A program made the translations under genes and the position numbers. This document shows, piece by piece, positions 1 through 64,000 of a DNA stretch of 64,000 nt. Every line of letters starts with the position of its first letter. Position 1 is the stretch's first letter. The stretch is taken from the NCBI RefSeq assembly GCF_013705725.1, contig NZ_CP055481.1, positions 6,262,001 through 6,326,000 of the forward strand. Reading direction: 5' to 3'. The notes under the pieces were generated by a model. The model was not told where the DNA came from, searched no databases, and worked only from the letters and a program-made list of their open reading frames with translations. The stretch comes from Klebsiella sp. RHBSTW-00484 (GTDB lineage: Bacteria; Pseudomonadota; Gammaproteobacteria; Enterobacterales; Enterobacteriaceae).

Positions 1-1082
1 TCCGTGTAAGCGTTGGTGACGGGCATGTCCGTCTCGAAGTAGGTCATGGTCTCTTCGCGCCAGTTTCCCACTGCCCTGACCAGATCGCTCCAGACTTCCT
101 TTTGGCCCTTCGGGATGGTGGCTATCCACTCGTCCAGGGCGGCTTCTGCCTGGAGCCGTGTGGTGGCGTCCCAGATGCCGTAGAAGCGCTCCTTGTGCTC
201 GTAGGCGGCCAGCAGTTGCGGGAACGCGCCTGTCCAGGTCTCCATGATGAGGCGCTCCCGGTCTGAGACTTCGTGAGCGCGTTTCAGCAGGATTTTCCGG
301 TCTCCCTTGAGAGTCCGGCTCTGGGACGGTTTCAGCTCCTTTCTGAGGCCCTTGCGCACTCTCTCTAGGGCATCGTTGGCCATGCGCACCACATGGAACT
401 TATCGACCACGATACGGGCCTGGGGCAGCACAGCCTTGACCGCTGCCCGGTAGGGGTTCCACATGTCCATGCTGACGATCTCGACCTTCTGCCGGTCTTT
501 CAGCTTCATCAGGTAGTTGGTCACCACGTCCTGGCGGCGGGTGGCCAGCAGGTCGAGCAGGGTTCGCTCCTCAATGTTGGTCAGAATGCAGCGGTAGCGC
601 TTGTTCAGGTATAGCTCGTCAATGCCCAGGATGCGGGGCGTCTCGAAGCGGTGCCAGCGCCCCAGGAACTCGGCGCGGGCGTTGAAGATGTCGCGCACCG
701 TCTTCTCGTCCAGGCCGGTCTGTGCCGCCACAAAGGTGTAGGGGTGGTTGAAGGATTCCTTCTCCACGTACTCATGCAGCCGCAGTGTCATACGGAATCC
801 GTCCACCATCTCCGGTAGCTGGGGCCTGAATGTTGTCTTGCAGGCCCGGCAGGTGTATCGGCGGCGGACCACCCAGAGAGTGACCCGCTTGCCGTGGATG
901 GGCAGATCACGATAGGGAACGTCACGCTTGCCGAACCGTACGAACTCACCCTGCACGCCGCATTCCTCGCAGGCGATGGGATCGGGCACGTCCACCTGGA
1001 AGTGCATTTCGTCGTCGGTTGATTTGCAGCCCAGTACTTGGTATTGCGGCAGGTGAAGGATGTTGTCGGGAAGTTCGGTCAT
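1..1082 (-). CDS. tnpA: ISL3-family transposase, C-terminus cut by window edge
   Basis: An open frame runs without a stop from an ATG at 1080-1082 to the left edge, about 360 codons. The protein begins MTELPDNILHLPQYQVLG and has an N-terminal zinc-finger-like region with CEECG and CRACK cysteine pairs, as in ISL3 transposases. The DDE acidic residues are recognisable in GIDELY and SMDMW, and a glutamate probably lies just past the edge. It catalyses movement of the whole element, including the lspA, efflux and regulator genes upstream of it on the same strand. Only 21 bp separate its start from the lspA-like stop, so these genes may be cotranscribed. Confidence 0.9.
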   Translation of the reverse strand, partial: MTELPDNILHLPQYQVLGCKSTDDEMHFQVDVPDPIACEECGVQGEFVRFGKRDVPYRDLPIHGKRVTLWVVRRRYTCRACKTTFRPQLPEMVDGFRMTLRLHEYVEKESFNHPYTFVAAQTGLDEKTVRDIFNARAEFLGRWHRFETPRILGIDELYLNKRYRCILTNIEERTLLDLLATRRQDVVTNYLMKLKDRQKVEIVSMDMWNPYRAAVKAVLPQARIVVDKFHVVRMANDALERVRKGLRKELKPSQSRTLKGDRKILLKRAHEVSDRERLIMETWTGAFPQLLAAYEHKERFYGIWDATTRLQAEAALDEWIATIPKGQKEVWSDLVRAVGNWREETMTYFETDMPVTNAYT

Positions 1083-1103
1083 GGTGTTGTATAGGCGTAG
1101 GTG

Positions 1104-1616
1104 TCAGTCAGATCCATCCGACTCGGCATTGGTGTTTGCTTTTTTACCCAACAAGCTGCTGGAAACGAAAAGTAAGGCACCGAGGACAATTGCAATATCA
1201 GCCAGGTTGAAGGCCGGCCAATGCCAGTCTCGCCAATAGAAATCAAAGGAATCCACAACATAGCCGCGAAAGACCCGGTCAATCAGGTTGCCCATGGCGC
1301 CACCGAGGATAAGACTGTAAGCGATGGCTTCTCCTTTATGACGATTTTCAAGGATCAGCTTGATCAGAAAAATCGAGACCACTACCGCGATTCCGATAAA
1401 AAAGTAGCGCTGCCAGCCTCCACCATTCGCAAAAAGACTGAATGCGGCACCGGTGTTCCATAGGTGCACCCAGTTAAAGAACGGGGTCACCGAAACATAC
1501 TCGCCATAGGCCATTGATTGCTGCACCAGCCACTTTACAGCCTGATCAGACGCTGCCAGCAGGCCCGATATGGACAATAGGGCATACGGCGAGAGCTTTT
1601 TGCCAATAATGAGCAT
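1104..1616 (-). CDS. lspA: lipoprotein signal peptidase (LspA-like) carried by the transposon
   Basis: A 170-residue inner-membrane aspartic protease of the signal peptidase II family, which cleaves prolipoprotein signal peptides before the lipidated cysteine. Four hydrophobic segments are visible at about residues 11-30, 70-90, 97-112 and 138-155. The family's catalytic aspartates appear as D122 (in GYVVDSFDFYW) and D140 (in FNLADIAI), next to NLIDR at 110-114. This is not the host's ileS-linked housekeeping copy, since it sits inside the ISL3 element between the transposase and a metal exporter. The start lies 3 bp after the exporter's stop, suggesting translational coupling. Why such transposons carry lspA is not settled. 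Confidence 0.9.
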   Translation of the reverse strand: MLIIGKKLSPYALLSISGLLAASDQAVKWLVQQSMAYGEYVSVTPFFNWVHLWNTGAAFSLFANGGGWQRYFFIGIAVVVSIFLIKLILENRHKGEAIAYSLILGGAMGNLIDRVFRGYVVDSFDFYWRDWHWPAFNLADIAIVLGALLFVSSSLLGKKANTNAESDGSD

Positions 1617-1619
1617 TAT

Positions 1620-2516
1620 TTAACCCTTCAACGCCAAAATGCGTCTGGCACCGTTAAGTACAATGCCCCCCGCGATGGTGCCGATAATCAGATCCGGATA
1701 ATTGGAACCGGTCCACGCGACCAGGGCGCCGGCGGTGATGACCCCCAGGTTGATCACCACGTCGTTGGCCGAGAATATCCAGCTTGCCTTCATGTGCGCC
1801 CCGCCTTCCCGATGTTTGGATATGAGCAGCAGACAACTGGTATTGGCAATCAATGCGACGAATGCGATAGCCATCATCACCAGCGATTCAGGCTCACTAC
1901 CGAATACAAAGCGTCTCACCACCTCTACGAGCACGCCCACAGCCAAGATCAGTTGCAGTACACCAGCAAGATGCGCGGCACGTACCTGCATTTTCACGCT
2001 ATGTCCAACCGCATAAAGGGCAAGCCCGTACACCGCCGCATCGGCAAAATTGTCCAGGGATTCTCCAATCAGGCCGGTGGACCGGGCGATCAGACCGGCA
2101 GTCATTTCCACCACGAACAGAAGTGCATTGATGCCGAGCAACCAGCGCAGGGTCCCGGATTCTTGCTTAGCAGAAGCTGCCGAAAACTCGGCGGCCTTGA
2201 TGGTCTCCGGATTTGCAGCGACGGTTTCCTGAAGCGAGGCGCCTAGCCCCAAGGTCTTCAGTTTCGAGGTGACGGGCTCGACCTCGCCGTCATGCACGAC
2301 CTTCAGCCGGCGGTTCGACAAGTCGAAGGACAGCGCCCGAATCTCCTCAAAGCCGTTCAGGGCTAGGCGAATCATTCGTTCTTCTGATGGACAGTCCATC
2401 TTCGGCACGGCATAAACACTGACCCATCTCCCTGGCGCCTCGGAGGAGGCCTGTATATCGGTATCCGCTGCGGACGTTGCATCACCGCCACAGGCGCCAC
2501 CACAGGATTTGCTCAT
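1620..2516 (-). CDS. cation diffusion facilitator (CzcD-like) metal exporter
   Basis: A 298-residue inner-membrane transporter expected to export divalent metals such as Zn, Cd or Co by proton antiport. The N-terminal third is soluble and resembles a heavy-metal-associated domain: it has a Cys-rich start (CGGACGG) and VPKMDCPSEE, where only one cysteine of a CxxC pair remains. Six membrane segments follow. The paired polar motifs expected in TM2 and TM5 are read as DNFADAA and ANDVVIN, in place of the usual HxxxD. I chose ATG 2516 over an upstream one because a GTGGAG ribosome site lies 7 bases before it. It is divergent from the MerR gene, which probably controls it. Confidence 0.85.
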   Translation of the reverse strand: MSKSCGGACGGDATSAADTDIQASSEAPGRWVSVYAVPKMDCPSEERMIRLALNGFEEIRALSFDLSNRRLKVVHDGEVEPVTSKLKTLGLGASLQETVAANPETIKAAEFSAASAKQESGTLRWLLGINALLFVVEMTAGLIARSTGLIGESLDNFADAAVYGLALYAVGHSVKMQVRAAHLAGVLQLILAVGVLVEVVRRFVFGSEPESLVMMAIAFVALIANTSCLLLISKHREGGAHMKASWIFSANDVVINLGVITAGALVAWTGSNYPDLIIGTIAGGIVLNGARRILALKG

Positions 2517-2549
2517 GATACGACTCCACTTGAACAATGTTGTGGTACC

Positions 2550-2580
2550 ATTTTAAACTATAAAGCTACTATAAGGTCAA
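2550..2580 (-). promoter_or_regulatory. MerR-type promoter/operator of the metal exporter
   Basis: On the minus strand a TTGACC -35 box (2575-2580) and a TAAAAT -10 box (2550-2555) are separated by 19 bases. Overlong spacers of 19-20 bp are the signature of promoters untwisted by MerR-family activators. The spacer holds repeated CTATA/TATAG motifs that could be the operator. It lies between the exporter and the MerR gene. The boxes are seen in the sequence; control by the neighbouring regulator is inferred. Confidence 0.6.
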
Positions 2581-2611
2581 TAGAGTAAAGAATCCGTTGG
2601 GGAGGAGGCTG

Positions 2612-3019
2612 ATGCGCATTGGTCAGTTGGCGCAGTTGGTAGGGGTCGAAACACAGACGATCCGCTTCTATGAACAGCAGGGCTTGTTGCCGCCGCCTGA
2701 TCGGCAGGACAACGGTTACCGTGTCTATACCGAGAAGCATGGTGAGGGGCTGGCCTTCATCCGTCGCTGCAGAATCCTGGGCCTGTCACTGGCTGAGATT
2801 CACGAACTACAGAGCTATCAGGACGACCCTCATCAGCCTTGTACCGCCGTCAACGCCTTGCTCGATGATCACATCTCTCATGTGCGGTCGCAGATAACCG
2901 CTCTGCAAGCGCTTGAGAAACAACTCGTTTCACTGAGAGCGAGTTGCAACGATGACCGGGAAGTTGAGGCGTGTGGGGTTCTTGCTGGAATTAGCGAAGG
3001 AAACATGCACCAGCAGTAG
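2612..3019 (+). CDS. MerR-family metal-responsive regulator (CadR/PbrR type)
   Basis: A 135-residue protein with an N-terminal winged-helix DNA-binding domain (MRIGQLAQLVGVETQTIRFY), a long dimerisation helix (about 82-112) and a short C-terminal metal-binding tail. Cysteines at 77, 112 and 121 match the three-cysteine pattern I know from CadR and PbrR (77, 112, 119), pointing to Cd, Pb or Zn sensing. ATG 2612 is preceded by a strong GGAGGAGG at 2601-2608, so this start is preferred over an in-frame upstream codon. It is divergent from the CDF exporter and is its likely activator. It ends about 60 bp before the terminal repeat. Confidence 0.85.
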   Translation: MRIGQLAQLVGVETQTIRFYEQQGLLPPPDRQDNGYRVYTEKHGEGLAFIRRCRILGLSLAEIHELQSYQDDPHQPCTAVNALLDDHISHVRSQITALQALEKQLVSLRASCNDDREVEACGVLAGISEGNMHQQ

Positions 3020-3081
3020 GTGAAGCATCAACCAGATAATCCGATGAGATGCCGGTCTGTCTCACTCTCATGCAAAGGTAA

Positions 3082-3106
3082 GATCAACCATTTAATCCGC
3101 TTACCC
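3082..3106 (-). repeat. right terminal inverted repeat of the ISL3 element
   Basis: The 25 bases read on the minus strand as GGGTAAGCGGATTAAATGG followed by TTGATC. The GGG outer end is typical of ISL3 terminal repeats. The host hsrA frame starts immediately at 3107. The left partner is outside the window. Confidence 0.7.
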
Positions 3107-4007
3107 GATTTTTCTAATTAATATTCCCATCGGCATTATCGGGATTGTGTACGCCCGTAAATATATGCCGGACTTCACTACGCCCCGGCGCCGTTTTGAC
3201 GCGCTCGGCTTTCTGCTGTTCGGATTAAGTCTGGTACTATTTTCCAGCGGAATCGAACTGTTTGGTGAGAAGATCGTCGCGACATGGATTGCTCTATCCA
3301 TCATTGCTCTGAGCATTGTTATGCTGTTGGCGTATATTCGCCACGCTCGCCGTCATCCTACGCCGCTCATTTCGCTTTCTTTATTTAAGACGCATACTTT
3401 TTCAGTGGGAATCGCGGGAAATCTGGCAACTCGCCTGGGCACCGGCTGCGTCCCGTTCCTGATGCCTCTGATGCTACAAGTGGGCTTTGGTTATCCGGCG
3501 ATAATCGCAGGCTGCATAATTGCACCGACAGCTATCGGTTCGATTATTGCCAAATCGACCGTTACCCAAATTCTACGCTGGTTTGGCTATCGAAAAACGC
3601 TGGTTGGGGTCACGATATTTATCGGTCTGATGATCGCCCAATTTTCACTGCAGTCTCCGGATATGTCGATTTGGGTACTGCTGTTGCCGCTATTTGTATT
3701 GGGGATGGCGATGTCCACCCAGTTCACATCAATGAACACCATCACGCTCGCAGATTTGACCGATGAAAATGCCAGTAGCGGCAACAGCATGCTGGCCGTC
3801 ACCCAGCAGTTATCTATCAGCCTCGGGGTCGCCATTAGTGCGGCAGTGCTGCGCTTTTATGAAGGGTTCGATAGTGTAAATACCATCGAGCAGTTTCACT
3901 ACACCTTTATAACCATGGGAGCAATCACCGTGGTATCAGCGCTAGTATTTGCTTTATTGAAAGCGAAAGATGGCCGCAACCTGATTAAGGAGCGGCACAA
4001 GCATTAA
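3107..4007 (+). pseudogene. hsrA: hsrA (MFS transporter), 3' part, interrupted by the ISL3 element
   Basis: An open frame continues directly from the transposon end, reading [21 protein letters not shown] and then about 285 residues of a DHA2-type 14-TM major facilitator. HsrA is about 475 residues in E. coli, so roughly the N-terminal third to two fifths is separated on the far side of the insertion. The position, convergent with rbsR, matches E. coli hsrA (formerly yieO), a putative multidrug exporter reported to affect homocysteine resistance. A GTG at 3147 could allow spurious translation but has no convincing ribosome site. Its TAA overlaps the rbsR stop, so the two genes share TTAA at 4004-4007. 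The protein is presumed inactive. Confidence 0.85.
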
Positions 4008-4996
4008 GCAGAGCCACGCACGACCAGTTCTGGAGTCAGCTGAACGCGTTGTTGTTTTTGTCCTGGGTCAGCCATTCGGTGGATGAGTACATCGATGGCC
4101 AGCTCGCCCAGTTCATCTTTCGGCTGATGAATGGTCGTCAGCGGCGGCGTCATATAGCGAGCCAGCTCAATGTCGTCATAACCCACCAGCGCCATATCCT
4201 GCGGAATGCGCAATCCACTCTGATAAAGCGCCTGATAAGCACCAACCGCCATCGCGTCGTTACCGACAAACACCGCCTGCGGCAGCTTGGGGAGTACTAA
4301 CAGCTTTTCCATTGCGCTAAATCCGCCGCCAAACTCAAAATCGCTGCTAATAACGTATCCTTCAGGTACTGCCAGCCCGGCACGAGCCATTGCAGCATGA
4401 TATCCCTCAAGACGCAGTCGCGAAGGGGTTTTATCCAGCGGGCCCGCGATGCAGGCAATCCGCGTATGGCCTTGATCGATGAGGTACTGCGTCGCTATAT
4501 CGCCACCCAACAAAGAGTTATCCTGGATCAGGTCACTATCGCCATCGAACGGTGCCCAATCCATCATCACCGTCGGTACGGAAGGGTAGCGCTGCATGAT
4601 TTCCGGCGAAGGCTGGTGAGTTTCAGTACACAGCAGCAACAAACCATCGACGCGCTTTTGCATCAGCGTCTCCAGATTACGGTTCATTCGCTGTTCATCG
4701 CCTTCGGTGTTACACAGCACCAGGCTATAACCGCGTTCAAAACAGCTACGCTCCACACCACGTACCAGCTCCGAGTAAAACGGATTGGTACTGGCGGTAA
4801 TGAGCATGCCAATAGTACGGGTTTGGTTTAATTTAAGACTACGCGCCAGTGCAGATGGCGCGTAATTCAGGCTCTTAATCGCGGCGTCGACTTTAGCGGT
4901 AATGGCTTCGCTAACGAAGCGATCCTTGTTGATGACATGAGAAACCGTCGAAGTGGAAACGCCCGCTATGCGGGCTACATCCTTCATGGTGGCCAA
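4004..4996 (-). CDS. rbsR: ribose operon repressor RbsR
   Basis: A 330-residue LacI-family repressor, the same length as in E. coli. The N-terminal helix-turn-helix reads [20 protein letters not shown] and is followed by a hinge helix and a periplasmic-binding-protein-like domain that senses ribose. It should bind the two palindromic operators upstream of rbsD and release them when ribose is present. Its start lies 3 bp after the rbsK stop, so it is the last gene of the rbsDACBKR unit and is autoregulated through that promoter. Near-complete agreement with E. coli RbsR leaves little doubt. Confidence 0.98.
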
Positions 4997-4999
4997 GCG

Positions 5000-5929
5000 T
5001 TACCCCTGTTGACGTAAAAATTCATCTATTTCTTTTCGCCATGGCACGGAGGGCTGAGCACCTTTACGGGTGACGGCGATAGCCGCGGCAGCATGGGCAA
5101 AACGAATCGCCTCAGCCAGTGCGGTACCTTCAAGCAGCGCGGTGACCAGCGCCCCATTAAAGGTGTCTCCGGCGGCAATAGTATCAACGGCCTGCACTTT
5201 AAAACCGGGAACACGATGACCGTTGCCTTTGAGACTAGCCCATACACCACGGCTGCCGAGGGTAATAATCACCGCACCAATACCTTTATCATGGAGCACG
5301 TTAGCTGCTTTTGCCGCATCATCGTCATTTTCCACTCGAACGCCGGTCAGTTTTTCCGCTTCGGTTTCGTTCGGGGTAATGATATCCACCAGCGCTAACA
5401 GTTCATCCGGCAACTCTCGTGCTGGAGCAGGATTGAGTATCACTGCAGTTTGACTCTGGTGAGCAATTTTCGCCGCCGCCAGTACGCTTTCTAACGGCGA
5501 TTCCAGCTGCATTAGTAGCGCCTGCGCGCTGGCGATACGATCTTTTTCAGCTTCAACCTGCGTAACGGAAAGGGCGGCGTTAGCTCCAGCATGAATACCA
5601 ATAGTATTCTCACCTTCAGCGTTCACAAAAATCAGCGCCACGCCGGTTGATTCCCCGGCAACAGCCCTTACCGGCGCAACGTCGATATTATCGCTTTCCA
5701 GCTGGCGACGAACGCGTTCACCAATATCGTCATCACCGGTACAGGCGATAAAAGAGATATTTGCCCCGCTGCGCCCGGCAGCAACGGCCTGATTTGCGCC
5801 CTTACCGCCGAAAGCGACCTGATAGTGATGACCGGTGACGGTTTCACCAGGCGTAGGGAAGGAGTCGAGGTTAAGGATGTGATCGGCATTGATACTACCA
5901 AGGACGACAAGTTTGCCTGCGGTTTTCAT
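5000..5929 (-). CDS. rbsK: ribokinase
   Basis: A 309-residue PfkB-family sugar kinase that phosphorylates cytoplasmic ribose to ribose 5-phosphate with ATP, feeding the pentose phosphate pathway. Visible signatures are the N-terminal GSINADHIL segment with GGKGANQAVAAGR at about 40-52, and the C-terminal PfkB motif DTIAAGDTFNGAL with the catalytic Asp in AAGDTF. The open frame extends 15 codons further upstream, but ATG 5929 matches E. coli length and has GGGAAT before it. About 100 bp with a strong hairpin separate it from rbsB, whereas it nearly abuts rbsR. Confidence 0.97.
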   Translation of the reverse strand: MKTAGKLVVLGSINADHILNLDSFPTPGETVTGHHYQVAFGGKGANQAVAAGRSGANISFIACTGDDDIGERVRRQLESDNIDVAPVRAVAGESTGVALIFVNAEGENTIGIHAGANAALSVTQVEAEKDRIASAQALLMQLESPLESVLAAAKIAHQSQTAVILNPAPARELPDELLALVDIITPNETEAEKLTGVRVENDDDAAKAANVLHDKGIGAVIITLGSRGVWASLKGNGHRVPGFKVQAVDTIAAGDTFNGALVTALLEGTALAEAIRFAHAAAAIAVTRKGAQPSVPWRKEIDEFLRQQG

Positions 5930-5947
5930 AATCAATATTCCCGGAAA

Positions 5948-5973
5948 GCGCGCCACCGGAACCCGGTGGCGCA
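5948..5973 (-). other. strong hairpin between rbsB and rbsK
   Basis: A perfect 10-bp stem (GCGCCACCGG at 5950-5959 with CCGGTGGCGC at 5963-5972) and a 3-base loop, without a U-tract. It probably stabilises the upstream rbsDACB transcript end and lowers expression of rbsK and rbsR relative to rbsB, as intercistronic hairpins commonly do. The rest of the 100-bp gap shows no gene. Confidence 0.6.
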
Positions 5974-6030
5974 TGCCCTGCTTTTCTTTATTATGTTGAC
6001 CCTCGGACCGTTGCCAGTCCGAATCACATA

Positions 6031-6921
6031 TTATTGCTTAATGACCAGTTTCAACTCAACCGGATAGCTGGTATCCACTTTTTCGCCCTTCAGCACTTTA
6101 TCAGCGGTCTCAACGCCTTTCACGCCAATCTGCTCCGGAAGCTGGGCGACGGTCGCAGCCAGTTTGCCACTGTTTACTGCTTTTTCGCCATCCGGAGTGC
6201 CGTCAAATCCAACCACCATCACATCAGATTTACCTGCGGTTTGCAGAGCGCGCAGCGCACCCAGCGCCATTTCATCGTTCTGGGCAAATACGGCCTGTAC
6301 ATCAGGATGCGCCGTCAGCAGGTTCTGCATGACGTTCAAGCCCTTAGTGCGGTCGAAATCTGCCGGCTGGCTAGCCAGTACGTTAAATTTATGCGCCGCA
6401 ACGGCTTGTTGAAAACCTTCGCCACGCTCACGCGCCGCAGAAGTCCCTGCAATTCCCTGTAGTTCAATGATCTTCGCACTTTCGCCGACTTTCTTGGCAA
6501 TATAGTCACCGGCCATCTTGCCGCCCAGAACGTTATCAGAAGCAATATGGCTTACCACTTCGCCTTTTGAGGCCTGGCGGTCAAGGGTAATAACCGGAAT
6601 TTTTGCCTGATTCGCCAGCTTCACAGCATTACCTACTGCGTCAGAGTCGGTTGGGTTGATCAGCAGCAGTTTGGCTCCGCGAACGGTTAAGTCCTGAACG
6701 TTAGCCAGTTCTTTCGCAGGGTTGTTCTGTGAATCCAGCACCACCAGGTTATAGCCGAGTTTATCTGCTTCTTTTTGCGCACCATCCTTCAGAGAGACAA
6801 AGAACGGATTGTTAAGCGTAGAGATAACCAGAGCGATAGTGTCTTTTGCCATCGCGTTTGCGCTTACGGTTGCGCTTAAAGCTACAGCAGAGATCAGGGT
6901 CGCCAGTTTTTTCATATTCAT
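6031..6921 (-). CDS. rbsB: ribose ABC transporter, periplasmic binding protein RbsB
   Basis: A 296-residue secreted protein with a Sec signal peptide ([20 protein letters not shown], cleavage after ANAMA). The mature part starts [16 protein letters not shown], as in E. coli RbsB. It captures D-ribose in the periplasm and delivers it to the RbsC permease; in enterics it is also the ligand presenter for the Trg chemoreceptor. Ligand-contact segments such as [14 protein letters not shown] and [13 protein letters not shown] are conserved. It follows rbsC by 27 bp. Confidence 0.98.
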
Positions 6922-6948
6922 AGTTAAGATGTCCTGTAGAGTTCTCAG

Positions 6949-7914
6949 TTACTGCTTCTTGTTATCTACCAGTACCGCCAGCAAAATAACCACCGCTTTC
7001 ACGATCATCTGGTAATAGGATGAAACGCCTAATAAATTCAAACCGTTGTTCAGGAAGCCAAGGATCAAAGCACCAATCAACGTACCGACAATACGACCTT
7101 TACCACCCGCCAGGCTGGTGCCACCAAGCACAACCGCAGCAATAGCATCCAGTTCATAACCGGTGCCTGCCGTTGGCTGTGCGGAAGAGAGACGCGCGAC
7201 CTCAATAATCCCGGCCAGCGAAGCCAGCATGCCGCACAAAGAATAGACAATGATTTTAACTTTATTGACGCTGATGCCAGAAAGACGGGTTGCCGCTTCG
7301 TTACCACCCAGCGCATAGATATAACGACCCAAACGGGTATGGTGCAGCATGTACCACGCGGCCAGGAAGACAATCGCCATAATCCACACCGGGGTTGGGA
7401 TCCCCAGCGGGCGACCAATCCCGAACCAGCCAAACAGATCGGCATTGTCGGTAAAGCCAGTATTTACCGGGCTACCGTTGGTATAAACCATGGTCACACC
7501 GCGTAGCAGCAGCATCATTACCAGGGTAGCGATAAATGCCTGCACGCGCCCTTTTGCCACAATTACGCCTGTAACCGCGCCGATTGCCGCACCTAATGCC
7601 AGCGCAGCGGCAACGGCCACCAGCGCGTTAACCTCAATTCCGACAATTGAAGCGGCGACCGCGCCAGTCAGCGCCAGAAGGGAACCTACGGACAGGTCGA
7701 TACCCGACGTCAGGATAACCAGCGTCATCCCTACCGCCATGATGGCGTTAACTGAAGTCTGTTGCAGAATATTGAACAGGTTATTCACGGTAAAAAAGTT
7801 GGGGCTCATGGTAGAGACAACCGCAATCAGCACCAGTAGGGCAATCAGCGATTTTTGCTCCATCAACCACGCTTTGGTGAAGTAGCGGCGACCAGAAACA
7901 GTCGGGTTATTCAT
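6949..7914 (-). CDS. rbsC: ribose ABC transporter, permease RbsC
   Basis: A 321-residue integral membrane protein with about ten hydrophobic segments, forming the homodimeric channel of the ribose importer in the inner membrane. It carries the BPD_transp_2-type signature of this subfamily in the segment GYELDAIAAVVLGGTSLAGGKG, the loop that contacts the ATPase (interrupted here only by my memory of the family, not by the sequence). Its start is 5 bp after the rbsA stop, indicating coupled translation. Length and sequence agree with E. coli RbsC. Confidence 0.97.
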   Translation of the reverse strand: MNNPTVSGRRYFTKAWLMEQKSLIALLVLIAVVSTMSPNFFTVNNLFNILQQTSVNAIMAVGMTLVILTSGIDLSVGSLLALTGAVAASIVGIEVNALVAVAAALALGAAIGAVTGVIVAKGRVQAFIATLVMMLLLRGVTMVYTNGSPVNTGFTDNADLFGWFGIGRPLGIPTPVWIMAIVFLAAWYMLHHTRLGRYIYALGGNEAATRLSGISVNKVKIIVYSLCGMLASLAGIIEVARLSSAQPTAGTGYELDAIAAVVLGGTSLAGGKGRIVGTLIGALILGFLNNGLNLLGVSSYYQMIVKAVVILLAVLVDNKKQ

Positions 7915-7919
7915 CTTTT

Positions 7920-9425
7920 TTACTCCTGATTCACGCGGTTAAGCTTGCCCACAGCGGCAGCCATCAATACTTCCTGGGTGGCCTGCTCGCGTGTGAATTC
8001 ACCGCCGAGATGCCCTTCATGCATCACCATGATGCGATCGCTCATGCCCAACACTTCTGGCATCTCAGAAGAGACCAGAATGATGCTCAGACCATCGGCT
8101 TTAAATTGGTTGATCAGTTGGTAGATCTCTTTCTTCGCCCCAACGTCCACGCCGCGGGTTGGTTCATCAAGGATCAGCACTTTTGGCCGAGTCATCAGCC
8201 CGCGGGCAATCGCCACCTTCTGTTGGTTACCGCCGGAAAGTAGCCCAATGGCCTGCTCCATAGACGGCGTCTTCACATTAAACAGGCGGATAAAATCGCT
8301 GACCGCCTGCTGTTCATCTTTATGCTTGAGGCTGCCGCCGCTGCGGCTGAAATAACGCAGTGCAGTCAGCGACATATTTTCTTTGACCGACATACCGAGC
8401 ACTAAACCATCGCGTTTACGGTCTTCAGAGATATAAACGATGCCGTTTGCCAGGCCATCCTGCGGAGAACGCGTCACCACTTCATGACCATCAAGGGTGA
8501 CGTAGCCACTGGTGCGCGGCAGCGCACCGTATAGCACTTTCATCAGTTCCGTACGCCCTGCGCCCATCAGCCCAGCGACGCCAAGAATTTCGCCTTTACG
8601 CAGGGTAAAAGAGACGTTCTCCACGCCCGGCCCACACAGCGCATCCACCTTCAGACGGATATCGCCCGGCGCTTTATCAATGCGCGGGTACTGATCTTCG
8701 AGCTTACGTCCCACCATCATTTCAATCAGCAGATCTTCATCAAGGCTGGCGACTTCACGCTCGGCAATGAACTGGCCGTCACGGAAGACCGTCACGTCAT
8801 CGCAAATTTCGAAGATCTCTTTCATACGGTGGGAGATATAAACAATGCCGCGCCCTTGCGATTTCAGCTCGCGGATGACGCGAAACAGGGATTCGGTTTC
8901 GGTATCGGTCAGTGCATCGGTCGGTTCATCCATAATGATGACTTTCGACTCGAAGCTCAGCACTTTAGCGATTTCGACCATCTGCTGATCGCCGATCGAC
9001 AGATCGCCCACCAGCTTTTGGCTATTGAAGCGTAAATTCAGCTTCAATAGCAGGACATCGGCTTCGGCATACATCTTCTTCCAGTCGATTTTGCCAAAGC
9101 GATTCACAAACTCACGGCCGAGAAAGATGTTCTCTGCAATCGTCAGCTGCGGGATCAGGTTCAGCTCCTGGTGGATGATGCCGATACCGGCTTCCTGGGA
9201 GGATTTCGGGCCGGTGAAGGTGGTTTCTTTACCCAGCCATAATAATGAACCGGCGTCACGGGCATAAATCCCGGTCAGCACCTTCATCATGGTGGATTTG
9301 CCTGCGCCGTTTTCGCCCACCAGCGCCATGACGCGCCCAGAGTAGACATTTAACGCAGCACCGGAGAGCGCCTTCACGCCCGGGAACGATTTATCGATCC
9401 CTTTGAGTTGTAAGAGTGCGTCCAT
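7920..9425 (-). CDS. rbsA: ribose ABC transporter, ATPase RbsA
   Basis: A 501-residue cytoplasmic ATPase made of two fused ABC domains, as is usual for sugar importers of this class. The first domain has Walker [10 protein letters not shown] (about residues 37-45), signature [13 protein letters not shown] and Walker [12 protein letters not shown]. The second has a degenerate Walker A ([10 protein letters not shown]), signature [13 protein letters not shown] and Walker [14 protein letters not shown] 9425 gives [16 protein letters not shown], matching E. coli; the frame extends 15 codons upstream into the rbsD end but that start is unsupported. The rbsD stop is 7 bp upstream. Confidence 0.97.
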
Positions 9426-9432
9426 GACGGCC

Positions 9433-9852
9433 TCAGAACGTGACGCCAGCACAGAGAATAATGTTCGCAAACGGGGAACACTCCCCGCTGCGAATCACCG
9501 CCTGACTATCTGCAGTTTCTTTTTTGAACTGCTCATGATTGGTATAACGAATTTCAATGGTGTTTCCCTGGTGTTGCTGCAGCAGCTCAAGATGTCTGAG
9601 CAACGTCGTGTGGAGCTGCGGGTTAAGGGTTTTAATCTCTTGCGCGAGGATAGCCGCTTCAACCTGCATTTCGCTCGTCACCACCTCCAGAACCTGCATA
9701 AAGGAGGGAACTCCGTGGGTTAACGCCATGTCGATACGCGTGCTGCTACGAGGTACTGGTAATCCAGCATCGCAAACTACCAGCGTATCGGTATGACCCA
9801 GACGGGAGATGACCGACGAAATATCAGCGTTAAGTACGGTACCTTTTTTCAT
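9433..9852 (-). CDS. rbsD: D-ribose pyranase RbsD
   Basis: A 139-residue cytoplasmic mutarotase that interconverts the pyranose and furanose forms of ribose so ribokinase can use the sugar. It has the family start [22 protein letters not shown], with the conserved histidine at position 20, and the C-terminal [20 protein letters not shown] 9852 gives the E. coli length; an upstream in-frame ATG lies within the operator region and is rejected. It is the first gene of the rbs operon, just downstream of two RbsR-type palindromes. Confidence 0.97.
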
Positions 9853-9870
9853 TTTCTCTTTTGCTCCACT

Positions 9871-9962
9871 AGCGAAACGTTTCGCTGACATAAGTATTAT
9901 CAATACTCGAGCAAAAAACCATCATCAGAATTGAGAATTGTGATCGCTATCGAAACGTTTCG
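9871..9962 (-). promoter_or_regulatory. rbs operon control region with two RbsR-type operators and a partial CRP site
   Basis: A perfect 16-bp palindrome, AGCGAAACGTTTCGCT at 9871-9886, matches the known E. coli RbsR operator core. A second copy of the core, CGAAACGTTTCG, lies at 9951-9962, about 78 bp away centre to centre. Two sites of a LacI-family tetramer at this spacing suggest repression by looping. Next to the distal site, TGTGATCGCTATCG is half of a CRP consensus; the rbs operon is CRP-activated in E. coli. The palindromes are seen directly; the looping is inferred. Confidence 0.8.
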
Positions 9963-10002
9963 CAAAACTGAGGTAAAGGAAGGAAGTCAGAATAACAAAC
10001 AG

Positions 10003-10030
10003 CAAAAAGCCCTTCGCAAGGAAGGGCTTT
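10003..10030 (-). terminator. kup transcription terminator
   Basis: Minus-strand hairpin with 10-bp arms (AAAGCCCTTC and GAAGGGCTTT) and a 5-base loop, ending in TTTTTGCTG just downstream of the kup stop. It lies between kup and the rbs control region, so it would also shield rbs from kup read-through. Confidence 0.85.
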
Positions 10031-10036
10031 AGAGAA

Positions 10037-11905
10037 TCAAATTTCGACTTGGGTACCGAGTTCAATAACCCGGTTTGGCGGGATTTCGAACTGATCCGGC
10101 GCTCGCAGGGCGTTACGCTGCAGCAGAAGATACAGCTTGCCGCGCAGGCGCAGATACCACGGCCGCTTGCCGATGATTAACGACTCATGCGACATAAAGA
10201 AGGAGGTCTCCATCATCCGGCAGCTCAGGCCTTCCAGCCCGCAGCGGTGGAAGACTTCTTCAACATTCGGCGTTTCACGCCAGCCGTAGCTGGCAACCAC
10301 GCGCCAGAACGACGGTGAAATCTGCTCAATCTGCACGCGACGAACGTTATGCACGTATGGCGCATCTTCGGTACGCAGCGTTAGCAAGATTACCCGCTCA
10401 TGCAGCACCTTGTTGTGCTTCAGGTTATGTAACAGAGCGAAAGGAATCACATTTAGCGCTCGGGACATATATACGGCGGTCCCAGGAACGCGAACCGGCG
10501 GCGATTTTTCAAGGGAAGAGATCATCGCTTCCAAAGAATTACCATGTTCATGCATCCGACGTAGCAAGCGGAAACGCTCGCTTTTCCAGGTGGTCATGAT
10601 GGTAAACATCACCAGACCCAGCGTCAGCGGCAGCCAGCCACCGGAGACGATTTTGTCGAGGTTAGCTGAGAACAGCGGGATGTCGATGCACATAAAGGCC
10701 ACCAGCAGCAGTGCCACAACAAACTTATTCCAGTGCCAGTTTTTACGCGCTACCGTCGAGAACAAAATGGTGGTCAGCACCATGGTTCCCGTCACCGCAA
10801 TCCCATATGCCGCCGCCAGGTTCGAGGAGTGCTCAAAGCTGACAATCACAATGACCACCGAGATATAGAGCAGCCAGTTAATGAACGGGATATAAATCTG
10901 GCCGGACTCCATTTCCGAGGTATGGATAATGCGCATCGGCGAAAGATATCCCAGACGCACCGCCTGGCGGGTCAACGAGAAGACACCGGAAATCACCGCC
11001 TGAGAGGCGATAACCGTCGCCAGGGCGGCGATAATCAGCATCGGAATCAATGCCCACTCGGGCGCCAGCAGGAAGAACGGGTTCTTAATCGCTTCTGGAT
11101 GTTTTAGCAGTAGCGCTCCCTGACCAAAGTAGTTCAGCACCAGAGAAGGCAGAACTACCGAGAACCAGGCCAGACGAATAGGCAATTTACCGAAGTGCCC
11201 CATGTCGGCATACAGCGCTTCCACGCCGGTAATCGACAGTACCACCGCGCCCAGTGCGACAAAAGAAACGGTTTTATATTCGAGGAAAAAGTGAACCGCC
11301 CAGTATGGGTTCAACGCCTGCAACACTTCCGGGTTAGCAAAAATGCTACGCGCCCCTAGCACTGCCAACAGCAGGAACCAGATCAGCATAATTGGCGCGA
11401 ACAGCTTGCCCACCATACTGGTGCCGTGCTTTTGGATAGCAAACAGCAGCGTCAGAACAATAATTGATATGGGGACAACCCAGGTATCCAGGTCAGGAGC
11501 GATAATTTCCAGACCCTCGATTGCTGACATGACCGAGATTGCCGGCGTAATGACCACCTCTCCGTAGAAGAAGCTACCGCCGATAAGACCAAGGATCACC
11601 AGTACGGACGTTGCTCGCGCGGACGTGTTACGTCCTGCCAGCGACATCAGCGTCAGGATCCCACCTTCACCGGCGTTATCCGCCCGCATAACGAAGGTAA
11701 TATATTTGAGTGATACGGTAAAAATCAGCAGCCAAAAAATGAGCGACAGGAAGCCAAAAACAGCATCACGCTCAACGCCAAAGCCAAACTGGCCAGACAG
11801 ACATTCACGAAGTGTATATAGCGGGCTGGTGCCGATATCGCCGTATACCACACCGATTGCCGCCAGCGTTATTGCTGGCAACGATTGCTTATTATCAGAG
11901 CTCAT
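10037..11905 (-). CDS. kup: low-affinity potassium uptake protein Kup
   Basis: A 622-residue inner-membrane K+/H+ symporter of the KUP/HAK/KT family, the same length as E. coli Kup. It opens with [43 protein letters not shown] is the family hallmark of TM1. Twelve membrane segments fill residues about 12-430, followed by a soluble C-terminal domain of roughly 180 residues. It is the constitutive potassium transporter important at low pH and at low turgor. It is divergent from ravA, with 217 bp between the starts holding both promoters. Confidence 0.98.
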
Positions 11906-12122
11906 AGACTAGTCTTTTCGTTTATAAAACAAATGTGTGCCTAGTCCCTTGGCCCACAAAAAGCGCACAGTATGCACGATTATTTGCTAAATCGTACCCC
12001 TAACTGACATCATCTTAACCTGACTCAAAGAAAATAAATCGATTCTTCAGGCTATTACCACCCCTAATCAAACATCTATACTCGACTTAACAACGACATC
12101 CTAAAAAGCACGCAACTCAATT

Positions 12123-13622
12123 ATGGCTCAATCACATTTACTGGCAGAAAGAATTTCCCGGCTCAGCGCAGCTCTGGAAAAAGGGCTCTTTGAACGCAGC
12201 CACGCAATACGCCTTTGTCTACTTGCGGCACTCAGCGGCGAGAGCGTTTTTTTGCTGGGTCCACCGGGTATCGCCAAAAGCTTAATTGCCCGCCGTCTTA
12301 AGTTCGCCTTCCTGCGAGCCCGCGCATTTGAATATCTGATGACCCGCTTTTCAACGCCGGAAGAAGTCTTTGGCCCACTTTCCATCCAGGCGCTGAAAGA
12401 CGAAGGTCGTTACGAACGCCTGACCGCCGGCTACCTTCCGGAAGCCGAAATTGTTTTTCTCGATGAGATCTGGAAAGCAGGTCCGGCGATCCTCAATACG
12501 CTGCTGACGGCGATAAACGAGCGCCATTTTCGCAACGGGGCAACCGAAGAGAAAATCCCTATGCGCCTGCTGGTGGCAGCATCGAACGAATTGCCTGAAG
12601 CGGATAACAGCCTGGAAGCCTTATACGATCGCATGCTCATCCGTTTATGGCTGGATAAGGTACAAGATAAAACCAACTTCCGCTCAATGTTGATAAGCCA
12701 GCAGGATGAGAACAGCAACCCAGTTCCAACTAATTTGCAGGTCAGCGACGAGGAATTCATACAGTGGCAGCAAGATATCGGTGCCGTTAAGCTGCCGGAC
12801 AGCGTGTTTGAGCTGATTTTCCAGTTGCGCCAGCAACTGGATGCACTACCCAACGCGCCCTACGTTTCAGATCGTCGCTGGAAAAAAGCCATCCGTCTGT
12901 TGCAAGCCAGCGCCTTCTTCAGCGGTCGAGATACCATTGCCCCTATCGACCTGATCCTGCTGAAAGATTGCCTGTGGCACAACATTGAGACCATGAACCT
13001 GATGTCCGTGCAGTTGGAAACCTTAATGACCAGCCACGCCTGGCAGCAACAGGCAATGCTCACCCGCCTGGGGACGATTATCCAGAGGCGCATTCAGCTT
13101 CAGCAACAGCAAAGCGATAAGACCGCGCTAAAAGTGACGCGCCTGGGCGGTATGTTTAGCCGGAAACCTCATTATGAATTACCTGCTGAAGTGCAGGCCC
13201 CCACGTTGACTCTGCTACTCCAGCAGCCGCTCAAACTGCACGATCTGGAAGTCATTCATATTACGTTTGTCCGTGAAGAGCTAGCGCATTGGCTGGAAAA
13301 AGGCGGTGAGATCCGCGGTAAACTCAACGGTATAGGCTTTGCCCAGCAGCTGAATATGGATGTCGATACCAGCCAGCACCTGGTTGTGCGCGATGTCAGT
13401 CTGCAGGGGTCGCGTCTCTCCTTACCCGGCAGTGAATCGCAGGAAAATATGCCGGCCGAAATCAGGCAACAGCTGGAAGCGCTGGACGACGAGTGGCATC
13501 AACAACACAACCGCTTCAGCGAACAGCAAAAATGCCTGTTTATTCCCGGTGAGTGGCTGGGACGCATCGAAGCCAGCCTGCAGGACGTTGGGACGCAGAT
13601 TAAACAGGCCCGACAGTCATGA
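12123..13622 (+). CDS. ravA: regulatory ATPase RavA (MoxR AAA+ family)
   Basis: A 499-residue MoxR-type AAA+ ATPase that forms hexamers and, in E. coli, binds the inducible lysine decarboxylase LdcI and works with ViaA on respiratory complexes. Walker A is GPPGIAKS (46-53) and Walker B VFLDE (111-115); sensor I lies in [19 protein letters not shown]. The C-terminal LARA domain region (about 330-440) is present. The stop overlaps the viaA start by 4 bp (ATGA type), so the two are translationally coupled. It is divergent from kup. Confidence 0.97.
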
Positions 13623-15067
13623 CTCTGGATATGCTGAATGTCATGCTGGCAGTCGGCGAAGAGGGAATGATCGACGAAATGCTGCTGGCTCTGCTGGCAG
13701 CACCTCAGTTAGCCATTTTCTTTGAAAAATTTCCGCGGTTAAAAAATATCATCGCCGCAGATATTCCTCGCTGGCGTGAGGCGGTCAGATCGCGCCTAAA
13801 AGAGACCCATGTTCCTCCCGAACTGGATGCGGAAGTTCAGTGCTATCAACAGTCACAGCGGCTTTCCACTTCGCAGTTTATCGTCCAGCTCCCGCAAATC
13901 CAGAGTCAGCTACACAAGCTTCACTCCCCTTTTGCCGCCCAGGCACAGCAGTTAGTGGATAACAATCATACTTTTACCCCCGCTCTGCATACGCTTTTTC
14001 TCCAGCGCTGGCGTTTGAGTCTGGTGGTGCAGGCAACGTCCCTCAATCAGCAACTGCTGGATGAGGAGCGCGATCAGTTGCTTAGCGAAGTCCAGGAACG
14101 AATGACTCTCAGCGGTCAATTGGAGCCGGTGCTGGTGGAAAATGATAACGCAGCAGGGCACCTGTGGGATATGAGCGCAGGAGAGCTGAGGCGCGGTGAT
14201 TATCAGTTGATCGTTCGCTACGGGGATTTTTTGACTCAGCAGCCTGAACTTATGCAGCTTGCTGAGCAGTTGGGTCGTTCCAGAGAGGCGAAGACGGTAC
14301 CAAAAAAGGATGCGCCGATGGAAACCTTCCGCAGCCTGGTGCGAGAACCGGCAACCGTGCCGGAGCAGGTCGATGGGCTACAGCAGAGCGACGATATTCT
14401 GCGCCTGCTGCCGCCGGAACTGGCCACACTCGGCATCACCGAGCTGGAGTTTGAGTTCTATCGTAAGCTGGTAGAGAAACAGCTGCTGACCTACCGACTT
14501 CACGGTGATGCCTGGAAGGAAAAGGTAACCGAGCGTCCAGTCACCCGCCAGGATTTTGATGAACAGCCGCGAGGGCCGTTTATCGTCTGCGTCGATACAT
14601 CGGGATCAATGGGCGGCTTTAATGAGCAGTGCGCTAAGGCTTTTTGCCTGGCGCTGATGCGGGTCGCACTGGCAGATAATCGCCGCTGCTTCATTATGTT
14701 GTTTTCCAGCGAGGTAGTGCATTACGAACTCACCGGACCACAGGGGCTTGAGCAGGCGATCCGTTTCTTAAGCCAGCGCTTTCGCGGCGGTACGGATTTG
14801 GCCAGTTGCTTCCGGGCTGTTATTGAGCGAATGCAGAACCCTCAGTGGGTAGATGCTGATGCGGTGGTGATTTCTGATTTTATCGCCCAGCGCTTGCCGG
14901 ATGAGGTGATCAATAAGGTAGGGGAACTACAGCATAAACATCAGCATCGTTTTCATGCGGTGGCAATGTCGGTACACGGTAAGCCCGGCATCATGCGCAT
15001 TTTCGATCATATCTGGCGCTTTGATACCGGGTTACGTAGCCGCCTGCTGCGTCGCTGGCGGCGTTAG
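13619..15067 (+). CDS. viaA: von Willebrand A-domain protein ViaA, partner of RavA
   Basis: A 482-residue cytoplasmic or membrane-associated protein. The N-terminal half is helical; the C-terminal third is a VWA domain with the metal-ion-dependent adhesion motif DTSGSMGG at about residue 325 and a downstream GGTDL contributing Thr. MoxR-VWA gene pairs form chaperone-like complexes. In E. coli RavA-ViaA has been linked to Nuo and Frd assembly and to aminoglycoside sensitivity. It is coupled to ravA by overlap and converges on asnA 8 bp away. Confidence 0.96.
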
Positions 15068-15075
15068 CTGATCTA

Positions 15076-16068
15076 TTAAAGAAGGGCAGCGACGCTTTCA
15101 CGAACCTGCGTTGGCCAGACGCCGCACTGAACCTGCCCGATATGGTCAAGCTGCAGAAGTAGCATCGTCAGACGAGACTGGCCGATACCGCCGCCGATAG
15201 TCTGCGGCATTTCTCCGCGCAGCAGCGCCTGGTGCCATTCCAGCTTCAGGCGATCTTCATCACCAGTAATCGCAAGCTGGCGTTTCAGCGCCTCGGAATC
15301 CACGCGGATGCCCATCGAAGAGAGCTCAAAAGCATCTTCCAGAATCGGGTTCCACACCAGGATATCGCCGTTCAGACCAGCAAAACCTTCAGCTGCCGGC
15401 GTGCTCCAGTCATCATAATCCGGGGCACGAACATCGTGACGCTGACCATCAGACAATTTGCCGCCGATACCAATCAGGAATACAGCACCCAGATCTTTGG
15501 CTATCGCCCGCTCGCGGCCTTTAGCATCAAGATCCGGATAACGACTTAATAATTCCTGACTATGAACAAACTGGATCGTCTCCGGCAAGAACGGCGTCAG
15601 GCCAAATTCTTTGCTCACCGCAGCTTCGGTCGCTTTGATCCCGGCATAGATCGCTTCAACGGTCGATTTCAGCGTCCCGCAATGGCGTTCTGCGTCACCC
15701 ATTACGCGCTCCCAGTCCCACTGGTCAACGTAAACGGAATGGATAGCGGTTAATCTGTCTTCATCGGGGCGAAGGGCCTTCATGTGCGTGTACAGCCCTT
15801 CGCCCGCGCTGAAGTCGTGTTGTCCCAGGGTTTGACGCTTCCACTTCGCCAGTGAATGAACCACTTCGAATTGGGCGTCTGGCAGTGTTTTCACTTTCAC
15901 CTGAACCGCTTTTTCGCAACCAGACAGGTTATCCTGCGTCCCATCTCCCACACGGCTTAAGATGGGGGCCTGGACTTCAATCAGACCAAGCTTCTCTTCA
16001 AGCTGGCGGGAAAAGTGAGACTTAACGAAACTAATCTGGCGTTGTTTTGCGATGTATGCGGTTTTCAT
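15076..16068 (-). CDS. asnA: aspartate-ammonia ligase (asparagine synthetase A)
   Basis: A 330-residue cytoplasmic enzyme, related in fold to class II aminoacyl-tRNA synthetases, that makes asparagine from aspartate, ammonia and ATP. ATG 16068 gives [20 protein letters not shown], the E. coli N-terminus; the frame runs 20 codons further upstream, but that part is not conserved. Family segments [19 protein letters not shown] and [14 protein letters not shown] are present. It is divergent from asnC, which activates it when asparagine is scarce. Confidence 0.97.
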
Positions 16069-16219
16069 TTTTATGACTCCTGCGTCCTGTTGCCATTGAT
16101 TAAGCAACAAAACCGCGATGCAATTCAATAATCCAACAACAAAAAGCCTGCTTAGGTTTTAATTCATCAAAATATGGCGCTAAAATAGAGCGATTCATCA
16201 AACTTCATAAGAAAAACCT

Positions 16220-16678
16220 ATGGAAAATTATCAGATCGACAATCTGGATCGCGGCATCCTTGAAGCTCTCATGGCTAATGCACGTACCGCCTATGCCGAA
16301 CTGGCGAAACAGTTTGGCGTCAGCCCCGGGACAATTCACGTTCGCGTCGAGAAAATGAAGCAAGCGGGAATTATTACCGGCGCACGCATTGACGTCAGTC
16401 CAAAACAGCTGGGTTACGATGTGGGCTGTTTTATCGGCATCATTCTGAAGAGCGCGAAGGATTACCCTTCCGCACTGGCCAGATTAAACAGTCTCGATGA
16501 AGTTACCGAAGCGTATTACACCACCGGCCACTACAGCATCTTTATAAAAGTGATGTGCCGATCGATTGATGCCCTTCAACATGTACTTATCAACAAGATC
16601 CAAACAATCGATGAAATTCAGTCCACTGAAACATTGATCGTCCTGCAGAACCCGATTATGCGTACCATTCGCCCGTGA
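16220..16678 (+). CDS. asnC: transcriptional regulator AsnC (Lrp/AsnC family)
   Basis: A 152-residue feast/famine regulator. The N-terminal helix-turn-helix (about 8-55) starts MENYQIDNLDRGILEALMAN; the C-terminal RAM domain binds asparagine. It activates the divergent asnA and represses its own gene. The 151-bp spacer to asnA holds both promoters. In E. coli its transcription continues toward mioC and oriC, which lie directly downstream here as well. Confidence 0.97.
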   Translation: MENYQIDNLDRGILEALMANARTAYAELAKQFGVSPGTIHVRVEKMKQAGIITGARIDVSPKQLGYDVGCFIGIILKSAKDYPSALARLNSLDEVTEAYYTTGHYSIFIKVMCRSIDALQHVLINKIQTIDEIQSTETLIVLQNPIMRTIRP

Positions 16679-16698
16679 TCGGACTTTTTAATCCCACA

Positions 16699-16760
16699 TT
16701 TTTCCACAGGTAGATCCCAGCCCGCTCACAGCGTACAATACGCCACTCTGAATAGTGGAG
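16699..16760 (+). promoter_or_regulatory. mioC promoter region with near-consensus DnaA box
   Basis: TTTTCCACA at 16699-16707 differs by one base from the DnaA box TTATCCACA. It lies just upstream of mioC, where E. coli has a DnaA-repressed promoter whose transcripts enter oriC. GTGGAG at 16755-16760 is the mioC ribosome site and fixes the ATG at 16770. Confidence 0.5.
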
Positions 16761-16769
16761 CGGGCGATC

Positions 16770-17210
16770 ATGGCAGACATAACTCTTATCAGCGGCAGTA
16801 CTCTGGGTAGCGCAGAATATGTATCAGAACATCTGGCGGAAAAGCTGGAAGAAGCTGGTCACGGCACCACTATCCAGCACGGTCCGTTGATTGAGGATCT
16901 GCAGGCCGAAGGAATCTGGCTGGTTATCTCTTCTACTCATGGTGCTGGCGATATTCCCGATAACTTACTGCCTTTCTATGAAGCGCTTCAGGAGAAGCAA
17001 GTCGATCTTTCTGCTGTCCACTTTGGCGCAATCGGCATCGGTAGTCGTGAATATGACACCTTCTGTGGAGCTATTGATAAAATCGAGGCGGCCCTCATAG
17101 CATGTGGGGCAAAACAGATCGGCGAAACGCTGAAGATTAATGTCCTCGAACATGAGATTCCTGAAGATCCAGCAGAGATTTGGCTTGGATCCTGGAAAAA
17201 TTTGCTCTGA
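16770..17210 (+). CDS. mioC: flavodoxin-like protein MioC
   Basis: A 146-residue short-chain flavodoxin. The FMN phosphate loop is SGSTLGSAEY (about 8-17), and STHGAGDIPDN and GIGSREYDTFCGAID are the isoalloxazine loops. In E. coli it supports biotin synthase in vitro and its transcription runs into the origin. The start at 16770 gives MADITLISGST, the conserved N-terminus; the in-frame GTG at 16755 is part of the ribosome site. oriC follows immediately. Confidence 0.96.
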   Translation: MADITLISGSTLGSAEYVSEHLAEKLEEAGHGTTIQHGPLIEDLQAEGIWLVISSTHGAGDIPDNLLPFYEALQEKQVDLSAVHFGAIGIGSREYDTFCGAIDKIEAALIACGAKQIGETLKINVLEHEIPEDPAEIWLGSWKNLL

Positions 17211-17520
17211 GAATTGTAAAGATCTTCGTTTCTTCTGTGGATAACTATGCTTAAAAGCTTGGATCAACCGGTAGTTATCCAAAGTATAACCCTTGACTGA
17301 TTTTTGTGCTGTGTATAACCCTTCATTTTGATCCCAGCTTATACTGAACAGGATCACCGATCATTCACAGATAGTGATCCTTCTTAAGCTTTTGATCTTA
17401 AATCGTGGATCTGACTTATCCACAGATATCGTCGATCCTAATAAGAGATCACAATAAAACAGATCTCTAAATAAAAGATCTTCTTTTTAATACTCAGGAT
17501 CCCGGTGCTTTCTCGAAAGC
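17211..17520. other. oriC: oriC, chromosomal replication origin
   Basis: This stretch between mioC and mnmG has the enterobacterial oriC layout, in the opposite orientation to the usual E. coli drawing. DnaA boxes are R4 TGTGGATAA (17236-17244), R3 TTATCCAAA (17275-17283), R2 TGTGTATAA (17310-17318) and R1 TTATCCACA (17416-17424). Next to R1 is the AT-rich duplex-unwinding element (about 17440-17495) with GATCT-type 13-mers. Around a dozen GATC Dam/SeqA sites are scattered through it. DnaA melts the AT-rich part and DnaB is loaded. An IHF site is expected between R1 and R2, but I did not define it. Confidence 0.95.
17440..17495. other. duplex-unwinding element of oriC
   Basis: AT-rich tract containing three GATC-led repeats, around 17448, 17462 and 17477, that correspond to the L, M and R 13-mers of E. 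coli oriC read on the other strand. It borders DnaA box R1 at 17416-17424. DNA opening at initiation is expected here. Confidence 0.8.
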
Positions 17521-17591
17521 CGAAAGTTGAGTAGAATCCACGGCCCGGGCTTCAATCCATTTTCAAACCGCTTTACGCGAGGCAAACCACC

Positions 17592-19481
17592 ATGTTTTAT
17601 CAGGATCCTTTTGACGTCATCATCATTGGCGGGGGTCATGCAGGCACTGAGGCCGCGATGGCCGCAGCGCGAATGGGTCAACAGACTCTGCTTTTGACAC
17701 ACAATATCGACACGTTGGGGCAGATGAGTTGCAACCCGGCGATTGGCGGCATTGGGAAAGGACACCTGGTAAAAGAAGTGGATGCCCTCGGCGGTCTGAT
17801 GGCAACGGCGATCGATCATGCAGGTATCCAGTTTAGGATACTAAACGCCAGTAAGGGGCCGGCGGTCCGCGCCACCCGAGCTCAGGCAGACCGCGTGCTC
17901 TATCGACAGGCAGTTCGCACAGCGCTGGAAAACCAGCCGAACTTGATGATCTTCCAGCAGGCCGTTGAAGATCTGATTGTTGAGAACGATCGTGTCGTCG
18001 GTGCCGTGACCCAGATGGGGCTCAAATTCCGCGCTAAGGCGGTTGTTCTGACCGTTGGTACATTCCTGGATGGCAAGATCCATATCGGTCTGGATAACTA
18101 CAGCGGTGGCCGTGCTGGCGATCCGCCATCGATCCCGCTGTCTCGCCGTCTACGCGAGCTTCCGTTGCGCGTAAGCCGCCTGAAAACTGGTACTCCACCG
18201 CGTATTGACGCAAGAACCATTGATTTCAGCGTTTTGGCGCAGCAGCACAGCGATGATCCAATGCCGGTCTTCTCGTTTATGGGCAATGCTTCCCAGCACC
18301 CACGTCAGGTACCGTGCTATGTCACTCATACCAACGAGAAAACCCACGATGTTATCCGCAATAACCTCGATCGCAGCCCTATGTATGCTGGGGTGATTGA
18401 AGGGATCGGCCCGCGTTACTGTCCGTCGATCGAAGACAAAGTCATGCGCTTTGCCGATCGCAACCAGCACCAGATCTTCCTGGAGCCGGAAGGACTGACG
18501 TCCAATGAAATTTATCCAAACGGCATCTCTACCAGCCTGCCGTTTGATGTCCAGATGCAAATCGTTCGCTCAATGCAGGGGATGGAAAATGCAAAAATCG
18601 TCCGTCCTGGCTACGCTATTGAGTACGATTTCTTCGACCCGCGCGATCTTAAGCCGACGCTGGAAAGTAAATTTATCCATGGCCTGTTCTTCGCTGGGCA
18701 GATTAACGGCACCACCGGCTACGAAGAAGCTGCAGCGCAGGGCCTGCTCGCTGGTCTGAACGCCGCCCGTTTCTCTGCTGAGAAAGAGGGCTGGGCGCCG
18801 GGCCGCTCTCAGGCCTATCTCGGCGTGCTGGTGGACGACCTGTGTACTCTTGGGACCAAAGAACCGTACCGTATGTTTACCTCGCGGGCGGAATATCGTC
18901 TGATGCTGCGTGAAGACAATGCTGACCTGCGTCTGACCGAACAGGGTCGTGAGCTGGGTCTGGTGGATGACGAACGCTGGGCGCGTTTCAACGAGAAGCT
19001 GGAAAGCATTGAGCGTGAACGCCAGCGTCTAAAATCCAGCTGGGTTAATCCGCTGGCAGAAAGCGCTGCGGAAGTGAATGCTCACCTGACTGCGCCACTT
19101 TCTCGTGAAGCAAGCGGTGAAGACTTACTTCGTCGTCCTGAAATGACCTACGAGCAGTTGGTGCAGATGTCACCGTTCTCACCAGGTCTTGCAGATAAGC
19201 AAGCAGCTGAGCAGGTGGAGATTCAGGTTAAGTATGAAGGCTACATCGCTCGTCAGCAGGATGAGATCGAAAAGCAGCAGCGCAATGAAAATACCTTGCT
19301 GCCTGCGACACTCGATTACCGGCTGGTGAACGGATTGTCGAACGAGGTGATTGCTAAGCTCAACGATCACAAACCGTCCTCAATAGGACAGGCATCGCGT
19401 ATTTCTGGTATTACGCCGGCGGCAATCTCTATTCTGCTGGTGTGGCTGAAAAAACAGGGAATGCTGCGTCGTAGCGCCTGA
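17592..19481 (+). CDS. mnmG: tRNA uridine-34 modification enzyme MnmG (GidA)
   Basis: A 629-residue FAD- and NADH-dependent enzyme that, with MnmE, adds the carboxymethylaminomethyl group to U34 of several tRNAs. The FAD-binding Rossmann motif is [10 protein letters not shown] (residues 13-22), followed by the GidA signatures [12 protein letters not shown] and [11 protein letters not shown] and the C-terminal helical domain that contacts MnmE. It is the first gene beyond oriC, as in E. coli, where its transcription affects initiation. The sequence is almost identical to the E. coli protein. Confidence 0.98.
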
Positions 19482-19503
19482 TCTTTCCCTGATAGAGATA
19501 TTT

Positions 19504-19570
19504 GGCGGATAACGCATTCGTATCCGCCCTTTTAATTCATCAGCCCGGTAAGCGTTATCGCCTCCGGGCT
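19504..19570 (+). repeat. two hairpins between mnmG and rsmG, the second REP-like
   Basis: The first hairpin has arms GGCGGATA (19504-19511) and TATCCGCC (19521-19528) followed by CTTTTAATT, so it may be a weak terminator. The second has arms AGCCCGG (19542-19548) and CCGGGCT (19564-19570) enclosing TAAGCGTTATCGCCT, resembling a REP unit, and is followed by CATTGTTTTT. They may partly uncouple rsmG from mnmG. Confidence 0.55.
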
Positions 19571-19595
19571 CATTGTTTTTAGACAGGTATTGACC

Positions 19596-20219
19596 GTGCT
19601 TAACAAACTTTCTCGTCTGCTGGCTGAAGCAGGGATTTCGCTCACCGATCACCAGAAAAATCAGCTGGTAGCCTATGTGGGCATGCTGGATAAGTGGAAT
19701 AAGGCTTATAACCTGACCTCCGTTCGCGATCCGAACGAGATGCTGGTACGCCACATTCTCGATAGCATTATTGTTGCGCCGCACCTTAAAGGAACTCGTT
19801 TTATTGATGTGGGCACCGGTCCTGGGCTACCGGGTATTCCGCTGGCGATAGTGCGCCCTGAGTCCCATTTTACCTTGTTGGACAGCCTTGGTAAGCGTAT
19901 TCGGTTCCTTCGTCAGGTTCAGCATGAGTTAAAACTGGACAATGTGACGCCGGTACAAAGTCGCGTAGAGGAGTTTTCTGGTGAGCCGCTGTTTGATGGC
20001 GTCATTAGCCGCGCATTTGCTTCGTTAAGCGACATGGTGAGTTGGTGCCACCACTTACCTGCGAAGAACGGTTATTTCTACGCGCTCAAAGGTTTAGTCC
20101 AGGAAGATGAAATGGCAAATCTTCCACAAGGGTATGTGGTTAATGAGATTATTGAGCTGCATGTTCCTCAGCTGGAAGGGGAGCGTCACCTGGTGGTGAT
20201 TCAACCAAAAATGATTTAA
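19596..20219 (+). CDS. rsmG: 16S rRNA G527 N7-methyltransferase RsmG (GidB)
   Basis: A 207-residue SAM-dependent methyltransferase that modifies G527 of 16S rRNA; loss gives low-level streptomycin resistance. The SAM-binding motif I is [12 protein letters not shown] (about 70-81). I chose GTG 19596, giving (M)[15 protein letters not shown] as in E. coli, with ACAGG 8 bases upstream; a TTG two codons earlier is possible but less well placed. It follows mnmG, separated by the two hairpins. Confidence 0.95.
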
Positions 20220-20835
20220 TTTTTATCAAAAAATGTGAAAAAAAGATGGCTCAAGCATGTTACAAAAATAAAAGTCACTGCAGGGTATTATCGGGTCATT
20301 GTTAACCTTGTTTTTACCATGGGTTTTCTTTCAGTTAACTTTGACTTGTTGCTTTCTCCGATGGATAGTCAACGTTGAAAATATCAGTGTGCTAAAAATC
20401 GAGCTGCTGATGCTTCATACTGATGTTAAATATTTATTATAAATGTCAATAAAAGGTTTTCATTGTATATAGGGTTGTTTTAGAAAGAATACCCATTTTT
20501 TATGTTGGATATCAAAAGGATGAAAACTTACGTTTTATGTACAGAATTAATTCAATTGCGGTAAAAATGTCTATTATGTGATCTGATGCACGCTTTAATT
20601 GCCGTGTTTTCTCGCTATTTGCAGTTTTGCATGACCGCTCACAGATTGGTGAAAAGCATGAAAAGTTGTCACTTTGAAAATAATTAAACATTTATTCACT
20701 ATTTTGCTACTTATTGTTTGAAATCACGGGGCGTCACCGTATAATTTGTCCGCTTTTTGATGCTTGACTCTTCGTCTTAAAGGACGTTTTATACGACACG
20801 CGACATACCTCAAAGGGAGCAGGAGTAAAAACGTG
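20220..20835 (+). promoter_or_regulatory. rsmG-atpI intergenic region with the ATP synthase operon promoter
   Basis: About 600 AT-rich bases without a convincing gene. A good sigma-70 promoter is TTGAAA (20718-20723) and TATAAT (20740-20745) with a 16-base spacer; it should start transcription near 20752, about 85 bp before atpI. GGAGCAGGAG at 20816-20825 is the atpI ribosome site. E. coli also has a long gap with the unc promoter here. I see no terminator or small RNA that I can defend in 20220-20700. Confidence 0.7.
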
Positions 20836-22040
<1,205 letters not shown>

Positions 22041-22069
22041 TTTTTACCAACATACTACGTTTTAACTGA

Positions 22070-22347
<278 letters not shown>

Positions 22348-22383
22348 TAAGCCACAGAGTTAATTTTTAAGAGGTATTGTGCT

Positions 22384-22854
22384 GTGAACATGAACGCAAC
22401 AATCCTCGGCCAGGCCATCGCGTTTGTTCTCTTCGTATGGTTCTGCATGAAGTACGTATGGCCGCCTTTAATGGCTGCCATCGAAAAGCGCCAGAAAGAA
22501 ATTTCTGACGGTTTAGCTTCTGCAGAACGCGCTAAGAAAGATTTGGACCTTGCACAGGCCAACGCGACCGACCAGCTGAAAAAAGCGAAAGCGGAAGCCC
22601 AGGTAATCATCGAGCAAGCGAACAAGCGTCGCTCTCAGATTCTGGATGAAGCTAAAGCGGAAGCAGAACAGGAACGCACCAAAATCGTCGCACAGGCGCA
22701 GGCTGAAATCGATGCCGAACGTAAACGTGCTCGTGAGGAGCTGCGTAAGCAGGTCGCTATCCTGGCTGTTGCTGGCGCCGAGAAGATCATCGAACGTTCC
22801 GTGGATGAAGCTGCTAACAGCGACATCGTGGATAAACTTGTCGCTGAACTGTAA
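22384..22854 (+). CDS. atpF: ATP synthase Fo subunit b
   Basis: A 156-residue peripheral stalk subunit: one N-terminal membrane helix (about 5-25) and a long charged coiled-coil helix reaching up to delta. GTG is the start, as in E. coli ([10 protein letters not shown] here), with AGAGG upstream. An ATG two codons later is a less likely alternative. Two copies act as the stator in the complex. It precedes atpH by 14 bp. Confidence 0.97.
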
Positions 22855-22868
22855 GGAGGGAGGGGCTG

Positions 22869-23402
22869 ATGTCTGAATTTGTAACGGTAGCTCGCCCCTA
22901 CGCCAAAGCAGCTTTTGACTTTGCCGTCGAGCACAACAGTGTTGAACGCTGGCAGGATATGCTGGCGTTTGTCGCTGAAGTGACCAAGAACGAACAAATG
23001 GCAGAGCTACTCTCCGGTGCATTGGCTCCGGAAACGCTCTCTGATGCGTTTATCGCGGTATGTGGTGAGCAACTGGACGAAAATGGTCAGAACCTGATTC
23101 GGGTAATGGCTGAGAATAGTCGTCTGAAGGCGCTCCCTGATGTTCTCGAGCAGTTCATTCACCTGCGCGCTGCCAGTGAGGCAACCGCAGAGGTAGAAGT
23201 TATTTCTGCCACCCAGATGAGTGACGTACAGCTTGCGAAGATTAGCACTGCGATGGAAAAACGTCTGTCACGCAAAGTTAAGCTGAATTGCAAAATCGAT
23301 AAGTCTGTAATGGCAGGTGTTATCATCCGTGCGGGTGATATGGTCATTGATGGTAGCGTACGCGGCCGTCTTGATCGCCTTGCAGACGTCTTGCAGTCTT
23401 AA
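22869..23402 (+). CDS. atpH: ATP synthase F1 subunit delta
   Basis: A 177-residue cytoplasmic stator subunit joining the b dimer to the top of F1 by binding alpha N-termini. It begins [20 protein letters not shown], and the C-terminal OSCP signature region ([21 protein letters not shown]) is present. GGAGGGAGGGG directly before ATG is a strong ribosome site. It lies between atpF and atpA, in canonical order. Confidence 0.98.
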
Positions 23403-23414
23403 GGGGACTGGAGC

Positions 23415-24956
23415 ATGCAACTGAATTCCACCGAAATCAGCGAACTGATCAAGCAGCGCATTGCTCAGTTCAATGTTGTGAGCGAGGCTCATAACGAAGG
23501 TACTATCGTTTCTGTCAGTGACGGTGTTATCCGCATTCACGGCCTTGCCGATTGTATGCAGGGTGAGATGATCGCTCTGCCGGGTAATCGTTACGCTATC
23601 GCACTGAACCTGGAGCGCGACTCCGTAGGTGCCGTTGTGATGGGTCCGTACGCTGACCTTGCCGAAGGCATGAAGGTTAAATGTACTGGCCGTATCCTGG
23701 AAGTTCCGGTTGGCCGTGGCCTGCTGGGCCGCGTGGTTAACACCCTGGGTGCGCCAATCGACGGTAAAGGTCCGCTGGAGCACGACGGCTTCTCCGCTGT
23801 TGAAGCTATCGCTCCGGGCGTAATCGAACGTCAATCCGTCGATCAGCCGGTTCAAACCGGTTATAAGTCCGTCGATGCCATGATCCCAATCGGTCGTGGT
23901 CAGCGTGAACTGATCATCGGCGACCGTCAGACCGGTAAAACCGCGCTGGCAATCGACGCTATCATCAATCAGCGTGACTCCGGCATTAAGTGCGTCTACG
24001 TGGCTATCGGCCAGAAAGCGTCCACCATTTCTAACGTGGTACGTAAACTGGAAGAGCACGGCGCGCTGGCCAACACCATCGTTGTGGTTGCAACCGCATC
24101 TGAATCCGCTGCACTGCAATACCTGGCACCGTATGCCGGTTGCGCAATGGGCGAATACTTCCGCGATCGCGGTGAAGACGCGCTGATCATTTATGATGAC
24201 CTGTCTAAACAGGCCGTTGCTTACCGTCAGATCTCCCTGCTGCTCCGCCGTCCGCCAGGACGTGAAGCGTTCCCGGGCGACGTATTCTACCTCCACTCTC
24301 GTCTGCTGGAGCGTGCTGCACGTGTTAACGTTGAATACGTTGAAGCTTTCACCAAAGGTGAAGTGAAAGGTCAAACCGGTTCTCTGACTGCGCTGCCGAT
24401 TATCGAAACCCAGGCGGGTGACGTTTCTGCGTTCGTTCCGACCAACGTAATTTCCATTACCGATGGTCAGATCTTCCTGGAAACCAACCTGTTTAACTCC
24501 GGTATTCGTCCTGCGGTTAACCCGGGTATCTCCGTATCCCGTGTTGGTGGTGCTGCTCAGACCAAGATCATGAAGAAACTGTCCGGTGGTATTCGTACCG
24601 CGCTGGCGCAGTATCGCGAACTGGCGGCGTTCTCCCAGTTTGCCTCTGACCTTGATGATGCAACCCGTAAGCAGCTGGACCACGGTCAGAAAGTAACTGA
24701 ACTGCTGAAACAGAAACAGTATGCGCCGATGTCCGTTGCGCAGCAGTCTCTGGTTCTGTACGCAGCAGAACGTGGTTATCTGGCAGATGTAGAGCTGGCG
24801 AAAATCGGTAGTTTCGAAGCTGCTCTGCTGGCTTACGTCGACCGTGATCACGCTCCGTTGATGCAAGAGATCAACCAGTCCGGTGGCTATAACGACGAAA
24901 TCGAAGGCAAGCTGAAAGGCATCCTCGATTCCTTCAAAGCAACCCAGTCCTGGTAA
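23415..24956 (+). CDS. atpA: ATP synthase F1 subunit alpha
   Basis: A 513-residue non-catalytic nucleotide-binding subunit, three copies alternating with beta. The Walker A is GDRQTGKT (about 169-176) and the ATPase alpha/beta signature lies near [11 protein letters not shown] with the arginine finger. Length and sequence match E. coli. A long open frame on the opposite strand (23268-24866) is a codon-usage shadow and not a gene. Confidence 0.99.
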
Positions 24957-25006
24957 AGTCTGGCGGCTTGCTTTAGGGCAGGCCGCAAGGCATTGAGGAG
25001 AAGCTC

Positions 25007-27279
<2,273 letters not shown>

Positions 27280-27299
27280 CGCCTTAATCGGAGGGTGAT

Positions 27300-27719
27300 A
27301 TGGCAATGACTTACCACCTGGACGTCGTCAGCGCAGAGAAACAAATGTTCTCTGGTCTGGTCGAGAAAATCCAGGTAACGGGCAGTGAAGGTGAGCTGGG
27401 TATTTACCCGGGTCACGCACCGCTGCTCACCGCCATTAAGCCTGGTATGATTCGCATCGTTAAGCAGCACGGTCATGAAGAATTTATCTACCTGTCAGGC
27501 GGCATTCTTGAAGTGCAACCTGGTAGCACGACCGTTCTGGCTGATACGGCAATTCGTGGCCAGGATCTCGACGAAGCGCGAGCTCTGGAAGCGAAACGTA
27601 AGGCTGAAGAGCATATCAAAAGCTCTCACGGCGACGTGGATTACGCTCAGGCGTCCGCAGAACTGGCCAAAGCGATCGCTCAGCTTCGCGTTATCGAGTT
27701 GACCAAAAAAGCGATGTAA
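27300..27719 (+). CDS. atpC: ATP synthase F1 subunit epsilon
   Basis: A 139-residue rotor-foot subunit with an N-terminal beta sandwich (about 1-85) that binds gamma and the c-ring, and two C-terminal helices that can extend to inhibit hydrolysis. GGAGGGTGAT precedes ATG 27300; translation may begin at the second ATG, two codons later, as both fit. It is the last gene of the operon, with a strong terminator 17 bp after its stop. Confidence 0.98.
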
Positions 27720-27735
27720 CACCGGCTTGAAAGTT

Positions 27736-27771
27736 AAAAAGCCAGTCTGGTTTCCAGGCTGGCTTTTTTTA
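27736..27771 (+). terminator. atp operon terminator
   Basis: A near-perfect hairpin, GCCAGtCTGG (27741-27750) paired with CCAGgCTGGC (27754-27763), preceded by A5 and followed by T7. It is intrinsic and partly bidirectional. It closes the nine-gene ATP synthase operon. Confidence 0.95.
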
Positions 27772-27841
27772 TGATTTCGTTTCAGAAATAGTAAAACTAA
27801 AAAGTGAGTTCAATATTTTTGTGATGAGTATCTCATTTTTA

Positions 27842-27892
27842 TTGATCGATCAAAAAATGAAGTGTAGACTTGTTTTTGTGATTTGAATCACA
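27842..27892 (+). promoter_or_regulatory. consensus CRP site and a nearby palindrome upstream of the 23-codon ORF
   Basis: TGTGATTTGAATCACA at 27877-27892 is a perfect TGTGA-N6-TCACA CRP core inside a longer dyad flanked by T and A runs. About 30 bases upstream, TTGATCGATCAA (27842-27853) is a perfect 12-bp palindrome. A CATAAT at 27909-27914 could be the -10 box, placing the CRP centre near -37 to -42. CRP and the related FNR recognise similar sites; I favour CRP because the half sites are TGTGA. The target is most likely the small ORF that starts at 27934. Confidence 0.65.
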
Positions 27893-27933
27893 AAATAATC
27901 CATCAAAACATAATCGCTATCCAGGAAGTTATC

Positions 27934-28005
27934 ATGAAACTGATCAACAAAATCGTCGCTTTCTTCAGTGCTATGAACGTTACCTTTGGTACTTTCAACA
28001 ACTAA
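27934..28005 (+). CDS. predicted 23-residue small protein of unknown function
   Basis: ATG at 27934 opens MKLINKIVAFFSAMNVTFGT followed by FNN and TAA. A good ribosome site (AGGAAG, 27923-27928) lies 5 bases upstream. It is a self-contained unit: a CRP-like site lies upstream and a strong hairpin terminator downstream (28088-28120), and it sits between the atp terminator and pelX. The peptide is hydrophobic with two lysines near the start and could associate with the membrane. I do not recognise the family. It might be a regulatory or toxin-like peptide, or merely the translated part of a small RNA; nothing in the sequence decides. Confidence 0.6.
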   Translation: MKLINKIVAFFSAMNVTFGTFNN

Positions 28006-28087
28006 GAATCAAACTATCCGAACTGCATTTGCGCTGTACCGCTAACTAAAACGACAACACATGCGGTGTGAGGCAGGAAAGAAAGTT

Positions 28088-28120
28088 AGAGGGTCGCCCG
28101 AGGGCGACCTTTGTGTTTTT
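28088..28120 (+). terminator. terminator of the small-ORF transcript
   Basis: GGTCGCC (28092-28098) pairs with GGCGACC (28103-28109) across a CGAG tetraloop; wobble and A-T pairs extend the stem, and TTTGTGTTTTT follows. Reading on the minus strand gives no U-tract, so it serves the plus-strand transcript, with pelX converging on it. Confidence 0.85.
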
Positions 28121-28128
28121 ATAGGGTC

Positions 28129-30300
28129 TTAATTTCGACTGAGGAAGTTACCGGTATTGAAACTCCCATCCTCATTACGCAGCAGAGGATCCGGTAACGC
28201 CAGCGTTTGGTAATCGTTGCTACTAATGCTCTTTCCCTGCGCGTTGATGCTTCGACCGCCGTGAATGAAGTAGTTGCTATCGTCGATGTTGCCGACCACG
28301 GCGTCGTCATATTTCCCTGCTTGAGTGCGTAAGGATATATTATCGCTGAAAGCGCCTTGCGTTTCCGGTGCGCCGTATGGGCTTGGGCGGAAGATATAGT
28401 TAAATCGATGATTGTCTACCGCAACGTTATTGACCACCACCAGCTTACCGGGGTTGAAATTGTCGGTAAAACCGTCCAGGTGATTGCCAATAGCGATGCT
28501 GTTACGTACCTCATGTGCGACTGGCTGCCCTTCCCCACCGAGTTTAAAGCCGTTGCTGGTATTATTGCGGGCAATTGAATTCTCGATCACCACAACACCA
28601 TTCGCCCCGTCCTCAATCTTGTTAAACAGGTCGAATCCGTCATCGATATTATCGTGCGAGTAGCAACCTTCCAGCCGGTTACCCTCCCCTACGCGCATTT
28701 TCACCGCGAAGCCATCGGCATTAATTTTCCCCGGATCTTCATTACTAAAGGATTCAGAATTCACCACCCGGTTATAGCTGGCCCACAGCGGGCGTCCAAC
28801 ATCTGCCGGAGAGGAAATTTGAATCCCGGTATCATCGTTGCGATAAGCGATAACGTTTTCAATCAGGTTATGGCTACCCTGCACGCGCAGGCTTTTATCC
28901 GTAACTTCAATGCCGTTGATATGCCAGTAGCTGGCGTCCAGTAGCAATCCGTGAATGATCGCTTTGCCGTCGGCTTGCAGGGTTTTGGTTTTGCCTTTCA
29001 GACCGCTTGCGTTCAGAGGAATTGCCGTTTGCGGATAATCTCCAGCGGCTAATACTATTTTTCCGCCTGCCGGGACGAATTCAATGGCGGAGGATAAATC
29101 GAGCGGTGAATCAGCTGTCCCTTTAGCCTGCGGCAGCCCATCTGGTGCGGCATAGAGCGTATTGCCTGTCACGCTGGCACTGTGCTCAACTGTCAGCGTT
29201 TGGCTAACCGGTTTTGCGCTGGTGGCTGGGGTAAAGCTGATTTCAAAAGTGTCTTTATCTTTTAGGACGGCAGACTGGGTAAACATCTCTCCGGCTTTTA
29301 CTTCTTTATCCTGCCCGATCACCACTTCATCCTGACGAACGGTTATGCGCCCGTCGCTATTAGTGCGCGCCTGCAATATGTAATCTTTGCTCTGGCTTTT
29401 TGCGCTTGAGCTAATTTGCATCACAGGAGGCCAGCTTTTGGCGACGTACGGTGCGGAGGGGGCCGTATTTGCTGCTGAGGTAGTGAGTGAAGCATTGCTG
29501 ACGGTGATTTTTGCGTTACGTGAGGCGAAGAAACCGACGTAGTAATGCTCTTTATCCTGCTGTGTAATCAGGTCAGCGTGAGGAACCTGCTGGCTAACCC
29601 ATTCATTGCCGCCCGTTGCTGCCCATGAGGTAATAAATCCATCGTTGGTGCGCTCCAGCTTGAGCTGAAAAGTTGGTGTTTGCTGTAAGTCGATCATTTC
29701 TTTATAGCTCTGGCGCTTTATTGATGCGCCCGCATTGCCCCATGGCTGAGTTATCCCTTCCCGGCTGATAGCCTGCAGCTTGATATGCGAGTGATCTTTT
29801 TTATCCTGAGTCATAATGGCGTTCATCACCATATTGGATGCCGCCGGGAACTCTTCGTAACCGACTTTCAGCGGTTGCTGCCGCGCATTGCCAATCACAT
29901 CACGTACCAGCAAACCAGCGCCTTCCTGCGCGGCCGGACGAGCGCCATTTTCCGGGCCAAACTGATTGACGGTCACCGTTGCCTGCAGGATAAAATTCTG
30001 GTTAGTTGGCAGTTCGGTATAAAAGAAGGTCAGCCCGTCATGGGAGTTGGCAATTTTGCCGCCGCGGCTCTCAATAGTAATGGGCTGGCTGAGATCGGCC
30101 GGGTCTTGCGACTTAAGTTTTTTGCCGGCGATCGTGACATCGTTAACGCCAATCTTTTCTGGCAGGACGTTAGAGGAAAAGTTGCTATCTGTGGATTGTC
30201 CAAAGGCGATAGCCCGCCACTGATGGGCTTCATTAGCCTGCAGCGGTAGCGCGATCATCGAACTGCAAAGGGTTAATGCCAAAGGTATTTTGTTATTCAT
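28129..30300 (-). CDS. pelX: exported pectate/oligogalacturonate lyase of polysaccharide lyase family 9 (PelX-like)
   Basis: A 723-residue protein with a Sec signal peptide (MNNKIPLALTLCSSMIALPL, cleavage after LQA). The N-terminal half is beta-rich and may bind polysaccharide. The C-terminal half, from about 390, has the repetitive right-handed beta-helix character of PL9 lyases, including GFAVKMRVGEGNRLEGCYSH and DDGFDLFNK with Ca2+-binding aspartates. Family members cleave polygalacturonate or oligogalacturonides by beta-elimination in the periplasm or outside the cell. It sits alone between atp and glmU, against the E. coli order, and a KdgR-like site upstream supports a pectin role. The exact mode (exo or endo) is not readable. 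Confidence 0.85.
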   Translation of the reverse strand: MNNKIPLALTLCSSMIALPLQANEAHQWRAIAFGQSTDSNFSSNVLPEKIGVNDVTIAGKKLKSQDPADLSQPITIESRGGKIANSHDGLTFFYTELPTNQNFILQATVTVNQFGPENGARPAAQEGAGLLVRDVIGNARQQPLKVGYEEFPAASNMVMNAIMTQDKKDHSHIKLQAISREGITQPWGNAGASIKRQSYKEMIDLQQTPTFQLKLERTNDGFITSWAATGGNEWVSQQVPHADLITQQDKEHYYVGFFASRNAKITVSNASLTTSAANTAPSAPYVAKSWPPVMQISSSAKSQSKDYILQARTNSDGRITVRQDEVVIGQDKEVKAGEMFTQSAVLKDKDTFEISFTPATSAKPVSQTLTVEHSASVTGNTLYAAPDGLPQAKGTADSPLDLSSAIEFVPAGGKIVLAAGDYPQTAIPLNASGLKGKTKTLQADGKAIIHGLLLDASYWHINGIEVTDKSLRVQGSHNLIENVIAYRNDDTGIQISSPADVGRPLWASYNRVVNSESFSNEDPGKINADGFAVKMRVGEGNRLEGCYSHDNIDDGFDLFNKIEDGANGVVVIENSIARNNTSNGFKLGGEGQPVAHEVRNSIAIGNHLDGFTDNFNPGKLVVVNNVAVDNHRFNYIFRPSPYGAPETQGAFSDNISLRTQAGKYDDAVVGNIDDSNYFIHGGRSINAQGKSISSNDYQTLALPDPLLRNEDGSFNTGNFLSRN

Positions 30301-30340
30301 TCTTTTCTCCTGGGTAATTATTAAGCGGCATTATCAGGAA

Positions 30341-30360
30341 AATGAAATGCTGTTTCTATT
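30341..30360. promoter_or_regulatory. KdgR-like operator upstream of pelX
   Basis: AATGAAATGCTGTTTCTATT resembles the KdgR consensus AATRAAAYNRYRTTTYATT known from pectinolytic enterobacteria, with arms AATGAAA and TTTCtATT. It lies about 40 bp upstream of the pelX start, where a repressor would block transcription. This supports induction by pectin breakdown products. The rest of 30301-30645 is AT-rich and should also hold the glmU promoter; I could not place NagC sites with confidence. Confidence 0.6.
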
Positions 30361-30645
30361 TATCGCGTCACAATTAATGAATATTAAAACTGTGTTTTAT
30401 TTTGTTGTTTTTCTTTATTCAGGTGTCAAAAAAACAGTAAAAGCAGAGGGATAGCCAGTATAACCGTTAGCTAAAATGATTTTTTTGTACTAAACGGGTT
30501 TGCGCTGGTTAAAAATAGCGCCCTAAAATGGTGTATAGCGTTGAGCCTGAACGTTTTATCTTCGACTCGTTTCATGATGAAAAATATGTAGATATTTCAA
30601 CGTGAAAGGCTTTTACTTTTCGTTCCAACAGCAGTCAGGATGCGT

Positions 30646-32016
30646 ATGTCAAACAGTCCGATGAGCGTGGTTATTCTTGCCGCAGGCAAAGGTACCCGCA
30701 TGTATTCCGATCTTCCCAAGGTGTTGCATTCGCTGGCTGGAAAGCCAATGGTGCAGCATGTCATTGATGCAGCTAAAGAATTAGGTGCATCAGCCGTGCA
30801 TCTGGTTTACGGGCACGGCGGCGATCTGCTGCGCCAGACGCTGCATGAAGATAATCTTAACTGGGTCTTACAGGCCGAACAGCTTGGCACTGGTCATGCC
30901 ATGCAGCAGGCTGCGCCGTTCTTCAGCGATGATGAAGATATCCTGATGCTGTACGGCGATGTGCCGTTGATTTCCGTTGAAACATTAAAACGCCTGCGAG
31001 AAGCGAAACCGCAAGGCGGTATCGGTCTGCTGACGGTTAAGCTCGACGATCCGACCGGCTATGGCCGCATTACGCGTGATAACGGTGCGGTGACGGGGAT
31101 TGTTGAGCACAAAGATGCCAGCGAAGAGCAGCGACAGATTAAGGAAATTAATACCGGGATCCTGGTCGCTAACGGCGCGGACCTGAAACGCTGGTTGGCG
31201 AAGCTGACCAATAATAACGTTCAGGGCGAATACTACATCACCGATATCATTGCTATGGCCTACGAAGAAGGCCATGAAATTGCGGCTGTTCACCCTCAGC
31301 GTTTAAGCGAGGTAGAAGGTGTGAATAACCGTCTACAATTATCCCGCCTTGAACGCGTTTTTCAGTCTGAACAGGCTGAAAAACTGCTGCTGGCGGGCGT
31401 CATGCTGCTTGATCCGGCGCGTTTTGATTTACGCGGCACGCTGAAACACGGGCGCGATGTTGAAATTGATACTAACGTTATTCTCGAGGGTAACGTGGTG
31501 CTGGGCGATCGCGTGAAGATTGGTACCGGCTGCGTTATCAAGAATAGCACCATTGGCGATGATTGCGAGATCAGTCCCTATACGGTGGTGGAGGATGCTC
31601 ATCTGGAAGCCGCCTGTACTATCGGGCCGTTCGCACGTCTGCGCCCGGGCGCAGAGTTGCTGGAAGGCGCGCACGTCGGCAACTTTGTCGAAATTAAAAA
31701 GGCGCGTCTGGGTAAAGGCTCTAAGGCCGGTCATCTGTCCTACCTTGGCGATGCTGAGATTGGCGATAACGTTAATATCGGCGCGGGCACCATCACCTGT
31801 AACTATGATGGTGCGAATAAGCACAAAACGGTGATTGGCGATGACGTGTTTGTTGGCTCTGATAGCCAGCTGGTGGCTCCGGTGACCGTAGGCAAGGGCG
31901 TGACCATTGCCGCAGGAACAACGGTAACGCGAAACGTTGCCGATAACGAACTCGTTTTAAGCCGCGTGCCGCAGGTCCATAAACAGGGCTGGCAGCGTCC
32001 GGTGAAGAAAAAGTAA
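30646..32016 (+). CDS. glmU: bifunctional GlmU (acetyltransferase and uridylyltransferase)
   Basis: A 456-residue trimeric enzyme making UDP-N-acetylglucosamine from glucosamine 1-phosphate. The N-terminal pyrophosphorylase domain has [15 protein letters not shown], and the C-terminal left-handed beta-helix of hexapeptide repeats (about 250-440) is the acetyltransferase. I chose ATG 30646 ([14 protein letters not shown]) because TCAGGA lies 5 bases before it; an ATG two codons earlier overlaps that ribosome site. In E. coli glmU and glmS form one transcript cut by RNase E; here an ERIC repeat lies between them. Confidence 0.97.
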
Positions 32017-32145
32017 CGCTATTTCTCTTTCGCCCTTATTGGGGAGAAGGAGCGGGGTGAGGGGATAATATAATCCTCCCCCCACGGCAGTACCCATAAA
32101 AATAACCCCACTCTCTACAAGGCTCGGGGCGCCCGACCAGGGCAC

Positions 32146-32270
32146 TAGCCAAAAGATTTCACACTGTAGCAAGGCGTCAAGCTTGAGAATCTACGGGAGC
32201 TTACTGAAGTAAGTGACCGTAGTGAGCAAGTGCAGCCAACGCAGAAACGGTGTGAAAGATGAAGGCTAAA
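32146..32270. repeat. ERIC element between glmU and glmS
   Basis: The stretch shows the ERIC core: an inverted repeat GGGAGCTTAC...GTAAGTGACC at about 32195-32218, then GTGAGCAAGTGCAGCCAACGC, and outer ends (TAGCCAAAAGATTTC, GAAGGCTAAA) that fit the ERIC termini. Length is about 125 bp. It lies in the glmU-glmS transcript roughly 50 bp before the glmS start and would fold into a long hairpin. The remainder of 32017-32320 holds only AT/GC-mixed spacer and the glmS leader. Confidence 0.8.
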
Positions 32271-32320
32271 CAGGTTGACCGACAACGCATGGCATACAGC
32301 CAAAATCGGAATTAAAAACT

Positions 32321-34150
32321 ATGTGTGGAATTGTTGGCGCAGTCGCGCAGCGTGATATTGCTGAAATCCTTCTTGAAGGTTTACGTCGTCTGGAATACCG
32401 CGGTTATGACTCCGCCGGTCTGGCGGTCGTTGACAACGAAGGTCATATGAACCGCGTTCGCCGCCTCGGTAAAGTACAGATGCTGGCTCAGGCGTTAGAA
32501 GAACGTCCCTTACACGGTGGTACCGGGATTGCTCATACCCGCTGGGCGACTCATGGCGAACCGTCTGAGGGTAACGCACACCCGCATGTTTCTGACCATA
32601 TTGTGGTGGTGCATAACGGGATTATCGAAAACCATGAACCGCTGCGCGAACTGCTGCAGTCCCGGGGCTATGTTTTTGCCTCCGAGACGGACACCGAAGT
32701 GATTGCGCACCTGGTGCATTGGGAGCTGGAGCAAGGCGGTACCCTACGCGATGCCGTGCTGCGTACCATTCCTCAACTGCGTGGCGCTTACGGCACCGTG
32801 ATTATGGATACCCGCGATCCGGGTACGCTGCTGGCCGCCCGTTCAGGCAGCCCGCTGGTCATCGGTCTGGGGATGGGGGAAAACTTCATAGCTTCCGACC
32901 AGCTGGCGCTGCTGCCGGTTACCCGCCGTTTTATCTTCCTTGAAGAAGGTGATATTGCGGAAGTGACCCGCCGCTCGGTCACTGTCTTTGATAAATCTGG
33001 CGTGGAGGTTCAGCGCCCGGATATTGAATCCAATCTGCAATATGACGCGGGTGATAAAGGTATCTATCGCCACTACATGCAGAAAGAGATCTACGAGCAG
33101 CCGAATGCTATCAAAAACACACTTTCCGGGCGTATCAGCCACGGCGAGGTTGATTTGAGCGAACTGGGTCCGCAGGCCAACGAACTGCTGTCTCAGGTTG
33201 AGCATATTCAGATCATCGCCTGCGGAACCTCCTACAACTCCGGTATGGTTTCCCGCTACTGGTTTGAGTCGCTGGCAGGGGTTCCGTGCGACGTCGAAAT
33301 CGCCTCTGAGTTCCGCTATCGCAAATCTGCCGTACGTCGTAACAGCCTGATGATCACCCTCTCCCAGTCCGGCGAGACGGCGGATACGCTGGCTGGCCTG
33401 CGCCTGTCGAAAGAGCTGGGTTATTTAGGGTCTCTGGCGATTTGTAACGTTCCTGGCTCATCTCTGGTACGCGAATCCGATCTGGCGATAATGACCAATG
33501 CCGGAACGGAAATTGGTGTTGCCTCGACTAAAGCGTTTACTACGCAATTGACCGTTCTGCTGATGCTGGTGGCTAAACTGGCTCGCCTGAAAGGTCAGGA
33601 TGCCGCTATCGAACACGATATCGTTCATGGCTTACAGACACTGCCGAGCCGCATTGAGCAGGTGCTTTCACAGGATAAACGCATTGAAGCTCTGGCCGAG
33701 AATTTCTCTGACAAGCATCACGCGTTGTTCCTTGGTCGTGGCGATCAGTATCCGATTGCCCTGGAAGGGGCGCTGAAGCTGAAAGAGATCTCCTACATTC
33801 ACGCTGAAGCCTACGCCGCCGGAGAGCTGAAGCACGGCCCGCTGGCATTGATTGACGCTGAAATGCCGGTAGTGGTGGTGGCACCGAACAACGAGCTGCT
33901 GGAGAAGCTAAAATCCAATATTGAAGAGGTTCGTGCCCGAGGCGGCCAGCTATATGTCTTTGCAGACGGCGATGCGGGTTTTAACAGTAGCGACAATATG
34001 CACATCATCGAGATGCCGCATGTTGAAGAGGTGATTGCGCCTATCTTCTACACCGTACCGTTGCAGTTGCTGGCATATCATGTGGCGCTGATCAAAGGGA
34101 CTGACGTCGACCAGCCGCGTAACCTGGCGAAATCGGTTACCGTAGAATAA
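32321..34150 (+). CDS. glmS: glutamine-fructose-6-phosphate aminotransferase GlmS
   Basis: A 609-residue enzyme giving glucosamine 6-phosphate, the committed step to UDP-GlcNAc, LPS and murein. The N-terminal Ntn glutaminase begins [20 protein letters not shown] with the catalytic Cys exposed after Met removal. Two SIS sugar-isomerase domains follow (about 285-425 and 458-600), and the C-terminus [14 protein letters not shown] is conserved. The ribosome site is poor (GGAATTAAAAACT). This fits the E. coli scheme in which the small RNA GlmZ opens the glmS leader; GlmZ pairing itself was not tested. Confidence 0.98.
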
Positions 34151-34169
34151 CGATTTTTACATCATCTAC

Positions 34170-34197
34170 AGGGCTGCCGTCTGGTGGCCCTTTTTCT
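34170..34197 (+). terminator. glmS terminator
   Basis: AGGGC-TGCC (34170-34178) pairs with GGTG-GCCCT (34183-34191) over a GTCT loop, followed by TTTTTCTTCT. It lies 20 bp after the glmS stop. The following 34200-34385 is AT-rich with one more Pho-box-like CTGTCATAAAA (34285-34295) and no gene. Confidence 0.8.
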
Positions 34198-34385
34198 TCT
34201 CTGGAGATCGCTTTTTGATCTGCTAGTTAAAGAATGTATTGCACCTGTTTTATGACAGACTGCCATCTTTAACTCCGATTTTTACTGTCATAAAAATAAA
34301 ATTTCCCGGTAAACTATTCGTCATTATCATTGCTAACAATGTGATTTATATTGTTTTTATTTGTCTTAAAATCCTGTCTTTTTAT

Positions 34386-34426
34386 GTGTCATAAAACTGT
34401 AATAATTCGTACATTTTACTGTCACC
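34386..34426 (+). promoter_or_regulatory. Pho boxes of the pst operon promoter
   Basis: TGTCATAAAACTGTAAT (34387-34403) matches the PhoB box (CTGTCATAWAWCTGTMAY), and a second box ends in ACTGTCAC at 34419-34426. This is the E. coli pstS promoter layout, where two boxes recruit PhoB under phosphate starvation. TGTCCTATTTT just downstream likely contains the -10 region. The boxes are seen; PhoB control is inferred from the family. Confidence 0.85.
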
Positions 34427-34466
34427 TGTTTGTCCTATTTTGCTCACCATAGCTTCGAAACAATGA

Positions 34467-35530
<1,064 letters not shown>

Positions 35531-35531
<1 letters not shown>

Positions 35532-35589
35532 TACCCGTCATATTTTGAGCTGCAGGTGCGTTGGCTGCAGCTCGAATTATTTAGGGTAT
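35531..35589. repeat. internally deleted ERIC element between pstS and pstC
   Basis: The ends ATACCCGTCATA (35531-35542) and CTCGAATTATTTAGGGTAT (35571-35589) are the two ERIC termini, and GTGCGTTGGCTGCAG joins them. The central roughly 65 bp of the 127-bp consensus are missing. The remaining arms can still form a hairpin. It begins at the last base of the pstS stop codon. E. coli has repeat hairpins in the same gap that lower pstC expression relative to pstS. Confidence 0.75.
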
Positions 35590-35653
35590 GGTATTACCTT
35601 TGCCAGAAAGATCAGTAAACTACGGTTTTTTCTGGCCCGAAACTGAAGAGTAA

Positions 35654-38326
<2,673 letters not shown>

Positions 38327-38327
<1 letters not shown>

Positions 38328-38453
38328 TATGTCCTTCAGCTTTCAAGCGATAACCGCGTTGGCTGTCTTTGCTCACCCCGGTCACGTAGTAGACTACGCT
38401 CCCGGGGATTCGCGTAGTTGCCGCCTTGTTCTCGCTCGAAATCTTTTGGGCAT
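38327..38453. repeat. full-length ERIC element between pstB and phoU
   Basis: The 127 bp show the ERIC order in full: left end ATATGTCCTTCAGCTTTCAAG, GCGTTGGCTG, core CTCACCCCGGTCAC and GCTCCCGGGGATTCGCG around a short loop, GCCGCCTT, then CTCGAAATCTTTTGGGCAT. The central arms are perfectly complementary (CCCCGGTCACGTAG region against CTACGCTCCCGGGG with few mismatches). It lies directly between the pstB stop and the phoU ribosome site (CTGGAG, 38454-38459). Confidence 0.85.
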
Positions 38454-38464
38454 CTGGAGAAATG

Positions 38465-39190
38465 ATGGACAATTTAAACCTAAATAAACATATTTCCGGC
38501 CAGTTCAATGCTGAACTGGAGTACATCCGCACTCAGGTCATGACCATGGGTGGGCTGGTGGAGCAGCAGCTTTCTGATGCGATCACCGCGATGCACAACC
38601 AGGACAGTGAACTGGCGAAGCGCGTTATCGACGGCGATAAACAGGTCAATATGATGGAAGTGGCGATCGATGAAGCCTGCGTGCGCATCATTGCCAAACG
38701 TCAGCCGACCGCCAGCGACCTGCGTCTGGTGATGGCGATCATCAAAACCATCGCGGAGCTGGAGCGTATCGGCGACGTGGCGGATAAAATCTGTAGCACT
38801 GCGCTGGAGAAATTCTCTCATCAGCACCAACCGCTGCTGGTGAGCCTGGAATCGCTGGGGCGGCATACCGTGCAGATGCTGCATGATGTGCTGGATGCCT
38901 TCGCGCGTATGGATCTGGATGAAGCGGTGCGTATCTACCGTGAAGACAAGAAAGTCGACCAGGAATATGAAGGCATTGTGCGTCAGCTAATGACCTATAT
39001 GATGGAAGACCCGCGCACTATTCCAAGCGTGTTGACCGCGTTGTTCTGCGCTCGTTCGATTGAGCGTATCGGCGACCGTTGCCAAAATATATGTGAGTAT
39101 ATTTTCTACTTCGTTAAAGGTCAGGATTTCCGTCATGTTGGCGGCGACGAGCTGGATAAACTGCTGGCGGGAAAAGACCCCAAAGAGTGA
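38465..39190 (+). CDS. phoU: phosphate signalling protein PhoU
   Basis: A 241-residue cytoplasmic all-helical protein of two three-helix bundles that links PstSCAB to the PhoR kinase and represses the Pho regulon when phosphate is plentiful. Metal-cluster motifs appear as [13 protein letters not shown] in repeat 1 and [13 protein letters not shown] in repeat 2. I chose ATG 38465 ([12 protein letters not shown]), matching E. coli; the preceding ATG and a frame extension into the ERIC element are not conserved. It is last in the pst operon. Confidence 0.97.
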
Positions 39191-39205
39191 TAAATCATTA
39201 GAGTC

Positions 39206-39233
39206 AATCCTGATAAATGGAATTATCAGGATT
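39206..39233 (+). other. perfect inverted repeat after phoU
   Basis: AATCCTGATAA (39206-39216) and TTATCAGGATT (39223-39233) form an 11-bp perfect stem with a 6-base loop, 15 bp after the phoU stop. No U-tract follows, so it may be a transcript-end stabiliser and not a classical terminator. Beyond it (39234-39390) lie the AT-rich bgl promoter region and a half CRP site, AATTGTGATCTG near 39309-39320. Confidence 0.6.
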
Positions 39234-39390
39234 GGTTATGATTTGTGATTCACTTTTTTTAATTAATTGAGATTGGTGAGATTTTCGTCACAAATAATAA
39301 TTTCATTAATTGTGATCTGATTTTTATAGCGCAACAATACGGACCATTAATCGGGTTACTTGTCATTACAAGGCTCGAATTAAAAACTCT

Positions 39391-39458
39391 GGATTGTTAC
39401 TGCGTAAGCAGGCAAAACCTGACATCACCATTAACCTGGCGATGTCAGGTTTTTTTTT
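39391..39458 (+). promoter_or_regulatory. bgl leader 1: RAT antiterminator and terminator t1
   Basis: GGATTGTTACTGCGTAAGCAGGCAAAACC (39391-39419) matches the ribonucleic antiterminator bound by BglG-family proteins. It overlaps the ACCTGACATC arm (39417-39426) of a hairpin whose other arm, GATGTCAGGT (39441-39450), is followed by eight T. BglG bound to the RAT would prevent the terminator from forming. In E. coli bglG follows this first terminator; here it is missing. Confidence 0.9.
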
Positions 39459-39488
39459 GCCAAATAATCCACTATCAGCAAGATACTG

Positions 39489-39568
39489 GGGTTGTTACCG
39501 CCATGCGGGCAAAACCTGAAGCAAATTACTTCTGTTTTAGACAGGTGATTTGCTTCAGGTTTTTTTTT
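39489..39568 (+). promoter_or_regulatory. bgl leader 2: RAT antiterminator and terminator t2
   Basis: A second RAT-like site, GGTTGTTACCGCCATGCGGGCAAAACC (39489-39515), overlaps a long hairpin: AACCTGAAGCAAAT (39514-39527) pairs with ATTTGCTTCAGGTT (39548-39561), then a T-run to 39568. In E. coli this second site sits between bglG and bglF. Here it follows leader 1 after only 30 bp, and bglF begins 31 bp further on. Two consecutive terminators therefore guard bglF. Confidence 0.9.
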
Positions 39569-39596
39569 GATTCTAAGCAAGGATGTTAGAGGGTAA

Positions 39597-41477
<1,881 letters not shown>

Positions 41478-41639
41478 GCATAAATGACAGGTTTTCCTTT
41501 CCTGTAACCATAAGTTTAAAGGAGGCATCTTTAATCTTTGCGTTTGAATGATAGCGTTTTTATATAGCGTCAGAGCTGGAGTGTTATCTGGCGAATTTAT
41601 TTGTTAGCGGTATTCCGTTTTATGCCAATACTTAGATAA

Positions 41640-43295
<1,656 letters not shown>

Positions 43296-43324
43296 AGCTG
43301 GCGACGGTCAGGACATAATTCTAA

Positions 43325-44503
<1,179 letters not shown>

Positions 44504-44509
44504 AAGTAG

Positions 44510-45280
<771 letters not shown>

Positions 45281-45288
45281 ACTTCCAG

Positions 45289-45317
45289 GGCATAGCGTAA
45301 GCGGATTGCGCTATGCC
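45289..45317 (+). other. hairpin after yieK; otherwise empty intergenic stretch to 45693
   Basis: GGCATAGCG (45289-45297) and CGCTATGCC (45309-45317) form a 9-bp perfect stem, without a U-tract, just after the yieK stop. The remainder of 45318-45693 is AT-rich. It probably carries the promoter of the transporter gene, but I see no operator, repeat or gene I can support. Confidence 0.5.
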
Positions 45318-45693
45318 TACTGGACTCGTTTCTGAGCTAACTACTGACTGACTATTACCTCTTTTTTCATTGTTTCTGCCATCACTATTATTAATGCATT
45401 CTGTCTTTAATTATTCTTTCGGAAATATAATTCACTCATCTTAACTATTTAAACGCGGATTGCGAAGGTACTTTATAACTTTGTATTTTTGATGTGAATG
45501 CAATTTGTGTTAATATTCATTTGGTCTTTTTATTAATGTCTCGTATTAATATGTGAGCACGTGCTGCTTTAGTTATAGATGATTGCCATTTTTAAAGGTG
45601 AGTGGCAAAAATACAAAGGTTTTATTGTGAGTGTTTTTTATACTTCATTCGAGTTGTCTCCTTAAGTAAAAACTACAGTCAAGGATCAATGGA

Positions 45694-47013
45694 ATGATAA
45701 TAAGTTCATCACAGTCATCTGAAACTCCCTCGGAGTTTTCCCGGGTTGTATTTGGTATGCCAGTTAAACTCTTTTGGGGCTATATCGCCATAGCCATTTT
45801 TATGACGGGCGATGGTGTCGAATTAGCTTTTCTCTCAAAATACATCATTGATATTGGCTTTGGTGTTTCACAAAGCGCAATGATATTTACCGTTTATGCT
45901 GTTACTGCCGCTATTGCTAGTTGGTTATCCGGAGGGATTAGTGAGATCTATGGCCCCCGGAAAATTATGGCGTTAGGTGTAGTATGGTGGGTCGTGTTCC
46001 ACGTGTTATTTATTCATTTTGGTCTGGCAGCCAAAAATTACCCACTTATATTGGTTTTTTACGCACTACGTGGTTTTGCCTATCCGTTATTTTTCTACGC
46101 TTTTTATGTGCTTGTTGTTCAGAGAACGCCGCCACATCGTTTGGCTTCCGCAACCGGCTGGATTTGGTCGATGTTCACCATCGGTTATGGCATCGTTGCG
46201 TCTTTCTTACCCAGCGTAACCATTCCGCTTATGGGGTTTATTGCCACATTATGGATGTCGTTAGCATGGGTTGTTGCTGGGGGTATTCTGGCGCTGTTGA
46301 CGTTGAAGGAGTTGCCTTCACAAAATAAGTCTTCGATTCCTAAATCGGCAAAACTACAGGAAATAAGCCGTGGTGTAACGCTTATCTTTGAGGATAAAAA
46401 TATCTTTCTGGCATTAATCATCCGGGTGTTATGCAACCTGGCATTGTTTGGTTTTCCTATCTTTATGCCGTTGCATTATACCTCTCAGGAGGTGGGGTTT
46501 ACTGCGGAAGAATGGATGCGAATCTGGGGGATATTCTTCCTGGTGCAGCCGGTCACTAATGTTCTGTGGGGCATAATTGGCGATCGAATTGGCTGGTTAT
46601 TCCAGATGCGCTGGGTAGGCTTCTTTGGTTGTACTATAACCACGTTATTGTTCTATTTTATGCCTCTGTACTTCCCTGCCAGTCTTGGGATGGCTATCTT
46701 TTTTGCTCTTTTGTTAGCGTTTACGCTTACCTCTTTTGTCCCCATGGGGGCTATTTTTCCGATGCTGGCGCCCGATCATAAAGGTGCGGCAATTTCAGTG
46801 CAAAATCTGGGGGGTGGCATTGGCAACTTCATTGGCCCAGCTATTGCTACGCTCCTCTTTAGTCTGTCTTTTGATATTAAAACTGTGGTCATCTGCTATT
46901 CAGCACTTTACTTCCTCGGCGGAGTGCTGACGTGGTTTATTCGAAATCCTCAGCTCAATCTGACGCAGAACGAAATGGATTTAACCTCTCTGACTCTTAA
47001 GGAAGAAAAATGA
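45694..47013 (+). CDS. MFS transporter of the polyol permease (RbtT/DalT) type
   Basis: A 439-residue inner-membrane carrier with twelve hydrophobic segments. The TM1 region FWGYIAIAIFMTGDGVELAF is characteristic of the ribitol/D-arabinitol permeases of Klebsiella, and the loop after TM2-3 has GGISEIYGPRKIMALG. It likely imports a sugar alcohol by proton symport. It overlaps the downstream dehydrogenase by 4 bp (ATGA), a sign of a joint pathway. There is no polyol-pathway kinase or dedicated regulator beside it. AAGGATCA precedes the start. The substrate is not readable. Confidence 0.8.
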   Translation: MIISSSQSSETPSEFSRVVFGMPVKLFWGYIAIAIFMTGDGVELAFLSKYIIDIGFGVSQSAMIFTVYAVTAAIASWLSGGISEIYGPRKIMALGVVWWVVFHVLFIHFGLAAKNYPLILVFYALRGFAYPLFFYAFYVLVVQRTPPHRLASATGWIWSMFTIGYGIVASFLPSVTIPLMGFIATLWMSLAWVVAGGILALLTLKELPSQNKSSIPKSAKLQEISRGVTLIFEDKNIFLALIIRVLCNLALFGFPIFMPLHYTSQEVGFTAEEWMRIWGIFFLVQPVTNVLWGIIGDRIGWLFQMRWVGFFGCTITTLLFYFMPLYFPASLGMAIFFALLLAFTLTSFVPMGAIFPMLAPDHKGAAISVQNLGGGIGNFIGPAIATLLFSLSFDIKTVVICYSALYFLGGVLTWFIRNPQLNLTQNEMDLTSLTLKEEK

Positions 47014-47762
47014 ACATTGATAATTTTTTTGGTTTGAACGGAAAAGTTGCCATGGTGACTGGCGCATCGGCAGGTATTGGACTCGCCATTGTCGAATTGA
47101 TGAATGAATTAGGCGTAACGGTCATCATGGTGGATAAAAATCCGCAGGTTGTCGAACAGGCGAAACATATACTGGGTAAAGGTATCGGCATCGCCGCCGA
47201 TCTATCCGATATTGATGCGATCCCTGCACTGGTTCAGCACGTAGTGGATGGTTATGGGCGTATTGATATTCTGGTGAATAATGCCGGGATCGGCATTCTT
47301 GAATCAGCCTCAGAGGTGAAAAAAGAGAGCTGGGATGCGACATTGCTGGTTAACCTGACAGCGCCTTACTTCCTCTCTCAGGCGGTTGGAGAGTTTATGA
47401 TAAACCAGCACAGTGGCCGTATCGTTAATATTGCCTCCCAGGCCAGCGTTATTGCTCTGGAGAATCACGCAGCGTACTGCACAAGTAAAGCCGGACTGGT
47501 TATTGCGTCAAAAGTGTTGGCGGCAGAGTGGGGGAAATATGGCATTACCGTCAATACTATTTCCCCAACCGTGGTAGAAACGGAATTAGGTAAACGCTAC
47601 TGGCAGGGTGAAAGGGCAACCGAGATGAAGGCTAAAATTCCAACAGGGCGTTTTGCCATGCCGGATGAAATAGCGGCTGCGGTGGCTTATCTTGTCAGTG
47701 ATAAGGCCGGGATGGTTACTGGCGAGAATCTTATCGTTGATGGCGGCTACACTATTATCTGA
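47010..47762 (+). CDS. SDR-family polyol/sugar dehydrogenase
   Basis: A 250-residue classical short-chain dehydrogenase. The cofactor motif is TGASAGIG (17-24), then NNAG (90-93), catalytic Ser143 and the YxxxK pair Tyr156/Lys160. Asp42 after beta-2 suggests NAD(H) preference. Together with the coupled polyol permease it should oxidise an imported alditol to a ketose. Candidates are D-arabinitol, xylitol, ribitol or threitol. A matching ketose kinase is missing nearby and would have to be elsewhere. It ends 66 bp before a REP unit. Confidence 0.8.
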   Translation: MNIDNFFGLNGKVAMVTGASAGIGLAIVELMNELGVTVIMVDKNPQVVEQAKHILGKGIGIAADLSDIDAIPALVQHVVDGYGRIDILVNNAGIGILESASEVKKESWDATLLVNLTAPYFLSQAVGEFMINQHSGRIVNIASQASVIALENHAAYCTSKAGLVIASKVLAAEWGKYGITVNTISPTVVETELGKRYWQGERATEMKAKIPTGRFAMPDEIAAAVAYLVSDKAGMVTGENLIVDGGYTII

Positions 47763-47828
47763 TTTGCCGAGCTATCTCAATGCTGAGACGGATGGCAAAC
47801 CTGCTTTATCTATTGTGCTCGTATTTCT

Positions 47829-47861
47829 GCCGGGCGGCGGCTAACACCTTGCCCGGCCTGC
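47829..47861. repeat. REP element
   Basis: TGCCGGGCGGCGGCTAACACC followed by TTGCCCGGCCTGC is a typical enterobacterial REP unit (GCCGGATGGCGGCTAACGCCTTATCCGGCC in E. coli style). It lies between the SDR gene and yieH, which converge here, and may serve as transcript-end stabiliser. Confidence 0.8.
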
Positions 47862-47948
47862 AAATTCCAAAACGAGTTTCCTATAAGCTCGGACAGAAGC
47901 ACTGCCGGGTCATTTCAGATGAGTGCACTCTGTCTGCAATCTGAATAC

Positions 47949-48614
47949 TTAGCGCGTGATATCCCACCCGCGCGCTTTCCACAGATCCGGCAGCTCATCC
48001 AGGCGGGTAAACGTTGTCACTTTCGGATGCACGATCGGCTTGTTGTGCGGATCGGCGCAGAAGTAGAACACCTCCATTCCGGCAGCGATCCCTGACTGTG
48101 CGCCTGCGCTGGAATCATCGACCAGAATGCAGTTCTCGACGTTCACGTTCATCGCTTTTGCGGCATGGAGCATCAGGGCCGGATCGGGTTTCCAGCGCTG
48201 GATGTCGTAGCCGCTGAACAGTTTTTCCGGGAAGTGATGCAACATTCCCAATTTACCGAGAGAGTGCTGCATTTTGCTCACCGGGCCGTTGGAGACCACG
48301 CACATCGGCACCTTGACCGCATCCAGCAGCGCCTGTGCCCCAGGAATGACTTCCAGTTCAGTATCAAACAGACGTGCAACTTCATCGCGGTAAACCGGCT
48401 CAAGAGTCGCTTTTTGCAGGTCAACGCCGTACTCCGCGTTAATGGTGTCGATAATCTCGTAAAGTTTTACGCCCTTGAAGCGCTTAAAAATTTCTTCTAA
48501 ATCCAGCGTAATGCCAAATTCCCTGAACATATGGACGTAGGCGCGGGAGCAGATCACCTCGCTGTCGACCAGCGTGCCGTCACAGTCGAAAAATACTGAT
48601 TCTGGTTGGGTCAT
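47949..48614 (-). CDS. yieH: YieH, HAD-family phosphogluconate phosphatase
   Basis: A 221-residue cytoplasmic haloacid-dehalogenase phosphatase. Motif I is FFDCDGTLVDS (Asp10 nucleophile, Asp12), motif II VVSNGP, motif III in RWKPDP (Lys) and motif IV VDDSSAG. E. coli YieH acts on 6-phosphogluconate and pyridoxal phosphate in vitro. It is divergent from adeP, separated by the region with the PurR-like box. Sequence agreement with E. coli is high. Confidence 0.95.
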   Translation of the reverse strand: MTQPESVFFDCDGTLVDSEVICSRAYVHMFREFGITLDLEEIFKRFKGVKLYEIIDTINAEYGVDLQKATLEPVYRDEVARLFDTELEVIPGAQALLDAVKVPMCVVSNGPVSKMQHSLGKLGMLHHFPEKLFSGYDIQRWKPDPALMLHAAKAMNVNVENCILVDDSSAGAQSGIAAGMEVFYFCADPHNKPIVHPKVTTFTRLDELPDLWKARGWDITR

Positions 48615-48663
48615 GTCGTTTCCATTTTAGTAAGTTAACGTTTTCGTCATGCTGATTTGTGAG

Positions 48664-48679
48664 ACGCAATCGTTGCCGT
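48664..48679. promoter_or_regulatory. PurR-like operator upstream of adeP
   Basis: ACGCAATCGTTGCCGT matches the PurR consensus ACGCAAACGTTTGCGT at 13 of 16 positions. It lies about 100 bp upstream of adeP in the divergent yieH-adeP promoter region. E. coli adeP is a PurR target, so repression by purines is expected. Confidence 0.6.
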
Positions 48680-48781
48680 ATAAGCAAAATCAATGAAAAA
48701 AAGTATCTCACAACTGCCCTTATTGTCGCATTTTGGTATAGGATAGCGACGAATTTTCCCTCCTTTGTTCGGAAACCGATA

Positions 48782-50119
48782 ATGAGTCAACAACAAACCA
48801 GCCAGTCTTCTGGCCAGGGTCTGCTGGAGCGCGTGTTCAAACTCCGCGAACATGGCACGACGGCACGTACCGAAGCGATTGCAGGTTTCACTACCTTCCT
48901 GACGATGGTGTACATCGTTTTTGTTAACCCACAAATTCTTGGCGTCGCGGGTATGGATACCAGCGCTGTTTTTGTGACCACCTGTCTGATCGCCGCGTTC
49001 GGCAGCATCCTGATGGGACTGTTCGCTAACCTGCCGGTGGCGCTGGCACCCGCGATGGGCCTGAACGCTTTCTTCGCGTTTGTCGTGGTTCAGGCGATGG
49101 GCCTGTCGTGGCAGGTCGGGATGGGTGCGATTTTCTGGGGCGCTGTTGGCCTGCTGCTGCTGACGATTTTCCGCGTACGCTACTGGATGATTGCTAATAT
49201 CCCGGTTAGCCTGCGTGTCGGTATTACCAGCGGTATCGGCCTGTTTATCGGCATGATGGGGCTGAAAAACGCGGGTGTCATTGTCGCAAACAAAGACACC
49301 CTGGTGAGTATTGGCAACCTGACGTCCCACAGCGTACTGCTGGGTATTCTTGGCTTCTTTATTATCGCGATTCTGGCTTCCCGCAACATTCATGCGGCGG
49401 TACTGGTTTCAATCGTGGTCACCACGCTGCTGGGCTGGATGTTGGGTGATGTTCACTATACCGGCATCGTTTCTGCGCCGCCGAGCGTGACTACGGTGAT
49501 CGGTCATGTTGATCTGGCGGGTTCGCTGAATCTCGGTCTGGCGGGAGTTATCTTCTCGTTTATGCTGGTGAACCTGTTCGACTCCTCCGGTACCTTGATC
49601 GGCGTGACTGATAAAGCGGGTCTGGCCGATGAGAAGGGTAAGTTCCCGCGCATGAAGCAGGCGTTGTTTGTCGATAGCGTTTCGTCCGTTGCGGGTTCCT
49701 TTATTGGCACCTCTTCCGTGACTGCCTATATCGAATCGTCTTCAGGGGTTTCCGTTGGCGGCCGCACCGGCTTAACCGCCGTAGTGGTTGGTCTTCTGTT
49801 CCTGCTGGTTATCTTCCTGTCGCCGCTGGCGGGTATGGTTCCGGCCTATGCCGCAGCCGGTGCGCTGATTTACGTTGGCGTTCTGATGACTTCCAGCCTG
49901 GCACGCGTGAAGTGGGATGACCTGACCGAATCGGTTCCTGCGTTTATTACCGCCGTGATGATGCCGTTTAGCTTCTCTATTACCGAAGGTATTGCCTTAG
50001 GCTTTATCTCTTACTGCGTGATGAAGATTGGTACCGGCCGTCTGCGTGACCTCAGCCCATGCGTGATTGTGGTTTCACTGCTGTTCGTGCTGAAGATTGT
50101 GTTTATCGACGCTCATTAA
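48782..50119 (+). CDS. adeP: adenine permease AdeP
   Basis: A 445-residue inner-membrane proton symporter of the AzgA-like NCS2 branch. It starts MSQQQTSQSSGQGLLERVFK and has about 13 hydrophobic segments with the conserved NPQILGVAGMD and ALAPAMGLNAFFAF. ATG 48782 matches the E. coli length; the frame is open 41 codons further upstream but that part overlaps the promoter region. A perfect 14-bp terminator stem follows, shared with the convergent chrR. Confidence 0.96.
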   Translation: MSQQQTSQSSGQGLLERVFKLREHGTTARTEAIAGFTTFLTMVYIVFVNPQILGVAGMDTSAVFVTTCLIAAFGSILMGLFANLPVALAPAMGLNAFFAFVVVQAMGLSWQVGMGAIFWGAVGLLLLTIFRVRYWMIANIPVSLRVGITSGIGLFIGMMGLKNAGVIVANKDTLVSIGNLTSHSVLLGILGFFIIAILASRNIHAAVLVSIVVTTLLGWMLGDVHYTGIVSAPPSVTTVIGHVDLAGSLNLGLAGVIFSFMLVNLFDSSGTLIGVTDKAGLADEKGKFPRMKQALFVDSVSSVAGSFIGTSSVTAYIESSSGVSVGGRTGLTAVVVGLLFLLVIFLSPLAGMVPAYAAAGALIYVGVLMTSSLARVKWDDLTESVPAFITAVMMPFSFSITEGIALGFISYCVMKIGTGRLRDLSPCVIVVSLLFVLKIVFIDAH

Positions 50120-50126
50120 TGCGCGT

Positions 50127-50163
50127 TTCCCTCACACTCGGCATGCTGGCGAGTGTGAGGGAA
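50127..50163. terminator. bidirectional terminator-like hairpin between adeP and chrR
   Basis: TTCCCTCACACTCG (50127-50140) and CGAGTGTGAGGGAA (50150-50163) form a perfect 14-bp stem with a 9-base loop between two convergent genes. There are no long T-runs, so it may work mainly as a transcript-end stabiliser. Confidence 0.7.
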
Positions 50164-50168
50164 CAATA

Positions 50169-50735
50169 CTACGCTTTAACCCGCTGAATATACTCGGCAA
50201 AGGCGCTTAGCTGCCCGCTGAGATGATCGAGCGTACTCTGATCGACCACCTTCCCCTCCTGCGGATCGACCTTATTCTGAATCACACCGCCCATAAACTC
50301 TGGCTTGTTCATCACCATCGCATCGAGGAAGACCAGAATCTGGCGCAGATGATACTGGCAGCGTGCGCCGCCAATCACGCCCATTGAGCTGGTTTGAATC
50401 AGTACTGGTTTGCCGGATAGGGGCTGTTCTGGCAGACGAGACAGCCAGTCGATGGCATTTTTCAGACCACCAGGAACCGAGTAGTTATATTCTGGAGTTA
50501 CGATAACCACACCATCCGCTTCACGAATTTGCTGAGCAATATCCTGCACGCTTTGCGGGAATCCCTCTTCCTGTTGGGCGTCGGCATCGTACAGCGGAAT
50601 CGCGCCAATGGATGGTAACGCGGAGATTTCCATTCCCGCAGGCGCAATGCCGGGCAGGGTGCGCGCTACCATGGCATTAAAAGAGCCCTTGCGCAGGCTT
50701 CCGAGTAACGTAACAACTTTCAACGTATCAGACAT
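50169..50735 (-). CDS. chrR: NAD(P)H-dependent FMN reductase ChrR (quinone/chromate reductase)
   Basis: A 188-residue flavodoxin-like flavoprotein that reduces quinones by two electrons and, in vitro, chromate; it protects against oxidative stress. The FMN phosphate loop is GSLRKGSFN (12-20), and PEYNYSVPGGLKNAIDWL is the NADPH_dep_FMN_red signature. Sequence agreement with E. coli YieF/ChrR is strong. It lies 37 bp downstream of yieE on the same strand and converges on adeP. Confidence 0.96.
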   Translation of the reverse strand: MSDTLKVVTLLGSLRKGSFNAMVARTLPGIAPAGMEISALPSIGAIPLYDADAQQEEGFPQSVQDIAQQIREADGVVIVTPEYNYSVPGGLKNAIDWLSRLPEQPLSGKPVLIQTSSMGVIGGARCQYHLRQILVFLDAMVMNKPEFMGGVIQNKVDPQEGKVVDQSTLDHLSGQLSAFAEYIQRVKA

Positions 50736-50772
50736 GATTGCTCCTTTGCATCATGATGGCCGGACGGGCCGG

Positions 50773-51510
50773 TCAGTTGAGGGAGAAGGCTTTTTCGGTT
50801 GGTAAGCTGGTAAAGCGCATGAGTCGGGTGGATAACTCTTTTGCACGAACTTGCGCGTCAGGTAGGCTGTGCCACCCCGCTTTGCCGCCATATTCCCAGA
50901 TTTTTAGTTGGCCAATATCCGGGCTTGCGGCGATGGACCAGACCAGTACTGTTTCGGCGTCGCAGACGGCTTCTATTGGCTGCATTCTGCCCGTTCGTAA
51001 TCGGCCCGATCCCGGCAGAAGCTGTAGGTGAACTGGGGATTCTCCGGTCAGCTTCAGGATGCTTTTACGGAGTGCAGCCAGTTGAGCGCGAGCCTCATCG
51101 GGGTCGTGCTGATTGCTAATCCATAAACGTTCATTGCTATTAAAAGCGTAGCGGTCAGCGTCGTGTAATGAATGTAAGCCGTGGGAGGTGTGCCGTAGTT
51201 CCATATCCAGGCCGCAATCACCTTCGGTAGTTAGCGCCACGCCAACGATATTTCCGGCATACGAGATGGAAAAACGCGGGAGATTTTCGTCGCGAAAAAC
51301 CGGTTTTCCATTCTCTTCATCAATGATTTCTGGAAGTTCTCTAATGCCATACAACATAAAGAGTAGTTCTGCGAGTAGCGATCGTGATGCACGATAGCGG
51401 CTTTGTCGGTACTCGGGCAGGCGTCTTGCTGATTGATGACAGGCTGCCGACAGGCGTGTTGATTGTGGTTCTCTGGTGTTGAGTATCCCTCTTGCAAAAT
51501 GCGTTGCCAT
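50773..51510 (-). CDS. yieE: YieE, phosphopantetheinyl transferase-like protein
   Basis: A 245-residue protein of the 4'-phosphopantetheinyl transferase superfamily, which loads CoA-derived arms onto carrier proteins. The metal-binding motif is GLDMEL after FSISYAGNIVGVAL. The usual second motif (W/FxxKEAxxK) appears only as LRKSILKLTG, without the glutamate, so activity is uncertain. E. coli yieE occupies the same position and its carrier protein is not known to me. It is upstream of chrR and likely cotranscribed. Confidence 0.85.
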   Translation of the reverse strand: MATHFARGILNTREPQSTRLSAACHQSARRLPEYRQSRYRASRSLLAELLFMLYGIRELPEIIDEENGKPVFRDENLPRFSISYAGNIVGVALTTEGDCGLDMELRHTSHGLHSLHDADRYAFNSNERLWISNQHDPDEARAQLAALRKSILKLTGESPVHLQLLPGSGRLRTGRMQPIEAVCDAETVLVWSIAASPDIGQLKIWEYGGKAGWHSLPDAQVRAKELSTRLMRFTSLPTEKAFSLN

Positions 51511-51656
51511 TCGTCGCTCCGTGATTAATGGTCAATGATAAAAACTGCGAATAATATTATCGCTCAGAATAGTCAGGTTTTAATGCGGAAATTACCTCTT
51601 GAAAAGGGAAATTGTGTGAATTTTACAATTTATTGCGCGAACGAGGCAAACCAGGG

Positions 51657-52616
51657 CTATAACGGGTCGATATAGAGCTGCCTGAGCGTTTCTCGCAGCC
51701 AGACGATCTTCGGGTTGTAGCTATTGCGCTTATGCCACAACAGCGTGAAGGGTACACGCACTTTCTCCAGAAGCGATGGCTCTAGCGGTAGTGGAAGCGA
51801 GACCAGCGGTAGGTGGTGCTGCTGATTATAACGCTGACAATAGCGTGGCGCAGTTGCCAGCATCGTATGATTCGGCTGTGCGGCCATAAACAGCGACTGC
51901 TCAAAACCTGGCACAGTCAATGCCACGGTGCGTTTATGCCCCAGATCGTCTAGCACGTCATCCAGCGCCCAGGTATCGCTCTGCTCCCAACATATATTGA
52001 TGTGCGGATAGCGTAAGAAGGTTTCAAGATTCCACTCCTCGCTAAGCGCAGGGTGATCGGTGCGTAGCCACACCTGCGGTAAGTCGGTAAACAGAACCTC
52101 AAAATCAATATACCAGGGCAGCATACTCACTTGTTCCCGTGAGCGCGGATGGGTTTCCCGCCCGCAAAAGCCGATATCGACTTCGCCACGAATAATAGCA
52201 TCCAGTGAATCGTAATCCCAATTACGCAGGCGGATCAGCGCTTGAGGATAGTGCTGGTAGATCCGTTGGGAAAGCGAATTCAGCAGAATCATCAGTAGCG
52301 GCGATTCCGCCGCCAGCTCAAACTTCAGACCGCTTGGCATCGTGTGATGAGGCTTATCGAGGATCTGATTGCCCATCTGCATCCAGTCCGCCAGATCCTG
52401 TTCCATGCTGCTCATCAGTGGCGTAGGCGACAGCCCCAGAGGCGTTTTAACAAACAAGGGATCGTCAAACCAGGCGCGCAGCTTAGCCAGCGACTTACTC
52501 ACCGCCGACGGCGAGACGTTCATTCGTTTCGCCGTGCGGGTGACGCTGAGCTCCTGCGTTAAAAGCTGCAGGCACAAGAGTAAGTTAAGATCGAGACTCG
52601 ACAGGGGTTTCTTCAT
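51657..52616 (-). CDS. yidZ: LysR-family regulator YidZ
   Basis: A 319-residue LysR regulator. The N-terminal helix-turn-helix covers about 8-65 ([20 protein letters not shown] onward, then [14 protein letters not shown]), followed by a substrate-binding co-inducer domain. E. coli YidZ has been linked to nitric-oxide resistance under anaerobic conditions; its effector is unknown. Its start lies 32 bp inside the end of mdtL on the same strand, so the two are physically overlapping and probably cotranscribed. Confidence 0.92.
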
Positions 52617-53769
52617 AGCGCTGCGCGGCCCGCGACGGGGAAGCGACCATAATCAGAACAATGCTTACTATGCTACAGGCAATGAGTATCCCGATCAGCA
52701 TATTCATTGCGCTGAGTCCGACGATCGCCGCCAGCCAAATCCACAGCGAAGAGCCGCAGACCTGAGCAATCCCTAAAACTGAGCTTGCGACGCCCGCGCG
52801 CAGGGTAAATGGCCCCAGAGCCTGACTCATCGCCACGCCAAAGCCGACGGAGAATCCGGCGCAAATAAGCCCCAGTCCCAGCATCGTCATGGTCTGGCTG
52901 GTGGAGAGGCAAAGTAGCAGGCCAGCGATAAAGAACAGAACCTGCGAGGTCAGCATCAGCGTGCGCGGCTTAAACAGCGTCAGGGCAAACGGTGTCGAGA
53001 ACGAAACCACCATACTGACCAGCGCCATCAGCGCCATCGCCATGGAATAGGTACCGCGATCGAAGCCCATCTCTTCCATCATCAGCACCGGGGAGACGTT
53101 AACGTAGGTCAGGATAGTCGTCACGCTCAGGGTGGTAATGACAATTCGGCTGAGGAAAAAGCGGTTAAGTAGCGACTCGGGGGCGATATTTTGCTGTGTT
53201 TCCGTGTGCGGCATGGAGGTTGGGCGCGTTTCCCGCAAAGCAAAAATCGAAAGCAGGCCCACCAGAACGCCCATGCCGGTCATGGTATAGAACAGGCTCT
53301 GCCAGGGGTATTTCAGCATAATCAGATGGCCCAGTACCGGAGCCAGTACCGGAATAATGCAGGTGATACCGTTTAGCAATGACAGGACTTTGGCACGGCG
53401 GCGATCGTCGAGGGTATCGCGCAGAACGGCAAAGGCGACGACGTAGCAACTGCCCGCGCCAATCCCCTGAATAAAACGCCCAACCAGGAAGTGGGTACTG
53501 ACCTGCGCTTGAGAACAGAGCAGGGACGCCAGAACAAAGACTATGGCTCCGAATATGGCTACTGGCTTACGCCCTGATTTATCCGCTATACGGCCAGCAA
53601 ACAGCATTGCGGCGGCCATTCCCGCGAGATAAACCGAGAAGGCGATGTGCAGCTGCGCTTCGCTGGCCCCCAGGTCTTGTGCGATGCGCGGCAGGCCGAC
53701 CAGATACATATCGATGCCGGATGGATAAAGCAAAACCAGCGCAAAACTACAGATAAGAAAGCGTGCCAT
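52585..53769 (-). CDS. mdtL: multidrug efflux MFS transporter MdtL
   Basis: A 394-residue 12-TM drug:H+ antiporter of the DHA1 group (about 391 in E. coli). Motif A appears as [19 protein letters not shown] near residue 60 and motif C-like [17 protein letters not shown] near 105. In E. coli it gives some chloramphenicol resistance when overproduced. In E. coli the tryptophanase operon lies upstream; here tnaA and tnaB are absent and a LysR gene follows 122 bp away. It overlaps yidZ by 32 bp. Confidence 0.93.
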
Positions 53770-53890
53770 AGAACCCCTCGCGATAAGAATGTCGTACAGA
53801 ATAGAGACGATCGCGCGGTAGTACGAGTTGCCATTTGGACAACAATGATTTCCTGGGAGGAAAAACGCTTTGGAGATAAACGATTATAAG

Positions 53891-54778
53891 TTAATGATTT
53901 GATTTTATACTGTTTTTTACTGTCTCAATAAATTGATCGCGTAAATGATTACTTATCTGCGAATTCCAGACGAGACCAATATCCCAGCCAGCCTGGTTTC
54001 CTTCAAGATTGTGCAGACTCACTCCTGCAGGGAGGAAGTTACGCACGCTTTCTGGTAGCAACGCGACGCCGTTTCCCCCGGCGATCAGGGCCAATAAAGC
54101 ATGTATATCATCCGTAACGGACGCGGGTTCGGCTGTGATGTCGCTTTGCAGAAGATATTGCCTTGTTTGTTCCGCCAGGCAGGGGCTTTGATCCGGATTA
54201 ATTTGCAATATTGTGCTCGACATTAAAATATCTCGCTCGCTTTTTTGCTGCCAGGTTTTTGCTGATGGCACCACCAGAATAAGCTTTTCATGTTTAATGA
54301 ATATTGAACTTAGCGGTTCGGTCATAGGAAGGCGAACAAAACCGACATGCAGCGAACCATCCATTAAGAGTTTGCATTGCACGCTTGATGGAATATGACT
54401 CACGGATATTTCTATGCCTGGATACATATTTTGAAATATGTTAATCCACGTCGAAACGGTATTGAATGATGAAATCCCAAATCCAATTAATAAACTATCG
54501 CTATTCTTTTTTTGTATTTCTCGCGTGTAGCTTAAAAAATGATGGTGTTGTTTTACCAGATCGTGAGCTTTCGAAAAAATCTGCTGCCCAAGCTCAGTGA
54601 GTATCGCACCGTGGCGTCCGCGCTGGAAAAGCGCCCCACCGATCTGCTGCTCTAATGCCTGGATTTGTTTGGATAAGGCTGGCTGCGTGAGGTGCAGGGC
54701 CATGGCGGCCTTGTGGTAGCTACCTTGTTCTGCAACAGTAACAAATGCGCGTATGAGTCTTATATCCATTCCTGACAT
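53891..54778 (-). CDS. LysR-family transcriptional regulator
   Basis: A 295-residue LysR protein: helix-turn-helix at about 5-62 (RLIRAFVTVAEQGSYHKAAM, LTQPALSKQIQALEQQIG), linker helix, then an effector domain with the VPSAKTW and GNGVALLPESV elements common in the family. It is divergent from the HAD phosphatase gene with 93 bp between starts, the normal place for a LysR operator, so it probably regulates that gene and itself. The A+T-rich codon use in the middle and absence from the E. coli order suggest an accessory gene. Effector unknown. Confidence 0.85.
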   Translation of the reverse strand: MSGMDIRLIRAFVTVAEQGSYHKAAMALHLTQPALSKQIQALEQQIGGALFQRGRHGAILTELGQQIFSKAHDLVKQHHHFLSYTREIQKKNSDSLLIGFGISSFNTVSTWINIFQNMYPGIEISVSHIPSSVQCKLLMDGSLHVGFVRLPMTEPLSSIFIKHEKLILVVPSAKTWQQKSERDILMSSTILQINPDQSPCLAEQTRQYLLQSDITAEPASVTDDIHALLALIAGGNGVALLPESVRNFLPAGVSLHNLEGNQAGWDIGLVWNSQISNHLRDQFIETVKNSIKSNH

Positions 54779-54871
54779 TTATCGAACTCTGAAAAAATGG
54801 AATTATACACTCTATCATAAGTCAGAGCATACTTGCTAAGAGGTCTTTCATTATAAATAAGGACGATATTA

Positions 54872-55579
54872 ATGTATCAAAATAAGTCGATAAAGTTAGC
54901 CGTTCTTTTCGATATGGATGGTGTATTAATTGATTCTAATGCTGTTATCGAGCGTGCATGGTGTGAAGCCGCGAAAATGTACGGCCGTGAAATTAGCGAC
55001 GAAGATATTATTAAACATATTCATGGTCAGCCGGGACCACACACGATTCGCGCGCTGTTTAATGACCTACCTCTTGTCGATCGGCAGAAAGTCCAGGAAC
55101 ATATTATTTATGTCGAAAACACAGCCAGTTATGAGGCTATCCCTGGCGTGGCGAAACTTATTACTTCCCTTAAGGAAGCGGGGATCACCGTCGGTATTGT
55201 TACCAGCGGCTGGCGTGAGAAAATCGAGCGGGTGATTGAAATGCTTCATATTCAGTGCTGCATTTCGGTCATCGTCGAGCGCGATGATGTTGCCAGAGGT
55301 AAGCCTCATCCTGACCCCTATCTGCTGGCGGCGGCGCGGTTAGGGATCCCGGCGAATCAGACGGTGGTTTTTGAGGATTCCCGCAGCGGAGTCACTTCCG
55401 CCGTTGCTGCTGGAGCGTATTGTGTAGGGATAGGCAGCGATGATTTACTGCCTTACGGCGCAATGCTTGCTATCCCTGACTTTCGTGGGGTTCGCGTTGT
55501 GGCAGAAGGCGATAGCGCTCGGATGCTTTTATTCACACCTGAACATTGTGTACAGATGGGACAGTTATCGCGTTTCTGA
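54872..55579 (+). CDS. HAD-family sugar-phosphatase-like hydrolase
   Basis: A 235-residue haloacid-dehalogenase hydrolase of the beta-phosphoglucomutase/sugar phosphatase branch. Motif I is FDMDGVLIDS (nucleophile Asp14, acid Asp16), motif II TSGWREK, motif III GKPHPDPY and motif IV VFEDSRSG, all intact. A helical cap lies between about 20 and 90. Substrates of this branch are hexose or glycerol phosphates; the specific one cannot be read. It is divergent from the LysR gene, which is its likely regulator, and converges on the next gene 15 bp away. Confidence 0.82.
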   Translation: MYQNKSIKLAVLFDMDGVLIDSNAVIERAWCEAAKMYGREISDEDIIKHIHGQPGPHTIRALFNDLPLVDRQKVQEHIIYVENTASYEAIPGVAKLITSLKEAGITVGIVTSGWREKIERVIEMLHIQCCISVIVERDDVARGKPHPDPYLLAAARLGIPANQTVVFEDSRSGVTSAVAAGAYCVGIGSDDLLPYGAMLAIPDFRGVRVVAEGDSARMLLFTPEHCVQMGQLSRF

Positions 55580-55594
55580 GCCAACTAGCTGGCG

Positions 55595-56035
55595 TTATCG
55601 GCGCGGCCAAAGATGCTCATATGATGTCACCACGCGAGGCTCACCCAGCGTTTCAATCATACCCAGCGGCATTTGCCGTCGGGTTTCTTGCTTCCCAATA
55701 ACCAGTGCGTTTTCAGTATCAGCCCAGTACAGAGCCGTGTGAGTGCCCCGCAGAATATCGACCAGACTCTGCCAGAAAGCATCAGTTCCCGGAACATGCA
55801 CAAAATCAAGGTTACTGACTAAAGGAATTGCATCATTGGTCGCCCATACAGAGAGGTAATATTCGGGTTGTTGAGGATATTTAAGATTGTAGGAAACGAG
55901 TATTTTTCCGGCGATTTCACTGCGAGAAATATTTTTATTTGTAATAGCATCGCCAAACGCTTCCTCAACAATGGAAAGCGGGAAAAATCCCTCCTCGCCA
56001 TGATCAAAAGCCTGGAGCCAGTAATCCATACTCAT
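55595..56035 (-). CDS. uncharacterised 146-residue protein
   Basis: I do not recognise a family. The protein starts MSMDYWLQAFDHGEEGFFPL, has no signal peptide or membrane segment, is acidic, and is rich in aromatic residues (for example PEYYLSVWATND and FWQSLVDIL). An alternating pattern of hydrophobic residues suggests a small alpha/beta domain. ATG 56035 has AAGGGAAG 8 bases upstream; a frame extension of 12 codons is unsupported. An immunity-like or cytosolic accessory role is possible, but nothing beside it tests this. It is downstream of the GNAT gene on the same strand. Confidence 0.65.
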   Translation of the reverse strand: MSMDYWLQAFDHGEEGFFPLSIVEEAFGDAITNKNISRSEIAGKILVSYNLKYPQQPEYYLSVWATNDAIPLVSNLDFVHVPGTDAFWQSLVDILRGTHTALYWADTENALVIGKQETRRQMPLGMIETLGEPRVVTSYEHLWPRR

Positions 56036-56152
56036 GATGTTTCTTCCCTTGTGGATAAATGCAATATACAAACCAGCAAGCAGATATGTTAATGCTTATT
56101 TATTGCGGCTTGTACCTGCATTCATCTTTAGTCATGACATTTGAGAAAATAT

Positions 56153-56560
56153 CTACTTCCAAATCCTCGCCATACCTTCACTTTCTGGCCTGACGCTGGT
56201 AAAACCAAATTTCGCGTACAGCTCGGGAACATCGGCTACCAGCGAGACGTATGCTCCTTTAAACGCGTTTTCATCCAGCCAGGTGACAATTTTTTGCATG
56301 ATCTGTCGACCAAGGCCTTTCCCCTGATGGGCAGGGTCAACGGCGATATCAACGATTTCAAAGTTCAGCGCGCCGTCGCCGACGATACGCCCCATGCCAA
56401 CAGGTACGCCATCCCAGAGGATATGCACGCCATAGCAACTGTGCGGCAGACCCGCGCGAGCACCCTCCAGCGGACGTGGTGACATACCTGAAATAACGCG
56501 CAGACGACAAAAGTTTTCCGCGGAAGGGACGGTATCAATAAAGATGTAATCAGCAATCAT
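56153..56560 (-). CDS. GNAT-family N-acetyltransferase
   Basis: A 135-residue single-domain acetyltransferase. The acetyl-CoA loop is QGKGLGRQIM (motif A, Q/RxxGxG/A) after the strand VDIAVDPAH, and motif B lies in YVSLVADVPELYAKFGF. Such small GNATs acetylate amines of metabolites or proteins; the substrate is unknown. It is followed by the uncharacterised gene, and a minus-strand terminator lies about 75 bp upstream of it. It appears to be the last host-side gene before the island. Confidence 0.85.
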   Translation of the reverse strand: MIADYIFIDTVPSAENFCRLRVISGMSPRPLEGARAGLPHSCYGVHILWDGVPVGMGRIVGDGALNFEIVDIAVDPAHQGKGLGRQIMQKIVTWLDENAFKGAYVSLVADVPELYAKFGFTSVRPESEGMARIWK

Positions 56561-56929
56561 TGTCGTATCCGGTAAGTGATGGTACCAATAAAGGTAATTG
56601 AGAAAGCGGTACGCGTGAAGACGTAAAGGAAGAATAAAAAACCCGCTTTAACAGAAAGTTAATGCGGGTTAGTCAATGCAATACAGAAGCTGGAAAATCG
56701 AGCTAACTCGTTAATCTATCAGCGATACGTTGCCTTGAAAACATGGCTATGGGCACATTCAAGGACACAAAAGTATACAATGAATAACCAGTACCTCTGC
56801 TCTGCTAGGTGTTACTGCTGAAAGTTCGCTTGTTACACAACGTAATACTCTTTTTTAACCCCATTCTGATGTTCTACTGATAGACAGTGTTTTTTCAGTA
56901 ATCATTTGTTTAGTTTGGATTTTCATGAT
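56561..56929. other. intergenic stretch with minus-strand terminator and likely island edge
   Basis: No gene is supported in these 369 bp. They contain a terminator for minus-strand transcription (56635-56670) and, just beyond it, CAATACAGAA (56679-56688; minus strand TTCTGTATTG). From there to 56929 the DNA is AT-rich and featureless to me. The terminator belongs to a gene that once lay to its right on the minus strand and is now replaced by other DNA, so the edge of the inserted segment is probably here. Confidence 0.5.
56635..56670 (-). terminator. intrinsic terminator on the minus strand, now without its gene
   Basis: Minus strand AACCCGC and GCGGGTT arms (56640-56646 with 56664-56670), extended by GTTAA/TTAAC inner pairs, followed by TTTTTATTC. 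The only minus-strand gene to its right is the 1253-residue ORF, whose stop is 260 bp away. It fits better as the terminator of a core gene displaced by the island. Confidence 0.7.
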
Positions 56930-59900
56930 TCATGATTCCTGATTCCATAAACCATCTTCGTCATGCATCTGCGCTTCATATTCGTAAGATTTTGCAAGAG
57001 CTTCGATCATGATGGCAACGTTAGGTTTAGTATCCTTCCAATGGTTCGCTAAGTATCTGAATTTTTCCGAAACTTGTCGCTCTTGCGTTCCACCGTCATA
57101 TGGCATACGGGTAGTGACACCACGAGTGTTACGAACTCCGGTTTTGAAACCTCGCCTAATGTCTTTGCAGTCATCCTGATCCAATAGATCGGCAATGATT
57201 GGGTGTGGCCAACATTCCACATTTTTATTTAAAGGCCAATCAGAAAGCCAGGCTCCTATAGTCAGGTCCGTGATAGCCTCTCGATCATTATCTTTTGCCA
57301 ACTCTCGAACTCTGTTGATCCACGAGAAAAACAACTCGCTATTTATTTCTCCAGCGTGGTTCATACCAGGAACGCCGTGTTCTTCGTGGAGTAAACTACT
57401 GGCTGTCCGAGCAGCTGTTTGTAGATGCTCAGGTAGAGGTTCACGTGCTGTATTATGAGGTTTGTAGGCGAGACAGATGAGCTCCATAAAAGAATCTGGT
57501 TCACCTAATATTTCTGCCATCAAATGTGGTGCACCGTATTTGTCTCTTTTAAGTAGTGGATAGTAAATGAACTCCAGACTTACCATTTCTGCAGGATTGT
57601 TTCCTGCGTCAGTAAGCGCCTTGAATATACGAGAAATGTGCCATGAACGAGGGAATTCGGCATTTTCTTCTTGGCCAGCAGCGATGCCTTTTAGAATCAG
57701 GATTAGCGACTCCCTTGGTAAGTCACTAGAACGATCTCCCATAGCATTTATAGCTGTTCGCGGCCTTCCTGCGGCAAGTAGTTTTTCGATGCAAAAGAGC
57801 AATTGCTCCTTATTCGACTGGAAATAAGACGGTCGAACATTCAACCAGAAATGATCGAGAAGCATTTGATATTGATTTTCAATAAGTTGCCACAAGTTCA
57901 TTCCTTGCGGAGCATTTACCATGAAACCAGCCATCTTTTCGGAAGAGGCGGATTTTTGCTCGAGTTGAGATAAGCATGTATCGAGGAAATCAAGGAGTTC
58001 TGCTTGAGGTAGCGCATGAAGTACACCGCTGGTCAGTGAATCATATAACGACGAACCCTGTGATGCCTCCAGATACCATTGACACAGCCATTCCGCCATC
58101 TCTTCACGTTCGAATGGTTCTTTAATAAGCTCCCAGCCAACAAGTCGCGGATCTCCACAACGTTTGGCTAGTCTATGAATACCAGACCAACCCAGTGCTT
58201 GGAAGATTTCTCGAAGGGCGAGGGTGCGCAATGCATTTCTTGTCTTGTTCGCTTTTTCATGATCTTCTTCATACCCGTCTGGGAGTTCAACCCATCCATT
58301 GGAGAAAATCCATGAATGCCTGACGACCAGATCATCCGCAGCTAGTCTGTCAAAAAATGGTCTCAACGCATCAGCTGAATATCGATCGCGTTTATCACCA
58401 TCTTGGTTAAAAGAGTTTTCCCAGTTCAGAAATTGTCTGACGGCAGTGCGAACTGTTTCTCGCTGCTCATCGGGTAAAGTTGTAGCTTTACCTACCAGTT
58501 CGATTACCTTTTCTCTGAAAGTGGTGTCCATATCATTTATTTTCGGGACAAGATCAGAGATATAATGGGCATTGTCCTGAGCTTTCTCTAACAATAAATC
58601 TGCAACAGGTAGTATGAATCGTTGAATCTCACTATAGGTGATGCCCTCGTTAGTACCCGCATCATCGTCACGCCAGCGAGGTTTTGCATTGGGTGAAACC
58701 ATATCAAGTTGGTTGGGTAGTAGGGCCATCAAAAGTTTCCAGGCTACTTCGGGATATTTATCGACGACATTCCTGAGTGCTCGGAGTCTTATATCGACGG
58801 ACGCGGCTGTTTGTGGATACCAAGAGCGAAAAAAGGAAACCAGAGTATTAAATGGCGTATTACCCCAATTCCCCTTTATTTCTATATTTGATAGTTCTGC
58901 AAGGATATTCGCAACTCGTACGAGTCGGGCGGGATACCATGCCAGCAATTCCAAAGCCCAAAGTAGGTTGGCATGCCAGCAGCGGCCCGATATCTCTGAT
59001 GATGTTGTTTCCGTAATCAGGCGAGTGACTGGTTTATCAGGGCTATGCAAACTGTTTTGAACGGCGTTCAGAAACTCATCAGGAGCCGCTTCTGCTAGAG
59101 CTCGAAGAAAGGATGAAACGGAGAGCCAACGTTCTTCATTGGCATCTTCCAGGAGTTGAGTAATAAAGCCTCGTACAGAATTGCCAATAACAACATGCTG
59201 AAAATTGTCTGAAAAATAGCCGAGTTTGGCAATTGATTCCGCCATAGCCTCCAAAACAACACCGGATTGTTCGCGAACTTTGCCATAGATTGAGGCCATC
59301 CATCGTTTGTCCTCTTCCAGTTCCAGCACAGGATCCGGTTGTTCAAATACAGCTCGAGCTACCTGAAAGAATCTTGCCAGAATGGTGTTCGTTAGTTTGG
59401 GGGCCATTAGATGTAATAGCTCCATTGGCGCTTTCGCTTTCCAGAGAGAACCTATTTTTACGACTGGTGCATCATCAAGCGCAGCTAAACTTAATAGCTC
59501 ATTTTCAATGTCTTCGTAGGTGCGGTTGGCAATCTGCTCAACACAAGCCCTGTCCCCTTCGGAGTCGCTATTCCAGGCACCCACGAGGGTAAGTAGCAAC
59601 AAATTTTTGGCGTTGGCACCTTCAATCCAATCTGGTTTTTTGAACACCGGATTTTGCGCATGCCATCGACGAAAAACCGTCCATGACCTTCCCAGTGAGT
59701 GGGTATACCGTGCGGCATCAGAGGATGCGATCCCAAGCTCGCAAAGGGATTTTTCAAACTCTTCAGGTTGCGGACGTCTAAGTTCCACTATTTTCTGATC
59801 TATTGCTTGGCACCCAATTCCCATGAGATTGAAGGCCTGGTCTCCAAATGCCATCGGTACTATTAAGCTCATACCTTCGCGTGGGGCTCGTCGCTTGCTC

Positions 59901-60691
59901 AACTGGTTATTGGTAATGACCACCAATTCAATGCCGGGATTAGCATCAATGAACTGCCATCCTTGTTCTGAAGTTATACAGGCAGCACGTAAGAAATGGC
60001 CTTCTTCAATCAACAATGCGCAAACGAAAGCAACTGCTTCGGACTGACTGTCAGCCATTACAGTTATCAGCGGGTCATGCTGATTAATATTGTTTTGTAG
60101 CGTAAGCTTTGACTGCTCTCTACCATGAAATAGCGCAGGTGCAGTAATTGCGGGGCAGGATTGATTTTTCCAGTGCTCCCAGTAGTTTTCTACTGCTTCA
60201 ATGCCATGACCAGCAATATCAAGCTGCATGCCTAGCCATAAACTGGTCGCTGGAGAGGTTTCCAGCCATGCTTCCAGATCGTCAGCATCCCAAACTAGTA
60301 CATCCGCCCAGGCATTTTTTTTCCTTGCCTGTTCTTGCCAAGTACTTTTGCCTGGCCAGCGACGAGGAGTTACAAAAACAAAGGTTGCTTGTGCTTTTTG
60401 AGCAGCTGAAATCTGTTCCAGACGTTTCTCAAAATCGCTGTTGGCTTTGGATGCCGGATCTTTTGAGGTGCCTAGCTCCCAGTAGCTGAGCCCATCTGGA
60501 ACCCAGGGATTTCCTTGCGCAACATCGACAACACCATCCCAGCCAGGAACATTCACCGAATCACCACCTGGCATGGTAATTGCTGTAATACGTGATGTAA
60601 CTGATATAAGCCGCCTTACCAGGATTGGAAGCATTCCTTGTGCTTCACGCTTGTCTGACCATTGGACTAGATGAGTTGCGGTGACGCGCAT
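56930..60691 (-). CDS. large nuclease-like/NTPase-like helical protein, candidate phage defence
   Basis: A 1253-residue cytoplasmic protein without signal peptide. Residues 1-160 resemble a PD-(D/E)xK restriction-type domain: GWDGVVDV (Asp52, Asp56), WELGTSKD (Glu72, Lys77), FVFVTPRRW (104-112) and DVLVWDADDLEAWLE (130-144). Residues about 188-300 look like a nucleotide-binding fold that has lost its P-loop: FHGREQ, then ITVMADSQSEAV where GxGKS is expected, and IELVVITNN at the Walker B place. From about 340 to the end the protein is almost wholly helical, like HEAT or TPR repeats. AAAGGAG lies 9 bases before the ATG. I recall this architecture as a widespread unnamed family. Its defence role is inferred from architecture and island setting. 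Confidence 0.75.
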   Translation of the reverse strand: MRVTATHLVQWSDKREAQGMLPILVRRLISVTSRITAITMPGGDSVNVPGWDGVVDVAQGNPWVPDGLSYWELGTSKDPASKANSDFEKRLEQISAAQKAQATFVFVTPRRWPGKSTWQEQARKKNAWADVLVWDADDLEAWLETSPATSLWLGMQLDIAGHGIEAVENYWEHWKNQSCPAITAPALFHGREQSKLTLQNNINQHDPLITVMADSQSEAVAFVCALLIEEGHFLRAACITSEQGWQFIDANPGIELVVITNNQLSKRRAPREGMSLIVPMAFGDQAFNLMGIGCQAIDQKIVELRRPQPEEFEKSLCELGIASSDAARYTHSLGRSWTVFRRWHAQNPVFKKPDWIEGANAKNLLLLTLVGAWNSDSEGDRACVEQIANRTYEDIENELLSLAALDDAPVVKIGSLWKAKAPMELLHLMAPKLTNTILARFFQVARAVFEQPDPVLELEEDKRWMASIYGKVREQSGVVLEAMAESIAKLGYFSDNFQHVVIGNSVRGFITQLLEDANEERWLSVSSFLRALAEAAPDEFLNAVQNSLHSPDKPVTRLITETTSSEISGRCWHANLLWALELLAWYPARLVRVANILAELSNIEIKGNWGNTPFNTLVSFFRSWYPQTAASVDIRLRALRNVVDKYPEVAWKLLMALLPNQLDMVSPNAKPRWRDDDAGTNEGITYSEIQRFILPVADLLLEKAQDNAHYISDLVPKINDMDTTFREKVIELVGKATTLPDEQRETVRTAVRQFLNWENSFNQDGDKRDRYSADALRPFFDRLAADDLVVRHSWIFSNGWVELPDGYEEDHEKANKTRNALRTLALREIFQALGWSGIHRLAKRCGDPRLVGWELIKEPFEREEMAEWLCQWYLEASQGSSLYDSLTSGVLHALPQAELLDFLDTCLSQLEQKSASSEKMAGFMVNAPQGMNLWQLIENQYQMLLDHFWLNVRPSYFQSNKEQLLFCIEKLLAAGRPRTAINAMGDRSSDLPRESLILILKGIAAGQEENAEFPRSWHISRIFKALTDAGNNPAEMVSLEFIYYPLLKRDKYGAPHLMAEILGEPDSFMELICLAYKPHNTAREPLPEHLQTAARTASSLLHEEHGVPGMNHAGEINSELFFSWINRVRELAKDNDREAITDLTIGAWLSDWPLNKNVECWPHPIIADLLDQDDCKDIRRGFKTGVRNTRGVTTRMPYDGGTQERQVSEKFRYLANHWKDTKPNVAIMIEALAKSYEYEAQMHDEDGLWNQES

Positions 60692-60929
60692 AATGGAAGG
60701 CTCCTTTGGAATGTGCCTACTGACTGGTTCTTCGTTTTAATCAGAGTGGTCTCAGAAGTTATCAACTTGACCTAACTGGTTAATTATACAGCATATCAAT
60801 TTCAAATTAGCATCTGTTCGTACCTCTAAAGATGTAAAAAAGTTATGTCGCATTGTTTATGCGGCGCGCATAAAATCGCCCTTAATATGAGGTGATAAGC
60901 ATAGTTTTTGCGTGCTGACTTGCGCTATA
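60692..60929. promoter_or_regulatory. upstream region of the 1253-residue gene with a perfect dyad
   Basis: AT-rich DNA without a gene. TTTATGCG (60856-60863) and CGCATAAA (60867-60874) form a perfect 8-bp inverted repeat around GCG, about 165 bp upstream of the start. It could be an operator or a terminator-like end for DNA to the right. No clear promoter boxes could be fixed. Confidence 0.4.
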
Positions 60930-61098
60930 GTCCCCACGTTGCGGTAAAACCGCAGCCGGAATTGGCGTTCCGAATTATCACGAGTGTCGGTAGCGATGTT
61001 TGTAGTGCTACTGGCGCGGCCTGCGCTCGCCCCTTCAATGGTGGCTCAGGCAGGGGCTTCGAAAGAAGCGCCGGGTCGTGATAACCGGTACGCCAACC
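60930..61098 (+). pseudogene. remnant resembling the ash gene region of P4-like satellite phages
   Basis: On the plus strand one frame reads CGKTAAGIGVPNYHECR then stop, and a second frame reads MVAQAGASKEAPGRDNRYAN up to the IS edge. GIGVPN and MVAQAG...YAN are pieces I associate with Ash-family proteins of P4-like elements, here broken by stops and a frame change. The IS3 element begins directly after YAN. Agreement with a nearby P4-type integrase supports a satellite-phage origin. The recognition rests on memory of short motifs, hence low confidence. Confidence 0.4.
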
Positions 61099-61177
61099 TG
61101 TAAGTATCCCTGAAAAACGAACCATTCACTTTTAGAGATCTTCCGACATACTGATTATGTCCCCTGAGGAGATCGCT

Positions 61178-61444
61178 ATGCGTAAGATCCGATTCACCGA
61201 GCACCAGATCATCGCCGTCCTGAAATCCGTCGAAGCTGGCAGGACCGTCAAAGATGTGTGTCGCGAGGCTGCTATTTCCGAAGCCAGTTACTACAACTGG
61301 AAGGCGAAATATGGTGGGATGGAAGCCGCTGATATCAAAAAAATCAAAGATCTTGAGGACGAGAACCGCCGGCTTAAACAGATGTTTGCGGACCTGAGTC
61401 TCGAGTGCCGTGCACTGAAAGACGTTATCGAAAAAAAGCTTTAA
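61178..61444 (+). CDS. IS3-family OrfA (helix-turn-helix protein)
   Basis: An 88-residue protein starting MRKIRFTEHQIIAVLKSVEA with a helix-turn-helix (about 5-45, EASYYNWKAKYGG) that binds the IS ends and a C-terminal leucine zipper (LEDENRRLKQMFADLSLECRA). ATG 61178 has GAGGA 7 bases upstream; a frame extension of 7 codons is not conserved. Alone it is usually an inhibitor. Near its end the slippery heptamer A AAA AAG (61432-61438) in the zero frame allows a shift into orfB. Confidence 0.9.
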   Translation: MRKIRFTEHQIIAVLKSVEAGRTVKDVCREAAISEASYYNWKAKYGGMEAADIKKIKDLEDENRRLKQMFADLSLECRALKDVIEKKL

Positions 61445-62289
61445 AACCAGCGATAAAGCGGGAGCTCGTCAGCTATCTGACGGCACAATTTGCCATGAGC
61501 ATTCGCCAGGCGTGCAGGACATTATCGCTGAGCAGGACGGTATATTTTTATCAGCCCGATACCCGGCGCGATGAACCGGTGATCCAGAAGCTGACAGAGG
61601 CGGCTGAACGCTATCCCCGCTACGGATTTAAGAAGCTTTTTCAGGTGCTGCGCAGGCAGGGTAACACCTGGAACCATAAACGCGTTCACCGGATTTACTG
61701 CCTGCTGAAACTGAATTTTCGCCGTAAGGGAAAACAGCGTCTGCCGGTGCACAATCCTGCTCCGCTGGCGACGCCAGAGGCGATGAACCAGAGCTGGTCC
61801 ATCGATTTTATGCACGATGCGCTGGTGTGCGGCAGACGCTTCCGGACTTTTAACGTGGTGGATGATTTTAACCGCGAAGCACTGGCGATCGAAATTGACC
61901 TGAATATCCCGGCGCAGCGGGTCGTGAGAGTGCTGGACAGGATCGTGGCAAACCGCGGATATCCGCTGAAGATGCGGATGGATAACGGCCCGGAGCTGGT
62001 CTCGCTGACACTGGCACAATGGGCAGAAGAACATGGTGTAATGCTGGAATTTATCAGGCCCGGCAAGCCAACGCAGAATGCCTTTATCGAACGGTTCAAC
62101 CGGACATACCGGACAGAAATACTGGATTTTTATCTGTTCAGAACACTGAATGAAGCACGGGAAATTACAGAGCGCTGGCTGGCTGAATATAACGGCGAGC
62201 GCCCCCACGAATCCCTGAATAACCTGACACCGGAAGAGTACCGGCTGATGGCTGAAACCCCGGAAATCTCAAAAAGTGCGTGGAACTAA
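61405..62289 (+). CDS. IS3-family OrfB (DDE transposase part), expressed by -1 frameshift
   Basis: The frame is open from 61405 and is entered from orfA at 61432-61438, so translation effectively begins ...KALKPAIKREL. It contains an rve integrase core with D in SIDFMHDAL, D in RMDNGPELV and E in NAFIERFNRTYR, followed by the R-rich end GERPHESLNNLTPEEY typical of the family. The OrfAB fusion is the active transposase. No stops interrupt it. Confidence 0.9.
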   Translation: MPCTERRYRKKALKPAIKRELVSYLTAQFAMSIRQACRTLSLSRTVYFYQPDTRRDEPVIQKLTEAAERYPRYGFKKLFQVLRRQGNTWNHKRVHRIYCLLKLNFRRKGKQRLPVHNPAPLATPEAMNQSWSIDFMHDALVCGRRFRTFNVVDDFNREALAIEIDLNIPAQRVVRVLDRIVANRGYPLKMRMDNGPELVSLTLAQWAEEHGVMLEFIRPGKPTQNAFIERFNRTYRTEILDFYLFRTLNEAREITERWLAEYNGERPHESLNNLTPEEYRLMAETPEISKSAWN

Positions 62290-62305
62290 AACGGGTGTGC
62301 TTACA

Positions 62306-62492
62306 CTACCTTTTCGCATAATTTTTTTGAAAATGTTTCAAACTCTAACTCTTGGCTTCTGGTATTTAATGTTGAAATGAAATGTTCAAGTACAACTCGG
62401 TCAAGTGTCCCTTTTTCTATTACTTTTGAATCCGAAAAACGCTCTGGGCGTCTATTTTTCATGAAAGCTTTCGGAGAAAAATTCTGTTCCAC
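62306..62492 (-). pseudogene. N-terminal stump of a gene cut by the IS, possibly a second defence nuclease
   Basis: A minus-strand frame starts at 62492 (MEQNFSPKAFMKNRRPERFS) and runs into the IS end, where it stops after about 62 codons (KLCEKVV). The piece RPERFSDS...LEHFISTLNTRSQELEFETF...LCEK resembles the N-termini of large proteins that, as I recall, continue with ICPNL-x-PQTGP-x-GGDSKVD, a restriction-type nuclease motif. That continuation is missing here, deleted on the far side of the IS. The family call rests on memory and is tentative; the truncation is certain if the frame is real. Confidence 0.5.
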
Positions 62493-62641
62493 TATATAAT
62501 CCTCTATAATGAATTTTCATTTTATAAATAATATAAAATTAACAGTGTTCCTTTTTAAATTATCTCGTATTTACAAAGAATTTAAAACTATTATTTAACA
62601 TACAGTTAAGTGATTTTAGAGAAATGTAGAACTCTTCATAA

Positions 62642-63862
62642 TTAACGATTTATCTCATAAGCCTTCCCAAACTTCCCGATAACCACCTTCCGCCCCTCCT
62701 CAATCTGCGCATCAACAAAGTCCGCCCAGGACTGAAGCATCTCCCGGCGTTGATGCAGGTACTGCGCGCGGTTGTAAACACCGCGAACGCCGCCGATCTT
62801 ATGCGCCAGGCATTTCTCTACCCAGTCGGAGTTGTAGCCTTGCTCATGTAGCAATGTGCTGGCAGTACGCCGGAAGTCATGAATAACAAAATCCCTGACG
62901 TTCAGATCCAGCGTACGCACTGCGCAGTTAAGCGTTGTTTTAGAGATCGGGCGTCGGTGGTCGTTTCGGCTGGGGAAGACGTATGGAGAATCTCCGGCCA
63001 GAAATTTTAGCTCTTCGAACATCGCCAGCGCCTGCTTTGACAATGGGACGATATGCGGGTTATCCATCTTCATTCTTTCGCCGGGTATACGCCATTCCAG
63101 CGAATTGAAGTTAACTTCACTCCATGTCGCTTCAATCAGTTCTGATTTACGCACCATGCAGATGATCAGCAGGTGCAGAGCCAGTTTGTGGCGTCGGTTC
63201 ATATTAGAGGTGTAGATCCCCCGTAACAGGATGCCGATCTCTTCTGCTGTTAGCGCCACGTCGCGGCTTGTTGCTTGTGCGATATAACGGGCCTCGATAG
63301 CGGCTGCCGGGTTGTTGAATATGATTCCCCTGGAAATCGCATAGGCCAGCATGCGTTTAAGAACGTTTCGCGTCAGTAGCGCGACGTGATCCGAACCTCG
63401 TTGCTTGATACGGTCGAGCACGACCTGAATATGGGCTGTTGTGAGTTCTTCCAGTTCCAGTTTTCCGATGATGGGAATGATGTCCTTCTCGATAACGCGA
63501 GTGACGTTGCGCGGATTGCGGTTACTTTTTTCAACGATATCGGTCAGCCATCGTTTGGCGAATGTTTTGACTGTCGTTGGGTCTTTCTGTTTAAGCTTTT
63601 CTTCCTGCTTTTTCTGCGCCGGATTGATGCCATGAGCAACCATCGAGCGACACTTTTCACGCCAAAGCCGCGCTTCTGCAAGTGAGAAAGCTGGGTATTC
63701 GCCCAGCGTGATCTTTTGCGATTTGTTGTCAAAGCGGTAGCGGAAACGCCAGATTTTTCGTCCGGTGGGAAGAACTTCAATCACCAACCCGTCATGATCG
63801 GCAAGTTGCCAGGGGCGGTTTCTGGGAGTAAGCGTGCGTAGTTTGGTATCTGAAAGTGCCAT
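62642..63862 (-). CDS. int: P4-type tyrosine integrase
   Basis: A 406-residue site-specific recombinase of the P4/CP4 family. The N-terminal arm-binding DUF4102-like domain (about 1-90) begins MALSDTKLRTLTPRNRPWQL with GLVIEVLPTGRKIWRFRYRF. The core-binding domain is at about 100-180, and the catalytic domain carries R238, H328-x-x-R331, H354 and Tyr363 (GVYNRAQY). All catalytic residues are present, so it may be active. AGAGGTGAG lies before the ATG. P4-type integrases normally sit next to their att site, which here should be to the right of 63862, beyond the window. No excisionase gene is seen nearby. Confidence 0.93.
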   Translation of the reverse strand: MALSDTKLRTLTPRNRPWQLADHDGLVIEVLPTGRKIWRFRYRFDNKSQKITLGEYPAFSLAEARLWREKCRSMVAHGINPAQKKQEEKLKQKDPTTVKTFAKRWLTDIVEKSNRNPRNVTRVIEKDIIPIIGKLELEELTTAHIQVVLDRIKQRGSDHVALLTRNVLKRMLAYAISRGIIFNNPAAAIEARYIAQATSRDVALTAEEIGILLRGIYTSNMNRRHKLALHLLIICMVRKSELIEATWSEVNFNSLEWRIPGERMKMDNPHIVPLSKQALAMFEELKFLAGDSPYVFPSRNDHRRPISKTTLNCAVRTLDLNVRDFVIHDFRRTASTLLHEQGYNSDWVEKCLAHKIGGVRGVYNRAQYLHQRREMLQSWADFVDAQIEEGRKVVIGKFGKAYEINR

Positions 63863-64000
63863 ATCTCACCTCTACAGTGTGTCCATGAGAAGGCTGATTT
63901 GAGCATTTTTTATACCGTTTTTGTGTCCATTTGATGTGATTTTTAGCGCAAAAAATGAACAATGGCACACGGAGAATTTAAAGATGGGCACAATTCAGGA
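63863..64000. other. integrase upstream region, right edge of window
   Basis: These 138 bp are AT-rich and should contain the integrase promoter. No tRNA end or core gene end can be recognised before the window stops. The attachment site is expected further right. Confidence 0.4.

Follow-up and report, generated by a model that had tools for sequence, protein, structure and literature searches.

The window, by which we mean the whole analysed stretch of 64,000 nucleotides, covers the genes of a 7.4-kb mobile element that sits in the terminator of mnmE. The element comprises a tyrosine integrase adjoining mnmE (62642..63862, minus strand), an IS3-family insertion sequence (61099..62305, plus strand; its terminal repeats were not found by our script) and a gene for a protein of 1253 amino acids (56930..60691, minus strand), which is the only recognisable cargo. 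The sequence-only reading had this gene alone in an island with an integrase, which is borne out with the addition of IS3. The presumed attachment site is a 17-bp direct repeat, whose distal copy lies at 56657..56673 (plus strand) and whose other copy falls outside the window (64070-64086 on the same numbering). Seven of the eight congener sites fetched at mnmE are empty.

An SGI1-type site was considered and rejected: the repeat begins about 30 bp past the mnmE stop, and SGI1 is located at the 3' end of trmE according to an excerpt of PMC8409611. PMC10121019 contains none of the words mnmE, trmE, tnaA, yidC and mdtL. In each of the four E. coli genomes found, a relative of the integrase at mnmE has retron/RT or HNH/ATPase genes next to it. 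In these four the 17-bp core is present beside mnmE and its distal copy was not found; two of the four have a second copy of a 14-bp piece of the mnmE 3' end on the distal side. The outer ends of the E. coli relatives may therefore be of another type.

The gene and its conservation

The open reading frame is confirmed; it starts with ATG and is preceded by a ribosome-binding site read from the sequence (AAAGGAG, 60701..60707, minus strand, nine bases before the ATG). A promoter scan gave fewer promoter-like sites than shuffled sequences, and no near DNA match was found in E. coli. Of 7997 scored candidates, 912 are homologues at E<=1e-3, which makes this a large family. The 120 homologues listed carry neither a Pfam domain nor a functional name, and searches of Pfam, NCBIfam and PDB with the protein and its profiles returned no match to any nuclease.

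The dN/dS of the whole gene against an 82%-identical Pectobacterium gene is 0.11, which excludes a chance reading frame or a relic: this is a genuine, intact gene on which purifying selection is strong. Selection is strongest on the nuclease-like and NTPase-like parts: in the same comparison dN/dS is 0.049 for residues 1-180 and 0.064 for residues 181-345, and across three pairs both regions give 0.05-0.08.

Regions of the protein

The protein has a nuclease-like N-terminus, a STAND-like middle without a P-loop and a helical C-terminal two thirds. Residues 1-180 (60152..60691, minus strand) are a candidate domain of the PD-(D/E)xK type with conserved GWDG, WExG, KA, TPRRW and DADDLExWLE. Of the acidic and lysine pattern proposed earlier, Asp52 (codon 60536..60538, minus strand) and Glu72 (60476..60478, minus strand) hold in 61/61 homologues and are candidate metal ligands, while Asp56 (6/61) and Lys77 (19/61) are not conserved. 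The lysine is instead Lys82 (60446..60448, minus strand; 60/61), which lies off the E-x-K position. Since the canonical position is Gly or Ser in 60/61 homologues, a displaced catalytic lysine must be assumed. This candidate effector domain matched no family or PDB entry as such; residues 129-166 match the N-terminal region of PD-Lambda-4_A (E 4e-6, 87%). The N-terminal module is exchanged within the family: three members (L005, L081 and L080) carry other N-termini on the same C-terminal region and are nested inside the family in the tree.

Residues 181-345 (59657..60151, minus strand), cut out alone, gave no profile match; inside the full-length profile alignment they are collinear with the NTPase of PD-Lambda-4_A. 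The segment ADSQSEAVAF (residues 213-222; 60026..60055, minus strand) stands at the position of the Walker A GLSGVGKTR. No GK[S/T] occurs at residues 186-265 in any of the 117 long homologues among the 120 listed, as the sequence-only reading had noted for this protein, and elsewhere in the protein it occurs in 12 of the 117; PD-Lambda-4 proteins, in contrast, have the GK[ST] Walker A in 117/117. Its place is taken by a conserved ADSxxEA (D214 in 57/61, S215 in 58/61, E218 in 60/61), which is retained across phyla. By eye, the Walker B position reads VVITNN against MILDN. Judging from these alignments, the ATP-binding site of this lineage is lost. Considering that such immune receptors normally need that site, the protein probably defends through a trigger different from that of ATP-dependent receptors.

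Residues 346-860 (58112..59656, minus strand) are helical by periodicity and homologous to PD-Lambda-4_A (hhalign of residues 340-860 with its 400-870: E 9e-18, 99.0%). Residues 861-1253 (56933..58111, minus strand) form a faster-evolving helical C-terminus and are a candidate sensing part: alignment entropy peaks at residues 851-1000, and the region has the highest dN/dS of the four in two of three pairs, those in which all four were computable. In 74% of 18-column windows at 346-860 and in 85% at 861-1253 the hydrophobic periodicity is that of helices and not of strands (shuffled control, 50% ± 7-8). This supports the helices of the roughly 900 residues of "helical repeats" proposed earlier, and not any particular repeat fold.

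Relation to PD-Lambda-4 and other systems

The 1253-residue protein is collinear with PD-Lambda-4_A over residues 95-898 (722 columns, hhalign 99.4%, E 6e-22; reversed control, 0.53), and from this alignment we infer that the two share an ancestor. Both have a nuclease-like N-terminus, an NTPase-type middle and a helical region in the same order, at similar lengths (1283 and 1253 residues), and island contexts are common to both families. They differ in the N-terminal motif (D..QxK in PD-Lambda-4_A, D..ExG..K here) and in the Walker A counts given above. PD-Lambda-4_A relatives with an intact GxxGxGKT align collinearly, and their P-loop falls on ADSQSEAVA; a bridging protein, L145, carries GEAGLGKT. 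The earlier claim of a relative of a nuclease-like/NTPase/helical phage-defence protein with its nucleotide switch lost thus stands, and the statement that no named system could be attached does not: PD-Lambda-4 is a named relative. An excerpt of the review PMC10952713 credits PD-Lambda-4 to Vassallo et al. 2022. Two papers were found to mention the system; the matches listed for a wider literature pattern on this system were unrelated.

In the tree one branch separates the Walker A proteins from the family. Walker A was seen in 7/8 rows on its side, L143 being grouped with the GKT proteins although its reading frame begins downstream of the site; in the family row L038 a chance Walker A motif occurs at residue 289, the tree does not include L013, and several of its rows are long or unusual in composition. 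A divergent homologue adjoins PD-Lambda-4 in one ssrA island.

Membership of PD-Lambda-4 proper was rejected, as the protein falls short of the model threshold and the P-loop is absent. Applied in the manner of a gene finder, the PADLOC model PDLC03991 does not recognise the protein, reaching only E 0.0071 (12 bits, residues 528-645 only). The PD-Lambda-4 PADLOC model had no match in G000 at E<=0.001. The candidate gene B of the system is the reading frame downstream of A in L008, chosen by position and not by model. By tblastn it is present in L008, L009, L012, L013/L084 and, as a fragment, L016, and was not found in the PD-Lambda-4_A loci L010, L011, L014 and L015 as fetched, nor in any family locus except one that also holds PD-Lambda-4_A.

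The protein was compared with the Avs and Cap4 types named in the sequence-only reading. Avs (AVAST) STAND proteins, e.g. Avs5, share the effector-NTPase-repeat layout; no Avs model matches, and Walker A, on which Avs5 immunity depends (PMC12931631, section 12), is absent here. Cap4/CBASS was likewise rejected: no Cap4, SAVED or cyclase match is listed at E up to 10, and the element has no other recognisable cargo gene that could be a cyclase neighbour. HerA-DUF4297, a two-protein ATPase-nuclease complex according to an excerpt of PMC12198126, and Cap4-type systems have in common with our proposal a nuclease effector that is activated when the assembly changes; the protein matches neither DUF4297 nor Cap4. 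Among the titles and abstract openings listed for defence proteins with a degenerate switch and for the mnmE site, nothing concerns this family.

Genomic contexts of the family

After removal of near-duplicates 198 of 202 neighbour reading frames were kept and scanned as 102 + 96. The first 102 hit 197 PADLOC models and 102 control frames hit 25, where the count is of models and not of proteins, Wadjet alone making up many of the 197; the further 96 matched 70. The control (102 of 114 listed frames from 17 of 19 fetched regions, 20 having been asked for) is all Enterobacterales and is not phylum-matched to the family loci. Each scan shows its 25 commonest models; PbeA and mad2 give matches in the control as well. 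The frames were called mechanically, and some are therefore spurious. Defence-type contexts are present, though not uniform, and many neighbours are housekeeping genes. Restriction genes of types I, IIG and IV occur among the neighbours, as does Hma.

Discussion

STAND receptors are thought to need NTP binding in order to switch. Here is a natural family that descends from a common ancestor with such a protein and retains effector-like and sensor-like parts, but has another conserved motif at the P-loop. With it one can ask directly if a receptor can do without the nucleotide step, and what replaces that step; the protein in the window is encoded by one gene, so it is easy to test.

We think it reasonably probable that this protein is a self-sufficient anti-phage sensor-effector in which the helical region controls a nuclease with no NTP switch involved. 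Its C-terminal helical array (residues ~346-1253) would recognise a phage-made component; a shape change would pass via the P-loop-less, STAND-derived connector (181-345) to the N-terminus; and the putative PD-(D/E)xK-type nuclease (D52, E72, K82) would cut DNA and stop the infection, probably sacrificing the cell. Since this branch is without the ATP site, the nuclease would be gated directly by the array or by a ligand other than a P-loop-bound NTP. DSR2 offers a precedent by analogy only: it too combines an effector with a long helical sensing region, and in an excerpt of the literature a phage tail tube protein in its C-terminal cavities switches on the N-terminal enzyme. That effector is a Sir2 NADase, and our protein has no Sir2 match.

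More tentatively, and with somewhat greater doubt than belief, we propose that a widespread NLR-like lineage of prokaryotic receptors dispenses with the nucleotide switch: its P-loop would have turned into a pseudo-site, the conserved ADSxxEA, and the helical array, on binding its target, would activate exchangeable N-terminal effectors with no NTP needed, through allostery or a new ligand.

The ADSxxEA site could instead be rewired and not dead, another ligand (a different nucleotide, a metal, a signal molecule or a partner protein) still acting as the switch; we regard this as unlikely, and yet the best of the alternatives. The conservation of D214, S215 and E218 together with the low dN/dS there means that the region is selected and not drifting. 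One of 36 N-terminal halves weakly matches a SLOG family in Pfam (E 0.0055, placement not given), and a ~39%-identical enterobacterial branch has a conserved partner of ~1249 amino acids after the gene. However, the Pfam matches are all weak and single-member, SLOG being the best, and no partner accompanies the window gene in its element.

Slightly less likely still is a direct DNA-targeting enzyme, restriction-like and aimed at phage or plasmid DNA, with the helical array as a DNA grip and not as a sensor of phage protein. A single gene with nuclease-like residues, the restriction genes and Hma nearby, and HTH domains fused to some members would suit it. Against it, the element holds no methyltransferase or other self/non-self mark, and some members keep the C-terminal region under another N-terminus, as one would expect of a sensor.

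Rather improbable, in our opinion, is a role outside defence, such as an addiction or regulatory protein maintaining the element, or some unrelated function. The HTH fusions, one of them annotated as a HigA-family antitoxin, and the housekeeping genes among the neighbours could be read in this way. They are to be set against the homology to a protein from a defence system that was discovered by experiment, the defence-type genes beside the related integrase in all four E. coli genomes and the PADLOC excess among neighbours.

That the protein is inactive and decaying, in a family that once depended on ATP, is very hard to credit: 18 of 60 family loci are broken or partial, some only through contig ends, but the window copy is intact, 42 of the 60 are near full length in one reading frame (L071 counted by hand), both key regions are under purifying selection and the motif that replaces the P-loop persists across phyla.

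Results

Homologues of the window protein

The window protein (1253 residues) is encoded by an ORF that begins with ATG on the reverse strand (56930-60691), with AAAGGAG nine bases ahead of the start codon. In a search of 5.8 billion proteins, 912 of the 7997 candidates scored were homologues at E<=1e-3; among the 120 of these listed, all named ones are hypothetical or uncharacterised and none carries a Pfam domain, and the window protein had no useful match to Pfam, NCBIfam or PDB sequences. Six of 99 relatives have a match, one of these a relic; across the phylum, 13 of 398 genomes do (some matches are partial, and one is the bridging protein of locus L143). The window's own genome is counted in both. 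Of 72,556 plasmid records 23 have matches, 18 of them covering at least 80% of the protein. The G+C content of the gene is 46.1% vs 51.3% in the window's first 53.8 kb. Comparison with the Pectobacterium gene (82% identical) gives a dN/dS of 0.11 for the whole gene; residues 1-180 have 0.049 and residues 181-345 have 0.064. These low values indicate a maintained gene.

Relation to PD-Lambda-4_A

The sequence-only reading could attach no named system to this protein; a relative can now be named, since a collinear profile alignment and a tree place the protein as a P-loop-less sister branch of PD-Lambda-4_A, component A of the phage-defence system PD-lambda-4. In the alignment, GLSGVGKTR of PD-Lambda-4_A (241-249) falls on ADSQSEAVA of the window protein (213-221), with a one-residue gap right after. 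PD-Lambda-4_A keeps Walker A, whereas the family of P-loop-less homologues has an ADSxxEA-like motif in its place. GK[ST] with its glycine at the site is present in 117/117 long PD-lambda-4-type proteins vs 0/117 long family proteins, in agreement with the earlier remark that the middle region lacks GKS/T; 12 of these 117 family proteins have the pattern elsewhere, and 102 have the ADSxxEA-like pattern at the site. Among 61 aligned sequences the replacement residues D214, S215 and E218 are found in 57, 58 and 60, respectively.

A midpoint-rooted tree built on the central region has 53 rows, and one branch with 100/100 support splits 8 PD-lambda-4-type rows from the 45 others; Walker A is visible in seven of the eight, and the eighth ORF starts downstream of the site. 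Because this single well-supported branch separates both sides, the loss of the P-loop looks old and single; since the root is a midpoint only, the P-loop could in principle have been gained on the PD-lambda-4-type side.

Two proteins bridge PD-Lambda-4_A and the family (L145, 1474-5250; L143, 1006-3735); the former retains the P-loop GEAGLGKT and, by eye, has D..QIK at its N-terminus. Genome G099 has an ssrA island with an integrase-like ORF, in which a divergent homologue, split over two overlapping frames (L084, 6175-9920), and PD-Lambda-4_A lie head to head.

The N-terminal part

The nuclease pattern read earlier as Asp52/56, Glu72 and Lys77 stands in part: D52 and E72 are invariant in the 61 aligned sequences, while D56 is kept in 6 and K77 in 19. 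Also conserved are K82 (60/61), R110 (61/61) and W112 (61/61). The position E72+2 is Gly or Ser in 60/61, which leaves no classical E-x-K, and a catalytic lysine would need displacement. Such a displaced lysine occurs in some PD-(D/E)xK enzymes.

Three homologues (L005, L081 and L080) have another front end before the C-terminal region and cluster within the family (tree support 100/99). L005 and L081 share an alternative N-terminus in which a QVK motif occurs; L080 lacks both this and the nuclease-like type. An XRE-type HTH is found on several divergent family members and on one PD-lambda-4-type protein, L141. A sensor-effector protein would be expected to vary in this way, with exchanged front ends joined to a conserved back end.

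The element at mnmE

The ORFs next after the window's end are, by sequence, mnmE, yidC and rnpA. A 17-bp direct repeat, AGTTAATGCGGGTTAGT, has copies at 56657-56673 and, beyond the window, at 64070-64086, about 30 bp beyond the mnmE stop codon. The flanks adjoin directly in 7/8 fetched congener regions; six of these (L127, L130, L131, L132, L133, L134) have one near copy of the core with 1-3 mismatches, and in L128 the flanks abut with no core copy within 1-3 mismatches. The eighth region, L129, carries a different insertion at the mnmE site. Since the repeats bound the element and the congener flanks abut, its size is about 7.4 kb.

The gene had been described as alone with an integrase; the integrase is there (62642-63862) and no further ORF of the element is recognisable as a gene, but an IS3 (61099-62305) is also present. 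The window gene is real, mobile and the sole recognisable cargo of its element. Pectobacterium (L020) has the gene at this mnmE site too, and Halomonas (L069) has a deleted copy of it there. DNA identity with Pectobacterium is 81.6% for the gene and just 76.9% for mnmE, a difference that suggests horizontal transfer.

Between the IS3 and the gene start (60900-61098) the DNA is, by eye, richer in G+C and has no recognisable gene. In L129 (genome G011, 5519-12136) what remains of the gene is a relic of its 3' end, adjoining the same GNAT gene and the different insertion.

A near-mode search of 5426 E. coli genomes gave relatives of the integrase, 90-95% identical, in four (L135-L138). In all four the integrase follows mnmE, whose terminator contains the identical 17-bp core, and the cargo between the integrase and the tna genes is defence-like, judging from product names: retron St85 RT with effector in one genome; RT, phosphoribosyltransferase-like and HTH genes in two; HNH endonuclease and two ATPase-type genes in one, where replication genes and others are also present. 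As two genomes share one set, the distinct sets are three. The 17-bp core was not found again on the distal side in these four; in two (L135 and L136), 14 bp from the mnmE 3' end are repeated distally. Cargo beside these integrases appears interchangeable and of defence type, including retron St85.

Gene neighbourhoods

The two nearest ORFs of at least 200 aa on each side of the loci gave 202 ORFs, 198 after near-duplicates were dropped. At E<=1e-10 the first 102 (L020-L050) match 197 PADLOC models; among the matches listed (25 of the 197 models) are Wadjet JetC and JetD (two proteins each), type I, IIG and IV restriction enzymes and AbiEii. The remaining 96 (L050-L079) match 70 models, with Hma, DUF1156, RmrA, BovA and GajB among the matches listed (25 of 70). 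The control set, 102 ORFs taken at 17 arbitrary sites of related genomes, matches 25 models, most of which we read as helicase, IscS-type and SspA-type look-alikes; these counts are of models, not genes, and the control was not matched to the neighbour set for phylum. The proposed survey of homologue neighbours favours a defence context, with ordinary genes also present: Pfam on 102 neighbour ORFs gave these as well as 6 integrases and 4 ResIII.

In an enterobacterial branch about 39% identical, a partner of about 1249 aa (MGKNSKAKRDLKKKK...) is encoded after the gene; its L034 and L041 copies are shorter or cut. The sites are L030 4352-8101, L031 13788-17534, L032 13790-17539, L034 and L059 from 13734, and L041 from 4019. 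One partner copy scanned has a weak near-collinear PADLOC match to Upx (E 7e-4).

Discussion

Helical hydrophobic periodicity is seen in 74% of windows in residues 346-860 and 85% in residues 861-1253 (shuffled, 50%). The parts suggest a receptor with a helical sensing region and a nuclease, and we consider an anti-phage sensor-nuclease most likely. Our data show the ancestry, the missing switch, the conservation and the genomic context; the nuclease fold, the sensing and the protection are what we infer. The long helical region would recognise a phage product, and this recognition would release the predicted nuclease. Avs5 requires Walker A for immunity (PMC12931631), whereas all family members examined lack it, which means that activation has to do without it. 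In DSR2, a phage tail tube protein in the C-terminal cavities of the helical array switches on the N-terminal enzyme (PMC11263360); the likeness, a helical array gating an N-terminal enzyme, is one of analogy, not homology. In HerA-DUF4297, the nuclease is described as activated through remodelling and dimerisation (review PMC12198126).

The PD systems come from a study that selected for phage resistance in E. coli (PMC9519451), and a review drawing on that study classes PD-lambda-4 under P-loop NTPases (PMC10952713). The openly licensed literature, judged by titles and abstract beginnings, gave no recognisable description of the P-loop-less branch, which, given that coverage, is weak evidence of absence.

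A minor observation concerns the alternative front ends: a stand-alone ORF (L086, 10913-11716), by eye like the L005/L081 N-terminal module, is followed by an IS3-type pair, and the HTH-fused family member L004 is next to this ORF.
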